From: Anaerolineales bacterium
GTDB taxonomy: Bacteria > Chloroflexota > Anaerolineae > Anaerolineales > E44-bin32
DNA: 64,000 nucleotides
Reading direction: 5' to 3'
Assembly (NCBI GenBank): GCA_037382465.1
Contig: JARRPX010000002.1
Span: forward strand, 70,714 to 134,713
Part shown: positions 1 to 64,000 of the stretch, piece by piece
How positions within the stretch are numbered: position 1 is the stretch's first letter
How the letters are laid out: every line of letters starts with the position of its first letter
Program-made: the position numbers and the translations under genes
Notes under the pieces: generated by a model
What the model was told of the DNA's origin: nothing
The model's input: the letters and a program-made list of their open reading frames with translations, nothing else
Databases searched by the model: none

Positions 1-629
1 GTCCAGGGTCCGGCAGCATTGACCACAATATCAGCGCCAACTTGAATCGTTTCCTGTTCGTTTTCTGCAAAGAGCTGTGCGGCAACGATTCGATTGTCCT
101 CGATTACGAAACCCTTTAGCCGGTGATGCAGCCAGATCTGGCCTCCGATCTGGCGGATCGATTCGGCCAGGCTGTTCAGAAGATCGAAGGAATCCAATGC
201 GCCATCGTTGAGTAAAAACGTACGGGCAATGTCTTTGGTCAGTGACGGTTCGAGTTTAAGCGCTTCCTCAGGCGCTATGCGTTCTACATCGATACCAATT
301 TCTTGGCAGGTGCGGAACCACTCGGGGGCATAATCCGGAGGGTCAGTGTTCAAGGAAACGTAAAGCCCACCAGAATCTTCAATAACGTGAGGTACGATGT
401 GCCGCAGAATTGAATTTTCGACGGCGCACTCGCGAGCGATATCGGGATCCGTGGTTGCGTAGCGCCCACCCGAATGCAGCAGCCCGTGGTACCGTCCCGA
501 AGTACCTTGGCCGATGCCGCCTTGATCCACAACGACAACTTTTATCCCGCGCAGGCATGCATCCCAGGCAACCCCCAGACCCGTGGCGCCGGCGCCAACG
601 ACAAGCAATTCAGTCGAAAATGAGGGCAT
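1..629 (-). CDS. glpA: Anaerobic-type glycerol-3-phosphate dehydrogenase subunit A, partial
   Basis: An FAD-dependent dehydrogenase whose C-terminal half lies beyond the left edge; 209 codons are visible. The N terminus has the dinucleotide-binding motif VGAGATGLG. It is followed by GRYHGLLHSGGRYA and ARECAVEN, which match the GlpA block RNHGLLHSGARYA and ARECISEN of the anaerobic enzyme. That family oxidises sn-glycerol 3-phosphate to dihydroxyacetone phosphate and passes electrons to the quinone pool with GlpB/GlpC. I chose the ATG at 627-629. No glpB or glpC is visible in the window because the gene reads off the edge. The family assignment is firm, but GlpA and the aerobic GlpD cannot be fully separated without the C-terminal region. 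Confidence 0.8.
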   Translation of the reverse strand, partial: MPSFSTELLVVGAGATGLGVAWDACLRGIKVVVVDQGGIGQGTSGRYHGLLHSGGRYATTDPDIARECAVENSILRHIVPHVIEDSGGLYVSLNTDPPDYAPEWFRTCQEIGIDVERIAPEEALKLEPSLTKDIARTFLLNDGALDSFDLLNSLAESIRQIGGQIWLHHRLKGFVIEDNRIVAAQLFAENEQETIQVGADIVVNAAGPW

Positions 630-711
630 AGCACGGCCATTCTGCCATATAAAATGTGGTTGTCAACAGAATCGGGAGATGAAACGAAAGGAGTGCGGGA
701 ATCGATGTCGA

Positions 712-1188
712 TCAGGAAGTTTCATTGAGCTCGCGGTTCAATTCGAGAAGATTTCGGTCCTCTTCATATTCCATGGCAAGGGCGAAAAAAATCAAGTCTC
801 CTTTGTTGTGGTCCACCCGCAGCAATACGCGCGGCAATCCGGACTGGCGCGCCCACGTTTCTGCGGCCTTGATCAAACGACGACCGATGTATTGTTTTCG
901 ATACGGTTTCCGCACGATGATGGAAGCGATTTCCGCCGCTTTTTCATGGTACAGGTCGCACGTAACACGCAAATGCGCATAGCCAATAAGATGCTCGCCG
1001 GAAACCGCAAGAAGAAGGCGGTCCGATTTTGGTAAATCGTCGATGCGATTTTTAATTTCTGTAGAGGTTACAGAAAAACCTGCTTCTGTGTGAAGCAAGG
1101 CAATTTGTTCGAGCAATGGAAGGGGAGGATGGAGCGTCCGCAATATCTGCAGTTCCATCGGTCCGGAAAGTGGTTTAGAAGGTGACAT
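712..1188 (-). CDS. GNAT-family N-acetyltransferase
   Basis: A 158-residue single-domain protein with the GNAT layout. A beta-strand pair around LLAVSGEHLIGYAHLRV is followed by the IASIIVRKPYRKQYIGRRLI segment, which corresponds to motif A (acetyl-CoA pyrophosphate loop, usually R/Q-x-x-G-x-G/A). The C-terminal region contains LLRVDHNKGDLIFFALAMEYEED, like motif B. The family transfers an acyl group from CoA to an amine, but the substrate cannot be read from the sequence. It lies between fmt and glpA on the same strand, with 51 bases to fmt and 82 bases to glpA, so co-transcription is possible. No signal peptide is present. Confidence 0.75.
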   Translation of the reverse strand: MSPSKPLSGPMELQILRTLHPPLPLLEQIALLHTEAGFSVTSTEIKNRIDDLPKSDRLLLAVSGEHLIGYAHLRVTCDLYHEKAAEIASIIVRKPYRKQYIGRRLIKAAETWARQSGLPRVLLRVDHNKGDLIFFALAMEYEEDRNLLELNRELNETS

Positions 1189-1239
1189 AACGCGACCTCG
1201 CGATCAGTCTACCATGGAAAATCGTGATTCGCTGTTTGT

Positions 1240-2163
1240 TTACAGTCCAATCCTGGATCCAAGAAAATCCCTCGCTCCTCGCAAGAACGTGTCACCGGAC
1301 AGTGCCTTCTTGCCCGAAATCTGGAGTACATCGAGCACGAGCACTCCCTCCTCCATACGGATTGCCGGAAAGCCGTCGACTTCGACAAGACTGCCGATCT
1401 CGGCCGAGTTTGAAGGAAGCGCATGTGCTTTTAGAACGCGTACGCGTTTATCGTCCCACTCGAAATAGGATCCGGGCCAGGGCTCGTAAGCACGGACCTG
1501 TCTGGCGACATAAACTGCCCTCTGAACGGGCGTGAACTTTCCGTCCGATTTGCGAATCAGAGGCGCGTATGTCGCTTTCTGATCGTTTTGGGGGGTGACG
1601 TCGATTTTACCTTCCAGGTAGGTTGGTAGGGTATCGATCAGCAGTTTTGCGCCGACGTGAGATAAACGCGAAAGAAGCTCTCCGGCGGTTTCTTCTTCCC
1701 CGATATCTACCTCGGATTGGGAGATAATCGGGCCTGTATCCATACCGGGATCCATTTTCATGATCGTGATGCCGGTAACCGTGTCACCGTGCAGTATTGC
1801 AGCTTGAACGGGTGCAGCACCTCGCCAGCGAGGCAGAAGAGAAGCGTGCACGTTGATGAACCCATGGACGGGGATGTCGAGAAGGGAGGCCGGAAGGATT
1901 TGCCCATACGCTGCAACAACGGCGACATCCGCTTTCCAAGTCTCGAGCTGCGTTTGAACTTCCGCTTCGCGGACCTTAAGCGGCTGGATGAAATGAATCT
2001 CGTGTTGGACAGCGTAAGATTTCACCGCAGGCGGATGCGGGTTTCGTCCTCTTCCGGCAGGACGGTCCGGCTGTGTAATCACCCCGACGACGTTAAAATT
2101 TTCGTGTAAAGCATCCAGACTGGGAAGGGCGAACTCCGGAGAGCCAACGAATACGATTCGCAT
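1240..2163 (-). CDS. fmt: Methionyl-tRNA formyltransferase
   Basis: The enzyme formylates initiator Met-tRNA with 10-formyl-tetrahydrofolate. The N terminus reads MRIVFVGSPEFALPSL, the standard Fmt opening, followed by TQPDRPAGRGR. The formyl-transfer site NVHASLLPRWRGAAP contains the SLLP folate-binding loop. HGDTVTGITIMKMDPGMDTG is the usual downstream block, and the C-terminal OB-like domain is present. The start is set at ATG 2161-2163, giving 307 residues; an upstream in-frame start would add a non-conserved leader. It is divergent from recJ. Confidence 0.95.
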   Translation of the reverse strand: MRIVFVGSPEFALPSLDALHENFNVVGVITQPDRPAGRGRNPHPPAVKSYAVQHEIHFIQPLKVREAEVQTQLETWKADVAVVAAYGQILPASLLDIPVHGFINVHASLLPRWRGAAPVQAAILHGDTVTGITIMKMDPGMDTGPIISQSEVDIGEEETAGELLSRLSHVGAKLLIDTLPTYLEGKIDVTPQNDQKATYAPLIRKSDGKFTPVQRAVYVARQVRAYEPWPGSYFEWDDKRVRVLKAHALPSNSAEIGSLVEVDGFPAIRMEEGVLVLDVLQISGKKALSGDTFLRGARDFLGSRIGL

Positions 2164-2259
2164 ATGTATATCGTAACACGCATTCCAGCTGATGAAAAAC
2201 AACGCTTAATGTCGAGAAACGTGTAGAATTAGGATTGCATATTCTGATTGGGGGATGAA

Positions 2260-3975
2260 ATGATGAAGGGAAATAATTTGAATAAGCGCTGGATTTTACC
2301 TCAACGAGTCAAGAACGCATCAACGGAAGTACTTTCAGATTTTTCGAAACTCGAAAGTCAAATCCTCGCCAATCGCGGAATTCATTCGATGGCTGATGCA
2401 GAGATGTTTTTAAGTGGGAAGGCGCAAGAGGCTGCCGACCCTTATTTGCTGGAGGGAATGAAGCCGGCAGTGCATCGACTCGAGGAGGCGATTGACGACG
2501 GCGAGAACATCGTCATCTACGGAGATTATGATGCCGACGGGGTGACAGCGACAGCGCTGCTCGTAGAGTATTTTTCGGCGTTGGGGGGCAACGTAACCCA
2601 CTACATCCCGGATCGTTTTCGTGAAGGGTACGGGCTAAACCGGGATGCGCTGGATCGAATAAAGGCCAAAGGAGCGGATCTCGTCGTAACCGTAGATTGT
2701 GGAATCAGGGCTTTGGAAGAAATCCGCCACGCCAACGAACTCGGATTGGACGTGATCGTAACCGATCACCACGAGCCCGGTCCTTCATTGCCCCAGGCGT
2801 GTTCTGTAATCGATCCGAAACAAGAAAATGACGAGTATCCCTTCAAAGGACTCGCCGGCGTGGGCATTGCCTACAAGTTGACCGAAGCCATCTCCAGGAA
2901 ACTAGGCACGAATTCGCACCGCGATAACCTTGACCTGGTCGCTATCGGGACGATTGCGGACATGGCGCCATTGATATCGGAAAATCGGATTATGGTGCGG
3001 GAAGGCTTGCGTGTAATCCGGAGTGAAAACCGGCTGGGCATCGTTAATCTCTGCAGGGAGGCCGGGTACGAGATTGGGCGAGTGGACGCAACAAAGATTG
3101 GATTTGGAATTGGTCCGCGGATCAACGCTGCAGGACGAGTCGATTCGGCGGAGCACGCCTTTCGTCTATTGGTGACGACGGATGACGTTCGATCCAGAGA
3201 ATTGGCGACGTCGTTGGAGCAGTTGAATCAGAAGCGCAGAACGATTATGCGGCAGTCGATCGAGAAAGCCCGGCAACTCGGACTGGATGCAGGCCGGGAG
3301 ATGGATTTCATCTTCGTGGCCGACGAGTCATTTAGCGAGGGCATTATTGGTCTGGTCGCCTCGCGACTCGTGGACGAATTCTACAGGCCGGCAATTGTGG
3401 CGGTAAAGGGAGAGCGGAGCACCAGAGCATCCGGCAGAAGTGTCCCGGAATTTCATATCACGAATGCCTTAGAGCGTTGTGCCGACCTTTTGGAACGATT
3501 CGGCGGACATTCGGCGGCCGCAGGATTTAGCGTGGCAAACGAAAATCTCGATGAATTGGAAGCACGATTGCGCGAAATCGCATCTTCTCAGCTATCCGGA
3601 ATAGAATTGCGACCTGCCATTACCCTCGATGCGGTTGTTGGTTTTGAGGATCTTGATTGGAAATTGCAGGAGTTCATCGAAAGGATCGAGCCTTGTGGTG
3701 AAGGAAATCCGGTACCTCAATTTGCTGCCGCCAATACCAGAGTGTTGGGCAAGAGACAGGTAGGCAAAGACGGCACCCATCTCAAATTGACTTTGAAACA
3801 GGGCGGTAAAGTGTTCGATGCCATCGCGTTTCGCAAGGGCGAGTTATACTCGACGCTGCCCGAATTTATCGATATCGCATTCAAATTAGAACGAAGTGAT
3901 TATTGGAATACCCCAAGCCTGGAATTGAATATAAGCGACATTAAAGAAGCGGGCTCGATCGATAAGATCGGGTGA
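2260..3975 (+). CDS. recJ: Single-stranded-DNA-specific exonuclease RecJ
   Basis: A 5'-3' single-strand DNA exonuclease used in recombination and repair. The DHH phosphoesterase core is clear: GDYDADGVTAT (motif I), TVDCGIR, TDHHEPG (the DHH motif) and AIGTIADMAPL. The DHHA1 domain has GGHSAAAGF, followed by the C-terminal OB-type region GEGNPVPQF. I chose ATG 2260 because a run of five G residues ends 5 bases upstream; a TTG at 2248 is in frame but overlaps that ribosome-binding site. Length 571 residues is normal for the family. Confidence 0.95.
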   Translation: MMKGNNLNKRWILPQRVKNASTEVLSDFSKLESQILANRGIHSMADAEMFLSGKAQEAADPYLLEGMKPAVHRLEEAIDDGENIVIYGDYDADGVTATALLVEYFSALGGNVTHYIPDRFREGYGLNRDALDRIKAKGADLVVTVDCGIRALEEIRHANELGLDVIVTDHHEPGPSLPQACSVIDPKQENDEYPFKGLAGVGIAYKLTEAISRKLGTNSHRDNLDLVAIGTIADMAPLISENRIMVREGLRVIRSENRLGIVNLCREAGYEIGRVDATKIGFGIGPRINAAGRVDSAEHAFRLLVTTDDVRSRELATSLEQLNQKRRTIMRQSIEKARQLGLDAGREMDFIFVADESFSEGIIGLVASRLVDEFYRPAIVAVKGERSTRASGRSVPEFHITNALERCADLLERFGGHSAAAGFSVANENLDELEARLREIASSQLSGIELRPAITLDAVVGFEDLDWKLQEFIERIEPCGEGNPVPQFAAANTRVLGKRQVGKDGTHLKLTLKQGGKVFDAIAFRKGELYSTLPEFIDIAFKLERSDYWNTPSLELNISDIKEAGSIDKIG

Positions 3976-3989
3976 TATGTCTGGCCTGA

Positions 3990-4676
3990 CTAATCAACGA
4001 GACGGTATTTGAATAGTGTCCACACAGCCTCAAAAGCATCTTTCAGCCCGATCTTCTTTCCTTCCGCATATTCACGTGGGTAGAAGGATATGGGCACTTC
4101 TACGATGCGGACTTTGCGTTTCAGCAGCTTCGCAGTGATCTCGGGTTCAAAATCGAATCGATTGGATCTCAAGGGAATGGATTGGATTAGTTCCCTTTTG
4201 AAGAGTTTGTATCCCGTTTCCATGTCGGTGAGAATGCTGTTGTAGAGAAGATTGGTCATGAATGTCAGCAATTTGTTGGCAACCATGTGCCAAAACATCG
4301 CTGAACGACGCGGGGCTCCTAAGAAGCGCGATCCGTATACGACGTCCGCTACCCCATCCTCCATTGGTTTCAGAAGCGCGGGATAATCTCTGGGATCGTA
4401 TTCGAGATCGGCGTCTTGAATCAAAACCAGATCCGAGGCTGCCGCATGGATGCCCGTACGGACCGCAGCGCCTTTTCCCGAGTTTTTCTCATGCAGGATA
4501 AGATTGATCTTGGGATGCGAATTCTGCATTTCATGCAGGATTTCCCGAGTGCCGTCTGTCGAACCATCGTCGACAATCACGATTTCGTCGACCAAATCTA
4601 AAGCATCGACCCGTTTCAATATTTCTTCGATCGTATTTTTTTCGTTAAACACCGGCATAACGATTGTAAGCGTCAT
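3990..4676 (-). CDS. Family 2 glycosyltransferase (dolichol-phosphate mannosyltransferase-like)
   Basis: A 228-residue GT-A fold enzyme. It opens with TIVMPVFNEKNTIEEIL and EIVIVDDGSTDGT, the nucleotide-sugar binding strand of GT2. LIQDADLEYDPRDYP carries the DxD metal-binding motif typical of DPM1-like enzymes, and the acceptor loop ends in SRFLG. There are no transmembrane segments, so it is the soluble single-domain type that loads a sugar onto a polyprenyl phosphate at the inner membrane face. It converges on recJ with 14 bases between them. The exact sugar donor is unknown. Confidence 0.85.
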   Translation of the reverse strand: MTLTIVMPVFNEKNTIEEILKRVDALDLVDEIVIVDDGSTDGTREILHEMQNSHPKINLILHEKNSGKGAAVRTGIHAAASDLVLIQDADLEYDPRDYPALLKPMEDGVADVVYGSRFLGAPRRSAMFWHMVANKLLTFMTNLLYNSILTDMETGYKLFKRELIQSIPLRSNRFDFEPEITAKLLKRKVRIVEVPISFYPREYAEGKKIGLKDAFEAVWTLFKYRLVD

Positions 4677-4723
4677 AACGCCGATTGTACCTGTAATGCG
4701 GTGAAATGGGAATAAGTGGGCAT

Positions 4724-4752
4724 TTGCTCACAGGGCGGGCTGTATATATAAT
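4724..4752 (+). promoter_or_regulatory. Sigma-70-type promoter of the AAA ATPase operon
   Basis: TTGCTC at 4724-4729 and TATAAT at 4747-4752 are separated by 17 bases. The start codon of the following gene lies 75 bases downstream. The site sits in the short region between the divergent glycosyltransferase and the ATPase. Confidence 0.6.
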
Positions 4753-4827
4753 CCAAGATGCGCGTTATCCAATTCATAGCATTGGTGGCGTTTTTATCGA
4801 ATTAATTCGTAGGTAGGGAGGTACGGG

Positions 4828-6171
4828 ATGTCATTACCTCGAAGTTCAGTTGTGTCGAAACGTCGTGAGCGAGCGACCACAACTTCCAACTTAAGATTCA
4901 CCCCGGCCCCTGTAAGTCGTGTCGAAGATACGGGGCTTACTCAGCTTTGGCTTCAGGACCTGGCGCTGAAAATTCTATACTTCCAGGGCTACAAAACGGG
5001 ATTCAGCGTGGCCGAAACAATCTCGCTTCCGTTTGCGGGAATCGTGGATCAAATCCTGGAAGCACTCAAACGGGAAAAATTCGTCGAAGTAAAGACCCAG
5101 GTGGGTTTCGGCGAAGGTTCGTACCAGTACGCAATTACAGGTGCTGGGATCGCTCGAGCTCGTGAAGCGCTGGACCGCAGTCAATATGCCGGACCGGCGC
5201 CCGTACCTCTGGAGGTCTACAACGATTCTATCCGCCGCCAAAGCCGCGGCAGGCCAACCGTACATCCCAGGATGATGCGTGAGGCATTATCCGATCTGAC
5301 GCTCTCCGATAGAACGTTCAACAAAATCGGCCCCGCGGTGAATTCGGGAACTTCGATATTTTTATATGGACCTCCCGGAAACGGTAAGACTTCGATCGCG
5401 CAGGCAATCGGAGAAATCTTACTCGAAGAGGATTTGTACATTCCATACGCAATTGACATCGACGGTCAAGTCGTGAAAATGTACGATTCGGTCAACCATC
5501 AACTTGCACATGAAGAGGACGTTACAGAATCGGGCACGGGAAAATCGGGTTCTAAACGCGATCCGCGTTGGGTGAAGATCAAGAGACCCTTCGTTGTCGT
5601 CGGTGGGGAATTGACCATGGCGGGTCTCGACTTGGTCTATGATGACGTCAACAAATACTACGAAGCTCCATTCCAGGCCAAGGCGAACGGCGGCGTATTT
5701 CTCATTGACGACTTCGGCAGGCAGCAGGTTCGACCTAGAGATCTTCTAAATCGCTGGATCGTGCCGCTAGAAAATCGCATCGACTATCTCACGCTGCACA
5801 ACGGACGGAAGGTCGAGTTGCCCTTCGACGTTTTGGTTGTGTTCTCGACCAATCTTCCGCCGCGCGATTTGGTTGACGAGGCATTCCTGCTCAGATTGCG
5901 GCACAAGATCGAAGTTGGCGATCCTACGTATGATGAATATCGGCAGATATTCAAGAAGGTTGCCGAGGGGAAGGGTGTAATTTATTCCGACCAGGGTTTG
6001 GCGTACATGCTTCAGGAATGGTACATCAAAAGAAATCGTAAATTGCGGGCATCGCATCCTCGTGACATATGCGATCAAATTTTGGATATTTCAAGATATC
6101 TCGGCGTCGAACCAGAGATGACGAAGGAAATGATCGACCAAGCATCTGAGGCGTACTTCGTCGAATTATGA
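4828..6171 (+). CDS. AAA-family ATPase with N-terminal winged-helix-like region
   Basis: A 447-residue protein. Residues about 30-130 look like a winged-helix segment (ALKREKFVEV, YQYAITGAGIARAREAL). The AAA core follows with Walker A GPPGNGKTS, Walker B VFLIDDFG, a sensor-1-like VVFSTNLPP and an arginine-rich segment FLLRLRHKIEVG. RBS GGGAGG lies 6 bases before the ATG at 4828. The combination recalls uncharacterised ATPases of Chloroflexota and cyanobacteria; the remodelling target is unknown. It overlaps the next gene by 4 bases (ATGA), so the two are translationally coupled. Confidence 0.75.
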   Translation: MSLPRSSVVSKRRERATTTSNLRFTPAPVSRVEDTGLTQLWLQDLALKILYFQGYKTGFSVAETISLPFAGIVDQILEALKREKFVEVKTQVGFGEGSYQYAITGAGIARAREALDRSQYAGPAPVPLEVYNDSIRRQSRGRPTVHPRMMREALSDLTLSDRTFNKIGPAVNSGTSIFLYGPPGNGKTSIAQAIGEILLEEDLYIPYAIDIDGQVVKMYDSVNHQLAHEEDVTESGTGKSGSKRDPRWVKIKRPFVVVGGELTMAGLDLVYDDVNKYYEAPFQAKANGGVFLIDDFGRQQVRPRDLLNRWIVPLENRIDYLTLHNGRKVELPFDVLVVFSTNLPPRDLVDEAFLLRLRHKIEVGDPTYDEYRQIFKKVAEGKGVIYSDQGLAYMLQEWYIKRNRKLRASHPRDICDQILDISRYLGVEPEMTKEMIDQASEAYFVEL

Positions 6172-6938
6172 CAAAACGCAATATTATCAGTTGGCATTCT
6201 GACGCCCCGTTGGTGATTGCACACCGCGGGGCGTCTTTACAAGCACCGGAAAACACTATTGCTGCATTTTGCCTGGCAGCCGATTTGGGTGCGGATGCGA
6301 TTGAGATGGACGCCAAGCTGACTGCTGACGATCGTGTTGTGCTCCATCACGACCTGCGATTGGAAAGGACGACGAACGGTACTGGGCGAGTGAAGTCATG
6401 GAATTTAAACGAAATCAAGCAATTGGACGCCGGCGAGAAATTTGACCTAAGCTTTAGAAACGAAAGAATTCCCACCCTCGAGGAAGTGATAGAAGCTGTT
6501 GGCGATCGACTGCTGTTGAACATTGAGTTGACCAACTACGCTTCACCGTTTGACGCATTACCGGATATCGTCGTCCGGATCATACGACAATACGGAATCC
6601 AAGGTAGCGTGCTTATCTCATCTTTCAATCCAAAAGCACTTCTCCGGGTTCGTAAAATTGAACCGGAAATACAATGTGGGTTGTTGATCAAATCATCGGA
6701 ACCAAGATGGTTAAGACGTCTGCTGCGAATTGTGGTAGCGCACGATGCCGTTCATCCCAGTTTTGGCATACTTGGTCAGAATGAGATGGAAGAATATAAA
6801 CGAAGTGGGAAGCGGGTGTTCGTCTGGACAGTGAATTTGTATGAGGATGTCATTCAGATGCTACGCCTGGGTGTTGATGGTATCATCACTGATGATCCGG
6901 GGTTTGTGCGGGGCATAATTACGCGCGGTTGGCAATAG
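6168..6938 (+). CDS. ugpQ: Glycerophosphodiester phosphodiesterase
   Basis: This hydrolyses glycerophosphodiesters to glycerol 3-phosphate and an alcohol. The GDPD signature is complete: VIAHRGASLQAPENT (catalytic His, Arg and Glu), AIEMDAKLTADDRVVLHHD (metal ligands and second His) and the late barrel strand VWTVNL. It has no signal peptide, so it should be cytoplasmic, like UgpQ. At 256 residues the length is typical. The start overlaps the ATPase stop. It may feed the glycerol-3-phosphate dehydrogenase at the left edge, which is an inference from function only. Confidence 0.9.
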   Translation: MTKRNIISWHSDAPLVIAHRGASLQAPENTIAAFCLAADLGADAIEMDAKLTADDRVVLHHDLRLERTTNGTGRVKSWNLNEIKQLDAGEKFDLSFRNERIPTLEEVIEAVGDRLLLNIELTNYASPFDALPDIVVRIIRQYGIQGSVLISSFNPKALLRVRKIEPEIQCGLLIKSSEPRWLRRLLRIVVAHDAVHPSFGILGQNEMEEYKRSGKRVFVWTVNLYEDVIQMLRLGVDGIITDDPGFVRGIITRGWQ

Positions 6939-6982
6939 TAGATGTATTACACTTCATGCGTTTCGTTGTGGCGAGGGAGGCA

Positions 6983-7822
6983 ATGTTGAAGGAACAAGAG
7001 GAATGGACGATAAGCGATCTGATCTGTGCGTGCATCTCGAGACAGGTAGTAAACGGCGAGGTCGTCGCGCAAGGACTGGCAACTCCGCTTGTGGCTGCAG
7101 GGTACTTGCTTGCCTGGTACACACATGCGCCCGATCTTTACTTTGCTTCGGCGATCGGACAGAGTGTATGCCGTGAGGGTGCCTCATTAGGACTTGCGGA
7201 TGTAGAAGCGCTGTGGTTGGAAAATGCGTTGAATCACTACAGTTTCGTTCAAGTCGCAATGGAATTTCTGCCACGCATACGTCCGAAGGAATTCTTCCGT
7301 CCTGCCCAAGTGGATTCGCATGGAAATTTCAACAACATTGCCTTCGGTGGCAATTATCGGCAGCCCAGGATGCGGCTTCCCGGAAGCGGAGGGATACCGG
7401 ATGTGACGCCGATCCTTTCCGATATCTACCTCTACGTTCCCCGGCATTCAAAAGTCACGTTTGTCGATAAATTGGATTACTTATCTGGATTGGGGCATCA
7501 CCCGAAGAGGACGAAAGGAAGTGGTCCTCGCTATCTCGTGACAGATCTCGGCCAATTTGATTTTGAGGGCGGCAAGATGCGTATTACGCATCTGCATCCA
7601 GGTGTAGCACTGGAAAGAGTCGTGGCAAAAACGGGTTTCGAACTCGAAGTGTCGCCGGACTTAACCGAGACTGAGCCACCCTCGCGGGAAGAGATTTATT
7701 TGCTTTATGACGTCATTGATCCCCTGGGAATCCGTCGTTTGGAGTCAATGAGTGGACCGAAAAGGCGGGATGCGATGCGGGATGTGCTGATGAAAGAACT
7801 TGCGCATAGCCATAATGTGTAA
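6983..7822 (+). CDS. CoA-transferase beta subunit-like protein (GctB/IpdB type), orphan
   Basis: It resembles the beta chain of glutaconate CoA-transferase and IpdB. The order of motifs is GQGLATPLVAAGYLLAWYTHAPD, QVDSHGNFNNIAFG, GSGGIPDV, FVDKLDYLSGLGH, LVTDLGQFDF and HPGVALERVVAKTGFEL. At the position where GctB has its catalytic Glu (VESG) this protein reads FASA, so the CoA-accepting Glu is absent, as in IpdB-like hydrolases. No alpha subunit lies beside it. I chose ATG 6983, preceded by GAGGGAGG; in-frame starts at 6929 (TTG) and 6956 (ATG) exist. The length is 279 residues and the true substrate is unknown. Confidence 0.7.
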   Translation: MLKEQEEWTISDLICACISRQVVNGEVVAQGLATPLVAAGYLLAWYTHAPDLYFASAIGQSVCREGASLGLADVEALWLENALNHYSFVQVAMEFLPRIRPKEFFRPAQVDSHGNFNNIAFGGNYRQPRMRLPGSGGIPDVTPILSDIYLYVPRHSKVTFVDKLDYLSGLGHHPKRTKGSGPRYLVTDLGQFDFEGGKMRITHLHPGVALERVVAKTGFELEVSPDLTETEPPSREEIYLLYDVIDPLGIRRLESMSGPKRRDAMRDVLMKELAHSHNV

Positions 7823-7899
7823 CCATGTTTATCTTATGAATTGAAATCATTACCTCAGTTCGCTTGTTCCCTTACGATCACGAGGATATACTTCGGCAT

Positions 7900-10686
7900 A
7901 TGCGACGTTTTTTATTGGTTATCATCTCCCTTAGCATGGTTCTGATTCCGTACGTCGGAATCGGGGAGGCTTCTGGACTCACGCAAACAGATCCCGCTGC
8001 GGATTTGTTGGAAAATATGACGCCCGAAGAAAGAGTCGGGCAGCTTTTTCTTGTCACCTTCGAGGGTAGAGAAATCGAAATCGACGATCCTGTTTATAAG
8101 CTTATCGTCGATAATCATGTTTCCGGTGTTCTACTCGAAAAGAACAACAATAATTACGGTGAAGGTCCGGATGCGTTGCGAGACATTCGAAATTTAATTT
8201 CCACGTTGCAAGACATCGAAAGCTCGGGCTCAAGCGATCCTGCGAATTCTCAGGTCTATATCCCTCTTCTCATTGCGACCCGTTTCGAGAGTGGGTGGCC
8301 GTATTCGGAAATACTTTCAGGATTATCTGATTTGCCGGATCAAATGGCGATCGGCGCAACCTGGAATACCGATTATGCATACCAAGTGGGGAGTGTGATC
8401 GGGAGGGAACTGGATGCCCTGGGTTTCAACTTTCTAATCGGACCTTCGCTGGATGTGCTCGAGGAACCTCGTCTCGTTAAAGAAGGTGATCTCGGCGTAC
8501 GCACCTTTGGTGGTGATCCCTATTGGGTCGGACAATTGGGGCGTGCGTATATTTCCGGCGTTCATGACGGTTCAAACAACGGTATGAGTGTCGTCGTAAA
8601 ACACTTTCCCGGACTTGGCAGTGCAGACCGGCCAATCGAAGAAGAAGTAGCCACTGTGCGGAAATCTCTGGAACAGTTAAAACAAATTGAATTGGCACCG
8701 TTTTTCTCGGTGACGGGAGCTGCCCCTGGATCGAACAGCGAGATCGCAGATGGATTGCTCGCTTCCCATATCCGTTACCAGGGTTTCCAGGGAAATGTGC
8801 GTGCAACCACACGACCGATCAGTCTCGATCCGCAGGCTTATTCACAATTGATGGCGCTCGAGCCGTTGGCAGTGTGGCGGGAGGCGGGAGGCGTCACCGT
8901 TAGCGATTCTTTGGGCACGCGGGCAATTCGACGTTTTCGGGATCCAACAGAACGGACTTTCAAATCACACCTTGTCGCAAGGGATGCATTTTTAGCAGGT
9001 AACGACCTTTTGATACTGTCTGATTTCAAAAATCCGGAAGATGAAACAGAATTGGCGACCATACAATTTACGTTGGATTTCTTTGCACAAAAATATCGAG
9101 AAGATACATCCTTTGCCCAGCTTGTAGATAACGCCGTGATGAGGATCCTCAACCTGAAATTGCGTATGTTCGGAGAAGAATTCCGAAGAGCGCGGGTTTA
9201 TCCGCCGTCATTTTTCCCCGGAGGTCTCGGGGAAAATTCCGAAATCACAGCGCTGGTCGCCATGTCGGCATCAACGCTGGTCAGCCCATCGCAGGATGAA
9301 GTTATTCAAAGGCTCGGTGGTGCTCCTCAATTGGGAGAACGAATATTGTTTTTTACCGACGTTAGGATGGTGCGGCAGTGCTCGACCTGCGAGGATCAAC
9401 AATGGATGAACGTACGCGGCTTAGAACAGACGGTATTGAGTCTGTATGGTCCGGCCGCTGCGGGTGAAGTGGGTTCGTGGAATTTAAGTTCATATAGTAT
9501 GGCGGATTTAGCCTATTTCCTTGGTGCGCCGGTTGAGGGAGTTGTCGAGACGGCTCTTGCACCGCCCGAAGAACTGGAGCAGTTACTCATATCGGCAGAC
9601 TGGCTCGTATTTTCTGTACTGGACGGCAGCGAAGACGTGTATGGATCGAACGCGCTGAAATTGTTATTGGATCAACGTCCTGATCTGGCACGAAATAAAC
9701 AATTGGTTGTTTTCGCACACGATATACCTTACGGCTTGGACGCGACGGATATCAGTAAAGTCGATGTATATTACGCACTCTATGGCAGCAGCCCCATATT
9801 TGTCGATGTCGCCGCGCACCTGCTGTTTTTAGAGCAATCAGCTCCAGGGGCTTCCCCGGTCAGCATACCCGGTATTGGATACGATCTGATCGAAGCCACA
9901 TCGCCTGATCCTGAACAATTGATTACACTTCTGCGAATTGGAGCAACACCAAGTGAAGCCGGGGGAGAAAATACGGAAGAAGAAAATCCAGAGTTATCGA
10001 TCGGCGATGTTGTAACATTGAAAACGGGCCGGATACTCGATACGAATGGACATCACGTTCCGGATGGAACGGTCGTAGAGTTTATGATTACTCAACAAGG
10101 CGAAAACATAACCTCCACGACCGTAGATGCGACGACGCAAATGGGGTATGCTGAAATCAGCATTACATTAGAACGATTGGGGCTGATGACCATAACCGCG
10201 CGCAGCGATCCGGCACGCACGTCTGAAACTTTGCAGATCAACATTCAGGAAGGGGCGCCGATCGAGGAGGCGGTCGTGACGCCGACGCAAGTGCCCACTT
10301 CCGATGCTGCGACGGAGGATGTAGCTCAGCCACCGACACCTTCCGCCACCTTGACCAGCGGGGGGGAAGAAACAGGTACGGAAAAGGACGTTATTACTTT
10401 TCCGCACTTCTTATTCGGAATGCTTGGGGTATTGTTTTCAGGAAGCTACGCTTACATGCTTGCAAATCGCAGCGGAATGACAGAAAAGATGCAAATGCGC
10501 TGCGCGATGATACCCATAATTGGGAGCCTGATTGGCTATAATTATGTTGCACTAGGATTTCCCGGAAGCAACGTGCTCCTGCAGTCATTGGGGATGTTTG
10601 CAGGATTAATAATGACCATCGTATGGGGTTTAATATGTGTGGTCGCGGTGAAAATATGGTGTCTCGAATTCGTCAAATCAACGTGA
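7900..10686 (+). CDS. Secreted, membrane-anchored GH3-like protein
   Basis: A 928-residue envelope protein. The N-terminal signal peptide MRRFLLVIISLSMVLIPYVG is followed by a glycoside-hydrolase family 3 barrel (ERVGQLFLVTFEG, VVVKHFPGLG, GGVTVSDSLG). The last motif holds the Asp nucleophile of NagZ-type beta-N-acetylhexosaminidases. The NagZ His-containing loop after KHFPGHG is not conserved (KHFPGLGSADRP), so activity is doubtful. A second domain of unknown type follows, then an Ig-like beta domain (about residues 700-790), a Thr/Pro-rich linker and three or four C-terminal membrane segments. ATG 7900 was chosen because it begins the signal peptide; TTG 7864 is also in frame. Its 3' end overlaps the convergent kinase by 9 bases. 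Confidence 0.7.
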   Translation: MRRFLLVIISLSMVLIPYVGIGEASGLTQTDPAADLLENMTPEERVGQLFLVTFEGREIEIDDPVYKLIVDNHVSGVLLEKNNNNYGEGPDALRDIRNLISTLQDIESSGSSDPANSQVYIPLLIATRFESGWPYSEILSGLSDLPDQMAIGATWNTDYAYQVGSVIGRELDALGFNFLIGPSLDVLEEPRLVKEGDLGVRTFGGDPYWVGQLGRAYISGVHDGSNNGMSVVVKHFPGLGSADRPIEEEVATVRKSLEQLKQIELAPFFSVTGAAPGSNSEIADGLLASHIRYQGFQGNVRATTRPISLDPQAYSQLMALEPLAVWREAGGVTVSDSLGTRAIRRFRDPTERTFKSHLVARDAFLAGNDLLILSDFKNPEDETELATIQFTLDFFAQKYREDTSFAQLVDNAVMRILNLKLRMFGEEFRRARVYPPSFFPGGLGENSEITALVAMSASTLVSPSQDEVIQRLGGAPQLGERILFFTDVRMVRQCSTCEDQQWMNVRGLEQTVLSLYGPAAAGEVGSWNLSSYSMADLAYFLGAPVEGVVETALAPPEELEQLLISADWLVFSVLDGSEDVYGSNALKLLLDQRPDLARNKQLVVFAHDIPYGLDATDISKVDVYYALYGSSPIFVDVAAHLLFLEQSAPGASPVSIPGIGYDLIEATSPDPEQLITLLRIGATPSEAGGENTEEENPELSIGDVVTLKTGRILDTNGHHVPDGTVVEFMITQQGENITSTTVDATTQMGYAEISITLERLGLMTITARSDPARTSETLQINIQEGAPIEEAVVTPTQVPTSDAATEDVAQPPTPSATLTSGGEETGTEKDVITFPHFLFGMLGVLFSGSYAYMLANRSGMTEKMQMRCAMIPIIGSLIGYNYVALGFPGSNVLLQSLGMFAGLIMTIVWGLICVVAVKIWCLEFVKST

Positions 10687-11661
10687 GATTGTCAAGGCTG
10701 ACACAATAAACAGGAGCATTGCTAGCCCGATCAGCGCGCGATCGACTTTTGATCGGAAGAAGACTTGATATTTGTTCGGAAAGGATTGCTGAATACGCAT
10801 TCTCGTCGGAAGTGCATCACCGAACAAAGCCGTTCGAAGCGAGGCGATATCCTGGGGTCGATCATCAGGGTGCAGTGCAAGCGCCCACATCACAACCTCG
10901 CTTACTTTGGTATCGATGGCATTGTTGATGCTCTTTGGTGAAGGCAATCCATCTGGCTGCAAGAACCTTTGCTTGGCATCCATTGGAGGGTGGTTGGTGA
11001 GCAGATGATAAAGTGTAGCGCTGAATGCATAGATATCGCTGCGAACATCTGTATGACCGGTGTCGCCACCGTATTGTTCGAGCGGTGTGTATAAAGCAGT
11101 ACCGCGCCCCTGTATAACGGTAACCGTCATCTCATCTGGCGCCATTTGTTTTACGAGTCCAAAGTCTACCAGTTTTACCAAACCCGACGGAGTGAGTTTG
11201 AGGTTGCTTGGCTTAATATCGCGATGGATTACCGGAGGGGTTTGGGCGTGGAGATATTCCAGGGCATCCGCCAATTGTGATCCCCACTCAAGCACTTCAG
11301 ATTGATCTAAAAATTCACCCTTTCGGCGTGCTCGGTCCATCACCGTTTTTAGATCGTCGCCGGGGACAAAATCCATTACAAGGTAATCACACTCGTCAAC
11401 GGAGAAAAAGTCGGACACTTTGGGCAGATTTGGATGATCCAGACGAGCAAGAACGGAAGCCTCACGATAGAATTGCTCGTGAGCTTGTGTGCGTAGATCA
11501 TCAGGGATGTTTCGATCTTGTTGCACTTCTTTGACGGCGCACTGACGTCCTGGGAGGCGGAGATCTTCAGCCAGATAGATCGATCCCATACCGCCACGGC
11601 CGATGATTCGCAATATTGTATAGCGCTCTTTTAGAACTTGATCCTTAGTCAGAGGTTTCAA
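10678..11661 (-). CDS. Ser/Thr protein kinase with C-terminal membrane anchor
   Basis: A Hanks-type kinase of 327 residues. The glycine loop GRGGMGS begins at residue 21. The ATP-anchoring Lys is in CAVKEV (K44), the alpha-C Glu is near E67, the catalytic loop is IHRDIKPSN (D148), and DFG starts at D166. The C terminus ends with one hydrophobic segment (LIGLAMLLFIVSALTI), so the kinase domain should face the cytoplasm with a tail anchor and no extracellular sensor. I chose TTG 11659-11661 because GAGGGA lies 6 bases upstream; longer in-frame extensions run into the divergent gene. The adjacent FHA regulator is a natural candidate substrate, by inference. Confidence 0.85.
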   Translation of the reverse strand: MKPLTKDQVLKERYTILRIIGRGGMGSIYLAEDLRLPGRQCAVKEVQQDRNIPDDLRTQAHEQFYREASVLARLDHPNLPKVSDFFSVDECDYLVMDFVPGDDLKTVMDRARRKGEFLDQSEVLEWGSQLADALEYLHAQTPPVIHRDIKPSNLKLTPSGLVKLVDFGLVKQMAPDEMTVTVIQGRGTALYTPLEQYGGDTGHTDVRSDIYAFSATLYHLLTNHPPMDAKQRFLQPDGLPSPKSINNAIDTKVSEVVMWALALHPDDRPQDIASLRTALFGDALPTRMRIQQSFPNKYQVFFRSKVDRALIGLAMLLFIVSALTISR

Positions 11662-11741
11662 TGATCGTCCCTCAAGTTTAGGGCTTACGAAAACAGCGCG
11701 GCGGCATTTAATACCTACTCGAAAGCAATTTGCCGTAGCTC

Positions 11742-11772
11742 TTGACGCCGCCGCATACAATTGGATTATACT
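11742..11772 (+). promoter_or_regulatory. Probable promoter of the FHA regulator
   Basis: TTGACG at 11742-11747 and TATACT at 11767-11772 are separated by 19 bases, slightly longer than ideal. The region is shared with the divergent kinase gene. Confidence 0.4.
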
Positions 11773-11817
11773 CAGATATGCGTACGCAGCCAGTAGTACC
11801 ATCGGAGAGGTGGTTCC

Positions 11818-12480
11818 GTGCCAGATGAAGAGCTGGATGTCCCTTATATCGTAATGCAGACAGGGAAGCTGACAGGAGAACGTCGATCGCTTGACGATGA
11901 CACTTTCATCATCGGGAGAGGTGCGGACAGTGATCTTGTCATACAGGATCGACAAGTATCCAGGTATCACGCAAGAATACGACAAACACCGGAAGGGTAC
12001 GTGATCGAAGATCTGGGGAGTAAAAACGGTACCCATCTTAATGGTGTAAAAATACCTGGGCCTGTTCTACTGCAGGATGGCGACGTGATCCAAATTGCAT
12101 TGGCGATGGAAATCATTTTCATTGGTGTGGATGCGACTGTACCTCTGTCCGAACAGCAGGCAACGCAGATGGGTTTGGGCAGATTAAAAATGGATCCACA
12201 GGCTCACCGAGTGACGATTTACGATGAGGAAATCGAGCCGCCGTTATCTCCACCACAGTATCGTCTGCTTGAATTGCTGCACAGGAATGGTTCTCGCGTA
12301 GTAACCAGAGATGAAATCGCTGAAGTTGTCTGGCCCGGCACGAAGGGGGTTGGAGTGTCGAATCAAGCGATAGACGCATTGATACGTCGTTTGCGTGACC
12401 GGCTAGGCGCCGTCGATCCTGATCATCCGTATATCGAAACGGTTCGCGGATTGGGTTTTCGATTTAACAATCCCGTTTGA
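11818..12480 (+). CDS. FHA domain-winged helix transcriptional regulator
   Basis: A 220-residue two-domain protein. Residues about 20-95 form a FHA phosphopeptide-binding domain with IIGRGADSDLVIQD, VSRYHARI and DLGSKNGTHLNG, which contain the conserved Gly-Arg, Ser-His and Asn residues for phosphothreonine recognition. Residues about 125-218 are an OmpR/PhoB-type winged helix (VVTRDEIAEVVW, ALIRRLRDRLG, YIETVRGLGFRF). The start is GTG 11818 behind GGAGAGG. The gene is divergent from the Ser/Thr kinase. This arrangement suggests a phosphothreonine-switched transcription factor instead of an aspartate-phosphorylated one. The C terminus ends just before the bidirectional terminator. Confidence 0.85.
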   Translation: MPDEELDVPYIVMQTGKLTGERRSLDDDTFIIGRGADSDLVIQDRQVSRYHARIRQTPEGYVIEDLGSKNGTHLNGVKIPGPVLLQDGDVIQIALAMEIIFIGVDATVPLSEQQATQMGLGRLKMDPQAHRVTIYDEEIEPPLSPPQYRLLELLHRNGSRVVTRDEIAEVVWPGTKGVGVSNQAIDALIRRLRDRLGAVDPDHPYIETVRGLGFRFNNPV

Positions 12481-12504
12481 CGTTCAATTCATATAAGAAT
12501 TGAA

Positions 12505-12530
12505 AAAGCGCACAGATAAATGTGCGCTTT
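12505..12530. terminator. Bidirectional terminator between the FHA regulator and tmRNA
   Basis: A perfect 10-base stem (AAAGCGCACA / TGTGCGCTTT) with a 6-base loop. On the minus strand it is followed by a run of T residues, so it ends ssrA; it can also serve the plus-strand regulator. Confidence 0.75.
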
Positions 12531-12531
12531 G

Positions 12532-12932
12532 TGGAGATGGCGGGAATCGAACCCGCGTCCGAAGATGTTGATTGCTGAACGTCTACAAGCGTAGTCGATC
12601 TATTACTTTTTCACTCGTTACAGTTGCCAATCGACAGGCTTCTGATTGAGCTATCCACTAGAGCCCGAGAGCTCTGCTAACACGCGAGCCGTGGAATCTC
12701 GTGTGGTACCTCGTCCATTTGTCACCGATCTGTTCACCGGACAAGGGAGGTAAACAGCGGCGGGTCTTGTATTTACAAGACCGGAGCTCGTTCTCTAGCA
12801 GTTTATGCCGCTAAAGGAAGAGCCGCAAAGTCAGTGCGTTTGGCACTTAAGGTTTTGCACTGATTTTTCGAGATCGGTGCCTCTCGGCTTGCAGTCCAGT
12901 ATCATCCAACTCCGTCGAAACCGATCATCCCC
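12532..12932 (-). ncRNA. ssrA: Transfer-messenger RNA (tmRNA)
   Basis: This RNA rescues stalled ribosomes together with SmpB. The 5' end GGGGATG pairs with the 3' end CATCTCC to give the tRNA-like acceptor stem, and the T arm GGGTTCGA-type sequence sits near the 3' end. The tag reading frame runs from the resume codon GCC (12844-12842) to TAA (12805-12803) and encodes AKRTDFAALPLAA, ending in the hydrophobic LAA expected of a proteolysis tag. The 3' CCA is not fully encoded. The ends are set from base pairing. smpB lies about 0.95 kb upstream on the same strand. Confidence 0.93.
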
Positions 12933-12938
12933 AGAGAA

Positions 12939-12944
12939 ATTATA
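12939..12944 (-). promoter_or_regulatory. -10 element of the tmRNA promoter
   Basis: TATAAT on the minus strand ends 6 bases before the first base of the tmRNA. A clear -35 element at standard spacing was not seen. Confidence 0.55.
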
Positions 12945-12978
12945 TCATTGAAAACAAGTAAAGATATTTTGTAAAAAT

Positions 12979-13051
12979 GCGCATAGCCATACACTTATAA
13001 TACTTACATTTTCGCTAAATAATTTCTTATTAAATAATAACAGGCTATGCG
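12979..13051 (+). repeat. AT-rich element with CGCATAGCC/GGCTATGCG ends, copy A
   Basis: The inverted ends CGCATAGCC (12980-12988) and GGCTATGCG (13043-13051) flank a 54-base AT-rich core. A second copy with the same ends in the opposite orientation is at 31520-31589. The two share GCGCATAGCCATA at one end and GGCTATGCGAAAT at the other. It lies in the otherwise gene-free stretch between tmRNA and the 262-residue protein. Confidence 0.5.
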
Positions 13052-13091
13052 AAATGTATGTTGAGGATTATTTTCATCTCGCGGGGGAGAA

Positions 13092-13880
13092 CTACCATGT
13101 GCTGTCCGGGAAAGTGGTGATTGAAGCGGCTGTATGAATGTGCTTGTACATCGTTACATACGTAAAGGGTTCGCCAAGAATACCGTCGTGGATCGACCAA
13201 CTTCTGCCGCGGATCGTTTTCTCCATCCCTTTCATGCGGAACGGGGTGCTGTCATCGAGTTTATTATACAGAGGCCCGTCTTTGGAAAATTGCTCATTGA
13301 TTGCGTGCATACGCTTTAAACCTTGTTGATAGGCGAAACCGTAGCGTTCGAAAATAACGGCGTTATGGTAATACAATGGCTCCACGAAATATATCGTCTG
13401 TCCCAGCGATTCGGCGAAATCTTCAAACGCACGAATTGAATGCTGCAATATCCTCAAACCACTGCGAACTTGACCAGGCGCGAGCCCCGCTTTCATGGCA
13501 GACAACTCGGCCTCAATGTTGCGCCTGAGTGTGCCAAAATCCGTCTTCGACCCGTCGGGCATACGGTCGACATTATAACGGGGAGAATCGGGATCGTTGA
13601 CGATATACAATAATATATGCAGCTGTCCGTTAATCGTGTCAGTTATATGGGCGTAAAGCAGGGGATCCTCGGCTTCATAAGAATGACGTAGGTCTAGAAT
13701 GACCTCTGTGCTGCCTGATTCACACTCAAGCCGCAGGAGATCTCGCCCTTCGACATCTTTGTAATCGGAGGGGAGGTTGAAACGTTGACGTAACACCTCA
13801 GGTATAAAACGTCGATAAATCGAAGTCTTTTCCCCAAGCGTGAGCTGATTTACGGCAGCTATCGATTGGGGACTCATCAT
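13092..13880 (-). CDS. Hypothetical protein downstream of smpB
   Basis: I do not recognise this 262-residue protein. It is soluble, with no signal peptide or membrane segment. The middle part (EVILDLRHSYEAEDPLLYAHITD) looks like alternating beta strands and helices. The segment YHNAVIFERYGFAYQQGLKRM resembles the N-x-x-x-x-x-Y/F-E-R-x-G-F tail of GNAT acetyltransferases, but no CoA-binding motif A is evident. Its ATG overlaps the smpB stop (ATGA), so it is translationally coupled as the third gene of the S41 protease-smpB operon. A role tied to trans-translation is possible only by context. Confidence 0.6.
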   Translation of the reverse strand: MMSPQSIAAVNQLTLGEKTSIYRRFIPEVLRQRFNLPSDYKDVEGRDLLRLECESGSTEVILDLRHSYEAEDPLLYAHITDTINGQLHILLYIVNDPDSPRYNVDRMPDGSKTDFGTLRRNIEAELSAMKAGLAPGQVRSGLRILQHSIRAFEDFAESLGQTIYFVEPLYYHNAVIFERYGFAYQQGLKRMHAINEQFSKDGPLYNKLDDSTPFRMKGMEKTIRGRSWSIHDGILGEPFTYVTMYKHIHTAASITTFPDSTW

Positions 13881-14344
13881 GAACGATTCCTCTTTGACAT
13901 GCTGCGATCGATTTCACGTTGAGCGTCACGTTTGGCAATCGCACGCCGTTTGTCATACTTCCGTTTGCCACGTGCGAGAGCAATTTCGACTTTTACACGG
14001 CCGCGTTTAAAATACATCCGGAGTGGAATGATCGTGTACCCACGCTGTTGCATCAAGTCCTTCAGCTTCGAGATCTCTCGCCCGTGCAAGAGAAGTTTCC
14101 GCGACCGCTTCGGATCATGATTGAAACGACTCGCCGGATCGTAAGGCGCAATGTGGACATTGACCAACCATGCTTCCATATCCGTTATTTGAACATACGC
14201 CTCCCGCAAGCTTACTCGGCCGGCACGTATCGATTTTATTTCCGTTCCCTTCAAGACGATCCCAGCCTCGAAGGTATCGTACAGGAAATAATCGTGGGTT
14301 GCTTTCCGATTCGTAGCGATGTTCTTCGTTCCGGTCTGCTTCAC
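13877..14344 (-). CDS. smpB: SsrA-binding protein SmpB
   Basis: SmpB binds the tRNA-like part of tmRNA and delivers it to stalled ribosomes. The family blocks are intact: NRKATHDYFLYDTFEAGIVL, GTEIKSIRAGRVSLREAYV, HIAPYDPASRFNHDPKRSRKLLLH and the basic C-terminal tail with GKRKYDKRRAIAKRD. At 155 residues the length is normal. It overlaps both neighbours by 4 bases, placing it in a tight operon with the S41 protease upstream and the unknown protein downstream. Its partner RNA ssrA is encoded just beyond. Confidence 0.97.
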   Translation of the reverse strand: MKQTGTKNIATNRKATHDYFLYDTFEAGIVLKGTEIKSIRAGRVSLREAYVQITDMEAWLVNVHIAPYDPASRFNHDPKRSRKLLLHGREISKLKDLMQQRGYTIIPLRMYFKRGRVKVEIALARGKRKYDKRRAIAKRDAQREIDRSMSKRNRS

Positions 14345-15510
14345 AATCCACCTGGCGAGGTTTCTTTCAAGTATTGAATGGCCGCTTGAAGAAACGGCTC
14401 GTTGTCTCCATTATCTGTGCTAATGGGAATATCCGGTTGTAATCCTTGTTGATCAAATCTCTCCAGATCCGGCGTCATCCAGCGCGCGGATGTAATATAT
14501 AAACTGGACCCGTCTCTCAAAACGAGTACCGATTGTACAACTCCCTTGCCAAAAGTTGGACGGCCGATCAACGGCGCGCGTCCATTGGCTTGCAGTGCTG
14601 CCGCAACGACTTCCGCAGAACTCGCAGTGGCATCGTTGACGAGGACGACGAGAGGGATATTTTGGCCTTCACCCGGGTTTTCCACATCGTACTGGATACG
14701 TTCCTCTCCCTTCTTCTGCTCGTATAATATCGTTCCTTCCGGAAGGAAGAATTCAGCCACCGCCACGCCGGAATCCAATATTCCACCTGGATTGTTGCGT
14801 AAATCTACTATAACAGCCTTCACGCCATTCTTGAGAAGATCGTCATAGGTTTGTTCGATCTCTCTAGGCGTCTGCTCACTGAATAATGAAATCTCGATCA
14901 CGGCAATGTGCGTTTCCTGTTCGAGGAAATAGCTGGAAACTGAAGGAATGGCGAACGTCTGTCGCTCGATGCTGAGAATGATCTCAGTTCCTTCCGCATT
15001 TCGGCTTGCAAGTGTAATTATGACCTCCATCCCGACGGGGCCGCGAATCATCGATAGCACTTCGTCTTGATCCATCTCCGAGAGGACCGGCTCGCCATCT
15101 ACAGCGATAAGAATGTCGCCGTCCACGACGCCTGCGGTGGCTGCAGGACTTCCCTCGAATGGAAAGAGGCGATAACGGCCATTCTCATCGCGCGACAAGT
15201 GTGCCCCAATTCCGCCATATTCTCCACTGAGGGTGTCGGATTGAATTTCGGATGCCGCGGGCTCGAGATATATCGTGTAGGGATCTCCAATAATCATGCC
15301 TTTGATCATCCCGCGCTCCAATTCAATTTGTTCCGGAAGCTCGCCCAGGAAATATTCGTCAATCAGATTCTGGGCTTCTTTCACCAAGGCATAGTGCTCG
15401 TTCGATGGAGGCCACAATGCATGAATTTGATATCCTACTATCACAGAAGGAAGAACTAGAAGGATGCTATACAAAAGTAATACCAAGAGCCTACGTTTTG
15501 AATCTAGCAT
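14341..15510 (-). CDS. S41-family C-terminal processing peptidase
   Basis: A membrane-anchored or secreted serine protease of the CtpA/Prc group. The N terminus has one hydrophobic segment (LLVLLLYSILLVLPSVIVG). A PDZ domain follows (SGEYGGIGAHLSRDENG to GVVDGDILIAVDGEPV). The catalytic core has VIVDLRNNPGG, the Ser nucleophile in ATASSAEVVAAAL and the general-base Lys in TFGKGVVQS. It degrades or trims proteins at exposed C termini in the envelope. The start is uncertain: ATG codons at 15555, 15531, 15522 and 15510 are in frame and none has a strong ribosome-binding site. I chose 15510 because the anchor follows directly. smpB overlaps its stop codon. Confidence 0.88.
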   Translation of the reverse strand: MLDSKRRLLVLLLYSILLVLPSVIVGYQIHALWPPSNEHYALVKEAQNLIDEYFLGELPEQIELERGMIKGMIIGDPYTIYLEPAASEIQSDTLSGEYGGIGAHLSRDENGRYRLFPFEGSPAATAGVVDGDILIAVDGEPVLSEMDQDEVLSMIRGPVGMEVIITLASRNAEGTEIILSIERQTFAIPSVSSYFLEQETHIAVIEISLFSEQTPREIEQTYDDLLKNGVKAVIVDLRNNPGGILDSGVAVAEFFLPEGTILYEQKKGEERIQYDVENPGEGQNIPLVVLVNDATASSAEVVAAALQANGRAPLIGRPTFGKGVVQSVLVLRDGSSLYITSARWMTPDLERFDQQGLQPDIPISTDNGDNEPFLQAAIQYLKETSPGGL

Positions 15511-15583
15511 AGTAAAGTCCATGCCTGGCATTGTAGCACGACTTCGTCCACCCATATGGCCAAGCGATCACTTTTGTTTCGAC

Positions 15584-15589
15584 TATAAT
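15584..15589 (+). promoter_or_regulatory. -10 element before the 137-residue protein
   Basis: A perfect TATAAT lies 33 bases before the proposed TTG start at 15622. No convincing -35 hexamer is seen at standard spacing. Confidence 0.35.
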
Positions 15590-15621
15590 TGCATGCAGCA
15601 GAATATTACCGAGGGAGACCT

Positions 15622-16035
15622 TTGTCACGCATCATACGGACCGAGAGCCCAGCTCGAACCAGAGAGAAAATGCTGCAATTTCTAGCAAGTGCATTTTATT
15701 TTTATCGCAATGAAGAAACCAGTAAAACGCAGCAAAAAGACATTTGCGCCTTCGCGTTGCAAACTCTGAAAGCACTGGCAGCGTCGATCGATCAATCAGC
15801 CAGAGCGTGGGAAAACCGCGATTATTGGGTAAAGGCGGATCGGTTGAGAAGTGATTGGGAATGGACAACCAGTGCATACAATGAATTACTTACCGCACTC
15901 CGTACGGATAATATCTCCAGTGCACTAAATCTTCTCGAAAATATTTCTGTACATTTCGAATCCGTGACCTTGCCCAGAAATAAGTCCAGCCGCAGCCTCT
16001 GGAAAGGCGCCTGGGTAAAATGGAAAAATCCGTAG
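15622..16035 (+). CDS. Hypothetical soluble helical protein
   Basis: An unrecognised protein of 137 residues, rich in predicted helix (MLQFLASAFYFYR, AFALQTLKALAASIDQSARAW, YNELLTALR, ALNLLENISVHF), with no signal peptide. TTG 15622 is preferred because GGGAGA lies just upstream and a TATAAT is 33 bases before it; a longer frame from 15589 would begin inside that -10 element. It stands alone between the divergent S41 operon and the HD-GYP gene. The real function cannot be inferred. Confidence 0.5.
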   Translation: MSRIIRTESPARTREKMLQFLASAFYFYRNEETSKTQQKDICAFALQTLKALAASIDQSARAWENRDYWVKADRLRSDWEWTTSAYNELLTALRTDNISSALNLLENISVHFESVTLPRNKSSRSLWKGAWVKWKNP

Positions 16036-16185
16036 CAGCTATTCCCCGTTTACGCCCTTCAATAAGCACCCTGGGCGGCTAGAACAAACGCGACTTCAAG
16101 GCCCACTTGCGCGGATAGAATGTCAGCGCAATAATTTGAACACCGTGATTCTTGTATCAAAAATGAGCTCACTTAGGCCTGCTCG

Positions 16186-17613
16186 ATGACCGCAGTTGCA
16201 GAACAAAATAGAATCAGCCATCCTCGCACCTCGATATTGGTGGTCGATGAAGATACGAAATTTCTCGATCGAATTGCTGGCTGCCTGAAAGAATCCGGTT
16301 ACGTCGTTTGGAAGTCCAATAAGGGGAACGATGCTCTTAAGCTGCTTCCTAAAGCACAACCGAAATTAATCCTTGCTTCATCGACTCTGGCAGATCTTGA
16401 GGGCATTCTTTTCTACAAGGCAGTCAAAGAAGCCATCGGTGATCAGTCGGATTTTCTCTTCCTGGCATCTCAAGAATGCCTGGATGATCCCACCATCCGA
16501 CAGACGATGACGCTCGAAGGCTTCCTCACGAAGCCATTTTCAAACCAAACCCTGCTTGCAACAGTGAAAGCCCGTATGCAGTCATCGCAAAGTCCAAAAA
16601 CGGCCCAGCAAACCGATGAAAGAACCAAAACCTGGTTGCTGGTTGTGGAAGACGATGTGGCAATGTTGATTGCGTTACGTGACATTCTCGAAGGCGCCGG
16701 TTATCAGGTGAGTACGGCGACGAACGGTAAAGAAGCCCTGGACCGCTTCCGTGAACTGAACCCCGCGCTGATTCTTTCCGATATCTCAATGCCCATCATG
16801 GATGGCATCGAGCTTTTTGCAGCCATCCGTCAGGTGCCCGGAGGGAAAGCAGTCCCCTTTATCTTCCTGACAGCACGCGGCACCAGGCAAGATGTTTTTG
16901 CCGGAATGTCCCTTGGTGCCGATGATTACATAACAAAACCCGTTACCAGCCAAGAACTCATATCGGCAGTTAAGGCACGCCTGACACGCGCGAATGAACT
17001 CTTGTTGGCCCAACTGAAAATCGCCTACAAATCTAGTCTCCTTGCCCTTGCCAATGCGATAGAGGCCCGCGATCAATACACTCATGATCACGTATTGCGA
17101 ACCAATGCATATGCGCAGGCAATGGCACTAGAATTGGGCTGGAGTGAATCGAAACGAGAGATTCTGGAATATGGTGCTATTCTGCACGATATCGGTAAAC
17201 TCGAAGTCCCCATTACAATTTTGCAAAAAGATCAAAAACTCTCATCCGACGAGTGGGAGAAAATGAGTCAACACCCAGTAGTAGGTGGGCATATGATCGA
17301 AGGCATCGATTATTTGGCTCAAGCCGTCCCAATTATCCGCCATCATCACGAACGATGGGATGGGCAAGGTTATCCGGATGGCCTCAAAGGAGATGAGATT
17401 CCAATCGGTGCCCGATTACTTGCTGTCGTAGACTCATTTGAGGCATTGACCACCGACCGGCCCTACCGAAAAGCAATTACTCCGGAAGAGGCATGCGAGG
17501 AAATCATCAGTCATTCCGGATCAAAATATGACCCCGCCATGGTCGCAGTTTTTAAGAGATGTTGGGACAACGGGATTATTCTCGAAATTTTGCACAACTC
17601 GACCGGCGCATAG
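16186..17613 (+). CDS. Double-receiver HD-GYP domain protein
   Basis: A 475-residue cytoplasmic signalling protein. Receiver 1 (about residues 15-130) has the acidic pair in VVDEDT but Ser in place of the phospho-Asp (LILAS, S65), so it is probably a pseudo-receiver. Receiver 2 (about 145-265) is complete, with phospho-Asp D199 in LILSDISMP and Lys in YITKP. The C-terminal HD-GYP domain has ILHDIGK (H334-D335), HHHERWDGQGYPDGL (GYP at 395-397) and DSFEALTTDRPYR. HD-GYP proteins hydrolyse cyclic di-GMP. No cognate histidine kinase is adjacent. Confidence 0.9.
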   Translation: MTAVAEQNRISHPRTSILVVDEDTKFLDRIAGCLKESGYVVWKSNKGNDALKLLPKAQPKLILASSTLADLEGILFYKAVKEAIGDQSDFLFLASQECLDDPTIRQTMTLEGFLTKPFSNQTLLATVKARMQSSQSPKTAQQTDERTKTWLLVVEDDVAMLIALRDILEGAGYQVSTATNGKEALDRFRELNPALILSDISMPIMDGIELFAAIRQVPGGKAVPFIFLTARGTRQDVFAGMSLGADDYITKPVTSQELISAVKARLTRANELLLAQLKIAYKSSLLALANAIEARDQYTHDHVLRTNAYAQAMALELGWSESKREILEYGAILHDIGKLEVPITILQKDQKLSSDEWEKMSQHPVVGGHMIEGIDYLAQAVPIIRHHHERWDGQGYPDGLKGDEIPIGARLLAVVDSFEALTTDRPYRKAITPEEACEEIISHSGSKYDPAMVAVFKRCWDNGIILEILHNSTGA

Positions 17614-17812
17614 AACGAAGACACGTAAGTTAATCCGAGACGGGTTCGTCAGCTTTTAACTCGAAAGTCAGCTTCAAGGCTGATTATGTTCAGCGGCACA
17701 GAATGAGAAACGCTACAATTCTCTGCAGTACTTCAGCTAGTGGCTTATATTCAACTCCAGATATAGGTTTAGCTTTCCTACAAGTGGTCTGGAGGTGAAT
17801 GGACGGGAAAAC

Positions 17813-19255
17813 ATGAAACATGCTGTCGTTGGTTGGGAATCGACAACCCCAATACCGGATCAATCTCTGAGTAGGTATCTCATCGCGCGTAATGGGCGCC
17901 TGTTTTATGAAGACTTGGATCTAGCAGCGCTTTTCGAGGAAAAAGGTCGGTCGCTCAACCTCGAACGAGAACTCCACAGCCCGCTAGAAATCGTGTATCT
18001 TCCAATGATCCGCCGGCAAATCCACAACATGCAGGATATTTTTTCCCGGGCAATCGAAGATGTGAGGTACGCCGGCAAATTCCGATACGCATATGCATCT
18101 AAAGCAAACGCAGCGGAAGAAGTAATACGGACGACACTGAATGCCGGTGCGCAACACGAAATATCGTCCTTGATGGATATTGAAATTCTGCGTGTTATGC
18201 AGAAGCGTGGATTCCTCGATCCGCAAACCATGATTCTATGTAACGGATTCAAGCCTCCGAATTCGTCTTACGCAGACCAGATCGTGCAGTTCAAACGCGA
18301 ACACGATCCTGTCATACCGGTGGTTGAAGATATTCCTGAATTATCATCGCTAATCGAATCTCATCTTCCTTTCGAAATTGGATTGCGTCAAAAAAGCTAC
18401 GGCCTGCATAGAGATTTGTCTGAGATGGATAGTTCAAATTCCCGATTCGGCATGAACGTCCATGATATTTTTGAAGCCGCAGAGATCGCACACGATGCAT
18501 CCAACATCAATCTGAAGCTCTACCACGCCATGGTAGGAAGCCAAATCGTTGACATTGATAATTTCGTAGAGCGGCTTCGTCCTCCTATAGAGATATTCGC
18601 CCGATTACGTCAAAAATATCCCGAACTTTCCATATTCGATTTCGGTGGCGGAGTGCCCGTGGCGATGACACTTGACTTTGAATGTGATTATCTGGCTTTC
18701 GCTGTTAACTTACTCTCAACGATCAAAGACATATGTGATAAATACAGTGTGGATGTTCCAGATATTATCGGCGAATTCGGCCGTTATACAGTCACGGAGC
18801 ACGGGGCGCATCTCTTCAAAATCATCAGCGTGAAAGATAACGGTTCTAAGTATCCCTGGTACATCATCGATGGTTCGATCATGTCGTCCTTTCCCGACAG
18901 TTGGGCCCTGGGAGAACATTTCACGGTCTTGCCGCTGAACCATTTAGATCGACCATTCCAGCGTGTTCAATTGGGCGGTTTAACTTGTGACAGCGATGAT
19001 ATTTATCCACCTCACAAGAGCAAATCGCCGTTATTTCTTCCTGTCGATGCCGGTGATTTATATATCGGCTTTTTCGGAATTGGAGCGTACCAGGAGATGC
19101 TCGGAGGAGCGGGAGGCAGCAAGCATTGCGTTATACCCGAAGCAGATGAATTGATCATCGATCGAGATAAAGATGGGAAGTATAAGTTCGATTTGATTGC
19201 GGGGCAAGGACCTCGCGCCGTTCTCGGCAACCTCGGATATCGGCCGCGGGTATAA
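17813..19255 (+). CDS. PLP-dependent decarboxylase, SpeA-like (fold III)
   Basis: A 480-residue alanine-racemase-fold decarboxylase. The PLP Lys is K97 in YAYASKAN. Other landmarks are IGLR, SRFGMN, GSQI, FDFGGG, GEFGRYTVTEH, the active-site Cys C392 in CDSDD, and GAYQEML. The last three resemble biosynthetic arginine decarboxylase more than LysA. SpeA is normally about 630-660 residues and this protein lacks its inserted domains, so arginine, diaminopimelate or another basic amino acid could be the substrate. ATG 17813 follows GGGA; GTG 17795 is also possible. It precedes the envelope cluster by 46 bases. Confidence 0.75.
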   Translation: MKHAVVGWESTTPIPDQSLSRYLIARNGRLFYEDLDLAALFEEKGRSLNLERELHSPLEIVYLPMIRRQIHNMQDIFSRAIEDVRYAGKFRYAYASKANAAEEVIRTTLNAGAQHEISSLMDIEILRVMQKRGFLDPQTMILCNGFKPPNSSYADQIVQFKREHDPVIPVVEDIPELSSLIESHLPFEIGLRQKSYGLHRDLSEMDSSNSRFGMNVHDIFEAAEIAHDASNINLKLYHAMVGSQIVDIDNFVERLRPPIEIFARLRQKYPELSIFDFGGGVPVAMTLDFECDYLAFAVNLLSTIKDICDKYSVDVPDIIGEFGRYTVTEHGAHLFKIISVKDNGSKYPWYIIDGSIMSSFPDSWALGEHFTVLPLNHLDRPFQRVQLGGLTCDSDDIYPPHKSKSPLFLPVDAGDLYIGFFGIGAYQEMLGGAGGSKHCVIPEADELIIDRDKDGKYKFDLIAGQGPRAVLGNLGYRPRV

Positions 19256-19301
19256 CGAAGTTGACCTAATGGAACAAACCAGGAATAGATGAGGGCAGCA
19301 G

Positions 19302-20912
19302 ATGAGAAGCATGGATCGAACGAGAATCATATTTATTGCCATCGTAGGACTGGCGCTTGCGATTGTTGTTTGTGGGTTTCTTTATAACAGGATCTCGGAT
19401 CTGCTAACGTCAGGTGGTGAAACGCCGTCACCCTCTATTGGCGAGTCCGTACCCATCGATTTAAGCTCACCGGATCCGATATTCGGACCGAATTATAAAG
19501 CCAGCGATGGCTTACCCACTTACATCTGCGGCGCCGACGCGTTTGGCAGCTATTTCACCTTACAGCAAATGCAGATGTCGGGTAAGGACGTCGAACACGG
19601 GTTCCACCTTGGTATTATCCCCTTCCTTCTGGATGAGGATCCACGCTACGAAATTTCTGAAGAACAACGTACTGCACTTCTAGATCAAGGTGAGTGGGAT
19701 TGCCTTCTGACCACCCTCGACTCCGTCGCGCTGACCAGCCCTGGTGCAATCACCGCCATTGTGGATGAGAGCGCAGGCGCAGATCAACTATGGGCGCGCG
19801 ATATTCAAACCATCAACGATCTGGATGATAAACGAATTACTTTCTCCAGAGGGAGCGTTGGGGAATACTTTGTATACTATACCCTCTCGATTGCCAGGCT
19901 CAATCCCCGCTTTGATGTCACACTCGTTCCAGAGAATAGTGTTGCGGATGCCGTAGAAGCTTTTAACGCCGGCCAAGCCGATGCCGTTTCAGGATGGGAA
20001 CCGGACATATACGAAGCGGAATCTAGCGGCGGCATCCCTCTGTTGAGTTCCGCGCAGTTACGTATCGTCATGGACGTCATCGTGACTTCACGTCAATCCA
20101 TCGAAGCCAAAGCGAATACAGTGCAAGCATTCCATGACGCATGGTTTGATACACTCAAAACACAGGTGGAAGACTTCGAAGCTGCCGCCAGTCAGATCGC
20201 AGATTGGGGTCACAATGACTGGAGCTACGTTTATCCTGAAAGCGCGGAAGATGATCTTGTATTGTGGCTGGAGAACGTCGCCCAAGCCGACTTGAGCGAC
20301 AACATACTTGTCATGCGTGATCCGGATCCAATCATCGACAGGCTTGAAACAGCTCGAAGAGTCTGGGCAGCATCCGGATTGGAAGTTCCTGCCGATGACG
20401 TCCAAGACCTGTTTAATCCGGGTTTCGTCTCGCGTTCCGCCGCCCAAGCCAATTTACAGGCCAATGGCGATCCGGTCAACAACAGCTTTTCAATATCCTC
20501 ACAAATCGATCTGTCTGGGATCAGCACGGATGATGCTGCTACGCTCGCCGTACTCCCGTGCCGGCGTTTCGCGTTCTTGCCCGAATCGACAGAGTTGACC
20601 CTCGAATCACGCAGAATACTGGACGAATGCGTTCTGCCGACGTTATCTCAAAGCGTCGGGCTCCTTCTCCAGGTGAAAGGTTCGTCGGCTTGGCCGGGGC
20701 CGTCCGGACAGTACACCAAAGATGAAATTTCAGAATTCGCAATAGCGCGTGCACAATCTGTCGTTGATTACCTTGTCTCGCAGGGCATCGACCCGGCTCG
20801 ATTCATCGTCGAAGGAATCTTGCCGCCTCGTGATCACTGGGAGACGGAGGATCCCGAGATTCAAGCCGAAGACCGCTACGTCGAAATGAGCCTGATCACG
20901 GTGGGTCGGTGA
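19302..20912 (+). CDS. Substrate-binding-like domain fused to OmpA-like domain
   Basis: A 536-residue envelope protein with one N-terminal membrane anchor (RIIFIAIVGLALAIVVCGFLY). Residues about 50-360 look like a periplasmic binding protein of the nitrate/taurine class (ADAFGSYFTLQQM, GEWDCLLTTLDS, KRITFSRGSVGEYFVYY, AFNAGQADAVSGWEPD). The last 130 residues form an OmpA-like peptidoglycan-binding domain (AFLPESTELTLESRRILDE, FAIARAQSVVDYLVSQGIDPARF). RBS GAGGG is 6 bases before the ATG. No permease or ATPase is nearby, so it is probably a sensor or scaffold and not a transporter part. It is the first gene of a cluster with VWA, PspA and a coiled-coil membrane protein. Confidence 0.8.
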   Translation: MRSMDRTRIIFIAIVGLALAIVVCGFLYNRISDLLTSGGETPSPSIGESVPIDLSSPDPIFGPNYKASDGLPTYICGADAFGSYFTLQQMQMSGKDVEHGFHLGIIPFLLDEDPRYEISEEQRTALLDQGEWDCLLTTLDSVALTSPGAITAIVDESAGADQLWARDIQTINDLDDKRITFSRGSVGEYFVYYTLSIARLNPRFDVTLVPENSVADAVEAFNAGQADAVSGWEPDIYEAESSGGIPLLSSAQLRIVMDVIVTSRQSIEAKANTVQAFHDAWFDTLKTQVEDFEAAASQIADWGHNDWSYVYPESAEDDLVLWLENVAQADLSDNILVMRDPDPIIDRLETARRVWAASGLEVPADDVQDLFNPGFVSRSAAQANLQANGDPVNNSFSISSQIDLSGISTDDAATLAVLPCRRFAFLPESTELTLESRRILDECVLPTLSQSVGLLLQVKGSSAWPGPSGQYTKDEISEFAIARAQSVVDYLVSQGIDPARFIVEGILPPRDHWETEDPEIQAEDRYVEMSLITVGR

Positions 20913-20921
20913 GAGTAAGCC

Positions 20922-22607
20922 ATGGAAAACACGATTAACAAGTCCCGGAGGCCAGGCAAGGTGAAAAACGCCGCTCGAATCGTCATCCCTATCTTGACGC
21001 TTCTCATTTCAAGCATAGCTTGTGATCTCACAGGTTCAAGTGGTCCAGAGAAGAACGCCGTCCTTCTAGACCTCGTCGCAAATAGTAACCTGCATGCATG
21101 GCTCGAGACCGCCGTGGACAATTTCAACGACGCGGATTTTGAGACTGCCGACGGCCTGCCGATCTATGTTGAATACCAGATCGTCGAAGCGGGTCAATCC
21201 GTCGTGAATATGACCTCCGGCGGCGGAATTCCAGCGCTTTGGATCCCTGACGACCCGGTGTGGGGAGAAATCTTGGCCGATCAAGGGGTAGGTGTTTTTG
21301 CCGACGATTGTGACAGCGTAGTAGAAAGCCCTCTGGTGATTGCTATGTGGCGACCGATTGCCGAAGCTTTGGGCTGGCCGGGGCGTGAGTTGGGTTGGCT
21401 GGATGTCGGCAGTCTTGCAGCCGATCCCAGCGCCTGGGATTATTACAGCGGCGGTCAGTATGGGGACAGTCTGAGACTTGGCCACACCCATCCAGGATTA
21501 TCCGCATCTGGGACGGGCACGCTGCTCTCACTCGTTCAAGCAGCTCAATCAAAGACGGAGGCCGTACAACCCGAAGAGATACAACTGCCGATCGTGCAGG
21601 CTTCTGTCGGCGCGTTCGAGGCTGCGGTATCGTGGTTCAGCAGCAGCACGGAGGGATTGGCTCAGACGATGCGATCTCGCGGAATCGATTTCCTTGGAGC
21701 GGCGATCGTCTACGAAAGCACGGTTTATGAATATGGTTCGGGCAATGTGGATATTGTTCCCATCTATCCACTTGAAGGAACGTTTATCGCCACCAATCCG
21801 GCATGCATTAATTCGTCACTCTCTGTTGAGCGGATGCAAGCAGCGGAGATTTTTCGTAATTATTTACTCGGCGAAGAAGGTCAACAATTGGCACTCGAGC
21901 ATGGGCTGCGTGAGGTATCGGGAGAATCACCAACGACGTTCTTGAGCAATCAAGATGGATTCGACGTCCATCAACCGGCTCGCGTATTCGATGCGCCTAG
22001 TGTTGATTCCGTTTATGCCGCACAAGATTTATGGCAATCTGCTCGTAAGGACGTCAATCTAGCGATGTTGATCGACATTTCCGGCAGTATGCGCGGTAAT
22101 AAGATCGCCAGCGTCCAGGATGCAGCCGTACGCTTCGTCGAGCAAATGGGGGACGATGATTACATTTCCATTATCGCATTTGCAAACGAGACGTTCGTCC
22201 TCGTCGAATATCAACAAGTAGGAGAAGGACGAACTGCGGCAATCGACGCAATTCGTAATTTAGAAGCTGGCGGAAATACGCCTCTGTACGACGCTCTGGG
22301 TGTTGGTGCAGCGTTGATCGACAGACATTCCTCTTCTCAATACAGCAATGCGTTGGTCGTTCTGACGGACGGCATGGACACGGGAAGTACGCGCTACGAC
22401 TTTGATCGACGCCTTTTCGACCTCGTCACTGCAAACGGCACAACGGTTTTTGCCATCGCATACGGAAACGACGCGGATGAGGATCTTTTAGAGGAATTAG
22501 CGCTGCAAACGAATGGCAACTTTTACATCGGTGATGAAGCGAGCCTCATTTTGATTTACGAGGAGATGTCCGCCGCATTCGGCGGCAACGTTGGAGTGGG
22601 GAGGTAG
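20922..22607 (+). CDS. Lipoprotein with substrate-binding-like and VWA domains
   Basis: A 561-residue lipoprotein; the lipobox SSIAC places the acylated Cys at C34. Residues about 45-330 have the fold signals of a class II periplasmic binding protein (VDNFNDADFETADGLPIYVEY, PALWIPDDPVW, IVPIYPLEGTF). Residues about 375-555 are a von Willebrand A domain with an intact MIDAS: DISGS starting at D385, TPLYDAL and LTDGMD. VWA domains bind ligands through a metal ion. It starts 9 bases after the OmpA-fusion gene, so the two are one transcriptional unit. It lacks any transporter partner. Confidence 0.82.
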   Translation: MENTINKSRRPGKVKNAARIVIPILTLLISSIACDLTGSSGPEKNAVLLDLVANSNLHAWLETAVDNFNDADFETADGLPIYVEYQIVEAGQSVVNMTSGGGIPALWIPDDPVWGEILADQGVGVFADDCDSVVESPLVIAMWRPIAEALGWPGRELGWLDVGSLAADPSAWDYYSGGQYGDSLRLGHTHPGLSASGTGTLLSLVQAAQSKTEAVQPEEIQLPIVQASVGAFEAAVSWFSSSTEGLAQTMRSRGIDFLGAAIVYESTVYEYGSGNVDIVPIYPLEGTFIATNPACINSSLSVERMQAAEIFRNYLLGEEGQQLALEHGLREVSGESPTTFLSNQDGFDVHQPARVFDAPSVDSVYAAQDLWQSARKDVNLAMLIDISGSMRGNKIASVQDAAVRFVEQMGDDDYISIIAFANETFVLVEYQQVGEGRTAAIDAIRNLEAGGNTPLYDALGVGAALIDRHSSSQYSNALVVLTDGMDTGSTRYDFDRRLFDLVTANGTTVFAIAYGNDADEDLLEELALQTNGNFYIGDEASLILIYEEMSAAFGGNVGVGR

Positions 22608-22776
22608 CCCCTTATTGGCCAACCTGCCGCATGAGGATATAAACGTGGGAGCCCGCGATAGAAAAGTAGAACCAAGGAGGGTGGTATATCGGCCGTAGAA
22701 AGAATATTCGTACGGATGTGAGAAACGAAACTGCCAATTCACACTGGCAATATGCTATGAAAAAGGAGAATGTAGA

Positions 22777-23454
22777 ATGGCATCCCTATTAGAAAAAGTA
22801 TCAACGCTAATTTCAGCCAACCTCCACGCACTCGTGGACCAGGCTCTCTCGACCAACAGCATGGCGGTAATCGATCAGTACATCCGCCAGGTCGAGAATC
22901 ACCTGGAGGACCTGGAAGATGCTGCCGCGACGGTTGGGGGCGAAGCGAAGTCGATCAGTCGTAAGCTCGAAGACTTGCGGTTAAAATCTGAAGAATTGGA
23001 TAAGGCCGTTGATGCATTTCTGCAAGAAGGAAATGATGCGGCTGCCACCGCAGCGCAAAGTCGACTGAACAGTACGGAACGTCTGATCGAGACGTTCCAG
23101 GAACAGCTCGCCCGGCAGGAGACCGAGTATCAGAAGCTTCTCGATGCGAAGGTGAAACTCGAAGCTCGTCTGTCTACAATGAAGACACAGCGCACTGAAC
23201 TCCAAGCCCTGCTCGAACTGGCGAAGAGCAAAGAGACGATGGTCAAAGCCATGAAGAGTCTGGATGACCTCATGGGTGTTGGCGACAGCGACATCAGTCG
23301 TCTCGCAGAAAGCATCCAGAAGGGACTTGACAAGGCGACGACCGTCACCGAACTGCGTTCGACGTCACTTGATGAGCAGATCGATTCCATCCTCGACAAG
23401 GGCAAGATCGATGCTCAACTCGCAGAACGCAAGAAAAAGTTGAAGATCGAGTAA
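22777..23454 (+). CDS. pspA: PspA/IM30-family protein
   Basis: A 225-residue all-helical protein. The opening MASLLEKVSTLISANLHALVDQA matches the N-terminal amphipathic helix and helix 1 of PspA/Vipp1. The following region is a long heptad-rich coiled coil (DQYIRQVENHLEDLEDAAATVGG, RLIETFQEQLARQETEYQKLLDAKVKLEARL). PspA-family proteins polymerise on the inner membrane and counter loss of membrane integrity. RBS AGGAG lies 8 bases before the ATG. A 169-base gap separates it from the VWA gene, and a 13-base-stem hairpin follows. No pspF/pspBC homologue is present. Confidence 0.9.
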   Translation: MASLLEKVSTLISANLHALVDQALSTNSMAVIDQYIRQVENHLEDLEDAAATVGGEAKSISRKLEDLRLKSEELDKAVDAFLQEGNDAAATAAQSRLNSTERLIETFQEQLARQETEYQKLLDAKVKLEARLSTMKTQRTELQALLELAKSKETMVKAMKSLDDLMGVGDSDISRLAESIQKGLDKATTVTELRSTSLDEQIDSILDKGKIDAQLAERKKKLKIE

Positions 23455-23461
23455 GATCATT

Positions 23462-23491
23462 CGGACTACCCAGGCTGCCCTGGGTAGTCCG
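23462..23491 (+). terminator. Strong hairpin between pspA and the coiled-coil membrane gene
   Basis: CGGACTACCCAGG and its exact reverse complement form a 13-base stem with a 4-base loop. No T run follows, so it is more likely an mRNA-stabilising or attenuating hairpin than a full intrinsic terminator. Confidence 0.5.
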
Positions 23492-23508
23492 AATCATTCA
23501 AAATCATC

Positions 23509-24330
23509 ATGAACATCTTTCGTCCAGAACTGCCTGAAGAGGCACGTTCAACCATCGTACAATACGCATTTTTCCGCTGGGAAAATGCAATCGTGATCGC
23601 AGGAACGATCTTGCTCATCGCGTTGATGCCCCAGCCATTCCCCTGGTGGCCCTGGTGGGGCTGGTTGCTGCTTGGGTTGATAGGCGTAATTTCGATCTTG
23701 TTCTCGAGTATCACCAACGAAGAGTTCAATGCGCGTATGCTGTTGAAAATCTTTCAGAGACAGTTCGATTTGAAACGCATAAAGGATCCACAGCTGCACA
23801 ATAAACTTACCTCAGCCCTCGAGTATCAACGCAGGATATTCACGAAAACGCGTTTTCCAGAGACCAGTGTGATGAAAGAACGTGCGGATGGAACTAACAA
23901 TCAACTGAACGATTGGATCCGCAATATGTACCGGTTGGCGATCCGGCTGGATACATATCGGCGCGACAAACTCATGCGCCAGGATCTCGATCAGATCGTA
24001 GAAACGATCGATAAACTCAAGGATCAGCGCAAGCGTGAAACCAGCGCTCCGCTCAGAAAGCAATTGGAAGACGTCATCGAAAGCAAGGAGAAGCAGCTCG
24101 AGACGATGCAAGCGCTGGAAAACCGCATGAAGCAGGCCGAGTTATCGCTTGAGCAAAGCCTTACGGCGCTAGCTACTGTTGATAGCCAGGTCCAATTGAT
24201 CGACGCCGAGGATATCCAAAGCGGTCGCTCGATCCGTTTGCGGGAAGACATACAGGAACAGGTCTTGCGATTGGACGATTTGGTGAGCAGCATCAACCAG
24301 GTGTACGACTATCACTCTCGCGCCTTGTGA
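23509..24330 (+). CDS. Membrane protein with cytoplasmic coiled coil
   Basis: An unrecognised 273-residue protein. A hairpin of two transmembrane segments is near the N terminus (NAIVIAGTILLIALMPQPF and WWGWLLLGLIGVISILF), with a Trp/Pro-rich turn PWWPWWGW between them. The rest (about residues 75-270) is charged coiled coil (DLDQIVETIDKLKDQRKRE, LEDVIESKEKQLETMQALENRMKQAE). It is the last gene of the PspA cluster and ends just before a terminator. By position it may anchor or recruit the PspA polymer to the membrane. That is inference only. Confidence 0.7.
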   Translation: MNIFRPELPEEARSTIVQYAFFRWENAIVIAGTILLIALMPQPFPWWPWWGWLLLGLIGVISILFSSITNEEFNARMLLKIFQRQFDLKRIKDPQLHNKLTSALEYQRRIFTKTRFPETSVMKERADGTNNQLNDWIRNMYRLAIRLDTYRRDKLMRQDLDQIVETIDKLKDQRKRETSAPLRKQLEDVIESKEKQLETMQALENRMKQAELSLEQSLTALATVDSQVQLIDAEDIQSGRSIRLREDIQEQVLRLDDLVSSINQVYDYHSRAL

Positions 24331-24356
24331 TCGTGCGGTATTTTTACCGACCACAC

Positions 24357-24391
24357 AAATACCCGGTTCAGTAATGTGAACCGGGTATTTT
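24357..24391 (+). terminator. Intrinsic terminator after the PspA cluster
   Basis: AAATACCCGGTTC and GAACCGGGTATTT form a 13-base stem with an 8-base loop, ending in a T run. It closes the cluster that begins at 19302. Confidence 0.85.
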
Positions 24392-24610
24392 TACATGTAA
24401 TGAATATTCAGAGGTAACGAATAGAACATATGTACTGTTCTCGTGATTTGTGTGGATACTTTCTCAACAGTTAAGGTTGCATCAAGGGTATGCGGGGAAG
24501 GGCATACAAAGTGACATGTTTCATGATACTTCTCTTCAAGATTGCCGTTTACGTGACTGAGCACATAACGAGAATACCGACCAGATGAACGACCGCCGGA
24601 GCAGGGCAGC

Positions 24611-24638
24611 TTGACATCGCCATGATAGATGCTAAAAT
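24611..24638 (+). promoter_or_regulatory. Promoter upstream of the tyrosine recombinase
   Basis: TTGACA (24611-24616) and TAAAAT (24633-24638) are separated by 16 bases, giving a leader of about 75 bases. The -10 end overlaps the palindrome at 24637-24674. Confidence 0.5.
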
Positions 24639-24674
24639 GCTTATGGTTATGATAAGTATCATTAGCATAAACAT
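24637..24674. promoter_or_regulatory. Imperfect palindrome, candidate operator
   Basis: Two 18-base arms (24637-24654 and 24657-24674) are reverse complements at 15 of 18 positions, with a 2-base spacer. The site covers the expected transcription start of the recombinase gene, a position suited to repressor binding. A recombinase core site is an alternative. Confidence 0.4.
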
Positions 24675-24721
24675 AGATAAGGTAGCAATATTTTCGATAT
24701 CCCTTCTTTCAAGGTACTATA

Positions 24722-25708
24722 ATGACTTCAAAATCCATTCTTGAAGCAATGGAAACTTACTTGGAAGGCGTATCCCTTTCTCGCAGCCCCAACACAGCAC
24801 GCACGTATCGTAACGCGCTGGCTGCTTTCGCAGTCACGCTTGAGAGTATAGGAGTGGATATCGAAACCCAATCCGCATCGATTTCTTCGGAAGATTGGAT
24901 CGCCGATTTTGCTACTGACCTGAAGAATTACGCCCCGGCAAGCGAACGGCTTTATCTAACCGCCGTTACAGGATGGTTCGAATATTTGGCCGCAGAACGT
25001 TTGGCTGAAATCAACTTACCCAGACTCCGCCTGATTATTCGCCGGCGGGCGCGAAGGCCCGGCAAGCGGCTGCCCCAATTTCCCCGTTCCGAAATCGAGG
25101 AAATCATCGATCACGCCGATCATCTCAGAGCCGCAGCGCACGAGGACGAACGCGAACGTTTACGAAATTTGCGGGATCGGGCCTTCATCCTCACTCTGGC
25201 CGATACGGGGCTGCGCGTTCACGAAATATGTAAGCTGCGCCGGGGCGACATCGATTGGAATGAGGGCCGCGCTGTCTTGATCGGAAAAGGAGATCGAGAG
25301 GCCGTAGTCCGATTTTCCAGCCGATCGTTGACCGCACTAAAGGACTATCTAGCCGTACGCGGCAAACTCGACGGTCAGACAGGAAAGCCCCTGCATTCTC
25401 TACCGTTGTTTGCTCGACACGATCTCGGCGCAGGAAATCGGATCCTACCCATATCGACGACCACTGGTCGTGCAATAGTGCATCAGCGTGCACGCGAATC
25501 GCTTGGTCCGGATTCCGACGGCGCGATCACGCCCCATTCCTTTCGGCACTACTTCGTCACAACCGTTCTACGCGCATCTGGCGGGAATCTCAAACTCGCA
25601 CAAGAACTAGCCCGGCATCGCAATATCGCCGTCACCCAGCGTTACGCGCACCTTTCGGATGACGAATTGGATCGGGGCTATCACGATATATTCGATCGCA
25701 GACGATAG
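24722..25708 (+). CDS. Tyrosine recombinase (XerC/XerD-like)
   Basis: A 328-residue site-specific recombinase. The N-terminal SAM-like core-binding domain covers about residues 1-105 (TARTYRNALAAFA). The catalytic domain shows the full Arg-His-Arg-Tyr set: DTGLRVHEICKL (Arg I), LIGKGDREAVV (beta-hairpin Lys), HSFRHYFVT (His and Arg II), HRNIAVTQRYAHL (His and nucleophile Tyr). RBS AAGG lies 7 bases before the ATG. It is slightly longer than XerC/D (about 300) and stands alone, with no phage genes nearby, so chromosome-dimer resolution or a small mobile unit are both possible. Confidence 0.85.
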   Translation: MTSKSILEAMETYLEGVSLSRSPNTARTYRNALAAFAVTLESIGVDIETQSASISSEDWIADFATDLKNYAPASERLYLTAVTGWFEYLAAERLAEINLPRLRLIIRRRARRPGKRLPQFPRSEIEEIIDHADHLRAAAHEDERERLRNLRDRAFILTLADTGLRVHEICKLRRGDIDWNEGRAVLIGKGDREAVVRFSSRSLTALKDYLAVRGKLDGQTGKPLHSLPLFARHDLGAGNRILPISTTTGRAIVHQRARESLGPDSDGAITPHSFRHYFVTTVLRASGGNLKLAQELARHRNIAVTQRYAHLSDDELDRGYHDIFDRRR

Positions 25709-25882
25709 GAGTTAGGAGCGTGAAATAACGGCTATACGCAGTCCTGTGCACTGTCTCGTCAAAAACTGTATTTTCCTTTTTGGATGAATTTACACAAAGG
25801 TTGCGTATTTTTACGTCTTTACTATAGTGAGGAATAATCTCACGCAAGGAAACCAGAGGAGACTGAAAGCATCCATACAGCA

Positions 25883-26851
25883 ATGGACGAAACGGATGCC
25901 GGAAAAATGCTGCGTTATTTGTTGATCGTTGGTGTGGTCTTTTTGGCCTTTGTTGGACTCGCCAGCGTCGTTTGGGGCGACGCGACGGATCGCTACGTTC
26001 CCGAAACCGGTCACGTTATCGACGCGCATTTCGTTGCGTTCTATGATAAACATGGTGGCAAACAAATCCTCGGCGATCCGATTACGGATGCCTTCACAGA
26101 TCCCAAGACGGGACTGCTGATCCAATATTTCGAGAATGCACGTTTGGAACTCATCACGGGTGAAAAAACAGAATGGGCCGTTCAACTTGCCCCTCTGGCC
26201 CAGATGATTTTCGGGTGGGACCAATCATCGGAGGACGAACTATCGCAATCCGTTCCTGGCTGCCGATTCTTCCCGGAAGCGCGGTTTTCGGTCTGTCACG
26301 CCTTTCTTGAATTTTTCGAACAGCATGGCGGAGTTGAAGTATTTGGACTTCCGATCTCAAGCAACCGTGTCGAAGAAGGTAATCTCGTTCAATTATTCCA
26401 AAGATTCCGCCTCGAGTGGGTTTCAGACGATTCTTCCGACCATGCGATTCTCATCTCACCACTGGGCAGAATCCATTTCGGGCTCGCAGGCTACGACTCC
26501 AAACTGCTCCAGCCAACATCATCCAATACGAACGTTTCGGGAAATAAAGAAGAACTCCACATCGAGACTTCATTATCCACTCCCCTACTGGAAGCAGGTG
26601 CAACACAAGTTGTATATGTCACCGTTCGTGACGACGACCTCAACCCGCTTGAAGGAGCGTCTACGCTTTTGACCGTGCACTTTCAATCGGGCCCACAGTA
26701 CATCCTGTTACCCGTAACAGACGAGAACGGCGTGACGTTCACACATCTGACTGCGGATGAATATTCTACGAACAGCGAGGTTCTTTTGGAGTTTCTCGTA
26801 CAGTACGAGGACACGACCTCGATCGCACGCGATTCTTTCCTCATACGCTGA
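25883..26851 (+). CDS. Secreted hypothetical protein with repeated motif
   Basis: A 322-residue protein with a signal peptide (LRYLLIVGVVFLAFVGLASVVWG). Two related units follow: one around FYDKHGGKQILGDPITDAF to IQYFENARLEL, and one around FFEQHGGVEVFGLPISSN to VQLFQRFRLEW. Each has a His-Gly-Gly, a Gly-x-Pro-Ile and an aromatic-Arg end, resembling LGFP-type repeats of exported cell-wall-associated proteins. The C-terminal 100 residues look like an Ig-like beta domain (QVVYVTVRDDDLNPLEGAS). ATG 25883 is used; ATG 25907 would give a more standard signal peptide. The biological role is unknown. Confidence 0.6.
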   Translation: MDETDAGKMLRYLLIVGVVFLAFVGLASVVWGDATDRYVPETGHVIDAHFVAFYDKHGGKQILGDPITDAFTDPKTGLLIQYFENARLELITGEKTEWAVQLAPLAQMIFGWDQSSEDELSQSVPGCRFFPEARFSVCHAFLEFFEQHGGVEVFGLPISSNRVEEGNLVQLFQRFRLEWVSDDSSDHAILISPLGRIHFGLAGYDSKLLQPTSSNTNVSGNKEELHIETSLSTPLLEAGATQVVYVTVRDDDLNPLEGASTLLTVHFQSGPQYILLPVTDENGVTFTHLTADEYSTNSEVLLEFLVQYEDTTSIARDSFLIR

Positions 26852-26858
26852 TGGAAAC

Positions 26859-27713
26859 ATGATGGCAAACCTGAGTACGATCGCAATATTAAATCAAAGA
26901 AAAGGGGTCGGTAAAACGACAACTACATTATCCTTGGGCATGAAACTCGCCGAACAGGGATATCGTATTCTTCTTGTCGATTTGGATCCTCAAGCATCGC
27001 TCAGCGCCGTTTGCGGCGTTAGCGATAGCGAGAAAGGTACGCTGGCGTCCGTTTTTGGTGGTTCCCTGCCCGGAAAAGTTGGTTTGCAGGACATACTACG
27101 CGATATTCTGCCGGACTATTGCTGCTATTTGGCCCCGGCAGATCTAGCCCTGGCTCAATCCGAGTTGGGTTTGATATTCCGTATCGGGCGCGAACATGTA
27201 TTAAAAGCAGCTCTCGATTCCATCTCAATGGACTTCGATGTCGCGTTATTGGATTGCCCACCGAGTTTGGGCATGATGACGCTCAACGCGCTCAACGCAG
27301 CCGATACCGTTCTCATCCCCGTTAGACCAGAACTCAATCACCTGCGGGGAATTTGCTTGCTCGGTACTGTGATCGAGCGAGTAAAAAGGGAACTAAATCC
27401 TCATCTCAGCATCCTCGGCGTCGTCGTAACCTATTACAATCACACACTCTCGCATCATCAGAAAGCAGTCCGCGCTATACAAGCCGCAGGACTTCCACTC
27501 CTTCCTGTTGGTATCCAAGAGAGTAAAGCCGCGTCTGAGAACAGCAGTCCGGATCTGGACCCGGCCATCAGTGTCTCCGGAGATTCACAAGCGATGAGCC
27601 ACCTGGCCGATCATGTATCGAGATGGATTAGCCGACACGAAAGCAAAATAAGCAGCATAGAACGGAAATCCGAATTCGATCTAGAACCGATTGACAAAGA
27701 TACCTCAAAATAG
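26859..27713 (+). CDS. ParA/MinD-family ATPase with altered Walker A
   Basis: A 284-residue deviant Walker-A ATPase. The P loop reads NQRKGVGKTT, where the usual sequence is NQKGGVGKTT: the signature Lys is Arg14 and the first Gly is Lys15, while the catalytic GKTT is kept. Other landmarks are LVDLDPQASLSAV, DVALLDCPPSLGMMTLNAL (Walker B) and VVTYYNHTLSHH. The family forms ATP-dependent dimers that position cargo. No parB or centromere-like repeats are adjacent. It begins 8 bases after the secreted protein and precedes a roadblock/GTPase pair. Two ATG codons (26859 and 26862) are possible. Confidence 0.78.
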   Translation: MMANLSTIAILNQRKGVGKTTTTLSLGMKLAEQGYRILLVDLDPQASLSAVCGVSDSEKGTLASVFGGSLPGKVGLQDILRDILPDYCCYLAPADLALAQSELGLIFRIGREHVLKAALDSISMDFDVALLDCPPSLGMMTLNALNAADTVLIPVRPELNHLRGICLLGTVIERVKRELNPHLSILGVVVTYYNHTLSHHQKAVRAIQAAGLPLLPVGIQESKAASENSSPDLDPAISVSGDSQAMSHLADHVSRWISRHESKISSIERKSEFDLEPIDKDTSK

Positions 27714-27786
27714 GACGACGAAGCCGACGTCATTCCAGGCTACATCTACAAGTGAGCAAATCGCAACTCAACGTGCGACGGTGGAC

Positions 27787-27815
27787 TTGCCAGGTCGGGC
27801 CGCATGTACCATAAT
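27787..27815 (+). promoter_or_regulatory. Possible promoter before the roadblock-like gene
   Basis: TTGCCA (27787-27792) and CATAAT (27810-27815) are separated by 17 bases, 126 bases before the start codon at 27941. Confidence 0.35.
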
Positions 27816-27940
27816 GGCCACTAGACAAAGCGCGTTTATAAGTGTAAAGTACCAAATGCTTTATCAACGCTGTACGTGTAAAATATCTAGCACGCGTCAT
27901 CCTGGTAGTTCAAATCGATAAATAGAGGTTTTATTCAGTT

Positions 27941-28702
27941 ATGTTCGATAGGCTACGTCACTTGCTCCGTTCAGAAGGAAGCGCCGAAGATGCCAATGAT
28001 TCGAGCCAACGACAAGCGAATCCACCTACGGGCACTCCTTCAGTAAATACCGACCATTCTCCGAAGAACGTCGTAGACCAGGCCGAAGAACAACAAACGT
28101 CCGAGGACCCTGAGGAGAATGCACAGGTCTATATCGAGCGGGTGCGCAAGAAAATGAGTAAGCTGGCGGAGGAATTTGCCACCGGCATGATCAATCGCGA
28201 ACAATTCCAGGAACTCTTCGATCACTATCAAAAAGAGATGCGGACGATCGAGACCTGGCTGGACACATGGCCCGGTTCTGACGCCTGGCGAAAAGCCAGG
28301 ACGGAAGGTAAAAGCGTTGCAATCCGCAGACGGCATCAAGCCCGTGTGATTGGTTACGCTATTTACAAGAACGACTCGGGCATGCCGATCGCCACGATTG
28401 GAGAGTTCGAACTCGACGCTGCCTTGATCGTCCCAATGCTGTCGTCCTACCGCTCCGCAACACGCGAAATTTTTGGAGCTGGGATGCGCTCGACACAGAT
28501 CGAGAACGGCAACTGGTTGTGCTTCGTTCCCGGCGAGTTGACGACGCTGATGACACTTTACACAACCGAACCTTCCGCCAATCAATTATCGAAGCTCGAC
28601 GATCTACATAGACTGTTCGAAAGAGCGAATCGGAACTTCCTCAACGAGGACGTGGTGGACGCGTCAAATCTTGCACTGCCACACAAATCACTCCTAAAAT
28701 GA
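27941..28702 (+). CDS. Hypothetical protein with probable roadblock-like C-terminal domain
   Basis: A 253-residue soluble protein. Residues about 10-60 are polar and disordered, residues 60-120 are a charged helix pair (YIERVRKKMSKLAEEFATGMINREQFQELFDHY), and the last 110 residues have the feel of a roadblock/LC7 fold (GMPIATIGEFELDAALIVPML, GNWLCFVPGELTTLMTLYT, LSKLDDLHRLFERAN). Roadblock proteins bind small Ras-like GTPases. The domain call is pattern-based and uncertain. The next gene, 31 bases downstream on the same strand, is a Rab-like GTPase, which supports the idea of a regulator-GTPase pair. Confidence 0.55.
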   Translation: MFDRLRHLLRSEGSAEDANDSSQRQANPPTGTPSVNTDHSPKNVVDQAEEQQTSEDPEENAQVYIERVRKKMSKLAEEFATGMINREQFQELFDHYQKEMRTIETWLDTWPGSDAWRKARTEGKSVAIRRRHQARVIGYAIYKNDSGMPIATIGEFELDAALIVPMLSSYRSATREIFGAGMRSTQIENGNWLCFVPGELTTLMTLYTTEPSANQLSKLDDLHRLFERANRNFLNEDVVDASNLALPHKSLLK

Positions 28703-28733
28703 CTGAAACTGGATTGTAGAAGGTCCGCCCATC

Positions 28734-29237
28734 ATGGAAAAGCTACCGGTATTAAAGGTTGTGATTGCTGGCGACGAAAACGTGGGAAAGACTTCTTTAG
28801 TGCGTCGCTACTGTGAAGGGAAATTCGACGAATCACGCGTGGCAACCATTGGTGTCGATTTTCAAACCCAAACTTGCCATTTACCCACTGGCGATGTGAA
28901 ACTTTCAATCTGGGACATGGCCGGGCAGGAAAGATTCCGCTTCTTCCGCCAGGATTTCTACCGGGGAGCGTTGGCCACGGCACTCGTGTATGATGTAACT
29001 TTACCGGAGAGCCTGGCCAATCTCGAGACTTGGGCCAAGGACGTCCTCGAAGTGGTACCTACCCAAAAATTCATCGTTGTAGGTAACAAGATCGACATGG
29101 ATAATGCAGTAGATGCTTCCATTGCGCAGCAATTTGCCGTGCAGCATACCGCGACGCATATCTACACCAGCGCGAAAACCGGCGCCGGCGTCGAAGATCT
29201 TTTCACCTCACTCGCCACATTGGCGGTAAATAAATAA
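28734..29237 (+). CDS. Rab-like small GTPase
   Basis: A 167-residue stand-alone Ras-superfamily GTPase with strikingly eukaryote-like motifs. G1 is GDENVGKTS (residues 13-21). The switch I Thr is T38 in ATIGVDF, and switch II is WDMAGQERF with Q65 in place. Later motifs are FYRGALATALVYDVT, G4 NKID (118-121) and G5 TSAK (145-148). Intact Gln65 and Thr38 suggest functional GTP hydrolysis. No C-terminal Cys for prenylation exists, so membrane attachment would need a partner. Bacterial members of this superfamily (MglA, Rup families) often pair with roadblock proteins, as here. Confidence 0.9.
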   Translation: MEKLPVLKVVIAGDENVGKTSLVRRYCEGKFDESRVATIGVDFQTQTCHLPTGDVKLSIWDMAGQERFRFFRQDFYRGALATALVYDVTLPESLANLETWAKDVLEVVPTQKFIVVGNKIDMDNAVDASIAQQFAVQHTATHIYTSAKTGAGVEDLFTSLATLAVNK

Positions 29238-29266
29238 TTTCGCTCATTGACCATCATTGATGCCTA

Positions 29267-29300
29267 AAGGCTGCATTACCACGCAGCCTTCTTATTTATT
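29267..29300. terminator. Terminator between the GTPase and hflX
   Basis: AAGGCTGC and GCAGCCTT form an 8-base stem with an 8-base loop, followed on the plus strand by CTTATTTATTT. The flanking genes converge here. Confidence 0.65.
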
Positions 29301-29331
29301 TGTACTTGGAATACTCGTAATACCGGGATTT

Positions 29332-30577
29332 TCAGTCTTGATTTCTGTTCATCAGATAGATCTGATATTGCGGTAGATATTTCTGGGGTAAACGGCCCGA
29401 AAGTATGACGGTCTCCGTGCGATTTTCTTGATGTTCAACACGGCCGAGTTGATGAAAGAGGCTGATTAATCTGCCCGAACGATAAGGTATCTCGACACAG
29501 ATCTCTGCCAGTTGCTCATTCAGTTCGATTTCGATCGCGGATAGAAGCGATGTTATACCATCTCCACGCAGCGCAGAGATTGGTACTGCTCTTTCGAATT
29601 CATCGATGAATTCGTGAACGCTTTCTGGATTTGGTAATCGATCGATTTTGTTCAATGCGGTGAAGCGTGGGATATCCTTATCGACGATCTCATCGAGAGT
29701 CGCTCGGACCGCTTCTGCTTGCGCAAGCGCATTGGGATGCGTGACGTCGACGACGTGCAGAAGCAAATCTGAATCGCCAATTTCTTCCAAGGTTGCCCGG
29801 AATGCCGCCACGAGCGTCGTGGGCAGTTTTTGGATGAACCCTACGGTATCCGTGAAGAGCACTTCGTTGCCACCGGGCAGCTCGACCCTACGGGTCGTCG
29901 GATCGAGAGTGGCAAAGAGTTTATCCGCAACGAGCACGTTGGCATTCGAGAGTTGATTGAGTAGCGTCGATTTACCGGCATTGGTGTAACCCACCAACGC
30001 AACCGTTGGGATTGCTGCACGTCTTCGCTGTTCGCGGTGCCGTCCTCGATGTTCCCGGACCTTCTCCAACTGACTTCGTAGATTGGCAATCCTTCTGCCG
30101 ATCTCCCGGCGATCCACTTCCAGCTGGGTCTCGCCCGGGCCTCGCAAGCCCACGCCCCCGACCGATCCCCAGCTCCACCTGCAGTGCTCCTTCGCGAGTT
30201 ATTGCATGCTGCGCGAATATATCCAGGATAAGAGCTGTACGGTCGAGGACGCGCACTTCATCTCCGAAGATTTTCTCCAATTCCCGCTGGTGACGCGGGG
30301 ATAACTCCTCGTCGAATATCACGACGTCTGCAACGGTGTTCTCGATTAGATCCTTGATCTCTGCGATTTTTCCGGATCCGACCAGCGTTTTGGGGTTCGG
30401 CCGCGAAATGTGTTGGGAAGCCGTACCGACGACTGAAAGGCCCGCCGTATCCGCGAGGAGCTTCAGTTCTTCTAGGGAATCTTTAAGCGACAGCAGACTA
30501 TGCTGGCCGTCGAGTTCGACGCCAACAAGAAAGGCGCGTTCCTGGGGTAGTTCAATATTCTGTGGTTTTTTAGACAT
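29332..30577 (-). pseudogene. hflX: GTPase HflX, broken by frameshift plus internal deletion
   Basis: HflX is a ribosome-splitting GTPase. The N-terminal part reads from ATG 30577 with good family blocks (VGSGKIAEIKDL, VIFDEELSPRHQRELEK, VLDRTALILDIFAQHAITREGALQVEL) and then goes out of phase. The GTPase part reads in another frame from about 30156 (LRGPGETQLEVDRR, GYTNAGKST Walker A, FTDTVGFIQKLP, LNKID) to 29332. Intact HflX has about 20 extra residues between QVEL and GIG-RGPGET, forming a helix. Those are missing here and the frame is shifted at a G-rich run near 30150-30165. A sequencing or assembly fault is possible. Confidence 0.8.
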
Positions 30578-30642
30578 ATACTAATTATACATCCATGGTA
30601 CCCATGGATGCTTTCCTACGTGTCATGACGCAATGTACTCAT

Positions 30643-31542
30643 TTATTGCTTTTCAGCGGTTCTTTCCAGCCACAATTGAAGCGTTCTCCCCACTTGTTCG
30701 AGGCTTGAGGCGGATATTTTGTCGATTGTATCGTGTGCAGTATGCCAGAACGGATAATCGAAATCGATGATGTCGACTGCGGGTATGCCTGCGTGGATAA
30801 ACGGGATGTGATCATCGATAATCGAATATCGTTCTTCTGCGATGAAGGATGGATATCCAAGATCCGCGGCGATTTCCCAGATCTCCTGCGCCAAATCGTC
30901 GTCGGAATTACGCTCGTAATAAAACTGCAGGTCTTCGTCCCCCACCATGTCGACGATCACGACGGCCTCGGGTGTTGAGGTCAAGTGCTCGACGAAGTAA
31001 GTCGAACCTACGATCCAATCCCACCCATCGATGTTGCCGCTGTCCTCGCCATCGAAGAACACCAGCCAAATGGGCTGTCGAAATTCGTCTTCATCCAGCA
31101 CGCTGGCCAGCTCGAGGAGAACGGCGACACCGGAAGCGCCATCGTTTGCACCGGGCACGGGTTGAAGAGGATGCGATAGATCTCTATCCGCTTGTGGCCT
31201 CGTATCATAATGAGCACCGATAACGACAGGCCCTGGCGCAGCTTGAACGTTCGATTTGCCGATGATGTTCCTCAATTGAACGCCACGGTACTCGAACTCC
31301 TGAATTGTGCTTATCCAGCCTTCGGCTTCGAGTTCCGCCGCGATCCAATCACCTGTCTCAAGATGCCCGAGTGTGCCAGGAATTCGACTCCCGAAATCGA
31401 GCTGCGTACTGGCCAATTGGAGTGCTTCGTCTCCTGAGAAACGTCTCTCCTCGTTCCGATTGCCGCACCCTGCGTTGACGATGGTCCCTATAAAAAGAAC
31501 GCCAACCAGCAAAATATTTCGCATAGCCTTGCTATATTTCAT
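30643..31542 (-). CDS. M28-family zinc peptidase lipoprotein
   Basis: A 299-residue exported protein. The lipobox VNAGC gives an acylated Cys at residue 26 from ATG 31542; ATG 31524 is an alternative start. The M28 metal ligands are visible in VIGAHYDTRP, GANDGASGVAVLLELA, FFDGEDSG, IVDMVGD and HTAHDTID. The WHTAHDT ending resembles glutaminyl-peptide cyclotransferases of the M28 clan as much as aminopeptidases, so both activities are possible. The start codons lie inside repeat element copy B. It is downstream of trmFO on the same strand. Confidence 0.82.
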   Translation of the reverse strand: MKYSKAMRNILLVGVLFIGTIVNAGCGNRNEERRFSGDEALQLASTQLDFGSRIPGTLGHLETGDWIAAELEAEGWISTIQEFEYRGVQLRNIIGKSNVQAAPGPVVIGAHYDTRPQADRDLSHPLQPVPGANDGASGVAVLLELASVLDEDEFRQPIWLVFFDGEDSGNIDGWDWIVGSTYFVEHLTSTPEAVVIVDMVGDEDLQFYYERNSDDDLAQEIWEIAADLGYPSFIAEERYSIIDDHIPFIHAGIPAVDIIDFDYPFWHTAHDTIDKISASSLEQVGRTLQLWLERTAEKQ

Positions 31543-31589
31543 TGATATGAAAACGTAATGAATCATTTTCATTACTATATGGCTATGCG
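31520..31589 (-). repeat. AT-rich element with CGCATAGCC/GGCTATGCG ends, copy B
   Basis: CGCATAGCC (31520-31528) and GGCTATGCG (31581-31589) flank a 52-base AT-rich core. Read on the minus strand it matches copy A at both ends (GCGCATAGCCATA and GGCTATGCGAAAT). The trmFO stop codon and both possible starts of the M28 peptidase fall inside it. Confidence 0.5.
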
Positions 31590-32797
31590 CAATTATTTTT
31601 CTCAAAATAATCCACCAGGTCTTTTCTCGATCTTTCGGCGTACGCTTTTGCTCGGTCACGACGATTACGGCGTACCCCGTCGTTCATCTTGGGCAATAAA
31701 CCCAGGTTTGCCTTCATGGGTTGAAAATCTGAAGAGGATGCGCTGGTGATATAGTGACACAACGCACCCAGCATCGTCGTGTGAGGCAGAACGAGGGGAT
31801 CGCATCCCCTGGCAAACCTGCTTGCGTTTATGCCCGCCAGCAGGCCTGTGGCAATATTTCCCATGTAACCTTCCACGCCCGTGATCTGCCCCGCAAGCAG
31901 TAGATCGTCGCGTGATTTGAATTGCAGCGTTTCGCGTATCACCTCCGGAGCGTTGATGAACGTATTCCGGTGCATCTGTCCGTAACGTATAAACCTGGCA
32001 TTTTGCAGCCCGGGAACAAGACGGAATACTCTTCGCTGTTCGGCGTAAGTTAGATTGGTTTGAAATCCAACCAAATTATAGAGACTTCCCATCAGATTAT
32101 CCCGGCGAAGCTGTACGGCTTTTACGCCCTGCCGAATAACTTCCTCGAATTCCCGCAGTGGAATCCGATCGGCGGATCGCAGCGCGTTCACAAAGATCTC
32201 GTATTCATCCTCATCAAGAGGACAATTGATGTAATCACCCTCTTCCAACTCTCCTCGTCCGTAGCGAGAGGCGGAATACGCGAGCGACATATCCACGCTC
32301 TCCGCTTCGACGATGGGGGCAAGCGCATCGAAGAAATAAAGATGGTCATCACCGGTCAAGCGCTTCAAGGCTTCCGATAATCGCGGTGAAGTTAGAGGCC
32401 CGGTCGTGATGATCGTCAATCCATCCGGGATGTCGATAACTTCCTCACGTACCACCCGGATTTGAGGATGATCTCGGATTTTCTGTGTTACGGCTCTTGC
32501 GAAACCGTCTCGATCCACTGCCAGCGCCCCACCCGCCGGGACGGAAAAGCGTTCCGCACAGCCGATCAATAATGAACCCAGATGCTTGATTTCGTTAAGA
32601 AGGATACCCGTGGCGCGATCCGGCAGCTTGGAGCCCAACGAATTCGAACACACGAGTTCGGCCAACGAATCCGTACGATGCGCACCGGTTTCCACAGACG
32701 GACGCATTTCGTACAAAGTTACCCGCAAGCCGCTTTCCGCCGCTTGCCATGCTGCTTCACTTCCTGCTAAACCGCCGCCAACTATAGTTAATTCCAT
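31583..32797 (-). CDS. trmFO: Methylenetetrahydrofolate-tRNA (uracil-54-C5) methyltransferase TrmFO
   Basis: A 404-residue folate/FAD-dependent enzyme that makes ribothymidine at tRNA position 54. The FAD-binding N terminus reads TIVGGGLAGSEAAWQAAESG. Family blocks follow: HRTDSLAELVCSNSLGS, FFDALAPIVEAESVDMS, FVNALRSADRIPLREFE and GQMHRNTFINAPEV, then GQITGVEGYMGNIATGLLAG. The C-terminal block ISASSDFQPMKANLGLLP is typical. The length is slightly below the usual 430-450 residues. It is divergent from rpoN. Confidence 0.95.
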   Translation of the reverse strand: MELTIVGGGLAGSEAAWQAAESGLRVTLYEMRPSVETGAHRTDSLAELVCSNSLGSKLPDRATGILLNEIKHLGSLLIGCAERFSVPAGGALAVDRDGFARAVTQKIRDHPQIRVVREEVIDIPDGLTIITTGPLTSPRLSEALKRLTGDDHLYFFDALAPIVEAESVDMSLAYSASRYGRGELEEGDYINCPLDEDEYEIFVNALRSADRIPLREFEEVIRQGVKAVQLRRDNLMGSLYNLVGFQTNLTYAEQRRVFRLVPGLQNARFIRYGQMHRNTFINAPEVIRETLQFKSRDDLLLAGQITGVEGYMGNIATGLLAGINASRFARGCDPLVLPHTTMLGALCHYITSASSSDFQPMKANLGLLPKMNDGVRRNRRDRAKAYAERSRKDLVDYFEKNNCA

Positions 32798-32823
32798 GCG
32801 GAGATTTTATCATGCAAGAACAG

Positions 32824-32840
32824 TGGCACGTTACTTGCAA
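32824..32840 (+). promoter_or_regulatory. Sigma-54 (-24/-12) promoter of rpoN
   Basis: TGGCACG, four bases, then TTGCAA: a perfect match to the sigma-54 consensus with the required 12-base GG-to-GC distance. It lies 54 bases before the rpoN start codon, so rpoN is probably autoregulated. Confidence 0.85.
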
Positions 32841-32893
32841 CGTTGTTGCGCACACGAAACGTCCGATGTATACTCTCACACTTGAGGCGAGTT

Positions 32894-34309
32894 ATGTTTC
32901 AAATCCAAGATCAATCCCAGCGCCCGCTTACGACGGCCCACCTGGCCCAAACCATGAGCCTGCTGCTTCTTTCGAATCAGGAGTTGAAGGATAAAGTGAT
33001 CTCCGAGCTTGCGGAGAATCCCGCGCTCGAACTCGTCGAAGAAAACGTCTGCCCCCAATGTAAGAAACGCCTGCGGCAGCCCGGACCTTGCCCCGTATGC
33101 AGCCGCAAGGCTGATGGGGACGAACCGATCGTTTTCTTATCACCACGTGTTTCACAGAATACAAACCGCGGAACTCGACGTCACGATGATTTCGATCCCA
33201 TGGACCGGGAAATCGTTGCCCCCGAAAGCCTGGCGACGTTCGTCCTCGAACAATTGGCTGCGGACCTGGAACCTGAAGATCGAAAGTTGGCGCTGTACAT
33301 CCTGGCCAGCCTCGACGATGACGGTTTTCTACAAGATCCGCCCGTCATCATCGCCCGTATGACGCGTGCGCCGATTTCGCAAGTGAACCGCGTCTTGCAG
33401 TTGATTTCGCGCGTAGATCCACCAGGATTGGCGACGAGTGGACCGCAGCAGGCCCTTCAAGTGCAGCTCGATCTGCTGCCAAACGGGGGCCAGAAGCGCG
33501 AAATTGCGAAGCAATTGCTGCAAGACCACTTCGCAGAATTGGGGCGCCGGGAATTCGAGAAAATCGCCTCCCATCTGGACATCAGCGCGAATCGTGTACG
33601 TCAGGCGGCCGAGTTCATCCACGACAATCTCAGCCCCTATCCCGCAAGATCGTCATGGGGTTCCGGCAGGCAGCCGCAGCCGGAAAACCCCGAGGTGTAC
33701 CATTCACCTGATATCTCTATCACACATAGTACGTCGGATGACGATGACTCTCTCGTCGTTGAAATCTTTGCGCCTGTCACGGGTTGGCTGCGCGTCAATC
33801 CCCTTTTCAAAAAATACCAGGAACGCCAAGACGGCGATCTTTCCGAGGAATGGAAGGAGCATATCGAACGCGCCAGTTTGTTCGTGAAATGCTTGCAGCA
33901 ACGTAACAACACGGTCTGCCAGGTCATGGAAAATCTCGTTGCGCAGCAACGTGAATACATACTCAAAGGGGATCGTTATCTGCGTCCGATGACGCGTGCG
34001 GAGCTGGCCGATAAGATCGGCGTTCACGAATCGACCATATCGCGCGCGGTGGCGCAAAAGGCTGTTGCATTTCCAGACGGACGCATTCTCCCACTCTCCC
34101 GATTCTTCGATCGCAGTTTGTCGGTTCGGGATCGCATCAAGGAGATTGTTAAAAACGAGAAACGTCCGCTCACGGATGAACAAATCGCCAAGAAACTACA
34201 CAAGGAAGGGATCAAAATTGCCCGTCGTACGGTCGCAAAGTACCGTTCGATCGAGGGGATACTGCCGGCTCGTCTGCGGCATCGCGACTCGAAGGGCAAT
34301 CATCGATAG
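32894..34309 (+). CDS. rpoN: RNA polymerase sigma-54 factor with inserted zinc ribbon
   Basis: A 471-residue sigma factor that directs RNA polymerase to -24/-12 promoters and needs an AAA activator. Region I is recognisable (LLLLSNQELKDKVISELAENPALEL). The HTH and core-binding regions follow, and the RpoN box ARRTVAKYR begins at residue 443. Unusually, a CPQC-CPVC zinc ribbon (C53, C56, C66, C69) sits directly after region I where an acidic linker is expected. ATG 32894 has GAGG 6 bases upstream. It heads a run with a histidine kinase 9 bases downstream and an NtrC-type activator. Confidence 0.93.
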   Translation: MFQIQDQSQRPLTTAHLAQTMSLLLLSNQELKDKVISELAENPALELVEENVCPQCKKRLRQPGPCPVCSRKADGDEPIVFLSPRVSQNTNRGTRRHDDFDPMDREIVAPESLATFVLEQLAADLEPEDRKLALYILASLDDDGFLQDPPVIIARMTRAPISQVNRVLQLISRVDPPGLATSGPQQALQVQLDLLPNGGQKREIAKQLLQDHFAELGRREFEKIASHLDISANRVRQAAEFIHDNLSPYPARSSWGSGRQPQPENPEVYHSPDISITHSTSDDDDSLVVEIFAPVTGWLRVNPLFKKYQERQDGDLSEEWKEHIERASLFVKCLQQRNNTVCQVMENLVAQQREYILKGDRYLRPMTRAELADKIGVHESTISRAVAQKAVAFPDGRILPLSRFFDRSLSVRDRIKEIVKNEKRPLTDEQIAKKLHKEGIKIARRTVAKYRSIEGILPARLRHRDSKGNHR

Positions 34310-34318
34310 GGTTATAAC

Positions 34319-36301
34319 TTGCCAACGGATTCGTCGTCTCTAAATCCCATTGCCCGATTCTTCAAACCTGTTCCTTTTCACGAATTCTTTCGAATCCTCG
34401 CAGATACACTCGATGCAGCCGTTTTAGTGATATCGGAAGATGGTTCCCGCATCTATGCCTGGAATCATGTATTCATTTTACTCTCGGGCTACGCGAGTAC
34501 GGACCTGGATACGTTAACACCATCCGAATTGTTCCCAGACGAAGCGGGTGAAAAAGCGCTCGGCAAATTACTCGATAGTTGGGAGCAGCACGATGTTCTA
34601 CTCGAGGATGTGCCTCTGCACACGCACGAGGGCGCCATCGAACTCGTCGATATCCAGCCTTATCCCGTCAGTCCTTCACGATCTGCGCTGCTTCTGATCC
34701 TGACTCGTTCGAGCCATCGAAAGCGAGTCACAGAACACCGACGCGCACAAGCCGGACGGTTGAAGTATTTTACAGAAATCTCCAGTTTACTGCTCGAAGG
34801 GGGTCCTTCCGCCTTCCCCGCCGCCTTAGAAATTGGAAAAGAAGCGCTCAACGCATCCTCGATCAACCTCTATCGTGTGTCCGCAACCAGTCCGGGTTAT
34901 ATTTTGAATAACGCGCAAGGACTCGAATTTCCAAAATCACTGGCGGCCACCGATTTGAGTCAGCTACAGGCCAATAACACCTGGACCATCGGCCAGCGTC
35001 CCGATCACCTACTCCACAAAGCCGCCCGTGCTGCCGGATTGGTCGCCCTGCACTGCTCGCTTCTCGGTACACCAACGGCGTGGATCGGTTTACTCGTCGC
35101 CGGCTGGAAAGAGCAAGAAGCCGTTCCGCCCGATACGAATTCCGTCATGTCTGTGATCGCCAATCTCTGCCATGCCGCGATCCTATCCGGAATACAACGA
35201 GGCGCTCTCGCGGAAGCGGAGCAGAACGTCAACCGTCTCGAAGAGGAAATAGCCAATTACTTCGAATCCTTTCAAGATACACTAATCACACTCGACGAAA
35301 ATCTACACGTGTTGAAAGCCAATTCCGCAATTCATCGCTCACTCGGCTATCAACCCGAAGAAATCGTCGGCCTGCCCATCCAGGATGTCCTCGTGGGACC
35401 GGAAGACATCTCTGCGACACTTCTCGACGCCCTCGGCCACCAACGTCTTGCGGAACAATCACGCGTTCAGCTGCACCGCCGTGACGGAACTCGTCTGCCG
35501 TTCCATCTGCGCGTCGTACCATCGACGAGCGAACTGTCATCCAGCCTGTTCCTCATTCTCAAAGATCAATCCGAGCAGCAGGCCATCGAGGATCAGACCG
35601 AAACGCTTTCGCAACGGGCCTTACTTGGCGAGTTGATGGCCATATTCGCCCATGAAGTACGCAACCCGATCAACAACATCAGCACCGGCGTCCAGCTTGT
35701 TGCGTCTCGACTTGGAGAAGACCACCCTTCATACAAATCCCTCCAACGGGTTCAAAAGGAATGCAACCGTCTGGATCAATTGATGAGTGACGTGCTCTTC
35801 TTTTCGAGGCCTCTGGAACTCAAAATCGAGCCGATCGATTTGAGCGAGTTGATGAACCGGATACTCGCGCGCTGGTCTCCCAGATTGTCACAGTCCGACG
35901 TTTCTCACCACACGACGTTTTCTAAGGACGCGTCGAAGGCATTGGCGGACGTGAGAACGCTCGAACAGGTCATCGTCAATCTGATCACCAATGCGCTCGA
36001 AGCCATGCCCGAAGGCGGGACCATCTCCATCGCGGTATCGATGAATCAATCCGTGCAAGGAGACATGGTCGAGTTGAAGATTGCCGACACCGGTCCCGGA
36101 ATTCCCCCGGACGTGATCAACCGCATTTATGATCCTTTCTTCACCACCAAAAAAGAAGGTACGGGCCTGGGATTAGCAATAAGCCGCAGGATTGTGACTG
36201 CCCACAAAGGAAGTCTTCACGTGGAAAGCTTCCCGGACGCGGGCACAGTCTTTACAATATCACTGCCGGCCGCAAAACCATCCGCAGGAGAAAATGCATG
36301 A
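34319..36301 (+). CDS. PAS/GAF sensor histidine kinase, NtrB-like
   Basis: A 660-residue cytoplasmic kinase with no transmembrane segment. The order appears to be a PAS-like domain (about 20-130), a GAF-like domain (about 155-300), a second PAS (about 320-425; ITLDENLHVLKANSAIHRSLGY), the DHp domain with phospho-acceptor H445 in FAHEVRNPINNIS, and a HATPase domain (NLITNALEAMPEGG, DTGPGIPP, GTGLGLAIS). The start is TTG 34319 behind AGGG. Its stop overlaps the activator start (ATGA), so the pair is translationally coupled. It should phosphorylate the adjacent response regulator. The signal is probably intracellular. Confidence 0.9.
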   Translation: MPTDSSSLNPIARFFKPVPFHEFFRILADTLDAAVLVISEDGSRIYAWNHVFILLSGYASTDLDTLTPSELFPDEAGEKALGKLLDSWEQHDVLLEDVPLHTHEGAIELVDIQPYPVSPSRSALLLILTRSSHRKRVTEHRRAQAGRLKYFTEISSLLLEGGPSAFPAALEIGKEALNASSINLYRVSATSPGYILNNAQGLEFPKSLAATDLSQLQANNTWTIGQRPDHLLHKAARAAGLVALHCSLLGTPTAWIGLLVAGWKEQEAVPPDTNSVMSVIANLCHAAILSGIQRGALAEAEQNVNRLEEEIANYFESFQDTLITLDENLHVLKANSAIHRSLGYQPEEIVGLPIQDVLVGPEDISATLLDALGHQRLAEQSRVQLHRRDGTRLPFHLRVVPSTSELSSSLFLILKDQSEQQAIEDQTETLSQRALLGELMAIFAHEVRNPINNISTGVQLVASRLGEDHPSYKSLQRVQKECNRLDQLMSDVLFFSRPLELKIEPIDLSELMNRILARWSPRLSQSDVSHHTTFSKDASKALADVRTLEQVIVNLITNALEAMPEGGTISIAVSMNQSVQGDMVELKIADTGPGIPPDVINRIYDPFFTTKKEGTGLGLAISRRIVTAHKGSLHVESFPDAGTVFTISLPAAKPSAGENA

Positions 36302-37485
36302 GTGGAACGGTTCTAATTGTCGACGACGAAGACACCGCAAGATCGTTCGTTTCCGAAGCGCTCGGCGACGCGGGTTATGAGGCGATCGAGGCCGGCGATC
36401 TAAAATCTGCGAACAAGGCCATCGATACGGGCGCCGCGGACATCGTACTCTTGGACGTCGTTCTGCCGGATGGGTCGGGCATATCCCTGCTCGATCGCAT
36501 CAGCATGGAAAATCCCAGCCCGCCGGTGATCTTGATCACCGCTTTCGGTGAGGTGGACACCGCCGTCGAAGCGATGAAGAAGGGAGCGCAGGATTTTCTC
36601 CAGAAACCCCTGGATCTGAACCGCTTGCTCCAGGCCGTCGAACGGGCGCAAGAAGTGGTCTTGCTGCGCCGGGAACTCGATCTTTTACGGCGCTCGTCGG
36701 GCGAACAAGCCGAATGGGTGATCGGAGAAACGTCCGAGATGAAGCGCATCGTCAGCGAGGCGCAGCGCGCCGCTGCGGCCTCCGCATCCGTGTTGATCAC
36801 CGGAGAGACCGGAACCGGCAAGGAAGTGCTTGCTCGAGCGATTTACAGCATGAGTCCCCGCGCGGATAAGGCGTTCATTCCCATCAACTGCGCCGCGCTG
36901 CCCGACACGATGATCGAATCCGAACTTTTCGGGCACGAAGCAGGCGCATTCACAGGCGCGCAGAAACGGAAGCCCGGGCTGATCGAGATCGCAGACGGGG
37001 GTATTTTGTTCCTGGATGAAATCTCGTCGACCAAGCCCGAAATGCAGGCGAAGTTGTTGCGCGTGCTGGACGAGCACCGCTTTCGCCGCGTCGGCGGTGT
37101 GACCGAGATTGATGTCGACATCCAAATCCTGGCGGCTTCCAACCGTGATTTGAAGGCCATGATTGCGGAAGGTGCATTTCGGGAGGATCTTTACTACCGG
37201 CTCAAGGTGGTCGATCTGCATCTACCCCCACTCAAAGATCGCATCGTCGACATTCCCGCCCTGGCCGGTACGTTCATACGCCAGATTAACTTGCGAACGG
37301 GAAACAACATTACCGGCATAACTTCCCGTGCGATCGATGCGCTCAAAGCACACTCTTGGCCCGGCAATATTCGCGAACTCCGGCACGTCATCGAACGAGC
37401 GATGCTGTTTTGTGACGACGAAGAAATCGACCTCGCACACTTGCCTCCGGATATTCAGGTTTCGTCCAAGAGCAAGAAAAAGTAA
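36298..37485 (+). CDS. NtrC-type sigma-54 activator lacking a DNA-binding domain
   Basis: A 395-residue response regulator. The receiver domain has phospho-Asp D53 in IVLLDVVLPDGSG. The AAA domain has Walker A GETGTGKE (169-176), the sigma-54 contact loop GAFTGA (216-221), Walker B ILFLDE (236-241) and the C-terminal R2 region (ALKAHSWPGNIRELRHVIERA). The protein then ends in SSKSKKK without the Fis-type helix-turn-helix. Typical NtrC proteins are about 460-470 residues. Helicobacter FlgR and chlamydial activators lack the same domain and act from solution. It would therefore activate sigma-54 promoters without an upstream binding site. Confidence 0.92.
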   Translation: MSGTVLIVDDEDTARSFVSEALGDAGYEAIEAGDLKSANKAIDTGAADIVLLDVVLPDGSGISLLDRISMENPSPPVILITAFGEVDTAVEAMKKGAQDFLQKPLDLNRLLQAVERAQEVVLLRRELDLLRRSSGEQAEWVIGETSEMKRIVSEAQRAAAASASVLITGETGTGKEVLARAIYSMSPRADKAFIPINCAALPDTMIESELFGHEAGAFTGAQKRKPGLIEIADGGILFLDEISSTKPEMQAKLLRVLDEHRFRRVGGVTEIDVDIQILAASNRDLKAMIAEGAFREDLYYRLKVVDLHLPPLKDRIVDIPALAGTFIRQINLRTGNNITGITSRAIDALKAHSWPGNIRELRHVIERAMLFCDDEEIDLAHLPPDIQVSSKSKKK

Positions 37486-37503
37486 AAACGCCCAAACCCA
37501 TAC

Positions 37504-37520
37504 TGGCACATTCCTTGCAA
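37504..37520 (+). promoter_or_regulatory. Sigma-54 (-24/-12) promoter of the membrane protein-TPR-C25 operon
   Basis: TGGCACA, four bases, then TTGCAA, with the required spacing. It lies 37 bases before the ATG at 37557, in the short gap after the activator gene. RBS GGAGG sits between. Confidence 0.85.
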
Positions 37521-37556
37521 CATTCACCTTCAGAATTCTAGATTCTGGAGGCGAAC

Positions 37557-37892
37557 ATGATTCCGCTTTCTTATAAAGATCTGCAAATCATCATCGCAGC
37601 GGGAGTATTTCTGTTGGGCTGCTTGTCGGTCGTGATCGGCGTTTTGATCTTGCTTTCGAGAAGCTATTCCAAAGAATTGCAGACGATTGCAGCGCATACG
37701 GCTCGTTTAGGCCAAAAGGGCATGAGTCACGAGATCAGTGGATTGGTCCAGAGTGCGGCTGAGTTGACCTCGTCGATCAATCAACTGGTTCGTACCGCAA
37801 ATGGGATCGGCGTATTCCTGATTTCACTGGGCATGATCATGATCGCGGCGTCCTACTGGCTGATTCAACAAATTGAATGGAACCTGGGCTGA
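37557..37892 (+). CDS. Small membrane protein with two transmembrane segments
   Basis: A 111-residue protein that I do not recognise. Two hydrophobic segments (IIIAAGVFLLGCLSVVIGVLILLS and GIGVFLISLGMIMIAASYWLI) flank a middle part of about 40 polar residues that contains regular helix (HEISGLVQSAAELTSSINQLVRTA). Its RBS GGAGG lies 5-6 bases before the ATG and the sigma-54 promoter is just upstream, so it is the first gene of the operon. It may tether the cytoplasmic TPR and C25-like partners to the membrane. That is inference from position only. Confidence 0.75.
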   Translation: MIPLSYKDLQIIIAAGVFLLGCLSVVIGVLILLSRSYSKELQTIAAHTARLGQKGMSHEISGLVQSAAELTSSINQLVRTANGIGVFLISLGMIMIAASYWLIQQIEWNLG

Positions 37893-37902
37893 GCCGAAAC
37901 CC

Positions 37903-40900
37903 ATGGACTCCCCACTTTCAGATTCAGCAGTTCTCGATGCGCTGCGTACGATTCTCAGCCCCCAGGAGTTGTCTCTAAGCCTGGCGCACCTGCTCCGTGT
38001 GCCTGCAGCCTGGAGTAAACTGCATGATCCTGCGTTTATCGAGCGCGTCATCCATTCAAATGCATCCAAGCCAATCACACCTTCCACACTGATCCACTCC
38101 ATTTTCGATGATGCCAAGCTTGAAAGCGCGGAATCACCGCTGCCGGAAACGTTGGAATTTCGGCTACAGAATTCGATGCAAACGATCCTGCACGGATCGG
38201 AAATCGAAACGGATTTCGAATCGATCGCATTACTGGCGGTTGGCATTGCCCGCCAATGCAATGCCGGAGACGACGCCTCTGAAATTGCGAACGCAGCTCG
38301 TCGCCAACCCCAACTATGGAAATCACCACTGTGCTGCGCCTGGACGTGGATCCATGATCCACAAAAATTACTCCACCTTCTACTCGATGGGCTGACGCCC
38401 GAGGGCGTTGCGCTCGCAGCAAACATGTTCCTGGCGAACATGACCGCGAATGAGGCTGCCGGGAAAATCATCGAGATGCTCCCGAACACGTGGAAGCCAT
38501 TTACGCTTCTGCTTCGAGAACTCGATGAAGCCGGACTCGTGAATGCAATCGTGCATTCGACGTCGAAAGATGATACCCGACGCGCAGCTTCGGCGGAATC
38601 TGACCCCGAAGTCTTGTTGACGGATGCAATTCGCGACCTCACGTTGGGAGAGTACGGTGACGCAAGAGAACGTCTCGATCTCGCCTGGAAGGCAACCGCG
38701 AAAACCGCAGCCTCGATCGCCGATCATATCGCTGAAACGGCGTATCTCGAGGGAGATGGTGTTCTGGAGATCGAAGCTCGGAAACAAGCACTTCGCTCGT
38801 GCCCCTCGCCCAGGCGACGTGCCGATCTCGCTTTGACGTATGTCGATCAAGATAGGCCCGATGAGGTTCTGTCCATCATCGATCAGGACCCACAGAGCAT
38901 CGAGGAACAAATCGCTCTTGGGAACGCCCTCGTTCGGCTAAGCGATACAGATCACGCGATTGCGCATCTACGTCCTGCGGCAATACGCGTTCCCACAGCG
39001 TTCCACCTCAGTGGTCGCTGGCTGAAAGCATTGTCGCAAGGATTGCAGGACTGCGGAGATTTCGATAGTTCCCTGCAGATTGCAAGAGCGTACGTGAATC
39101 GTTCACCGTATGAGTACACACCGAGAGCGGAGTATATCGGCAAGTTGAGCTCGCTGGGGGATCATACGGCCGCTGCCGAACAAGCCGCGCTGCTGTTGGC
39201 AATCCACCCCCAAGCCAATGAAGCGCGTCAGCTTCTGGCTATAAACTTACAAGAAAGCGGCGCTGCGCATGCGAGTCTGACTCACTGGAAAGAGCTTGCG
39301 AGCGATGATCCCAGTTATCTGTGGGACGTAGCGGAATGCGCACTACAAGCGAACGAAGCTACCATCGCGGAAGAGACAGCAATCAACCTGCTGAAAAACG
39401 ATCCCGACTCCGTGCGCGCCAACATCGTTCTTGGGAGAGCACATTCTGCACTGGGCCGTTTCGAATCCGCCCTCAAGCATATCCAACGTGCGGTAGAGAT
39501 ACATCCCGATAATCCACGGGCATGGATCGCACTTGCAGAAACGAAAGAAGCAGCCGGCGATTCGGACGCAGCCGCTGAGGTGCTTTCGAAATCCATCGGG
39601 CATCTGCCCGAAGAGGCATCGCTTTATGCTGCGCAGGCAGCATTCAATAGCCGCCAGGGACTGCTGGACCAGAGCAGAGATTCCATTGTAAAGGCAGTCG
39701 AATTGGATCCCGACAACGTCGAATGGCTGCTGCGATATGGTGCGGTCCTTGATCACTCCGGCCAAGATGATGCGGCATTGTCGACGCTCAAAGAAGCGCA
39801 TTCGAAAGAACCTTACAACTGGCGAGTCCGCACGGCGCTCGGCAAGGTGCATGAACACCGTAATGAGCATCATCTCGCTGCCGAGCTCCTCAGCCATCTT
39901 CCAGCTGACGCCCCAGCCGAGGCACACTATCTTGCCGGACGCGTCATAGCCAAGTCCGGAGAACATTCGGACATGCAATTTGCTTCGAAGGCCGTGGAAC
40001 ATCTGCAAATCGCACGTGATGCCGGGATCGCCGATCCGAACCTGGAATATTGGATGGCGCGTGCACAGGAGTACGCCGGCGAAAACGAGCTAGCGTTCCA
40101 AAACTATCAATCGAGTTTGAAATCAATTAATGAAACGGATCGGGATATTAGCATAAAAGCGCTGATGGGGACCGCAAGAACCGCACTCGCCACCGGACGG
40201 CTCCCAATCGCCTTGACGACGCTGGAAACCGCACAAGAGAAATTCCCCGCGTCGACCGACGTTCTCACCCAGTTGTCGCGCGCTTACCTATCCGGCGGAA
40301 TGCCTGAACAATCCTTGCATGTCGCTCAGCAGGCAGTCGAAATCGAGCCCGGAAACGCCGATGCGCTGAACGCGCTGCGAGATTCCGCCGTCGCCATGAA
40401 AGAATGGAATCATGCAATGCAGGCGACACAACGTCTACTTGAAGATAATCCGGGCAATCAACTCAGCTGGTTGGATCTTGCACGATATGCGCATAACGCG
40501 GAACGACACATATTAGCCAGGGATTCCTTGAGTCAGGCGCTTGCGATCGATCGGCGGAACCCGAAGTCGTTGTTGGCAGCGGCAAAATTGCTGATCGAAT
40601 TCGACGAACCCGCCTACGCCCTGGTCAATCTGAGACAGGCCCTGGCACGGTCTTCAGAAGAGGCTGATTTCTACGCAGAATTGGCGGAGACGAGTCAGAC
40701 GCTGGGTGATATCGAGATTGAACAGAAAGCCTGGATGCGTCTTCTGGAGTTCGAGCCGGACAACCTGGCCGCTCTCACCCAGGGTGCTCGAGCTCTGTGG
40801 AACCTGGATCGTCACGCTTCGGCAATCGGTCTCTGGCAGCGAGCAATCCAGATCGATGGAGACAACGCCGGGCTGAACTTGCATTTGGGTCGTGCGTATT

Positions 40901-43041
40901 TCACCGCCGGTGAGACACAGAGAGGTCTGGACCATGTATTGAGAGCCTACAAGCTCGCACCTGGTTCTGCAGATCTTGCGAAAGAAGCCGGTAACTCACT
41001 GCTGCGTTTTGGATCTCCGCTGGATGCCTTGGAAGTGCTGCAGCGCGCGGTCCAACTTTCTCCGAACGACATCGATTGTCTCATGGATCTGGGAAAGTGC
41101 TATTTGCAGCTGGGCCGCTTTGATGAAGCCGAACACACGCTTTCGAAAGCTCGGGAGTTTTCTACCTACCCACTCCGTGCCGATGCGCTGCTCTCACAGA
41201 TTGCCCTGACGAACGGCGATCTCATGCGAGCGGAGAAGCTTCTCCAAGACACCTTACAAGCATCTCCCCGCACGACGGAAGACACGTTCTGCATCGCGGA
41301 AACTGCAATGCGTCTTGGACACTGGGATGATGCGGTAAACGTTATCGAAGAAACACTTTCCAAAGACGGAGATGTGGAAACGCTTCTGGCATCAGCAAAG
41401 CTGCGTTTGCGAATCGCGGACACATATTGGCTATACGCAACCCTTGGAGCCGCTCAGGCCCACGCTCCAATACCGCAATGTGCATCGCCGTCCGCCGAAA
41501 ACGAGATCAATTCGCTCATCGAAAGAATTTATCAAGCCGGCGCCGCGAAGCGTACCGTCGATCGGCTCAAGCGCTGGTCTTCGTTAACTTTCGACTCGAT
41601 CTCGATCGAGGATATCGACTCCGATCTTGATATGGAGATCTCTCCTGGATGGAGCTGCATGGTCCACGCATTGGCGATCTTTCTTTTCAAAACCGGAAAC
41701 CCGGAGAGAGCAATCGAGGTCATCGAGTCCGACCCGGACAACATCGACCCAGACGCCTGGGGAGCGATCTTGCTTGGCTTGTGCCACACAAGCCTGGGTG
41801 ACACCACACAGGCAATCCAGGCCTACAACATCGCCTCTCGCAACATGGTCGTTCAGCCGCTGGTCAGTTTCCTTGCCAGCGACACCCTCTGGCAGGCTGG
41901 CGAAATCGAGGATTCGCTTTCGAGTCTAAACCTCGCCTTGTCGGCGTGGCCGAACGAAGTCACGTGGCACACGATCGCTGCATCGCGATATCAGGATCAG
42001 AATCGCTTCGACGCCGCTGTGGCGCATCTGCAGCAGGCTGCAGAACTCGATCCCGATGATCCGGAAAACTTACATGCTTTGGCCCACGCGCTAAAAAATT
42101 CGGGGCAGCTCAGCGAAGCCCTGGTCTATTACGAGCAGCTGATCGAGAGAGCGCCGGAACGAAAATCGGCCTGGAAAGAAGCCGCCGAAGTCGCCATGGC
42201 CAACGGAAAAGCGGAAATCGCCCAGACCTGGTTTGAACGTGCCTCTACGCTGTACCCCTCCGATCCTGCTTGTTTGATTGGGGCCGCGCGTGCTGCAATG
42301 TCGCAGGGAAAGACGGATCAAGCCATGTCCCACATCGACTCTGCAGCTCGCATGGCGCCGAAAAACATGGAAGTCCTGGTGGGGATGGGCGAAATTCTCG
42401 CCAGCCAGGGGAAATACGAGAAAGCCCTCAGAGCATACGATCAGGCGATTAAAAGCTCGGAAGGGCAGCTTGACATTCGCGTTGGCCGCTGCAAGCTCCT
42501 GCTTCAAATCGGCCGGCCGCAGCATGCGATTGCAGAACTGCACACCCTGCTCGAAGCGCATCCACGGGACGAAAAATTGCATTCGACACTAGCGGAAGCT
42601 TACGAACGCGCTGGAGATCTCGAGAACGCCATCGAAGCTGCGACGCAGGCTACGCTGCTCTCCCCGCGGGATGCAGCATATCGCTACCAGGTCGGCCGAC
42701 TGTGCCGTCTGGCCGGGCAGTTGGATCGCGCGCTGGATGAATTACTGCAAGCGCAATCCACTACACCGGATCAAGCCTCGATCTCGCGCGAGCTGGGCCA
42801 GGTGCACGAACAACGCCGGGAAATCGCCCAAGCACTCGATGCTTACCGGCGCGCTCTTGAACTCGATCCACGGGACGATTTATCCCACTATCGCGCCGGG
42901 CTGATATTGAAACAACAAAAGGCGTATCCCCAAGCTGCGCGCCTACTCGAACGCGCCATCGAACTCAATCCGAAAGATACGGAAATAATCCAGCAGCTAG
43001 CCGCTGTTCGAGCGCTGGAATTGGTGCACGGCGGCATATAA
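37903..43041 (+). CDS. Giant tetratricopeptide-repeat protein
   Basis: A 1712-residue protein made almost entirely of TPR units from about residue 230 to the end. Typical units read as A-x-x-x-Y-x-x-A-L-x-L-D-P (for example ALKHIQRAVEIHPDNPRAW, ALDAYRRALELDPRDDLSHY). The first 230 residues are helical but do not show clear repeats. There is no signal peptide or membrane segment, so it is cytoplasmic. ATG 37903 starts 10 bases after the membrane-protein gene. Such a solenoid is a protein-binding scaffold. It is followed after 15 bases by the TPR-C25 gene. Confidence 0.9.
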   Translation: MDSPLSDSAVLDALRTILSPQELSLSLAHLLRVPAAWSKLHDPAFIERVIHSNASKPITPSTLIHSIFDDAKLESAESPLPETLEFRLQNSMQTILHGSEIETDFESIALLAVGIARQCNAGDDASEIANAARRQPQLWKSPLCCAWTWIHDPQKLLHLLLDGLTPEGVALAANMFLANMTANEAAGKIIEMLPNTWKPFTLLLRELDEAGLVNAIVHSTSKDDTRRAASAESDPEVLLTDAIRDLTLGEYGDARERLDLAWKATAKTAASIADHIAETAYLEGDGVLEIEARKQALRSCPSPRRRADLALTYVDQDRPDEVLSIIDQDPQSIEEQIALGNALVRLSDTDHAIAHLRPAAIRVPTAFHLSGRWLKALSQGLQDCGDFDSSLQIARAYVNRSPYEYTPRAEYIGKLSSLGDHTAAAEQAALLLAIHPQANEARQLLAINLQESGAAHASLTHWKELASDDPSYLWDVAECALQANEATIAEETAINLLKNDPDSVRANIVLGRAHSALGRFESALKHIQRAVEIHPDNPRAWIALAETKEAAGDSDAAAEVLSKSIGHLPEEASLYAAQAAFNSRQGLLDQSRDSIVKAVELDPDNVEWLLRYGAVLDHSGQDDAALSTLKEAHSKEPYNWRVRTALGKVHEHRNEHHLAAELLSHLPADAPAEAHYLAGRVIAKSGEHSDMQFASKAVEHLQIARDAGIADPNLEYWMARAQEYAGENELAFQNYQSSLKSINETDRDISIKALMGTARTALATGRLPIALTTLETAQEKFPASTDVLTQLSRAYLSGGMPEQSLHVAQQAVEIEPGNADALNALRDSAVAMKEWNHAMQATQRLLEDNPGNQLSWLDLARYAHNAERHILARDSLSQALAIDRRNPKSLLAAAKLLIEFDEPAYALVNLRQALARSSEEADFYAELAETSQTLGDIEIEQKAWMRLLEFEPDNLAALTQGARALWNLDRHASAIGLWQRAIQIDGDNAGLNLHLGRAYFTAGETQRGLDHVLRAYKLAPGSADLAKEAGNSLLRFGSPLDALEVLQRAVQLSPNDIDCLMDLGKCYLQLGRFDEAEHTLSKAREFSTYPLRADALLSQIALTNGDLMRAEKLLQDTLQASPRTTEDTFCIAETAMRLGHWDDAVNVIEETLSKDGDVETLLASAKLRLRIADTYWLYATLGAAQAHAPIPQCASPSAENEINSLIERIYQAGAAKRTVDRLKRWSSLTFDSISIEDIDSDLDMEISPGWSCMVHALAIFLFKTGNPERAIEVIESDPDNIDPDAWGAILLGLCHTSLGDTTQAIQAYNIASRNMVVQPLVSFLASDTLWQAGEIEDSLSSLNLALSAWPNEVTWHTIAASRYQDQNRFDAAVAHLQQAAELDPDDPENLHALAHALKNSGQLSEALVYYEQLIERAPERKSAWKEAAEVAMANGKAEIAQTWFERASTLYPSDPACLIGAARAAMSQGKTDQAMSHIDSAARMAPKNMEVLVGMGEILASQGKYEKALRAYDQAIKSSEGQLDIRVGRCKLLLQIGRPQHAIAELHTLLEAHPRDEKLHSTLAEAYERAGDLENAIEAATQATLLSPRDAAYRYQVGRLCRLAGQLDRALDELLQAQSTTPDQASISRELGQVHEQRREIAQALDAYRRALELDPRDDLSHYRAGLILKQQKAYPQAARLLERAIELNPKDTEIIQQLAAVRALELVHGGI

Positions 43042-43056
43042 ACGGACGGTGAAACG

Positions 43057-45720
43057 ATGATCGATCGCCTCGAACTCATACGGCTTATCGAAGCAGCTCG
43101 GATCGCAGGTAGATTGGATTTTGCACGTTCCATAGCATTGGACTGGCTCGAAACTTGGACCGGTGACATGGAAGTTCAACTCAAGCTTGCCCGAATCGAG
43201 ATTGACCAGACCCGGGTTACACAAGCCATTGAACGCTTGACCAAGTTGACGTTATCCGATCCGGAAAACTCTGCCGCATTTCAGACGCTCGCCGCTGCGC
43301 ATAAGGAGAACGGCAATCCTTTGGCTTCCAGCGTGAGTCAATCGTGTGCGGATTTGCTGCAGGGGAAAATACTCGATCCCGAACACAGTCCATCCTGGGC
43401 CGTTCAATTGGCTCAGTGCCTCGATGCCATTCAGGAAGGCGATACTGAGTTGGCAATCCGCAAATCCCAGGAAGCACTCGCCGCTGATCCCGAGACGCCG
43501 CTTCCTATATTGGTTGCGATTCAAGCCCATCAAAATGCCGGCGCGGAGCAAATCGCACTTGCACTTGCACGAATGGGTCACGATCGCTGGCCACAGTGCA
43601 TCGCCTTCCGCATCTTTCTCGCGAAGGATATGCTCGCGCGCGGCGACGTGAGCCGCGGGGTGGCGTATCTTCACCAGGCGGCCGTGGACGACCCGCTGGG
43701 AATTGTCACAATGAAAATCCTGGGCGAGGCACACCCCTATCGGACGTTGTGGCCGGAAAGAATGACGCTTAAACTCGCCAGCCCGGTGCCTGCAGAAGTG
43801 AGTGCGGTCCTGGGGGCCAATAAATTGGCGGGCGCTGCCCCTCAATCGCTGTCCTCCGAACCGTCTGCTTCTCCCGAGACTTCCTTGAAGTCCGAAGCGG
43901 AGAATATTCAGGAAAGCGTCGAGGCCGGCGCATCCACACAGGCATCCTCCGATGCGATCGACGTGCACCCCATCGAACCTCTGCCCGGAGAAGGCTTTCA
44001 AGGACCCAACAGCGGCGACGGTCTCCTCGCAGACGATTTGACGGACGCAAGCTCATTTCCCGAGGTCGAAGCGGATTTCTCCCGCATCGCGGAGCGCCTG
44101 AATGCCCGGCGTCAGGCTGCGGACGAGGATCGCCGCTTCCCTGCGTACATCATCCTGTCGAGTCGAACGCGCCTGATTCAAGTTTTCGGCGAGGAAAAAT
44201 TCAAAGAGATCGATCTGGCAATCGTGACTTTGACCGAAACCATCCGCAAGAGACCCGGGTGGACCGCCTATCATGTGTACATCGACGATCCGTCTTCGTT
44301 TGAAAACTTCAAAATGCAGCCTGCAGATCCGGCGAACGCCTGGCAAATAAAGCTGCGACTTGCCGATCTCGATCAAGCCTTGAAACTGCGCGGCGAAATG
44401 ATCGGCGCGCTGCTGCTCGTCGGCGGTGATCGCATCCTGCCCTTCCATCGATTGCCCAATCCCGTCGACGATGACGACGATTATGTATTTTCCGACAACC
44501 CCTACGCAACGACGGACGAAAATTACTTTGCTCCGCAGTGGGCGGTCGGCCGCCTGCCGTCGGGCGACTCGGCCGATTTGATCATCCACCAGCTTGAAAA
44601 GATGATCGTCGATCACCGCATTGCAGTTCAGAGCGTTGGATTAATGACGCGCATCCGAATATGGCTCTACCTGCGCCTGGAACGTTTTCTGCGGCGTAAG
44701 CCGCGTTCTTTGGGATATACCGCCAGCATCTGGCGCAAAGCCTCCTTGGCGGTTTACAAATCGATTGGCGAACCCAGATCGCTGCTGACTTCCCCTCCGG
44801 CACAAGCAGCCCAGATCGCACCGATCGTGACGCATCCCTTCCATTATTCCTACTTCAACCTTCATGGTCTGGAAGACGCACCGGAATGGTTCGGCCAACG
44901 CGATCCCATGATGGACAGCGGATCGGGTCCGGACTTCCCCATCGCCTTCCGTCCTGAAGACGTCGTCAACAGCGGACGAGCACCCAAAGTCATATATACC
45001 GAGGCTTGCTACGGAGCGAACATCGAGGGCAAGTCCATCGATTCGGCGCTGTGCCTGAAGTTCCTCGATTCAGGAACGCGGACTTTCGTCGGCTCGACGA
45101 AAGTCTCCTATGGATCTGTCACCACACCGCTGATCGCAGCCGATCTCCTCGGGCATCTCCTCTGGGGCCAGGTCAACCAAAGGATCCCTGCGGGCGAGGC
45201 GCTGCGAAGGGCGAAACTCCTGTTGGCCGCCGAAATGCATCGACGCCAGGGGTATCTCGACGGCGAAGATCAAAAGACGCTGATCTCTTTCGTTCTCTTC
45301 GGCGATCCACTCTATAACCCGGCCGTCCAACTTGCACGCCCCGGACAAAAATTAGTCGTACGCAGAAAGTCCCGGCCGAAGGAGATGAAGACCGTGTGTG
45401 CGCTTGGGGTCGAAGATCTCGCCGACGTCGATGATCCTGCGGAAATCGAGCGCGTGAAAAGCATCGTTGCCAAATATCTACCGGGAATGGTGGACGCGCA
45501 CTGCCGCATCCATCCACAACCCATGTACGGATGTGAGAGCACTCAACATCAATGCCCCTCGAATCAACTCGGGATCAAACGACTCGTTGCAGGTGAACAG
45601 ACCACACACGTGTATACGTTCGCCAAGCACGTCGTGGACGGTTCCCGGCGCCACGCACATTTCGCCCGCCTCACACTTGATTCAAGCGGTCAGGTGCTCA
45701 AGTTTTCGGTCTCTCGATGA
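43057..45720 (+). CDS. TPR and C25-like caspase-fold cysteine peptidase
   Basis: An 887-residue protein with no signal peptide. Residues about 1-240 are TPR-like helices, followed by a low-complexity Ala/Ser/Glu linker (about 250-335). Residues about 360-770 resemble gingipain-type peptidase C25: GALLLVGGDRILPFH, a DDDDDYVFSDNPYAT acidic strand, QWAVGRLPSGD, a candidate catalytic His H603 in NLHGLED and a candidate Cys C651 in YTEACYGAN, then FVLFGDPLYNPA. Most C25 proteins are exported; this one should be cytoplasmic. The last 110 residues may be a separate domain. Caspase-fold peptidases cleave specific targets and often act in cell-death or defence modules. Confidence 0.8.
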   Translation: MIDRLELIRLIEAARIAGRLDFARSIALDWLETWTGDMEVQLKLARIEIDQTRVTQAIERLTKLTLSDPENSAAFQTLAAAHKENGNPLASSVSQSCADLLQGKILDPEHSPSWAVQLAQCLDAIQEGDTELAIRKSQEALAADPETPLPILVAIQAHQNAGAEQIALALARMGHDRWPQCIAFRIFLAKDMLARGDVSRGVAYLHQAAVDDPLGIVTMKILGEAHPYRTLWPERMTLKLASPVPAEVSAVLGANKLAGAAPQSLSSEPSASPETSLKSEAENIQESVEAGASTQASSDAIDVHPIEPLPGEGFQGPNSGDGLLADDLTDASSFPEVEADFSRIAERLNARRQAADEDRRFPAYIILSSRTRLIQVFGEEKFKEIDLAIVTLTETIRKRPGWTAYHVYIDDPSSFENFKMQPADPANAWQIKLRLADLDQALKLRGEMIGALLLVGGDRILPFHRLPNPVDDDDDYVFSDNPYATTDENYFAPQWAVGRLPSGDSADLIIHQLEKMIVDHRIAVQSVGLMTRIRIWLYLRLERFLRRKPRSLGYTASIWRKASLAVYKSIGEPRSLLTSPPAQAAQIAPIVTHPFHYSYFNLHGLEDAPEWFGQRDPMMDSGSGPDFPIAFRPEDVVNSGRAPKVIYTEACYGANIEGKSIDSALCLKFLDSGTRTFVGSTKVSYGSVTTPLIAADLLGHLLWGQVNQRIPAGEALRRAKLLLAAEMHRRQGYLDGEDQKTLISFVLFGDPLYNPAVQLARPGQKLVVRRKSRPKEMKTVCALGVEDLADVDDPAEIERVKSIVAKYLPGMVDAHCRIHPQPMYGCESTQHQCPSNQLGIKRLVAGEQTTHVYTFAKHVVDGSRRHAHFARLTLDSSGQVLKFSVSR

Positions 45721-45728
45721 AACCGGTC

Positions 45729-45745
45729 AGGCATAGAACTTGCAT
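45729..45745 (+). promoter_or_regulatory. Sigma-54 (-24/-12)-like promoter of the FtsZ-like fusion gene
   Basis: AGGCATA, four bases, then TTGCAT, with the GG-to-GC distance of 12 bases. Only the first consensus T is replaced. It lies 31 bases before the ATG at 45776, just past the C25 gene stop. Confidence 0.72.
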
Positions 45746-45775
45746 GATACGCAACCACGGAGGAACACAAACACG

Positions 45776-47905
45776 ATGAGCACCGCCATCCCGCGTCTTG
45801 GTTATGTGTACCGCAACGATGATCTGCACTATACGCAAGACGACCTGCGCACCTGGTTGCCGGTACTTATATCGCTCAACACGCGCTGGCTGACGTTGTA
45901 CGCATCCAGCGAACGCACCGTTCCCGAACATTTTCTAGGCGGCATAATCGAGGCGGGCATCGAACCTGTGATCCTGATACGCGCCAAATTGGGAGAGACG
46001 AATCCCCATGCGTTACATCCTTTGCTGCGAAGCTACGCCCGCTGGGGAGTCCACTACGTCGTCGTATACGACCGCCCCAACTTACGCGGGAATTGGAACA
46101 CTGCGGAATGGAACCGGCGCGGGATCGTCGAACGCTTCCTCGATCGGACCATTCCGCTGTTGGAGTATCAACAATCGCTGGGGTTGAAACCGGTATTCGC
46201 TCCGCTCGAACCTGGCGGGGATTACTGGGACACAGCATTCCTTCGAAGTGCATTCGAATCGCTTGTACGCCGCGGAAAATCCGACTTGCTCGAAAGTTTG
46301 CATCTGGGTGTTTACGCCTGGACCTACGATAAGCCGCTCGGTTGGGGTGCGGGAGGCCCCTCTCAGTGGCCCGAAGCGCGTCCGTATCACACCCCTTCCA
46401 ATTGCCAGGATCAAATCGGTTTCCGCACTTTCGAATGGTACGCGGAATTAACCGCCCAGAGTATCGGCCGGGTTCCGCCAATGCTCGTTATCGCAGGAGG
46501 TGCCGTTCCCGACCTCGCGGTAGAGACAGATCACACCACGGCCCAGATCGAACAGAACGTGAGTATTCTGCGCGCGTTGAACGGAACGGACATTCCGGAG
46601 TACGTGCTGAATTTTGCCTTTTACTGTCTCTCTGCGGATTCGGAGCGACCAGGCAGCAATGCTGGTTGGTTCACCGAAGAAACGCAGCCAAAGCCCATCG
46701 TAGAGGCGATCCAAAAAGTCCTATCCTCCGGGGAGAAGAAACCCGCGGGCCTCACTCCGAAATCGTTGGATCATTACGTCCTGCTGCCCAATGACGTGGA
46801 ACTGAACTCTGCCTTCGCAGAATTATCCGGCTTTATTCAACAACACAAACCCGTGCTCGGGTTCTCTAAAATTGAGGCTCGTATGGCCCACAAAGTCACC
46901 CTCGTCGGTGGGGAAAGCGAGTTTCCCCGGGCATTCGAACGGGATCTGGCCGACGACGGTTGTCTGGTCGACCGGATCACCACCGCTCCCGATCGCATCC
47001 AGTTGGGGCCGCGCGTCACACGAGGCCTGGGCGCCGGCGGTGATCCACGTATCGGCGCTTCTGCTGCGATGGAAAGCAGCCAGGAAATCGCCAAGGCACT
47101 CAAGGGCGCCGACATGGTGTTCATCACCGCAGGCATGGGAGGCGGCACGGGAACAGGCGCAGCGCCCGTTGCAGCGGAAATCGCCAAAGAAAACGGAGCT
47201 GTCGTCGTCTCGGTCGTGACCCTGCCGTTTGCGTTCGAGATGAAACGGCGGGCCCAGAACGCACTCGAAGGGGTTCGAAAACTGCAGCCCCATTCACACA
47301 CGTTGATCACCGTTCCCAATGACCGCCTGCTCCAGATCGCTCCCAAAGATCTCAGCCTGGAAGTGGCTTTCCGCCTGGCCGATGATGTCTTGCGGCAAGG
47401 CGTTCAAGGGATAGCCGAATTGATAATGCGTCCGGGATTGATGAACGTCGACTTCGCCCACGTACGGCAGCTAATCCTCAACGGTGGTGGTGCGCTGATG
47501 GCCATCGGTTTGAGTGAAGGGCCGAACAAAGCCAAGGAAGCGACGCATCAAGCGATGACCCATCCGCTTTTGGAAATCGATAGCATCTCCCAGGCCACTG
47601 GCGTTTTGGTCCATTACACCGGCGGATCGGATTTGACTCTTCACGAAGTCGGCGACGCGGTCGAGGACTTGCGCCAGATGCTGCCTCCGGACTGCGATCT
47701 GATACTTGGCGCATCGACCGACGATATGATGTCTGGACGGGCGCAGGTGATCCTCATCGTCACCGGCATCGGCGGCCGTCCTGTGCGCGTCCTGGGAACG
47801 GAACAATCGTTTGCCATGGAAGACATTCCCGCAGAGCAAAGTGTTCTCGTCCAAGACAACCTCGATCTCCCGGCTTTTCTACGCCGCAGAGCATCGATCG
47901 GATGA
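45776..47905 (+). CDS. TIM-barrel-like domain fused to degenerate FtsZ-like domain
   Basis: A 709-residue single reading frame. Residues about 1-320 look like a glycoside-hydrolase-type TIM barrel (strands LGYVYRND, WLTLYASS, EPVILIRAK, HYVVVYDR, KPVFAPLEPGG, HLGVYAWTYD). Residues about 372-690 match FtsZ closely: RIQLGPRVTRGLGAGG, GADMVFITAGMGGGTGTGAAP (tubulin signature GGGTGTG at 455-461), PNDRLLQIA, DVLRQGVQGIAELI, GLMNVDF. The FtsZ T1 loop GGGGGN is reduced to VGGESE, the T2 segment with NTDAQ is gone, and the second Asp of the T7 loop (DFAD) is His562 (DFAH). GTP binding and hydrolysis are therefore doubtful. Confidence 0.85.
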   Translation: MSTAIPRLGYVYRNDDLHYTQDDLRTWLPVLISLNTRWLTLYASSERTVPEHFLGGIIEAGIEPVILIRAKLGETNPHALHPLLRSYARWGVHYVVVYDRPNLRGNWNTAEWNRRGIVERFLDRTIPLLEYQQSLGLKPVFAPLEPGGDYWDTAFLRSAFESLVRRGKSDLLESLHLGVYAWTYDKPLGWGAGGPSQWPEARPYHTPSNCQDQIGFRTFEWYAELTAQSIGRVPPMLVIAGGAVPDLAVETDHTTAQIEQNVSILRALNGTDIPEYVLNFAFYCLSADSERPGSNAGWFTEETQPKPIVEAIQKVLSSGEKKPAGLTPKSLDHYVLLPNDVELNSAFAELSGFIQQHKPVLGFSKIEARMAHKVTLVGGESEFPRAFERDLADDGCLVDRITTAPDRIQLGPRVTRGLGAGGDPRIGASAAMESSQEIAKALKGADMVFITAGMGGGTGTGAAPVAAEIAKENGAVVVSVVTLPFAFEMKRRAQNALEGVRKLQPHSHTLITVPNDRLLQIAPKDLSLEVAFRLADDVLRQGVQGIAELIMRPGLMNVDFAHVRQLILNGGGALMAIGLSEGPNKAKEATHQAMTHPLLEIDSISQATGVLVHYTGGSDLTLHEVGDAVEDLRQMLPPDCDLILGASTDDMMSGRAQVILIVTGIGGRPVRVLGTEQSFAMEDIPAEQSVLVQDNLDLPAFLRRRASIG

Positions 47906-47914
47906 GGTCGCAAG

Positions 47915-48145
47915 ATGGAAAAATCGACGATTTCGAAGCTGACCAAGCAAGTTATCCGAAAATTTCCCGAAATGGAGGGCGTGCGTCCAAGTTTGAAGCG
48001 AAAGGGCGGCTATGAGAACGGCGCGCAATACGAATTGACTTTCAAAAGCAGCGCCCAATTACCCGGTGGAAGAACGATGCGGCGCGTCGTTCGGGTAATT
48101 GCAGACGAAAATGGTCGCATCCTGCGCATGAGCACGTCAAAATAA
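47915..48145 (+). CDS. Small hypothetical protein
   Basis: A 76-residue basic protein that I do not recognise. It has a likely beta-sheet core (AQYELTFKSSAQL, RVVRVIADENGRIL) after a short helix (STISKLTKQVIRKFP). RBS GAGG lies 7 bases before the ATG and overlaps the end of the FtsZ-like gene, so it is probably translationally coupled to it. It is the second gene under the third sigma-54 promoter. Confidence 0.65.
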   Translation: MEKSTISKLTKQVIRKFPEMEGVRPSLKRKGGYENGAQYELTFKSSAQLPGGRTMRRVVRVIADENGRILRMSTSK

Positions 48146-48146
48146 C

Positions 48147-48350
48147 ATGACTGAAATCTATCGTTCTACTTTACTGCACTTACGTCTGGCATTCTGGCGA
48201 GTGATCGCGAGTGTTTTAGGCTGGATCATCCGCTGCAAGTCGGGGGAATGCGACCCTTTCGCAATAGCCTCCTACCTCGTTGCGGGGTTCGGCTCCTACT
48301 TCGCCGGTAAAGCCTTCGCCGGCATGATCTTGCGCGCCTTGTTATCCTGA
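48147..48350 (+). CDS. Small membrane-associated hypothetical protein
   Basis: A 67-residue protein with one or two hydrophobic stretches (LRLAFWRVIASVLGWII and IASYLVAGFGSYFAGKAFAGMIL). The start codon comes 1 base after the preceding stop, so translation is likely coupled. There is no separate RBS. The two Cys in RCKSGEC are notable. It is the last gene of the sigma-54 region that I can place in the run. Confidence 0.6.
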   Translation: MTEIYRSTLLHLRLAFWRVIASVLGWIIRCKSGECDPFAIASYLVAGFGSYFAGKAFAGMILRALLS

Positions 48351-48434
48351 AATCCGGCGCGTCGGATTGCCGCATTTCCGCAGCACGAGTAAAATCTGGA
48401 CGCGTGACGGTCGCCAGACGTCATATTTGAGTCC

Positions 48435-49172
48435 ATGATGAAGAGAGAAACTTCCCGCATCCCGCTGCTTTCAATCGCCATCTTTTGCTTCCTTGTGGGA
48501 GCTTTGAGTGTTCTCATCAATCTATCCAATCAAGATAATACTGCAGAAAAAACTGCCGCTCCTCCCACCGAATCCGATGCAAGTCGGAAGACGGCGCTGA
48601 TTCTCGGGGTGGATCGCCTAAATCAATCCGATCCGCAATTGCTTTCCGTATGGATTGCCACTTTTCATTTTCCCGATAAAGAAATCGTCCTTTATGGATT
48701 TCCGACCGATCTACAATCATCCGCATCCCCGATCCCACTTGCGAATTCATTCGGCTGGAGTCCCGATAACGGAGTTGATGGGAACTTCCTCGCTGCCGTC
48801 CAAAAATCCACCGGCGTCGAACCCGATGTAGTCCTCATCTTGGATGAAGTCGGCTATGCATCATTGATCGACTACCTCGAGGGCATCACGCTGACCGGGA
48901 ATTACATGGATGGTCCGACCGTGATCAGTGCCCTGCGCGTTTTTTACGACGACCCGCTCATCTCCCTGGAAGCACAATCGAAGGTCCTGCGCGCCCTTGC
49001 GGAACGTGTCGAGATCCTGGGCGGGTCCCCGAATCTTACCCCGCTGTTTAATCTGATCCCGGAACATGCTTACACCTCCGAATCTCCGTCGGTCGTCGCA
49101 GTTACCTTTGGTTTGCTGCTGCCGCTGCGTTCCGACGCGATACACATCCAGGAATGGCAAGGATCTGATTAG
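48435..49172 (+). CDS. LytR-CpsA-Psr-like exported protein, divergent
   Basis: A 245-residue protein with one N-terminal membrane segment (IPLLSIAIFCFLVGALSVLI). The region TALILGVDRLNQSDPQLLSVWIATFH to VLYGFPTDLQ, and PDVVLILDEVGYASLIDYLEGITLTG, follows the LCP strand order (normally DTILVASIDP to SIPRDT, then DFVDLVDALGGV). The Arg-Asp catalytic signature of LCP enzymes is not conserved, so ligase activity toward cell-wall glycopolymers is doubtful. It lies after the sigma-54 cassette without a visible promoter link. The function is tentative. Confidence 0.5.
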   Translation: MMKRETSRIPLLSIAIFCFLVGALSVLINLSNQDNTAEKTAAPPTESDASRKTALILGVDRLNQSDPQLLSVWIATFHFPDKEIVLYGFPTDLQSSASPIPLANSFGWSPDNGVDGNFLAAVQKSTGVEPDVVLILDEVGYASLIDYLEGITLTGNYMDGPTVISALRVFYDDPLISLEAQSKVLRALAERVEILGGSPNLTPLFNLIPEHAYTSESPSVVAVTFGLLLPLRSDAIHIQEWQGSD

Positions 49173-49352
49173 GCGATCATTTCATACTTGATTTTCTTGG
49201 CGAGTCCGTCTATCCTTTATATCGTTATACTGAGTTACATCCGACATGATTCCCATACATCAAATTTCTATGTGGTAATAAGGAAGTGAAGGAAATCGAA
49301 TACGCCGTTCGATTTCGCCGTGGTCTAACTCTCTCATGAGGAGGAGAAGAAG

Positions 49353-50867
49353 ATGAAACGACTTACCCTATTGAGTTTGATCCTGATCGGCAGTCTACTT
49401 CTCGGAGCCTGCAAAACAGTGGGGGAAGAGGCGGGTCCATCGGAGCAAGAACCCGCAGAAGCTGACTTAAACGATCTCGGTGGAGCCGAGATCCGCGTTG
49501 GCGTGGAAAACGCCTACCCGCCCTTTAACTACATCGATGAAGCTACCAATGAGCCGGGCGGCTGGGATTACGATGCAGTACGGGCCATCTGCGATTTGAT
49601 CAACTGCACGCCGGTGTTCGTCGAAGCGGCCTGGGAAGGCATCTTCGAAGCCACCGCCGCCGGCGAGTACGACGTCGTCGCAGACGGCGTCACGATCACC
49701 GCCGAGCGCGATGAAGTCGTGGATTTCTCCATACCCTACATGGTCATCGCCCAATACATCGTCGTTCGCGCCGATGAGACCGAAATCGTCAACGAAGCCA
49801 GCCTGATCGCCAGCGACGTCATCGTCGGTACGCAGATCGGCACCACCAACGAAGCCAAAGCCATCGAGATGGTCGGCGAGGACCGCGTCCAGAGTTACGA
49901 CACCTTCGACCTGCCCATCCAGGCGCTCATTTCCGGCGACGTCGGTGCAGTGATCATGGACGAAGAAGCGGCCAAAGGTTTTGTGGAGCAAAACCCGGAT
50001 AAGATTATGCTGCTTTCGGAGCCGATCACCGGCGCCGAAGAACTCGGTTTCGTCTTCCCGCCGGGAAGCGATCTTGTCGGACCTTTCGACTACGCCATTA
50101 CAGAACTTGAAGCGAACGGAACACTCGATACGCTATACAATAAATATTGGGGCCAGCAAGAAGAAAAAATGCCCGGCTATGATCTCGGTGGAGCCGAGAT
50201 CCGCGTCGGCGTGGAAAACGCCTACCCGCCCTTCAACTACATCGATGAGGACACCAACGAGGCAGGCGGCTGGGATTACGATGCGGTTAAAGCCATCTGC
50301 GAAATGATCAACTGTACGCCGGTGTTCGTCGAAGCAGCCTGGGAAGGCATTTTCGAAGCCACCGCCGCCGGCGAGTACGACGTCGTCGCAGACGGCGTCA
50401 CGATCACCGCCGAGCGCGATCAAGTCGTGGATTTCTCCATACCCTACATGGTCATCGCACAGTACATCGTCGTTCGCTCCGACGAGAGCGTGATCGTCGA
50501 CGAAGCCAGCTTGATCGCCAGCGACGTCATCGTCGGCACGCAGATCGGCACCACGAACGAAGCCAAGGCCATCGAATTGGTCGGCGAGGACCGCGTCCAG
50601 AGTTACGATACCTTCGACCTGCCCATCCAGGCGCTCATTTCCGGTGACGTCGGTGCGGTCATCATGGACGAGGAAGCGGCCAAGGGATTTGTCGATCAGA
50701 ATCCGGACAAGATCATGCTCCTTCCGAATCCGGTAACCGGCGCCGAGGAACTCGGTTTCGTCTTCCCGCCGGGAAGCGGACTTGTAGAGCCCTTCAACTA
50801 CGCCATCGCAGAACTCGACGCGAACGGCATGCTGGACACCCTTTACGACAGATACTGGGGTGAATAA
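49353..50867 (+). CDS. Amino-acid-binding lipoprotein with two tandem binding domains
   Basis: A 504-residue lipoprotein (lipobox LLGAC, Cys20). It contains two nearly identical SBP-3 domains: about residues 42-268 and 277-504. Each starts LGGAEIRVGVENAYPPFNY and contains WDYDAV, EAAWEGIFEATAAGEYDVVADGV, ERD-VVDFSIPYMV and GTQIGTT. The copies lie 708 bases (236 codons) apart. This family delivers polar amino acids to an ABC transporter; the permease and ATPase follow. Two binding domains on one chain could raise local ligand capture or offer two specificities. A strong intrinsic terminator follows the gene. Confidence 0.9.
   Translation: MKRLTLLSLILIGSLLLGACKTVGEEAGPSEQEPAEADLNDLGGAEIRVGVENAYPPFNYIDEATNEPGGWDYDAVRAICDLINCTPVFVEAAWEGIFEATAAGEYDVVADGVTITAERDEVVDFSIPYMVIAQYIVVRADETEIVNEASLIASDVIVGTQIGTTNEAKAIEMVGEDRVQSYDTFDLPIQALISGDVGAVIMDEEAAKGFVEQNPDKIMLLSEPITGAEELGFVFPPGSDLVGPFDYAITELEANGTLDTLYNKYWGQQEEKMPGYDLGGAEIRVGVENAYPPFNYIDEDTNEAGGWDYDAVKAICEMINCTPVFVEAAWEGIFEATAAGEYDVVADGVTITAERDQVVDFSIPYMVIAQYIVVRSDESVIVDEASLIASDVIVGTQIGTTNEAKAIELVGEDRVQSYDTFDLPIQALISGDVGAVIMDEEAAKGFVDQNPDKIMLLPNPVTGAEELGFVFPPGSGLVEPFNYAIAELDANGMLDTLYDRYWGE
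49473..50180 (+). repeat. Internal tandem duplication, first copy (binding domain 1)
   Basis: The unit starts at GATCTCGG (49473) and is repeated at 50181 with the same reading frame. Long stretches, such as those coding for EAAWEGIFEATAAGEYDVVADGV, are nearly identical at the DNA level, so the duplication looks recent or homogenised. Confidence 0.85.
50181..50864 (+). repeat. Internal tandem duplication, second copy (binding domain 2)
   Basis: This is the second copy of the unit that starts at 49473. Differences include GEDR and DQVV codons and a few substitutions (EDTNEAG for EATNEPG, DESVIVDE for DETEIVNE). Confidence 0.85.
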
Positions 50868-50886
50868 GAACAACGAGCTGTACAAT

Positions 50887-50917
50887 GGGGCCGCGGGCAA
50901 ACCGCGGCCCCTTTTTT
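50887..50917 (+). terminator. Intrinsic terminator/attenuator between binding protein and permease
   Basis: A perfect 10-base stem GGGGCCGCGG / CCGCGGCCCC with a 5-base loop and six T residues. It lies between the binding-protein gene and the permease gene. Partial read-through would make more binding protein than permease, which is common for such operons. Confidence 0.9.
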
Positions 50918-50938
50918 CTAACATGCTGGAGGGTTTTC

Positions 50939-51892
50939 TTGTCTGAATCCAATCCAACATCTGCAAACAAGCGGAAAGAACCGGGGATCGTACCCATCTC
51001 GACGCGTCTAAAGAATCTTCCGTGGTGGGCTCTTTTCTTGCTGTTTCTTGGTGTCTTGCTCGTGTATGCCATCATCGAACGCGAAAATTATCGGGACGCT
51101 TTCGAGTTCATCGCCCCAGGTTTACAGGTAACCCTGACGGCCAGTGTGATTGCTTTCGCCATCGCCCTCGTAATCGGTTTGATCATGGGCATGGGACGTA
51201 TTTCTTCAAATCCCATTACCTATAACATTGCCACTTTTTACGTCGAAGTCGTACGCGGCATCCCCATGATCGTGATCATTATTTACGTCGCTTTCGTTTT
51301 GGTGCCGCTCGTCGTTCAGGGAGCGAATGGCCTCGGCAATCTCATCCTCGAAACGAATTGGCTCTCTTTTCTCCGAGGTTTTGGCACCACACTTTCCACA
51401 TTGGACATCACACAAATCGATCCGCTCGCACGTGCCATTTCGGGCTTGGCGTTTGGCTACGGGGCATATGAAGCAGAAGTCTTTCGAGCCGGCATCCAAT
51501 CGATCGAGCGCGGCCAGATGGAGGCGGCCCGTTCGCTCGGAATGAGCTACTTCCAGGCGATGCGGCACGTCATTCTCCCGCAAGCCATCCGCGTGATCCT
51601 TCCCCCTCTCGGCAACGACCTCATCGCCATGTTGAAAGACTCTTCCCTCATATCGGTTCTCGCTGTCCGCGACCTGACGCAGTTGGGAAAGCTGAATCGC
51701 TCGCGCACGTTTCGAACCTTCGAAACCTGGAACACGGTCACTTACCTGTATCTCTCTATGACGCTGCTGGGTTCGATGGGGGTGAAGATCCTGGAAAAGC
51801 GATTACATTCTGGAGAAGGCATCACAACTTCCATCAACAACGTATTTCGCCAGTTAAGACAAAGCCTGACCCGCAAACGGGTCATCGATTGA
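50939..51892 (+). CDS. Polar amino-acid ABC transporter permease
   Basis: A 317-residue inner-membrane permease of the HisM/GlnP type. Hydrophobic segments include [40 protein letters not shown] and the ones after it. The EAA-like loop is [51 protein letters not shown], split here as [14 protein letters not shown] and [10 protein letters not shown] chose TTG 50939 because GGAGGG lies 5 bases upstream and a longer frame would run into the terminator hairpin. Only one permease gene is present, so it should act as a homodimer. Confidence 0.9.
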
Positions 51893-51929
51893 GATCAATC
51901 TTCCGTCGCAGCAAAGGAGTTACCGCACG

Positions 51930-52667
51930 TTGAGCGAAAAGATCATCGAAATACGGAACGTGTCCAAAAGCTTCAAACACGTTCAAGCCTTATCGGATAT
52001 CAGCCTCGACGTCAATCGAGGTGAAGTCGTCTTCATTTTCGGACCGAGCGGCGGTGGAAAATCGACCTTGTTGCGATGCATCAACCGACTCGAAACCGTC
52101 GACGAAGGTGAAATCGTCGTCGATGGAATTCGCGTCACGGATGCGAAACCCGATCTGGATAGTCTACGGGCCGAAGTGGGCATGGTTTTCCAGCTGTTCA
52201 ACCTATTTCCCCATTTAACAGTACTCAACAACATCACACTGGCTCAAGAGTTGATCCGCAAACGCGATCGCGCAGAGGCGTGCGAAATTGCCAAAAACCT
52301 GCTCAAACGCGTTGGCTTGCCTGAGAAGGCGGATGCCTTTCCCGACCAGCTTTCTGGTGGACAGAAACAGCGTGTTGCGATCGCCCGCGCGCTGGCCATG
52401 AATCCGAAAATCATGCTCTTCGACGAACCCACTTCAGCGTTGGACGCCGAGATGATCCGTGAGGTATTGGATGTGATGATGGTGCTGGCCCAGGAAGGGA
52501 TGACGATGGTCGTCGTTTCACACGAGATGGGTTTTGCAAAAGCGGCATCCGATCGGATGGTCTTCCTGGCCGAGGGCAAACTCATTGAACAGGGTCCGAC
52601 GGATGAAATTTATGCCCATCCCAAAGAGGCAAGGACCAAAGCGTTTTTCGACCAAATCCTCTATTAG
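51930..52667 (+). CDS. glnQ: Polar amino-acid ABC transporter ATP-binding protein
   Basis: A 245-residue ABC ATPase. Walker A is GPSGGGKST, the Q loop is [14 protein letters not shown], the signature is [15 protein letters not shown], Walker B is [12 protein letters not shown], and the switch His is in [10 protein letters not shown]. The pattern of [11 protein letters not shown] and ERVEG-like spacing fits GlnQ/HisP. The start is TTG 51930 with AGGAG 10 bases upstream. It powers the permease encoded just before it. Transported amino acid (glutamine, glutamate, histidine or arginine) is not decidable from the sequence. Confidence 0.93.
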
Positions 52668-52680
52668 GGGAAAAAATAAG

Positions 52681-52700
52681 GGGATGCATTCTTGCATCCC
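52681..52700 (-). terminator. Terminator of tRNA-Leu
   Basis: GGGATGCA / TGCATCCC form an 8-base stem with a 4-base loop. On the minus strand a T-rich run follows, so it ends the tRNA transcript; it also sits just after the ABC ATPase gene on the plus strand. Confidence 0.65.
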
Positions 52701-52709
52701 TCATGAGAG

Positions 52710-52791
52710 TGCGCTGGGCGGGGGTCGAACCCGCACGCCTTGCGGCACATGGCCCTCAACCATGCCTGTCTGCCAGTTCCAGCACCAGCGC
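52710..52791 (-). tRNA. tRNA-Leu (anticodon GAG)
   Basis: The 82-base tRNA has a 7-base acceptor stem GCGCTGG / CCAGCGC, anticodon stem CATGG / CCATG with loop TTGAGGG (anticodon GAG), a long class II variable arm (GTGCCGCAAGGCGT) and T arm GCGGGTTCGACCCCCGC. The large variable arm and anticodon support leucine (codons CUC/CUU). CCA is not encoded. Confidence 0.93.
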
Positions 52792-52945
52792 GTGATCGTA
52801 ATTTTCTAATTCTGCGGTATTATAGCCCAGGCACGACGGTTGTCAACATGTGCGCAGAACACCATTATGTATTCCGCCGGTCGTAACATATGTCTGCGCT
52901 AGTGGAACGATAGATGCTTAATTTATGGATTGGAGGGTATTCCCG

Positions 52946-53965
52946 ATGCGAATCGTAGTTGACGCGATGGGCAGCGATGATCATCCTCAACCGGAAATCG
53001 ATGCCGTGATACAAGCCGCAGAGCAGTGGTCTGAGCCGATCTTGCTGGTGGGCCAGAAGGAACTCCTCCAACCCATGCTCGACGCACGCAAGATTCCCAC
53101 AGAACTCGTCGAGGTCGTCCATGCACCTGAAGTGCTCGAGATGACCGATAAACCGGCTTCAGCGGCACGCGGCAAATCCACGAATTCCATGGCCATTGGA
53201 ATGGATTTATTGAAAAGCGGCAAGGCAGACGCTTTTGTCACAGCGGGCAACACCGGCGGCGCGATGGCCAATGCGCTGTTCCGTATCGGCAGGATTCGTG
53301 GTGTCAAACGGCCCGCCGTCACCGGAGGCATTCCCGTCCAAGGCGGATTCGCCGTCGTACTCGATATCGGCGCAAATGCGGATTGTAAGCCGGAATACCT
53401 GTATCAATTCGCCATCATGGGGGTTGTCTATGCAGAGAAGGTTTTCGGAATCGAGAAACCAAGAGTGGCGCTGCTCTCGAACGGCGAAGAACCCGGAAAA
53501 GGCAACATGCTGGTCAAGGAGACGTTTCCTATCCTTGAAGCTTCTGACCTGAATTTCATCGGAAACGTCGAGCCAAAAGAAGTCTATCGAGGTGAAGCCG
53601 ACGTCATCGTGAGCGACGGTTTTTCCGGGAATGTGTTCATCAAAACCAGCGAAGCCGTTGCCAGTTTCCTGATTACAACCATTCGCTCCGAGATCAAGCA
53701 GTCACCAATCTCTTCCATCGGCGGATTGTTGGCAAAACCAGCCTTCAGCCGGGTTGGAAAGAAACTCGATTCCTCCGAATACGGGGCTGCACTGCTCCTC
53801 GGCGTGGATGCTCTTATTTTCATCGGCCATGGTCGTTCGGATAAAAAAGCAATGTTCAACGCAATTCGCATGGCCAGGCAAGCTGTTCAAAACGACGTTC
53901 TCGATGCAGTTCGCAGGGCGATTCAATCCCGTCTCGATGTTATGCAGAATAAGGAGAAAGAATGA
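52946..53965 (+). CDS. plsX: Phosphate acyltransferase PlsX
   Basis: PlsX makes acyl-phosphate from acyl-ACP for phospholipid synthesis. The N terminus MRIVVDAMGSDDHP is standard, followed by SMAIGMDLLKSGKADAFVTAGNTGGAMA, GFAVVLDIGANADCKPEYLYQFA, RVALLSNGEEPGKGN and GFSGNVFIKTSEAVA. The 339-residue length is typical. ATG 52946 was chosen; GGAGGG lies 8 bases upstream. An upstream frame from 52925 lacks a useful RBS. It overlaps fabF by 4 bases (ATGA). Confidence 0.96.
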   Translation: MRIVVDAMGSDDHPQPEIDAVIQAAEQWSEPILLVGQKELLQPMLDARKIPTELVEVVHAPEVLEMTDKPASAARGKSTNSMAIGMDLLKSGKADAFVTAGNTGGAMANALFRIGRIRGVKRPAVTGGIPVQGGFAVVLDIGANADCKPEYLYQFAIMGVVYAEKVFGIEKPRVALLSNGEEPGKGNMLVKETFPILEASDLNFIGNVEPKEVYRGEADVIVSDGFSGNVFIKTSEAVASFLITTIRSEIKQSPISSIGGLLAKPAFSRVGKKLDSSEYGAALLLGVDALIFIGHGRSDKKAMFNAIRMARQAVQNDVLDAVRRAIQSRLDVMQNKEKE

Positions 53966-55215
53966 GTGCTGACCGCCGTCGTGTAGTTGTTACTGGATTG
54001 GGGGTAGTTACCTGTCTTGGTTCAGATGTCGATCACTTCTGGCAAGCACTGCTCAACGGCGAATCCGGCGTTCGTCGCATCAATACATTCGACACGTCCG
54101 ACTTGCCCTGCCAGATCGCCGGCCAAATACAGGATTTCGATCCAGGAGATTTCATCCCCATAAAACATGCCCGGCGTATGTCGCGAGTTTCGAAATTGAC
54201 CTTGGTCGCTGCACATAAGGCTGTTGCCGATTCCAAATTGCCCCTGCCGCTTGAGAATGCCGAGCGCGTGGGCGTATACTTCGGTACAGCAATAGGCGGG
54301 CTGGAACGTGCAGATGAAGGACTCCAACAAATGCGCAGTACGGGATGGTCACACGTCAATCCTTTCATCATCCCCTCCGCACTGCCCAACATGCCTGCAT
54401 TTCATGTCACGTTGCATTACGGCGCATATGGTCCCAACTGCACCTACACCACGGCTTGTGCGGCGGGTACCCAAGCCGTCGGTGAAGCCGCACATGCCAT
54501 CCGTCATGGCAAGGCAGACGTCGTGATCGCGGGCGGGGCCGAGGGCATGATCCAACGCTACACCGTTGCAGGGTTCGCAAACATGCGGGCTTTGCCTACA
54601 AGTTACAACGACGATCCGGAACGCGCTTCCCGACCGTTCGACGCCAAGCGGGAAGGTTTTGTGTTCTCTGAAGGCGCCGCTTTTCTCGTTCTCGAGAGTC
54701 TGGGACACGCGCGCGAGCGAGAAGCAAAAATCTACGCAGAATTGGCCGGATATGCATGCTCCAACGACGCTTATCACGTCGCAGCACCGGATCCCACGGC
54801 TGCTGGCGCCACGCGCACCATGGAATGGGCGATCCGGGACGCGGGTATCCAACCCGAGCAGATCAGTTACATCAACGCGCATGGCACATCGACGCCCGCC
54901 AACGATGCCATGGAGACGATCGCGATCAAGAAGTTGTTCGGTGAACACGCCTACCGGATACCGATCTCCTCGACGAAATCGATGATCGGGCACGCCATGG
55001 GAGGCTCCGGAGCCATCGAGGCCGTAGTGTGTGCGCTGAGCATCGACAGCGGCAAGATTCACGGTACGTTGAATTATGAAAACCCTGATCCAGAACTCGA
55101 TCTGGATTATGTGACAGATGGCATGCGGGAATTGAATGACATCGATTCTGCGCTTTCAAATTCCTTTGGTTTGGGCGGCCAAAACGCCTGCATCGTACTC
55201 CGCCGCATCGGTTGA
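53962..55215 (+). CDS. fabF: Beta-ketoacyl-ACP synthase II, first copy
   Basis: A 417-residue condensing enzyme that elongates acyl-ACP with malonyl-ACP. The catalytic Cys166 is in TACAAGTQAVG. The His sites are in NAHGTSTPAND and SMIGHAMGGSGA. The structure follows FabF blocks (RRVVVTGLGVVTCLG, INTFDTSDLPCQIAGQI, SNSFGLGGQNACIVL). It is coupled to plsX and followed after 42 bases by a second copy. Confidence 0.95.
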   Translation: MSADRRRVVVTGLGVVTCLGSDVDHFWQALLNGESGVRRINTFDTSDLPCQIAGQIQDFDPGDFIPIKHARRMSRVSKLTLVAAHKAVADSKLPLPLENAERVGVYFGTAIGGLERADEGLQQMRSTGWSHVNPFIIPSALPNMPAFHVTLHYGAYGPNCTYTTACAAGTQAVGEAAHAIRHGKADVVIAGGAEGMIQRYTVAGFANMRALPTSYNDDPERASRPFDAKREGFVFSEGAAFLVLESLGHAREREAKIYAELAGYACSNDAYHVAAPDPTAAGATRTMEWAIRDAGIQPEQISYINAHGTSTPANDAMETIAIKKLFGEHAYRIPISSTKSMIGHAMGGSGAIEAVVCALSIDSGKIHGTLNYENPDPELDLDYVTDGMRELNDIDSALSNSFGLGGQNACIVLRRIG

Positions 55216-55257
55216 GGTGTTGTATTCAAACAAAATGAGTCAGGAGGCACCTGATAC

Positions 55258-56550
55258 GTGACGAAAAACCGTAATACCCATTCTAATACTTCACCGGACA
55301 CGTCAAATCGCCGGGTCGTGATCACCGGCATGGGCTTGATCACACCGATCGGCTTCAACATGGAAGACACATGGGCCGCATTCAAGGCCGGCAAATCCGG
55401 CGTTGTCCGCATCACATCCCTGGATGCAAGCAAATATCCATGCCAGATCGCTGGCGAACTCAAGGGGTTTGATCCCCTCAACTACATTCCAGCCAAGAAG
55501 ACGCGGAACATGGCGTCATCAAGCCAATTTGCAGTGGCCGCGGCAACGGAAGCGCTCGAAGATTCTCACCTGGATCTCGATCGCATCAACCGCGACGATG
55601 TGGCCGTAATTCTCGGCCACGCCGGCGGAATGAGCGTCGAAGAAACTGAAAAATCAATCCAGCAGTTGGCTTCGAGTCGTCTGGGACGCTTATCTCCTTT
55701 CCAAATTTTAAAGGGCTGGCCGAATACACCCTCGTACTTTATTGCCGAGAAATATCAATTTCGCGGCTATAACAGTACGGTTACCACGGCCTGCGCCGCT
55801 TCGACACAGGCAATCGGAGACGCAATGCGCCTCATCCGTTTGGGGGAATTCGACGTTGCCGTCACGGGCGGCGCGGAATACATGGTTTCCGAGATCGCGC
55901 TGGCGGGCTTTTGTGCCATGCGGGCTTTGGCAACGAATTACAACGATAATCCCGAAAAGGCGATGCGGCCCTTCGACGCCGATCGGGAGGGTTTTGTTTC
56001 CGCTGGCGGGGCCGGCATCCTGATTCTCGAAGAGTTGGAGCACGCCCTTGCCCGTGACGCTCACATCTATGCGGAAATTCTCGGAGCCGGGGTTTCCAAC
56101 GACGCCTACCACATGATCATACCGGATCCGGAAGGGATAGGCGCAGCGCTTGCGATTCGCCGCTGTATCGAAGATGCCCACTTATCGATTGAGGACATCG
56201 ACTACATCAACGCCCACGGCACATCCACACCGGTTGGGGACATTGCCGAGACGAAGGCGATCAAGCAGGTGTTTGGGGAAAGAGCTTACGATATCCCCAT
56301 CAGCTCTACCAAATCCATGATCGGGCATGCGATGGGAGCTTCGGGCTCGATCGAAGCGATCGCTTGTGCGCTTACCATCCGCGACGAAATCATACACCCC
56401 ACCATCAATTACGATACGCCGGATCCCGAGTGCGATCTGGATTATGTCCCCAATCAAGCACGCGAAGCCAGGGTCGACGTCGCCCTATCCAATTCGTTCG
56501 GCCTCGGCGGTCAAAACGCCTGCTTGCTGATAGGCCGGTTCGAAGGTTAG
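55258..56550 (+). CDS. fabF: Beta-ketoacyl-ACP synthase II, second copy
   Basis: A 430-residue FabF paralogue. The catalytic Cys179 is in TTACAASTQAIG, and the His sites are in NAHGTSTPVGD and SMIGHAMGASGS. It matches the first copy over almost its full length (RRVVITGMGLITPIG versus RRVVVTGLGVVTCLG), so it is a tandem duplication that has diverged. The start is GTG 55258 with GGAGG 10 bases upstream. The N-terminal 15 residues are an extra polar tail. The separate substrate range is unknown. Confidence 0.95.
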   Translation: MTKNRNTHSNTSPDTSNRRVVITGMGLITPIGFNMEDTWAAFKAGKSGVVRITSLDASKYPCQIAGELKGFDPLNYIPAKKTRNMASSSQFAVAAATEALEDSHLDLDRINRDDVAVILGHAGGMSVEETEKSIQQLASSRLGRLSPFQILKGWPNTPSYFIAEKYQFRGYNSTVTTACAASTQAIGDAMRLIRLGEFDVAVTGGAEYMVSEIALAGFCAMRALATNYNDNPEKAMRPFDADREGFVSAGGAGILILEELEHALARDAHIYAEILGAGVSNDAYHMIIPDPEGIGAALAIRRCIEDAHLSIEDIDYINAHGTSTPVGDIAETKAIKQVFGERAYDIPISSTKSMIGHAMGASGSIEAIACALTIRDEIIHPTINYDTPDPECDLDYVPNQAREARVDVALSNSFGLGGQNACLLIGRFEG

Positions 56551-56595
56551 CTTTCAGAATAGAATTTTCGCAGCTTACAGAGACGAAAAGAAAGC

Positions 56596-56613
56596 GCCGG
56601 GCAAAAGCCCGGC
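56596..56613. terminator. Terminator between fabF and the SPFH gene
   Basis: GCCGGGC / GCCCGGC form a 7-base stem with an AAAA loop at the junction of two convergent genes. The T tract is weak on both sides. Confidence 0.5.
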
Positions 56614-56638
56614 TCCGTCGTTTATGTTTGCCGAAAAA

Positions 56639-57673
56639 TCACTCGCTCAGGAAGCCGTCCAGGGCCTCTTTGCTAATGCGGTATGCCTTGCCGATCTTCT
56701 TGGCTTTCAAATCCCCTGCCTCGATGGCGGCGATCACATCCTCTTCTGCGACCTTCAAATACGCTGCCGCTTCCGAGGGAGTCATCACGTCCGGCACACT
56801 CGCAGCTCCACCACCCTGCTTCGCACCCGCATTTCGTCCACGGATCGCATCCGACAGCGCGTCCCCGATACCCATTCCTGCGCCGATTCCGGCGGTCAGG
56901 CCTGCGCCGCCTGAAGGATTCTGCGCTGCATCGCGCATGGCATCAGCGGCTTGAAGCTGCGTGTACGTAGCCATGTCGAGCATACCCATTGCACGCAGCT
57001 CTTCGGCGGATTTATCCGAAGGTTTGAGGCTTTCGATGTAAAAGGATTTCAAAGTCAAACCGAGCGCCTTGAAGTCATCTTGCGCTTTGGCGCGGACCCC
57101 GGCGCCGAGTTCCTCCACCAATCCGATCAATTCCGGAACCGTCTTGGCGCTTGTCGTCTCGCCGAGCAGATCCTGCAGCTTAGAGAGTAGCATGGATCGC
57201 AGCCGGCCTTCAATTTCCTTCGTCGAGTAGATGCCTGCCGTGCCCACGATCTGTGTGACAAATTGCTGCGCATCGAAGATTTGAAAGCTGTAGGTGCCGT
57301 ACCCCTGAAGCAGCGCTACACCCAACGCCATGCCTGGGTTGCGAACCAGAATGGGTTGCGGTGTGCCCCATTTTTGATCCACAAATTCACGCATTGATAC
57401 GAAATAGACTTCTGCCGTGAATGGTGAACGCCCCTTGAAGGCCGTTCCCAGCAGATCGATGAGCAAGGGTATGTTTGCCGTGCTGATCGTGTGGCGTCCT
57501 GCGCTAAACGTATCCAACGCTTTCCCGTCTCGGAAGAACACCGCATTCTGTGCTTCCCTCACGATGACCTGACTACCAATGCGGAAATCCCCCGCTCCAC
57601 TATCCGGTACGCGATGTACGATCTCATCGCGCATTTCATCCGGGTTTTCAACAACGTCGAATATTCGAGCCAT
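56639..57673 (-). CDS. SPFH-domain protein with C-terminal excisionase-type HTH
   Basis: A 344-residue protein. Residues about 20-240 are a SPFH-type domain resembling YdjI of Bacillus (IVREAQNAVFFRDGKAL, GRHTISTANIPLL, AEVYFVSMREF, GTAGIYSTKEIEGRLRSML). A Gly/Ala-rich linker (GGAGLTAGIGAGMGIGDAL) follows, and the last 50 residues are a MerR/excisionase-like helix-turn-helix (TPSEAAAYLKVAEEDVIAAIEAGDLKAKKIGKAYRI). SPFH proteins normally scaffold membrane microdomains. The fusion to a DNA-binding fold is unusual; here the HTH may instead be a protein-binding module. GAGGAGA lies 7 bases upstream of the ATG. Confidence 0.8.
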   Translation of the reverse strand: MARIFDVVENPDEMRDEIVHRVPDSGAGDFRIGSQVIVREAQNAVFFRDGKALDTFSAGRHTISTANIPLLIDLLGTAFKGRSPFTAEVYFVSMREFVDQKWGTPQPILVRNPGMALGVALLQGYGTYSFQIFDAQQFVTQIVGTAGIYSTKEIEGRLRSMLLSKLQDLLGETTSAKTVPELIGLVEELGAGVRAKAQDDFKALGLTLKSFYIESLKPSDKSAEELRAMGMLDMATYTQLQAADAMRDAAQNPSGGAGLTAGIGAGMGIGDALSDAIRGRNAGAKQGGGAASVPDVMTPSEAAAYLKVAEEDVIAAIEAGDLKAKKIGKAYRISKEALDGFLSE

Positions 57674-57689
57674 GTTATTCTCTCCTCAT

Positions 57690-58217
57690 CTATTCAAGTT
57701 CAGCGGCTTCGAGGATAACCTCGTCGCGTCGATCAAACGCAGCGATTGCTTGTTGACAAACGGCAACCAGATTGTGAATTGAATCCGGAAGTTCTTCTGT
57801 AGCCATTGCGGACGTGAGCTCGTCGATCGCTGCGGATACCTCATTCACGCCTTCCAACAAGGCGAGATCAAACTGGTAGAGTTTATCTAATTCATCTTGA
57901 TTGATACGGACCGCATCGAAAAATCCTGCATATCCATACGACGATCCGGCGATGCGGTCGATAAATCCACGAAGTTTGACGGCTGCCGATTCGATGTCAT
58001 CGACGTACTCGAGTTTTCCTTCGGAGACCAGTTGTCTTTGCAGCTCCGAAATGCGGCTCCATTGTTCCTCATAGCGTTCAGCGACAGTCTCGCGCAGCAT
58101 TTTATCGGCATCTCTTCGTCGTTCTCGATCGTAATACCCAAAAAAGCCTGCGATGAAGTTTTGAATCTTACCGACTAAATCTTTTCCCTCCGTGGCTTTT
58201 TCCATGGGATCGCCCAT
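57690..58217 (-). CDS. Hypothetical coiled-coil protein cotranscribed with the SPFH gene
   Basis: A 175-residue helical protein that I do not recognise. It has charged helices (DREERRRDADKMLRETVAERYEE-like region, WSRISELQRQLVSEGKLEYVDDI, LDKLYQFDLALLEGVNEVSAAIDEL) and a short hydrophobic-aromatic segment (IQNFIAGFFGYY) near the N terminus that could dip into the membrane. RBS AAGGAG lies 6 bases before the ATG. It is 16 bases upstream of the SPFH gene, so the two probably form an operon and may act together on the envelope. That is inference. Confidence 0.7.
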   Translation of the reverse strand: MGDPMEKATEGKDLVGKIQNFIAGFFGYYDRERRRDADKMLRETVAERYEEQWSRISELQRQLVSEGKLEYVDDIESAAVKLRGFIDRIAGSSYGYAGFFDAVRINQDELDKLYQFDLALLEGVNEVSAAIDELTSAMATEELPDSIHNLVAVCQQAIAAFDRRDEVILEAAELE

Positions 58218-58412
58218 GTTTCACTCCTTGTAGCTTTATGCATCTTACAAGCGGTTTGACAAGATTATAGCTTGTCCCAGATCGAGCGGCAACCGAAACC
58301 ATCTTACCCGATATTCATGCAAGCTTACATAGTACCTCGATATGCGCCCATCACGAGTATAATCTACGCAATCCGGGGTTCGACATCATGCGGAAGTGGA
58401 TGAGTCAACGAA

Positions 58413-58916
58413 TTGCCTTTATCTGACCAGAATATTCAACCAGGCCGTTATTCCGTCATCCCGCGCACCCTCTGCTTCCTCCTGAGAGATGAGCAACTGC
58501 TGTTGCTGCGTATCGCAGCAGATCGTGGGGCATGGAGTGGAATGCTCAACGGCATCGGCGGACACGTTCGACGCGGGGAAGATCCGCTGACTTCAGCAAA
58601 ACGTGAAATTCGTGAGGAAACCGGCCTGGAGCCCCTGATCCTGCGTCTGTGTGGCGTGGTGATCGTCGACGTGAAAGAAGAAACCGGCATTGGTCTCTAC
58701 GTCTTCGTCGGGGAAAGTCCGTCTACCAAAATTCGTCCCAGCCCGGAAGGTCAACCGCTATGGGTTCCGTTGAAATCCCTCCGCGATCTGGATTTGGTGG
58801 AGGACTTGCCCACTATCATCCCGCGTGCGCTGGACTGCTACCGATCAAGGGAAACATTTTCCGCCGTTTATCGTTACGACGACGATGGGAATTTGTCTAT
58901 CGACTTATTTCCGTGA
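58413..58916 (+). CDS. Nudix hydrolase (MutT-like)
   Basis: A 167-residue pyrophosphohydrolase. The Nudix box GX5EX7REUXEEXGU is complete in GHVRRGEDPLTSAKREIREETGLE. The segment after it (LRLCGVVIVDVKEETGIGLYVFVGE) is typical of MutT/NUDT1-like enzymes that act on oxidised nucleotides. The start is set at TTG 58413; no better RBS was found, so the N-terminal residues are uncertain. It faces the SPFH operon divergently and converges on rsmD. Confidence 0.85.
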   Translation: MPLSDQNIQPGRYSVIPRTLCFLLRDEQLLLLRIAADRGAWSGMLNGIGGHVRRGEDPLTSAKREIREETGLEPLILRLCGVVIVDVKEETGIGLYVFVGESPSTKIRPSPEGQPLWVPLKSLRDLDLVEDLPTIIPRALDCYRSRETFSAVYRYDDDGNLSIDLFP

Positions 58917-58920
58917 AAAA

Positions 58921-59484
58921 TCACGCACCGCCGTGTAGATAGAAGATTAACATCGTGTTTCCGTACTTCCTTCGATCGAACTCCTCGAGATGCTTCAAAT
59001 TCAGGTCCTCAGCCTCCTTCGGATGCATTTGAGCGATCACCCAAGCATCCGGATTGAGTAAACCCGGGTTGGAGTCAATCGTTTTGATGGCCTTCGACCA
59101 AAGGCCTTTGTACTGCGGCGGAGCAACATATACGTAGTCGAACGGTTCTTCAACGTTTCGAGAAAGAAGTGATAACGCATCGGTGTGCAAAATCTGCGCT
59201 TTCGTACGAAAACCCGTCAGTTCTAGATTCTTTTCGACTGTCTCTATGGCGCGGCGGTTGTTATCCACAAAGACGACAAGTCGTGCCCCGCGGCTGATCG
59301 CCTCGATCCCCACACTTCCCGTCCCCGCAAAAAGATCCAAAAATGTGCTTCCATCAATTTCGCGGCCGATGATGTTGAAAAGCGCTTCCTTTACCCGATC
59401 TCCGATCGGACGCACCTCTCGATCCGGAACACGGAGCAGTTTACGCCCTTTTGCCTCTCCGGCAATTACACGAATTCCACTCAT
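58921..59484 (-). CDS. rsmD: 16S rRNA (guanine966-N2)-methyltransferase RsmD
   Basis: A 187-residue SAM-dependent methyltransferase. The N-terminal block is RVIAGEAKGRKLLRVP, followed by RPIGDRVKEALFNIIG and FLDLFAGTGSVGIEAISRGA (SAM loop). The usual DPPY active-site motif is APPQ here (DYVYVAPPQY). It is the last gene of the minus-strand run after the UroD-family gene, with 12 bases between. Confidence 0.9.
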   Translation of the reverse strand: MSGIRVIAGEAKGRKLLRVPDREVRPIGDRVKEALFNIIGREIDGSTFLDLFAGTGSVGIEAISRGARLVVFVDNNRRAIETVEKNLELTGFRTKAQILHTDALSLLSRNVEEPFDYVYVAPPQYKGLWSKAIKTIDSNPGLLNPDAWVIAQMHPKEAEDLNLKHLEEFDRRKYGNTMLIFYLHGGA

Positions 59485-59496
59485 CGTATTTGGTGG

Positions 59497-60477
59497 CTAC
59501 ACGCAATTCGCGGCGTCGCGTACGGCGAGGATGTTCGCATGCGGCGCAATGATGGGAACCACACAACCAGTCCCCAGGACCACGCCGCGACCGTCCGTGG
59601 AATTTAGGGCGTCCTGCGCCTCCTCCGCAACAGCAGATGCATTTTTATACACCATCGATTCCCGGCGCACACCGCCACACACGGCGCCTCGAACGTGGGA
59701 TTTCCCCGTGCGTAGATCCGGCCAGGTCTCTCGATCGTGCCAATTTACGGCTTGAACCGGATATTCCTGCGCCAGTTCGAAAATGAGCGCCTCACCATGC
59801 AAATGAAGCACGTTGCACCATCCACTTGCAGCTCGGCCCAAGATTCGTAGATCGTAAGCCTTTCCAAAACGATCGTACGATTCCACATCAAAATAGCGAT
59901 ATGAGGCGTGTTGAACTGCGTAGAAGATCCCATCGATGCCCATCTCGAAAACCGCATCAACGAAGGCAACCGTACTCTCGGTTATGACCTCGAGCCCCGC
60001 CTCGACTTTCGTGGGGTCACGATGAATGTCAGCCAATAAACGATCGATCCCGGCCAGATTCTTCGCTTGTGCCAGCGGGCTGAATATCGTCTGAATGATG
60101 GGAACTTCTTCACTCAGATTCGCTTTGAGATATTCCAAACAGCGCAGCTGGTTGCCGAGGAATCCCTTTTGGGGATCGAGCTTTGGTAACTTCGGCCAAT
60201 CATCGGGGGATTGAATCACTCGCTGCGTGTACTCACGCGTGCCTTCCGTCGCGCCTCGCCACTCGTCTCTCACACCCCAATCCTTAAGACAATAGGAGGA
60301 CGCTGGTGTGACCTTCACGAAATCAAAGTCGTACGTTTTCTGGAACAGCGCGGCCGCCTTGGCAAGTAATTCAGGATCCTGATCATCCACAGGAAAATGA
60401 CGCCATAATGCGACCGGAGGTCGGTCTGCCACTTCCCCGGCGAACGCCGCTTCCAACCGCTCCCGTTTTGTGGTCAT
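59497..60477 (-). CDS. Uroporphyrinogen decarboxylase-family protein
   Basis: A 326-residue UroD/HemE-superfamily barrel. RPPVALWRHFP replaces the canonical HemE RPPVWxMRQAGR, so the catalytic Arg pair of heme biosynthesis is missing. Later blocks QTIFSPLAQAKNLAG and FYAVQHASYR, and NVLHLHGEALIF, match MtaA/CmuA-like and other UroD relatives, which often bind corrinoid or methyl groups. Start ATG 60475-60477. It lies between sucD and rsmD. A role in methyl transfer is possible but not shown. Confidence 0.8.
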   Translation of the reverse strand: MTTKRERLEAAFAGEVADRPPVALWRHFPVDDQDPELLAKAAALFQKTYDFDFVKVTPASSYCLKDWGVRDEWRGATEGTREYTQRVIQSPDDWPKLPKLDPQKGFLGNQLRCLEYLKANLSEEVPIIQTIFSPLAQAKNLAGIDRLLADIHRDPTKVEAGLEVITESTVAFVDAVFEMGIDGIFYAVQHASYRYFDVESYDRFGKAYDLRILGRAASGWCNVLHLHGEALIFELAQEYPVQAVNWHDRETWPDLRTGKSHVRGAVCGGVRRESMVYKNASAVAEEAQDALNSTDGRGVVLGTGCVVPIIAPHANILAVRDAANCV

Positions 60478-60532
60478 TGAATTCCCTCGAGCATCATGCC
60501 TACACTACTTCGGCAATAATTCAAAAAACGCT

Positions 60533-61393
60533 TCACAACAAAGAAGGTATCGCTTCAGGCTGATCCGCCACAATCACGCCAGCCGATTCCAATGCTTTGA
60601 TTTTATCAGCTGCCAGCCCGGAACCTCCCTCCACGATCGCCCCGGCATGCCCCATGCGTTTCCCGGGCGGCGCGGATTGTCCTGCGATGAAAGCCACCAC
60701 CGGTTTCGTCATGTGATCGCTGATGTACTCCGCGGCAAGTTCTTCGTCCTTCCCGCCGATTTCTCCGATCAGGACTACCTTGTCGGTATGCGGATCGGCC
60801 TGGAACATGCCCAACACGTCGATAAAGGACGTCCCGTTGACCGGATCTCCGCCGATTCCTACACAAGTCGATGTGCCGATGCCAGCCAGCTTCAACGCAT
60901 AAAGGACTTCGTAGGTTAACGTTCCCGATCGAGATACGAGGCCAACGGAGCCAGGTTGAGTGATGTGACCGGGTATGATGCCGGCTTTGCATTCTCCCGG
61001 TGTGAGGATTCCCGGACAATTCGGTCCAACCAAGCGCACACCCTTCTGGCCCATGTACTGCCGAACTCGCATCATGTCCTGAACAGGAACGCCTTCCGTA
61101 ATACAGATGCACAACGACATTCCGGCATCTGTCGCTTCTAGCATCGCGTCGACGGCAAACCTGGCCGGAACGAAAATCACGCTGGTATCGGCGCCGGTCG
61201 TCTCGACCGCGCTTTTCACCGTGTCGAAAACCGGGATCTTCCCTTCGTAAACCCACTCGCCGCCTTTACCCGGTGTGACGCCTGCCACGATCTTCGACCC
61301 GTACTCGATCATCCGTACGGTATGGAAGAATCCTTCACGACCCGTGATCCCCTGCACGAGAAGATTCGTGCTCGCATCAATGAGAATACTCAT
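60533..61393 (-). CDS. sucD: Succinyl-CoA ligase, alpha subunit
   Basis: A 286-residue subunit. The CoA-binding Rossmann start is [36 protein letters not shown], split here as VQGITGREG and [13 protein letters not shown]. The phospho-His is in [12 protein letters not shown], in the usual place. The enzyme interconverts succinyl-CoA and succinate with ATP/GTP in the TCA cycle. It overlaps sucC by 4 bases. Confidence 0.95.
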
Positions 61394-62535
61394 GCTGACT
61401 TTCCCTCCGACGCCAATTGAATGGCCTTCTGTGCGGAATCGCTCAGGGAAGTCGCCACAACCATATCCGCATTATGCAGCAAGTGCCGGCCTTGCTCCTC
61501 GTTGGTTCCTACCAGCCGGACGACCATGGGTAGATTTCCTTCGACTTCTTTCATCGCCGCGAGTATCCCGCGCGCCACCTCGTCGCAGCGCGTGATGCCT
61601 CCAAATATGTTGATCAATACCGCACGCACGCCTTTATCCTTCAAGATCAAGTTGAACGCTGCGGCAACTTTATCTGCGCCGGCGCCTCCACCGATGTCCA
61701 GAAAATTAGCCGGTTCTCCGCCGTAGAGTTTGATCACGTCCATCGTCGCCATGGCCAATCCTGCGCCGTTGACCATGCATCCGATGCTTCCATCCAATTT
61801 CACGTAGGATAGGCTGAATCGCCGCGCTTCCCGTTCAGTCGGTTCCTCCTCATCCAGGTCCCGCATCTCCGCAAGTTCGGGGCGGCGAAACAGCGCGTTG
61901 TCGTCGATGATCATTTTTCCGTCCAGGGCGAGTAAGCGATCGTCGCCGGAGATGACCAGGGGATTGATTTCAGCCAGTGTCGCGTCGGTGTTGACATACG
62001 TATCGTACAAGCCGCGGACGATGTTGCCGAACTGCTGCCAATATTCCCGCGGCAATTCAATCGATGCCGCCAACTGACGCGCCTGATACTGGCGCATGCC
62101 CAATAAGGGATCGACGTGAACACGCACGATTTTTTCGGGCTTCGTTCTCGCCACTTCTTCGATGTCTACGCCGCCTTCAGCAGAGGCGATGATCACCGGA
62201 CAACGCCGGCTGCGGTCGTTCGTGACGCTGAGATAGATTTCCGATTGGATGTCCGCTGCCTCGTCGACCAATACTCGCCGCACAGGCAAGCCTTTCACGT
62301 GCATCCCCAGCACATGCGTGGCCATCTCTTCCGCTTCTTCCGGCGAATCGACCAGGCGGATTCCGCCTGCCTTACCGCGTCCGCCAACCAGCACTTGCGC
62401 CTTGATTACCACGCGGCTCCCCAATTCTTGCGCCACGACCTTCGCTTCCTGGGCCGTCATGGCAACCCTGCCCCGCGGGATCGGGATGCCGTTTTGAGAA
62501 AACAATTGCTTGGACCGATACTCATGAAGCTTCAT
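61390..62535 (-). CDS. sucC: Succinyl-CoA ligase, beta subunit
   Basis: A 381-residue ATP-grasp subunit. It starts [22 protein letters not shown]. The nucleotide site includes [18 protein letters not shown], and the C-terminal CoA-ligase part has [34 protein letters not shown] and [16 protein letters not shown]. It forms the enzyme with sucD, whose start overlaps its stop, and it follows rluB by 8 bases. Confidence 0.96.
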
Positions 62536-62543
62536 CCAAACTC

Positions 62544-63338
62544 CTATTCCCCTGCCTGTCGATTTTTACGCCCTACGTCAGACCTTCCCGGACTGCGTGT
62601 CCGACGGGTGGAAGGCTGCTTATCCCTCAGCAAGCGCTGCAGCATTTTTTGCTCGGATTTCGATAGAAAGCGCCACGTTCCGAGCCGCAGGTTTCCCAGT
62701 TGAATTGGGCCAATACGCACGCGAATCAATCTTCGAACTTCCAACCCCAACGTACGCATCATCTCGCGAATCTGCCGCTTGCGGCCCTGGCGTAGGACAA
62801 TATGCACCCAGGATGTGTTCGTTGACGAATCTTCCCGCCAGACTCGCGCCGGTAAAGATTTTACCCCTTCTGGAAGCGATACGCCGTGCGCCAGGGCGGA
62901 CAATTGGCCGTCATCCGGAGTTCGGTCCAATAAAACGCGATATTCTTTTTCATGCTCGTAACGCGGATGCAGCAGAAGGTTGGCCAGTTCACCATCATTG
63001 GTGAGCAGGATTAACCCCTCACTGTCCAGATCGAGCCTTCCCACAATAAAGGTACGTTGAGGGATTTTTACTAAGTCGAAAATCGTGCTGTTTCCACCCT
63101 GAGAACGATGTGACGAAAGCACGCCCCGGGGTTTGTATACAGCAATGTACACGGGCTTCTCTCTGGCATCGATGCGTTCACCGTCTACCCGAATCACATC
63201 GACATCTGCGTCCGCTTTCATTCCGATCGTGGCAGCACGTCCATTTACCGTCACACGGCCATCACGGATATAAGTTTCACAGGCACGTCGAGAGCCAATC
63301 CCCGTTCTTGCAAGTATCTTTTGCAATCTTTCCGACAT
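62544..63338 (-). CDS. rluB: 23S rRNA pseudouridine synthase, RluB family
   Basis: A 264-residue RsuA/RluB-type enzyme. The N-terminal S4 domain reads [30 protein letters not shown], and the catalytic Asp is in [20 protein letters not shown]. It ends with the typical [26 protein letters not shown] block. RsuA acts on 16S and RluB on 23S; the fairly short C-terminal tail fits RluB. It overlaps the scpB stop by 1 base (TGATG). Confidence 0.92.
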
Positions 63339-63988
63339 CAGACTTCCGATTGGGTTTCCCCTTGATCCTCCGAACCCGTGGTTTCATCCGTCGAAGGAAG
63401 TGTTTCGAGATTCAACGGAGGGAGTTGATCCAGAGATTCGATTCCAAACTGCTGGAGAAACTCCGTTGTCGTAGCGTAGAGGATCGGTCTGCCGGGGCTT
63501 TCACTTCTGCCGGTCTCTTCGATGAGGCCATAACGCAGCAAGGTACGCAGCACGCTGTCCGAATTGACGCCTCGAACGGCATCGATCTGTGGTCGAGTGA
63601 CTGGCTGCTGGTAGGCGATTATGGATATCACCTCCAACGCCGCGGGGGTCAGACGTGAGGTGCTCTCCAATTGAAGGAATCGCTCCACATCCTCGGAAAG
63701 TTCGGGCGCTGTTGTAAGTTGAAAGAGAGATCGGTGGTGCTGCAGCCTCAACCCCCGTCGCTTCAGTTCTTCATCCAACGTATCCAATGCTTTCTGTATC
63801 AAGCGAGGCGAGGCATCGAGAGCGGTCCCTAATTGTGAAATGGAAACTGGTGCAGGCGAAACGAAAAGCAACGCTTCGACGCGCGCGGCCAAATGATTCG
63901 TATTTTCCTCAGAAGCGGATGGACGAACAGCCGTGCTATAATCACCTTCGGATTCTGTTTCTGGAGTGGATGTTTTTGTCGTCACCAA
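63338..63988 (-). CDS. scpB: Segregation and condensation protein ScpB
   Basis: A 216-residue winged-helix kleisin-associated subunit of the SMC-ScpAB condensin. The family block RVEALLFVSPAPVSISQLGTAL and ALEVISIIAYQQPVTRPQIDAVRGVNSDSVLRTLLRYGLIEETGR are both present. The C-terminal 30 residues are acidic and Thr-rich. scpA is presumably upstream, beyond the right edge. It is the first visible gene of the run scpB-rluB-sucCD-uroD-rsmD. Confidence 0.95.
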   Translation of the reverse strand: MVTTKTSTPETESEGDYSTAVRPSASEENTNHLAARVEALLFVSPAPVSISQLGTALDASPRLIQKALDTLDEELKRRGLRLQHHRSLFQLTTAPELSEDVERFLQLESTSRLTPAALEVISIIAYQQPVTRPQIDAVRGVNSDSVLRTLLRYGLIEETGRSESPGRPILYATTTEFLQQFGIESLDQLPPLNLETLPSTDETTGSEDQGETQSEV

Positions 63989-64000
63989 ACCTACTCACCA

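Follow-up and report, generated by a model that had tools for sequence, protein, structure and literature searches.

What might a row of genes for solute-binding folds be doing beside the gene for PspA when nothing nearby encodes a transporter? The question is raised by a 64,000-nucleotide stretch of an Anaerolineales genome (the window, by which we mean the whole stretch of DNA that was analysed), in which pspA is accompanied by two genes that fuse binding folds to an OmpA-like domain and to a VWA domain, respectively. According to the available part of PMC8281802, PspA acts at the inner membrane and is a relative of ESCRT-III. The answer that we favour, with the chances about evenly balanced and on the strength of sequence comparisons, is that the row represents a Chloroflexota variant of the PSP systems, in which anchored binding folds and a two-TM protein, here called G4, would couple an extracytoplasmic signal to PspA.

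Genes of the row and the missing transporter

The row runs along the plus strand and begins with a SpeA-like short arginine decarboxylase of 486 aa (17795..19255), followed by an NMT1-type binding protein with a C-terminal OmpA-like domain (gene 1; 536 aa, 19302..20912), a predicted lipoprotein in which Pfam recognizes the domains SBP_bac_11 and VWA (gene 2; 561 aa, 20922..22607), a PspA/IM30 protein of the ESCRT-III superfamily (gene 3; 225 aa, 22777..23454) and G4 (gene 4; 273 aa, 23509..24330), which has a TM hairpin, a Trp-rich turn and long helices. The intergenic gaps measure 46 nt between the decarboxylase and gene 1 and then 9, 169 and 54 nt. A preliminary description of this DNA had listed the last four genes as one row closed by a terminator, and all four open reading frames are indeed present in one row at these positions, with domain identities that Pfam upholds (G4 being without a family). 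The list is correct as far as it goes but incomplete, the decarboxylase gene being the one that begins the row; we count it in the set because it is conserved beside NMT1/OmpA genes in relatives. The four genes as a natural unit had to be given up when the loci of relatives were compared, where the decarboxylase belongs to the group and the PspA-G4 and NMT1/OmpA-VWA pairs are separable. The closing of the row is borne out by a terminator-like stem-loop after G4 (24358..24389, plus strand), with a 13-bp stem followed by T and a fold z of -4.5 for the stretch; it is absent from the list produced by a simple terminator scan, and such a scan finds no excess of promoter-like or terminator-like sites in the stretch as compared to shuffles.

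The observation that the cluster lacks a permease and an ATPase also holds. No ABC component lies nearby in the window, there are no ABC ATPase motifs in the open reading frames between positions 9000 and 36000, and the nearest downstream BPD_transp_1 permease on the contig, at about 51167 of the window, is about 27 kb away. The binding proteins might nonetheless supply an ABC permease encoded elsewhere, with PspA shielding the membrane during uptake. The genome holds 25 BPD_transp_1 permease matches in all, and two of its three NMT1 proteins (C35, C67) adjoin such permeases, whereas that of the window does not. Both of those permeases, however, already have an adjacent NMT1 protein of their own; of 61 loci, 3 contain ABC ATPase motifs, and these lie outside the 5 kb around G4; and binding proteins that deliver solutes are not usually fused to OmpA or VWA. 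We therefore regard such scavenging as improbable, even with the precedent of the operons that combine PspA/Snf7 and AAA+ with an ABC ATPase, a permease and PBPB-OmpA, as set out in the available text of PMC11237479.

The OmpA-like domain of gene 1 had been proposed, along with VWA, to link peptidoglycan or an envelope ligand to PspA. The protein starts with a single predicted TM segment (aa 9-27), and its NMT1 domain lies above the Pfam cut-off (3.2e-5), whereas its OmpA domain (PF00691; 2.2e-4) reaches 21.9 bits against a cut-off of 27.2. The structure model, built from six sequences only, is poor overall (mean pLDDT 49.5) and poor outside the OmpA region; Foldseek finds an OmpA-like fold in it (best 3.9e-7), with OmpA/Pal/MotB-like domains as top matches, and the OmpA assignment that was weak in sequence is supported by this match of a predicted structure. 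The diaminopimelate site of such domains, in E. coli OmpA a 'TD..G' Asp motif together with an Arg, is another matter. In a crude pattern test the TD-type Asp motif was present in 0/42 NMT1/OmpA sequences, and an SSAWP-type sequence occupies its place in the OmpA domains of close relatives; the Arg-bearing RAxxV helix motif is found in 37/42. The protein is thus like the peptidoglycan-binding domains of PF00691 in fold and RAxxV motif and unlike them in the replaced Asp motif and the Pfam score below cut-off. Since, in addition, the commoner of the two gene sets described below does without the OmpA protein, a peptidoglycan tether now appears doubtful and, judged by these motifs, the weakest part of the earlier reading; the domain may bind another peptide cross-link instead.

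Two gene sets in the Chloroflexota

Within the taxonomic order to which the window belongs (60 relatives and the genome itself) the cluster is rare, since G4 is encoded in only 4/61 genomes; NMT1/OmpA and PspA were likewise detected in 4/61 each (one marginal in either case), and the VWA protein in 58/61, most of them by VWA alone. Across the class, G4 is present in 228/396 genomes and PspA in 237/396, with both in 212, G4 only in 16, PspA only in 25 and neither in 143, a co-occurrence for which Fisher's test gives a p of about 2e-61 with genomes counted without kinship correction. A draw of 400 genomes from the phylum contained G4 in 18, several of them from the window's class. Two loci from other Chloroflexota classes (L263, L264) keep the order PspA - SBP - VWA - G4 - LIV-type, and the 80 loci kept of 182 confirmed in a search beyond the phylum are labelled as coming from Chloroflexota groups, one of them just as 'bacterium'. 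A conserved neighbourhood, on which the preliminary description had depended, therefore exists, as PspA, binding folds, VWA proteins and G4 recur across the class and in other classes. Gene order was compared at 60 G4 loci picked by hand among the best-scoring listed matches of the 228 positives, spread over families and with long contigs favoured, so that proportions at these loci differ from those of a random draw; these loci also served to build the family models with which they were then annotated. Those of the close relatives' loci L043-L053 that are without G4 were left out of the G4 counts, and the cluster 'c6' was excluded as an artefact, its members being long open reading frames on the strand opposite to G4 and the LIV-type gene.

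The usual order, which we call set A, is regulator - PspA - anchored binding protein (SBP) - binding protein/VWA - G4 - LIV-type binding lipoprotein. Upstream sequence of at least 5 kb is available at 49 of the 60 G4 loci. Of these, 47 have PspA on the same strand and 44 the VWA protein; PspA and VWA share a strand with an anchored binding protein, either SBP or NMT1/OmpA, in 43, PspA, VWA, SBP and the LIV-type protein occur together in 41, and a same-strand regulator lies upstream in 25. Where the sequence continues downstream for 1.5 kb or more (57 loci), 46 loci encode the LIV-type protein. Pfam describes the regulator as an AAA_16/TniB-like NTPase with Trans_reg_C (STAND-like, with an OmpR-type winged helix) and the LIV-type (branched-chain-type) protein as Peripla_BP_6, which removed TelA, a guess made from gene lengths, as a candidate for the latter. 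The anchored protein matches SBP_bac_8/11 weakly, and it had been considered a lipoprotein; the lipoprotein pattern is found in 0/47, and the protein is therefore read as TM-anchored. Its binding fold has a mean column identity of 0.71, the highest measured (0.43 in its anchor), which argues for a constrained ligand or interface and not for a degenerate leftover. With a threshold of E<1e-3, a model of the set-A anchor (an RTRIIF-like start plus TM segment) recognizes the N-termini of 34/42 NMT1/OmpA proteins, the best at 1.3e-15, and no N-termini of VWA, LIV-type, G4 or PspA proteins. Two different binding folds on one anchor suggest that they might share a membrane partner, for which G4 would be the obvious candidate. 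In the window, the set-A regulator and the LIV-type protein are missing from the row; the regulator model has its sole match there in a protein of 220 aa, located 3.7 kb before an HD-domain regulator gene, and none is adjacent to pspA.

The gene order of the window, with NMT1/OmpA in the place of the other anchored protein, recurs complete in two genomes, G054 (L043) and G349 (L086). In G305 (L083), G358 (L095) and G011 (L044) it is the same up to the contig ends, and this recurrence is more than chance. The expectation that the same order would be met elsewhere is borne out in these few genomes, but NMT1/OmpA and VWA genes usually occur without PspA, in a second set (set B) with the order decarboxylase - (G4) - NMT1/OmpA - binding protein/VWA. 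Close NMT1/OmpA homologues are found in 39/396 genomes of the class when strong matches are counted (a tally of 121 consists mostly of plain NMT1 proteins). Thirty-six OmpA loci were fetched, of which the distant L333-L335 were excluded to leave 33, with G349 (L086) and G340 (L135) standing outside the 33. At these 33 close loci, a VWA protein follows OmpA in 26 (the other seven have OmpA at the contig end), the decarboxylase lies upstream of NMT1/OmpA on the same strand in 21, G4 lies directly before OmpA in 10, and PspA is found, within the stretches examined, in none; PspA adjoins NMT1/OmpA in 4/39 of the close-OmpA genomes (G000, G349, G305 and G358). When the window's VWA protein is compared with others, the OmpA-linked ones (L043, L083, L086, L095, L135) give E values of 2e-178 to 6e-218, and those of set A match far less well, mostly at about 1e-37 to 1e-57. 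On account of this similarity and of the gene order, we read the window as a rarer composite in which set B would have been joined to the PspA-G4 pair.

A separate reading starts from the decarboxylase. The protein of the window matches Orn_Arg_deC_N (Pfam, 5.8e-17); the NCBIfam model that fits it best is PRK05354, for biosynthetic arginine decarboxylase, with 178 bits where the cut-off is 369, and enzymes of this biosynthetic type are also its best relatives in the PDB (6e-30). Besides the 21 close OmpA loci, the gene is present in the window and at L043, L086, L135 and L261, and the catalytic motifs are mostly kept (KAN in 27, the Cys motif in 25 and GAYQ in 28 of 28 sequences). One scheme would have the decarboxylase make agmatine, NMT1/OmpA sense it or a related cation, and PspA and G4 adjust the membrane, and it would be in keeping with the repeated polyamine genes in PspA-CesT/Tir operons, as described in the available text of PMC11237479. 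It is the least probable of the readings considered here: the decarboxylase is missing from the examined stretch at 12 of the 33 loci (some of them cut by contig ends) and from set A, which is the main PspA set; and the protein, which has no second homologue in its own genome, may be a housekeeping enzyme.

PspA, G4 and the proposed coupling

Gene 3 matches PspA_IM30 (PF04012) at 5.6e-19, above the cut-off, over residues 4-220 of 225 and is the single PspA match in its genome. The mean column identity of PspA, taken from another sample than the values given above, is 0.56. G4 is predicted to have two TM segments, and its model is all-helical with a mean pLDDT of 79; the helical part probably faces the cytoplasm. 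The window's G4 has no Pfam or NCBIfam match at E 0.001, three of its relatives searched at a laxer E gave no family match above cut-off, and no match was found to PspB, PspC, LiaF/LiaI or PspM in libraries where a model for each, PspM especially, is not assured. Several candidate identities were tried and rejected, namely a divergent PspA (to which hhalign gives a probability of 0.5 percent), an XpaC-like protein (a guess from gene lengths for which Pfam gives nothing) and a relative of a solved structure, where the best results were an F-BAR domain in Foldseek (E 0.06), designed helical bundles in VIA-align (Z 12.1, below what the tool takes as meaningful for helical bundles) and an E of 0.077 in a profile search of PDB sequences. 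This want of a structural match is not evidence for a new fold.

PspA-G4 pairs also occur at loci where binding proteins were not found (L139, L140, L142, L262), which suggests that PspA and G4 form a unit by themselves, and G4 is predicted from these associations to be a membrane partner of PspA. Two G4 loci (L108, L135) are without PspA despite enough upstream sequence, and G4 may therefore serve other partners as well. The interval between pspA and G4 in the window contains a 16-bp stem-loop recognized by folding energy (23459..23494, plus strand), in a 76-nt stretch at -34.2 kcal/mol (z -8). Hairpins with z < -3 follow pspA at 22/55 loci, compared to 0/47 after SBP, 8/66 after G4, 14/63 after VWA, 13/46 after LIV-type and 0/6 after NMT1/OmpA genes; the excess after pspA is suggestive of differential expression, but the comparison is confounded because coding sequence directly abuts the 3' end of SBP.

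The association of these genes can also be turned around. PspA would then guard or help to assemble an envelope complex of binding folds, VWA protein and G4, and this complex, with a function in surface adhesion or in the assembly or quality control of envelope proteins, would be the business end, with no signal passing inward. The sets of binding fold and VWA protein that have no PspA nearby (0/33) fit this alternative, as do L046-L048, which hold VWA-family proteins and where G4 and PspA were not found, and the intact MIDAS sites, which fit protein-protein binding: the five positions of DxSxS...T...D are invariant in 55/55 aligned members of the VWA family, of which 53/55 also keep the lipoprotein Cys34 of gene 2. 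A prolipoprotein diacylglyceryl transferase lies nearby on the same strand at 6/60 loci, sometimes closing set A, and can be added to this side. The regulator encoded upstream at 25/49 loci and the PspA-G4 pairs that exist apart from binding proteins speak against it, and we consider it unlikely, though less so than scavenging or polyamine control.

In the PSP variant that we prefer, PspA would be the inner-membrane effector, as is known of its family, and the TM hairpin of G4 would make it the membrane partner of PspA, with cytoplasmic helices that could hold or release PspA. On the outside, a TM-anchored binding protein (NMT1/OmpA in the window, and in set A another binding protein on a homologous anchor) and the lipoprotein with binding fold and VWA domain would form a transporter-free receptor. 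Binding of a ligand or partner might be relayed via the anchor to G4 and then to PspA. In set A, the upstream STAND-like NTPase/winged-helix regulator would set the expression of the row, by analogy with PspF, which governs psp expression in E. coli. In the composite row of the window, the decarboxylase weakly suggests that the signal might be a polyamine or derived from arginine. The most explicit form of this scheme, in which transporter-free receptors (anchored, VWA and often LIV-type) feed extracytoplasmic chemical signals via G4, as a new family of two-TM adaptors, directly to PspA under the control of the STAND-like regulator, is a tentative proposal, somewhat less probable than the general one.

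Relation to known PspA systems

We have not found this neighbourhood described in the literature searched; Ravi et al. 2024 (PMC11237479) may list it in their supplementary tables, and the main text of that paper, in its available form, has no occurrence of 'vwa'. It is probably an undescribed route from the cell surface to membrane repair. Little is known of what signals to PspA outside the model bacteria; should such a route exist, the protein would gain an input that spans a lineage and can be addressed chemically, and G4 would be a new family of PspA membrane partners in a phylum with unusual envelopes. The proposal makes it testable whether solute-binding folds can be receptors for an ESCRT-III-like membrane-repair machine, and it is a warning that binding folds of this kind should not be annotated as parts of a transporter.

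The PSP systems covered by the available text of Ravi et al. 2024 (PMC11237479) include PspF/PspABC of E. coli, ClgR-PspA-PspM-PspN of M. tuberculosis and LiaIHGF-RS of B. subtilis. As in those systems, PspA/IM30 is encoded together with a small partner that has two TM segments, to which set A adds a DNA-binding regulator located upstream. The present system differs from them in that the further partners are binding folds and a VWA protein, G4 has no PspB, PspC, LiaF or PspM family match, and the set-A regulator joins an NTPase of the AAA_16 type to a winged helix of the OmpR type, in place of an NtrC-type AAA+ protein. With the PspA-CesT/Tir operons of the same source, as far as its available text describes them, the window shares the proximity of PspA to polyamine-type metabolism, whereas the enzyme of the window is of the arginine-decarboxylase type and its five genes include no CesT/Tir or ATP-grasp match. 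In the PspA/Snf7-AAA+ operons described there (example OGG56892.1), as in the window, PspA has in its vicinity a periplasmic binding fold that is fused to OmpA. In contrast to those operons, as the available text presents them, the row of the window is without an ABC ATPase, a permease and a Vps4-like AAA+ protein and adds the VWA fusion and G4, and the system to which it belongs is widespread in the window's class and present in other Chloroflexota.

Genes neighbouring the PspA row

Immediately 3' of the PspA row lies a gene on the forward strand (window 24722-25708) for a tyrosine recombinase that is XerC/D/A-like by NCBIfam matches under the cut-offs, and the promoter scan placed a sigma-70-like site (11/12; window 24611-24638, + strand) upstream of it. 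About 4.4 kb past the row, a Ras/Rab-like small GTPase of 167 aa (window 28734-29237, +; Pfam PF00071, 1.8e-44) is encoded, preceded by a gene of 253 aa (window 27941-28702) that is family-less in Pfam. Elsewhere in the window, a tmRNA (12531-12932) and, close to it, the gene for SmpB (13877-14344; PF01668, 3e-63) are both found on the reverse strand.

Set-B and distant NMT1/OmpA loci

Among the loci fetched from relatives' genomes, the decarboxylase gene of set B, the arrangement normally without PspA, is preceded in L086 and L135 by a gene of the L-lactate permease family. L333, L334 and L335 carry distant NMT1/OmpA homologues (family f51), with a decarboxylase-model match 0.6-1.2 kb upstream on the opposite strand.

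Set-A and related pspA loci

Some loci of the PspA-containing set A have two PspA-like genes in tandem (L109:4494-5903, L126:4605-6098 and L131:4409-5926), the second of which is divergent, its Pfam match to PF04012 in L109 (2.8e-5) falling below the cut-off. Immediately upstream of pspA in L121, L138 and L140, at or beside the place that the NTPase/winged-helix regulator takes in set A, are genes with matches to a histidine-kinase/response-regulator model; that of L121 has HisKA, HATPase_c and Response_reg domains (Pfam). At the downstream end, the LIV-type binding lipoprotein gene is followed at once in L107, L114, L116, L117 and L119 by one for prolipoprotein diacylglyceryl transferase, a neighbour that suits so lipoprotein-rich a set.

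Follow-up and report, generated by a model that had tools for sequence, protein, structure and literature searches.

A Rab-like small GTPase is encoded beside a partner protein with a predicted roadblock/longin-type domain across many families of Chloroflexota

The stretch of Anaerolineales DNA analyzed here (the window; 64,000 nucleotides, numbered from its first letter) lies in a 3.7-Mb genome assembly and carries, on the plus strand, two open reading frames (ORFs) separated by 31 bp. The first encodes a 253-aa protein, termed the partner herein, and the second a 167-aa Rab-like small GTPase. From the sequence, this two-gene unit probably ends at a terminator-like hairpin. The features of the locus are as follows.

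26862..27713, plus strand: ParA-like ATPase, 5' of the pair (AAA_31, 3.5e-42)
27941..28702, plus strand: partner protein (UP) gene, 253 aa, no Pfam or NCBIfam family; AlphaFold2 model, relatives
28109..28267, plus strand: predicted helical hairpin of the partner, residues 57-109 (alignments; AlphaFold2 pLDDT about 84-95 over residues 61-110)
28292..28645, plus strand: predicted roadblock/longin-type domain of the partner, about residues 118-235 (AlphaFold2 models of partner and fusion, Foldseek, weak profile match)
28418..28477, plus strand: helix alpha-2 of that domain, residues 160-179, conserved in GTPase-linked members; predicted GTPase-binding face
28734..29237, plus strand: Rab-like small GTPase gene, 167 aa (Pfam Ras, PDB Rab18, tree)
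28770..28796, plus strand: G1 P-loop GDENVGKTS, residues 13-21 (sequence, alignment)
28845..28847, plus strand: G2 Thr38 in switch I (sequence; invariant in the alignment of paired GTPases)
28914..28928, plus strand: G3 DMAGQ, residues 61-65, with putative catalytic Gln65 (sequence; invariant in the same alignment)
29085..29096, plus strand: G4 NKID, residues 118-121 (sequence)
29166..29177, plus strand: G5 TSAK, residues 145-148 (sequence)
29267..29290, plus strand: terminator-like hairpin with a T-rich tail, some 30 bp 3' of the GTPase gene (consensus scan only)

The GTPase matched Pfam Ras at 1.8e-44, and its 60 best PDB chains were all Rabs, led by Rab18 (1.7e-32). A preliminary description of this DNA had listed GDENVGKTS, T38, Q65, NKID and TSAK, remarked on the resemblance to eukaryotic Rabs and noted the lack of a prenylation Cys, and each of these observations held. 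Judged by its motifs, the GTPase is complete in the Ras/Rab catalytic set G1-G5; its C terminus (...TSLATLAVNK) carries no prenylation Cys, the only Cys residues being at positions 27 and 48.

The phylogeny that the preliminary description had proposed was computed with 53 GTPases and placed the protein apart from MglA, on the Rab/Rup side. GTPases of partner-bearing genomes formed one clade (97/94), from which MglA types (98/98) and the Gln-less Group 1 Rup types (93/89) were separate. Eukaryotic Rab, Ras and Rho proteins fell on the same side as the paired GTPases and apart from Group 1 Rup (92/68), a Rab placement that is not firmly supported, with Rab21 misplaced, inner support low and several branches long. 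MglA identity was ruled out by the G3 motif, the insertion and the tree: the GTPase retains the G3 Asp (DMAGQ) and lacks the G1-G2 insertion of MglA, whereas MglA-type rows of the same alignment show both the insertion and the loss of Asp. The Rup family as a whole accommodates the GTPase, with Ras-like G1-G5 motifs and a tree position on the side away from MglA.

Group 1 Rup members occur in Chloroflexi (PMC4316618), and they have a G3 without Gln and, as neighbors, a coiled-coil protein, an OmpA-type protein and a signaling output gene or module (PMC4316618). None of these features is present in the module described here, and Gln65 is invariant among the aligned paired GTPases. Group 1-like genes from other Chloroflexota and from Mesorhizobium read AGG, AGS or AGE and have neighbors of the Group 1 kind. 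In other families of the order, Gln-less Rab/Rup-like GTPases (L087, L088, L089 and L092) adjoin genes for histidine kinases; in L087 a PAS domain was recognized. The genome of the window also encodes an MglA-type GTPase next to a DUF4388 (PATAN-like) protein (L099:1175-2414, contig C35), and six roadblock genes elsewhere in it exceed the Pfam cut-off, three of them at C2:173000-179300.

Searches of Pfam and NCBIfam assigned no family to the partner or its relatives, and comparisons of the partner with Pfam, NCBIfam and PDB sequences gave chance matches only. The roadblock model Robl_LC7 (PF03259) matched none of 32 proteins (the window partner and 31 relatives), while the true roadblock genes of the same genome, used as a positive control, did match it. 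In the AlphaFold2 model of the partner (mean pLDDT 70.7, with part of alpha-2, residues 172-180, below 50), a disordered N terminus precedes the helical hairpin, in which the motifs G82-x-[IV]-N/S-R-x-x-F and HY are conserved. The C-terminal domain that follows was modeled as helix 122-131, strands 136-143 and 149-154, helix 160-178, strands 183-186, 192-197 and 201-207, and helix 213-229. This order, alpha-beta-beta-alpha-beta-beta-beta-alpha, is that of roadblock domains, and the models of the partner and of a natural fusion described below agree on it.

Foldseek searches of the PDB returned, as best matches, almost exclusively roadblock/LC7, longin-type (AP2 sigma, Sec22b, Mon1-Ccz1), Ragulator and profilin structures; probabilities were mostly 0.96-1.00, but the best E-value was about 2e-3, and the model does not separate the roadblock, longin and profilin folds. 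Superposition on the Streptomyces roadblock protein 3kye gave 3.6 A over 104 columns. When a profile of the partner was compared by hhalign with 25 roadblock domains from related genomes, P fell from 0.07 to 0.009 and 0.004 as the partner alignment was widened, a weak match; none of 200 column shuffles reached the true roadblock score, yet a reversed profile scored 20.5 against 21.9 for the true one. Because the profile match is weak and the reversed control close, the fold claim rests on structure prediction and not on sequence. The preliminary description had judged by eye that the C-terminal region looks like roadblock/LC7. The predicted fold agrees with that guess, no Pfam model does, and the profile search that it had recommended gave the equivocal result above; the confident non-roadblock fold that it had named as a refutation did not appear. 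Prediction gives good support to a two-part architecture, with the helical hairpin ahead of the roadblock/longin-type domain.

Both proteins were searched for in 61 relatives. Close homologs of both were present in 18 genomes and of neither in the remaining 43, so that all 18 genomes with one gene have the other, and the pairing is not absent from related genomes, as the preliminary description had allowed it might be. The two genes were adjacent in 15 of the 18, lay at contig ends in one (G029) and were apart in two (G022 and G024); in G028, partner and GTPase form a single fused ORF of 383 aa. Wider sampling, which covered the class and the phylum, added further families with adjacent pairs, one of them outside the class, and in two families the gene order was reversed. 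Counting neighboring and fused genes together, linkage was observed in 13 families of Chloroflexota, and major groupings are common to the partner tree and the GTPase tree. Many families of the phylum encode a Rab-like GTPase next to a protein whose architecture is conserved, in some cases as one fused polypeptide, and this pairing is old. Broad literature searches on Rab-like GTPases in Chloroflexi or Anaerolineae returned nothing on this pair, a scan of a genome collection with one query sequence returned one close relative, and a plasmid search yielded no partner homolog, the GTPase homologs found there being of Rup or Roco types.

Variants of the pair were also observed. Family f60 (L147:591-1232, L148 and L149) has GTPase and partner linked in reversed order, and in L147 the degenerate G3 of the GTPase (DIFESTDY) resembles that of a pseudo-GTPase. 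Inside the paired-GTPase clade sits one unpaired GTPase of family f25 (L182:1477-2358; G3 DVGGQ), fused behind a region that by eye resembles a response-regulator receiver domain (no Pfam match), and the family also has a 117-aa protein that corresponds to the helical hairpin of the partner alone.

Partner-like proteins are not confined to genomes with the GTPase. Ten genomes encode one and have no such GTPase, which indicates that the partner domain can serve without it, and the genome of the window itself holds an unpaired partner paralog on contig C69. In genus g3, a second partner copy lies unpaired in a conserved neighborhood of its own (L070, L072 and L093). It is the sole close copy in G022 and G024, where it may serve the GTPase from a distance; the gene near it in these two genomes matches the surroundings of the additional unpaired partner in the related genome G002.

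Conservation in the partner points to helix alpha-2 as a likely contact face. In a comparison of GTPase-linked partners with partners from GTPase-free genomes, alpha-2 positions 162, 164, 168, 171, 173 and 176 made up 6 of the top 15 (hypergeometric P 7e-4), and the alpha-2 window ranked second of 176 sliding windows for linkage-dependent conservation, a signal that is partly one of shared descent because the GTPase-linked partners are nearly one clade. The residues marked in this helix are L162, S168, R171, A173, E176 and G179. Neither the helical hairpin nor helix alpha-3 showed a contrast between linked and unlinked partners. In the MglA-MglB complex, the alpha-2 helices of MglB bind the beta-2 strand of MglA (PMC6785124), and in TRAPP and Mon1-Ccz1 it is the longin alpha-1 helices that bind the Rab (PMC5216073). 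The AlphaFold2 model of the natural fusion (pTM 0.59) gave no reliable interface.

Taken together, we consider it probable that the products of the pair are a GTPase switch and its dedicated partner of roadblock/longin type, working in the manner of MglA and MglB. The partner would dimerize through its roadblock/longin-type domain, and the paired alpha-2 helices would then form a platform that holds the GTPase at its switch region, much as MglB holds MglA and longin dimers hold Rabs. This contact might set the nucleotide state of the GTPase or, perhaps, place the GTPase in the cell; since the GTPase has no lipid anchor, localization could be supplied by the partner. MglB contributes no catalytic residues and acts by orienting those of its GTPase (PMC11016934). 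On this analogy, GAP action by the partner appears somewhat more likely than GEF or scaffold action, because MglB supplies no catalytic residues and the GTPase here has its own Gln65.

The preliminary description had drawn the comparison with MglA and its roadblock GAPs, and the pairing and the predicted fold sustain that part of it; the GTPase, which lies on the Rab/Rup side and keeps the G3 Asp and Gln, is not MglA-like. As in MglA-MglB, a small Ras-superfamily GTPase and a predicted roadblock-type protein form a two-gene unit, with alpha-2 as the likely contact face. Unlike in MglA-MglB, the GTPase is free of the G1-G2 insertion, and the partner is a longer protein with an N-terminal helical hairpin, no Robl_LC7 match and a naturally fused form. 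Most likely, the pair works like MglA-MglB but with a GTPase from the Rab/Rup side.

With Rup proteins the GTPase shares Ras-like G1-G5 motifs, the absence of the MglA insertion and similarity to Rab, Ras and Rho, and it differs from Group 1 in keeping Gln65 and in the tree, which separates the two groups. The Rup survey found that all GTPases encoded near MglB homologs belong to the MglA clade, and the Rup family was set apart by the absence of MglB-homolog neighbors (PMC4316618). The GTPase described here, in contrast, adjoins a protein that is of roadblock type by predicted fold and at most a candidate MglB homolog. The module would break the rule that an MglB neighbor means an MglA, with a partner that is invisible to roadblock profiles and GTPases that lie closer to Rab than MglA does.

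In Asgard archaea, fusions of roadblock domains with GTPases exist, and small GTPase genes reportedly do not, as a rule, share operons with roadblock genes (PMC10933270). The Chloroflexota fusion resembles the Asgard ones in joining a small GTPase to a roadblock or longin domain; it differs in that linkage of the pair is the rule and that the hosts are bacteria. The union of Rab-type GTPases with roadblock/longin regulators has so far been examined mostly in Asgard archaea. If confirmed, the module would offer a simple bacterial two-protein system, together with a natural fusion, for studying how Rab-type GTPases became associated with roadblock/longin regulators.

The foremost alternative to a dedicated MglB-like regulator, possible although we lean against it, is that the partner is a downstream effector or localization scaffold whose roadblock-type domain binds the GTP form and relays the signal or positions the GTPase in the cell, leaving hydrolysis and exchange unchanged. 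Partner-like proteins in GTPase-free genomes and the unpaired paralog on contig C69 are consistent with this, since they indicate that the architecture has uses of its own, as are the Gln65 of the GTPase and its lack of a lipid anchor; roadblock domains also serve as scaffolds (PMC10933270). However, no other gene is constantly linked to the GTPase as a candidate GAP or GEF, and a dedicated regulator suits the one-to-one linkage and the fusion equally well or better.

Somewhat less likely is a role as GEF instead of GAP, with the partner acting as longin dimers do in TRAPP and Mon1-Ccz1. The GTPase lies on the Rab side of the tree, several longins from Rab GEF complexes are among the fold matches, and the helical hairpin could be an extra element of the sort that such GEFs use. 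Yet the helix before the first strand suits a roadblock domain at least as well as a longin, and the acidic wedge residue is not identifiable in the partner.

We think it improbable that the C-terminal domain is an unrelated alpha/beta domain of profilin-like order and that the genes are linked only by a shared pathway. Such a reading could draw on the lack of a significant roadblock sequence match, on the close reversed-profile control and on a model that does not tell roadblock, longin and profilin apart, but the natural fusion, a linkage that spans at least 13 families and both gene orders, and the alpha-2 pattern all point to direct contact by way of the face that would be expected. Even more doubtful is common ancestry with the eukaryotic systems, in which the pair would be the bacterial counterpart of a Rab and its longin/roadblock regulator, a partnership existing in bacteria apart from MglA-MglB. 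The likeness to eukaryotic Rabs and regulators such as TRAPP, Mon1-Ccz1 and DENN lies in the Rab-like sequence and in a partner predicted to share their superfold; unlike those Rabs, the GTPase has no hypervariable tail or prenylation Cys and belongs to a two-gene bacterial unit.

The ParA-like ATPase that the preliminary description had placed before the pair is indeed there. That all three genes form one operon with a positioning or segregation role, comparable to polar MglA systems, is very improbable: ParA lies 5' of the pair in the window as well as in several genomes of the same family, but in all other families examined it is absent beside the pair, and an extra gene (in relatives) or 227 bp without a recognizable gene (in the window) splits it from the pair. 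ParA was therefore rejected as part of the module and, being linked in only part of one family, is a lineage-specific neighbor. A remnant of the relatives' extra gene was sought in 27714-27940 and was not found. That gene encodes a conserved protein that matches no Pfam family and has one putative membrane helix; it is located between ParA and the partner or GTPase gene in several relatives (L067:5176-5916, L069:4302-5069, L071:6544-7335, L073:993-1766 and L084:3207-4073); a homolog lies elsewhere in the window at 48444-49151.

The usual deviant Walker A motif of ParA proteins reads NQKGGVGKTT. The Walker A region of the window's ATPase (26862-27713) reads NQRKGVGKTT, and relatives read NQRTGVGKTS, NQRMGVGKTA, NQRAGVGKTS and NPRDKVGKTL, so that the signature Lys is consistently Arg in these proteins. 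Downstream of the pair, on the minus strand, an HflX-like gene (29332-30577) is divided between two ORFs that overlap and differ in frame, one comprising GTP-bdg_N and the other the middle region and the GTPase. A short stretch is apparently missing at their junction, and the split may reflect a real frameshift or an assembly error.
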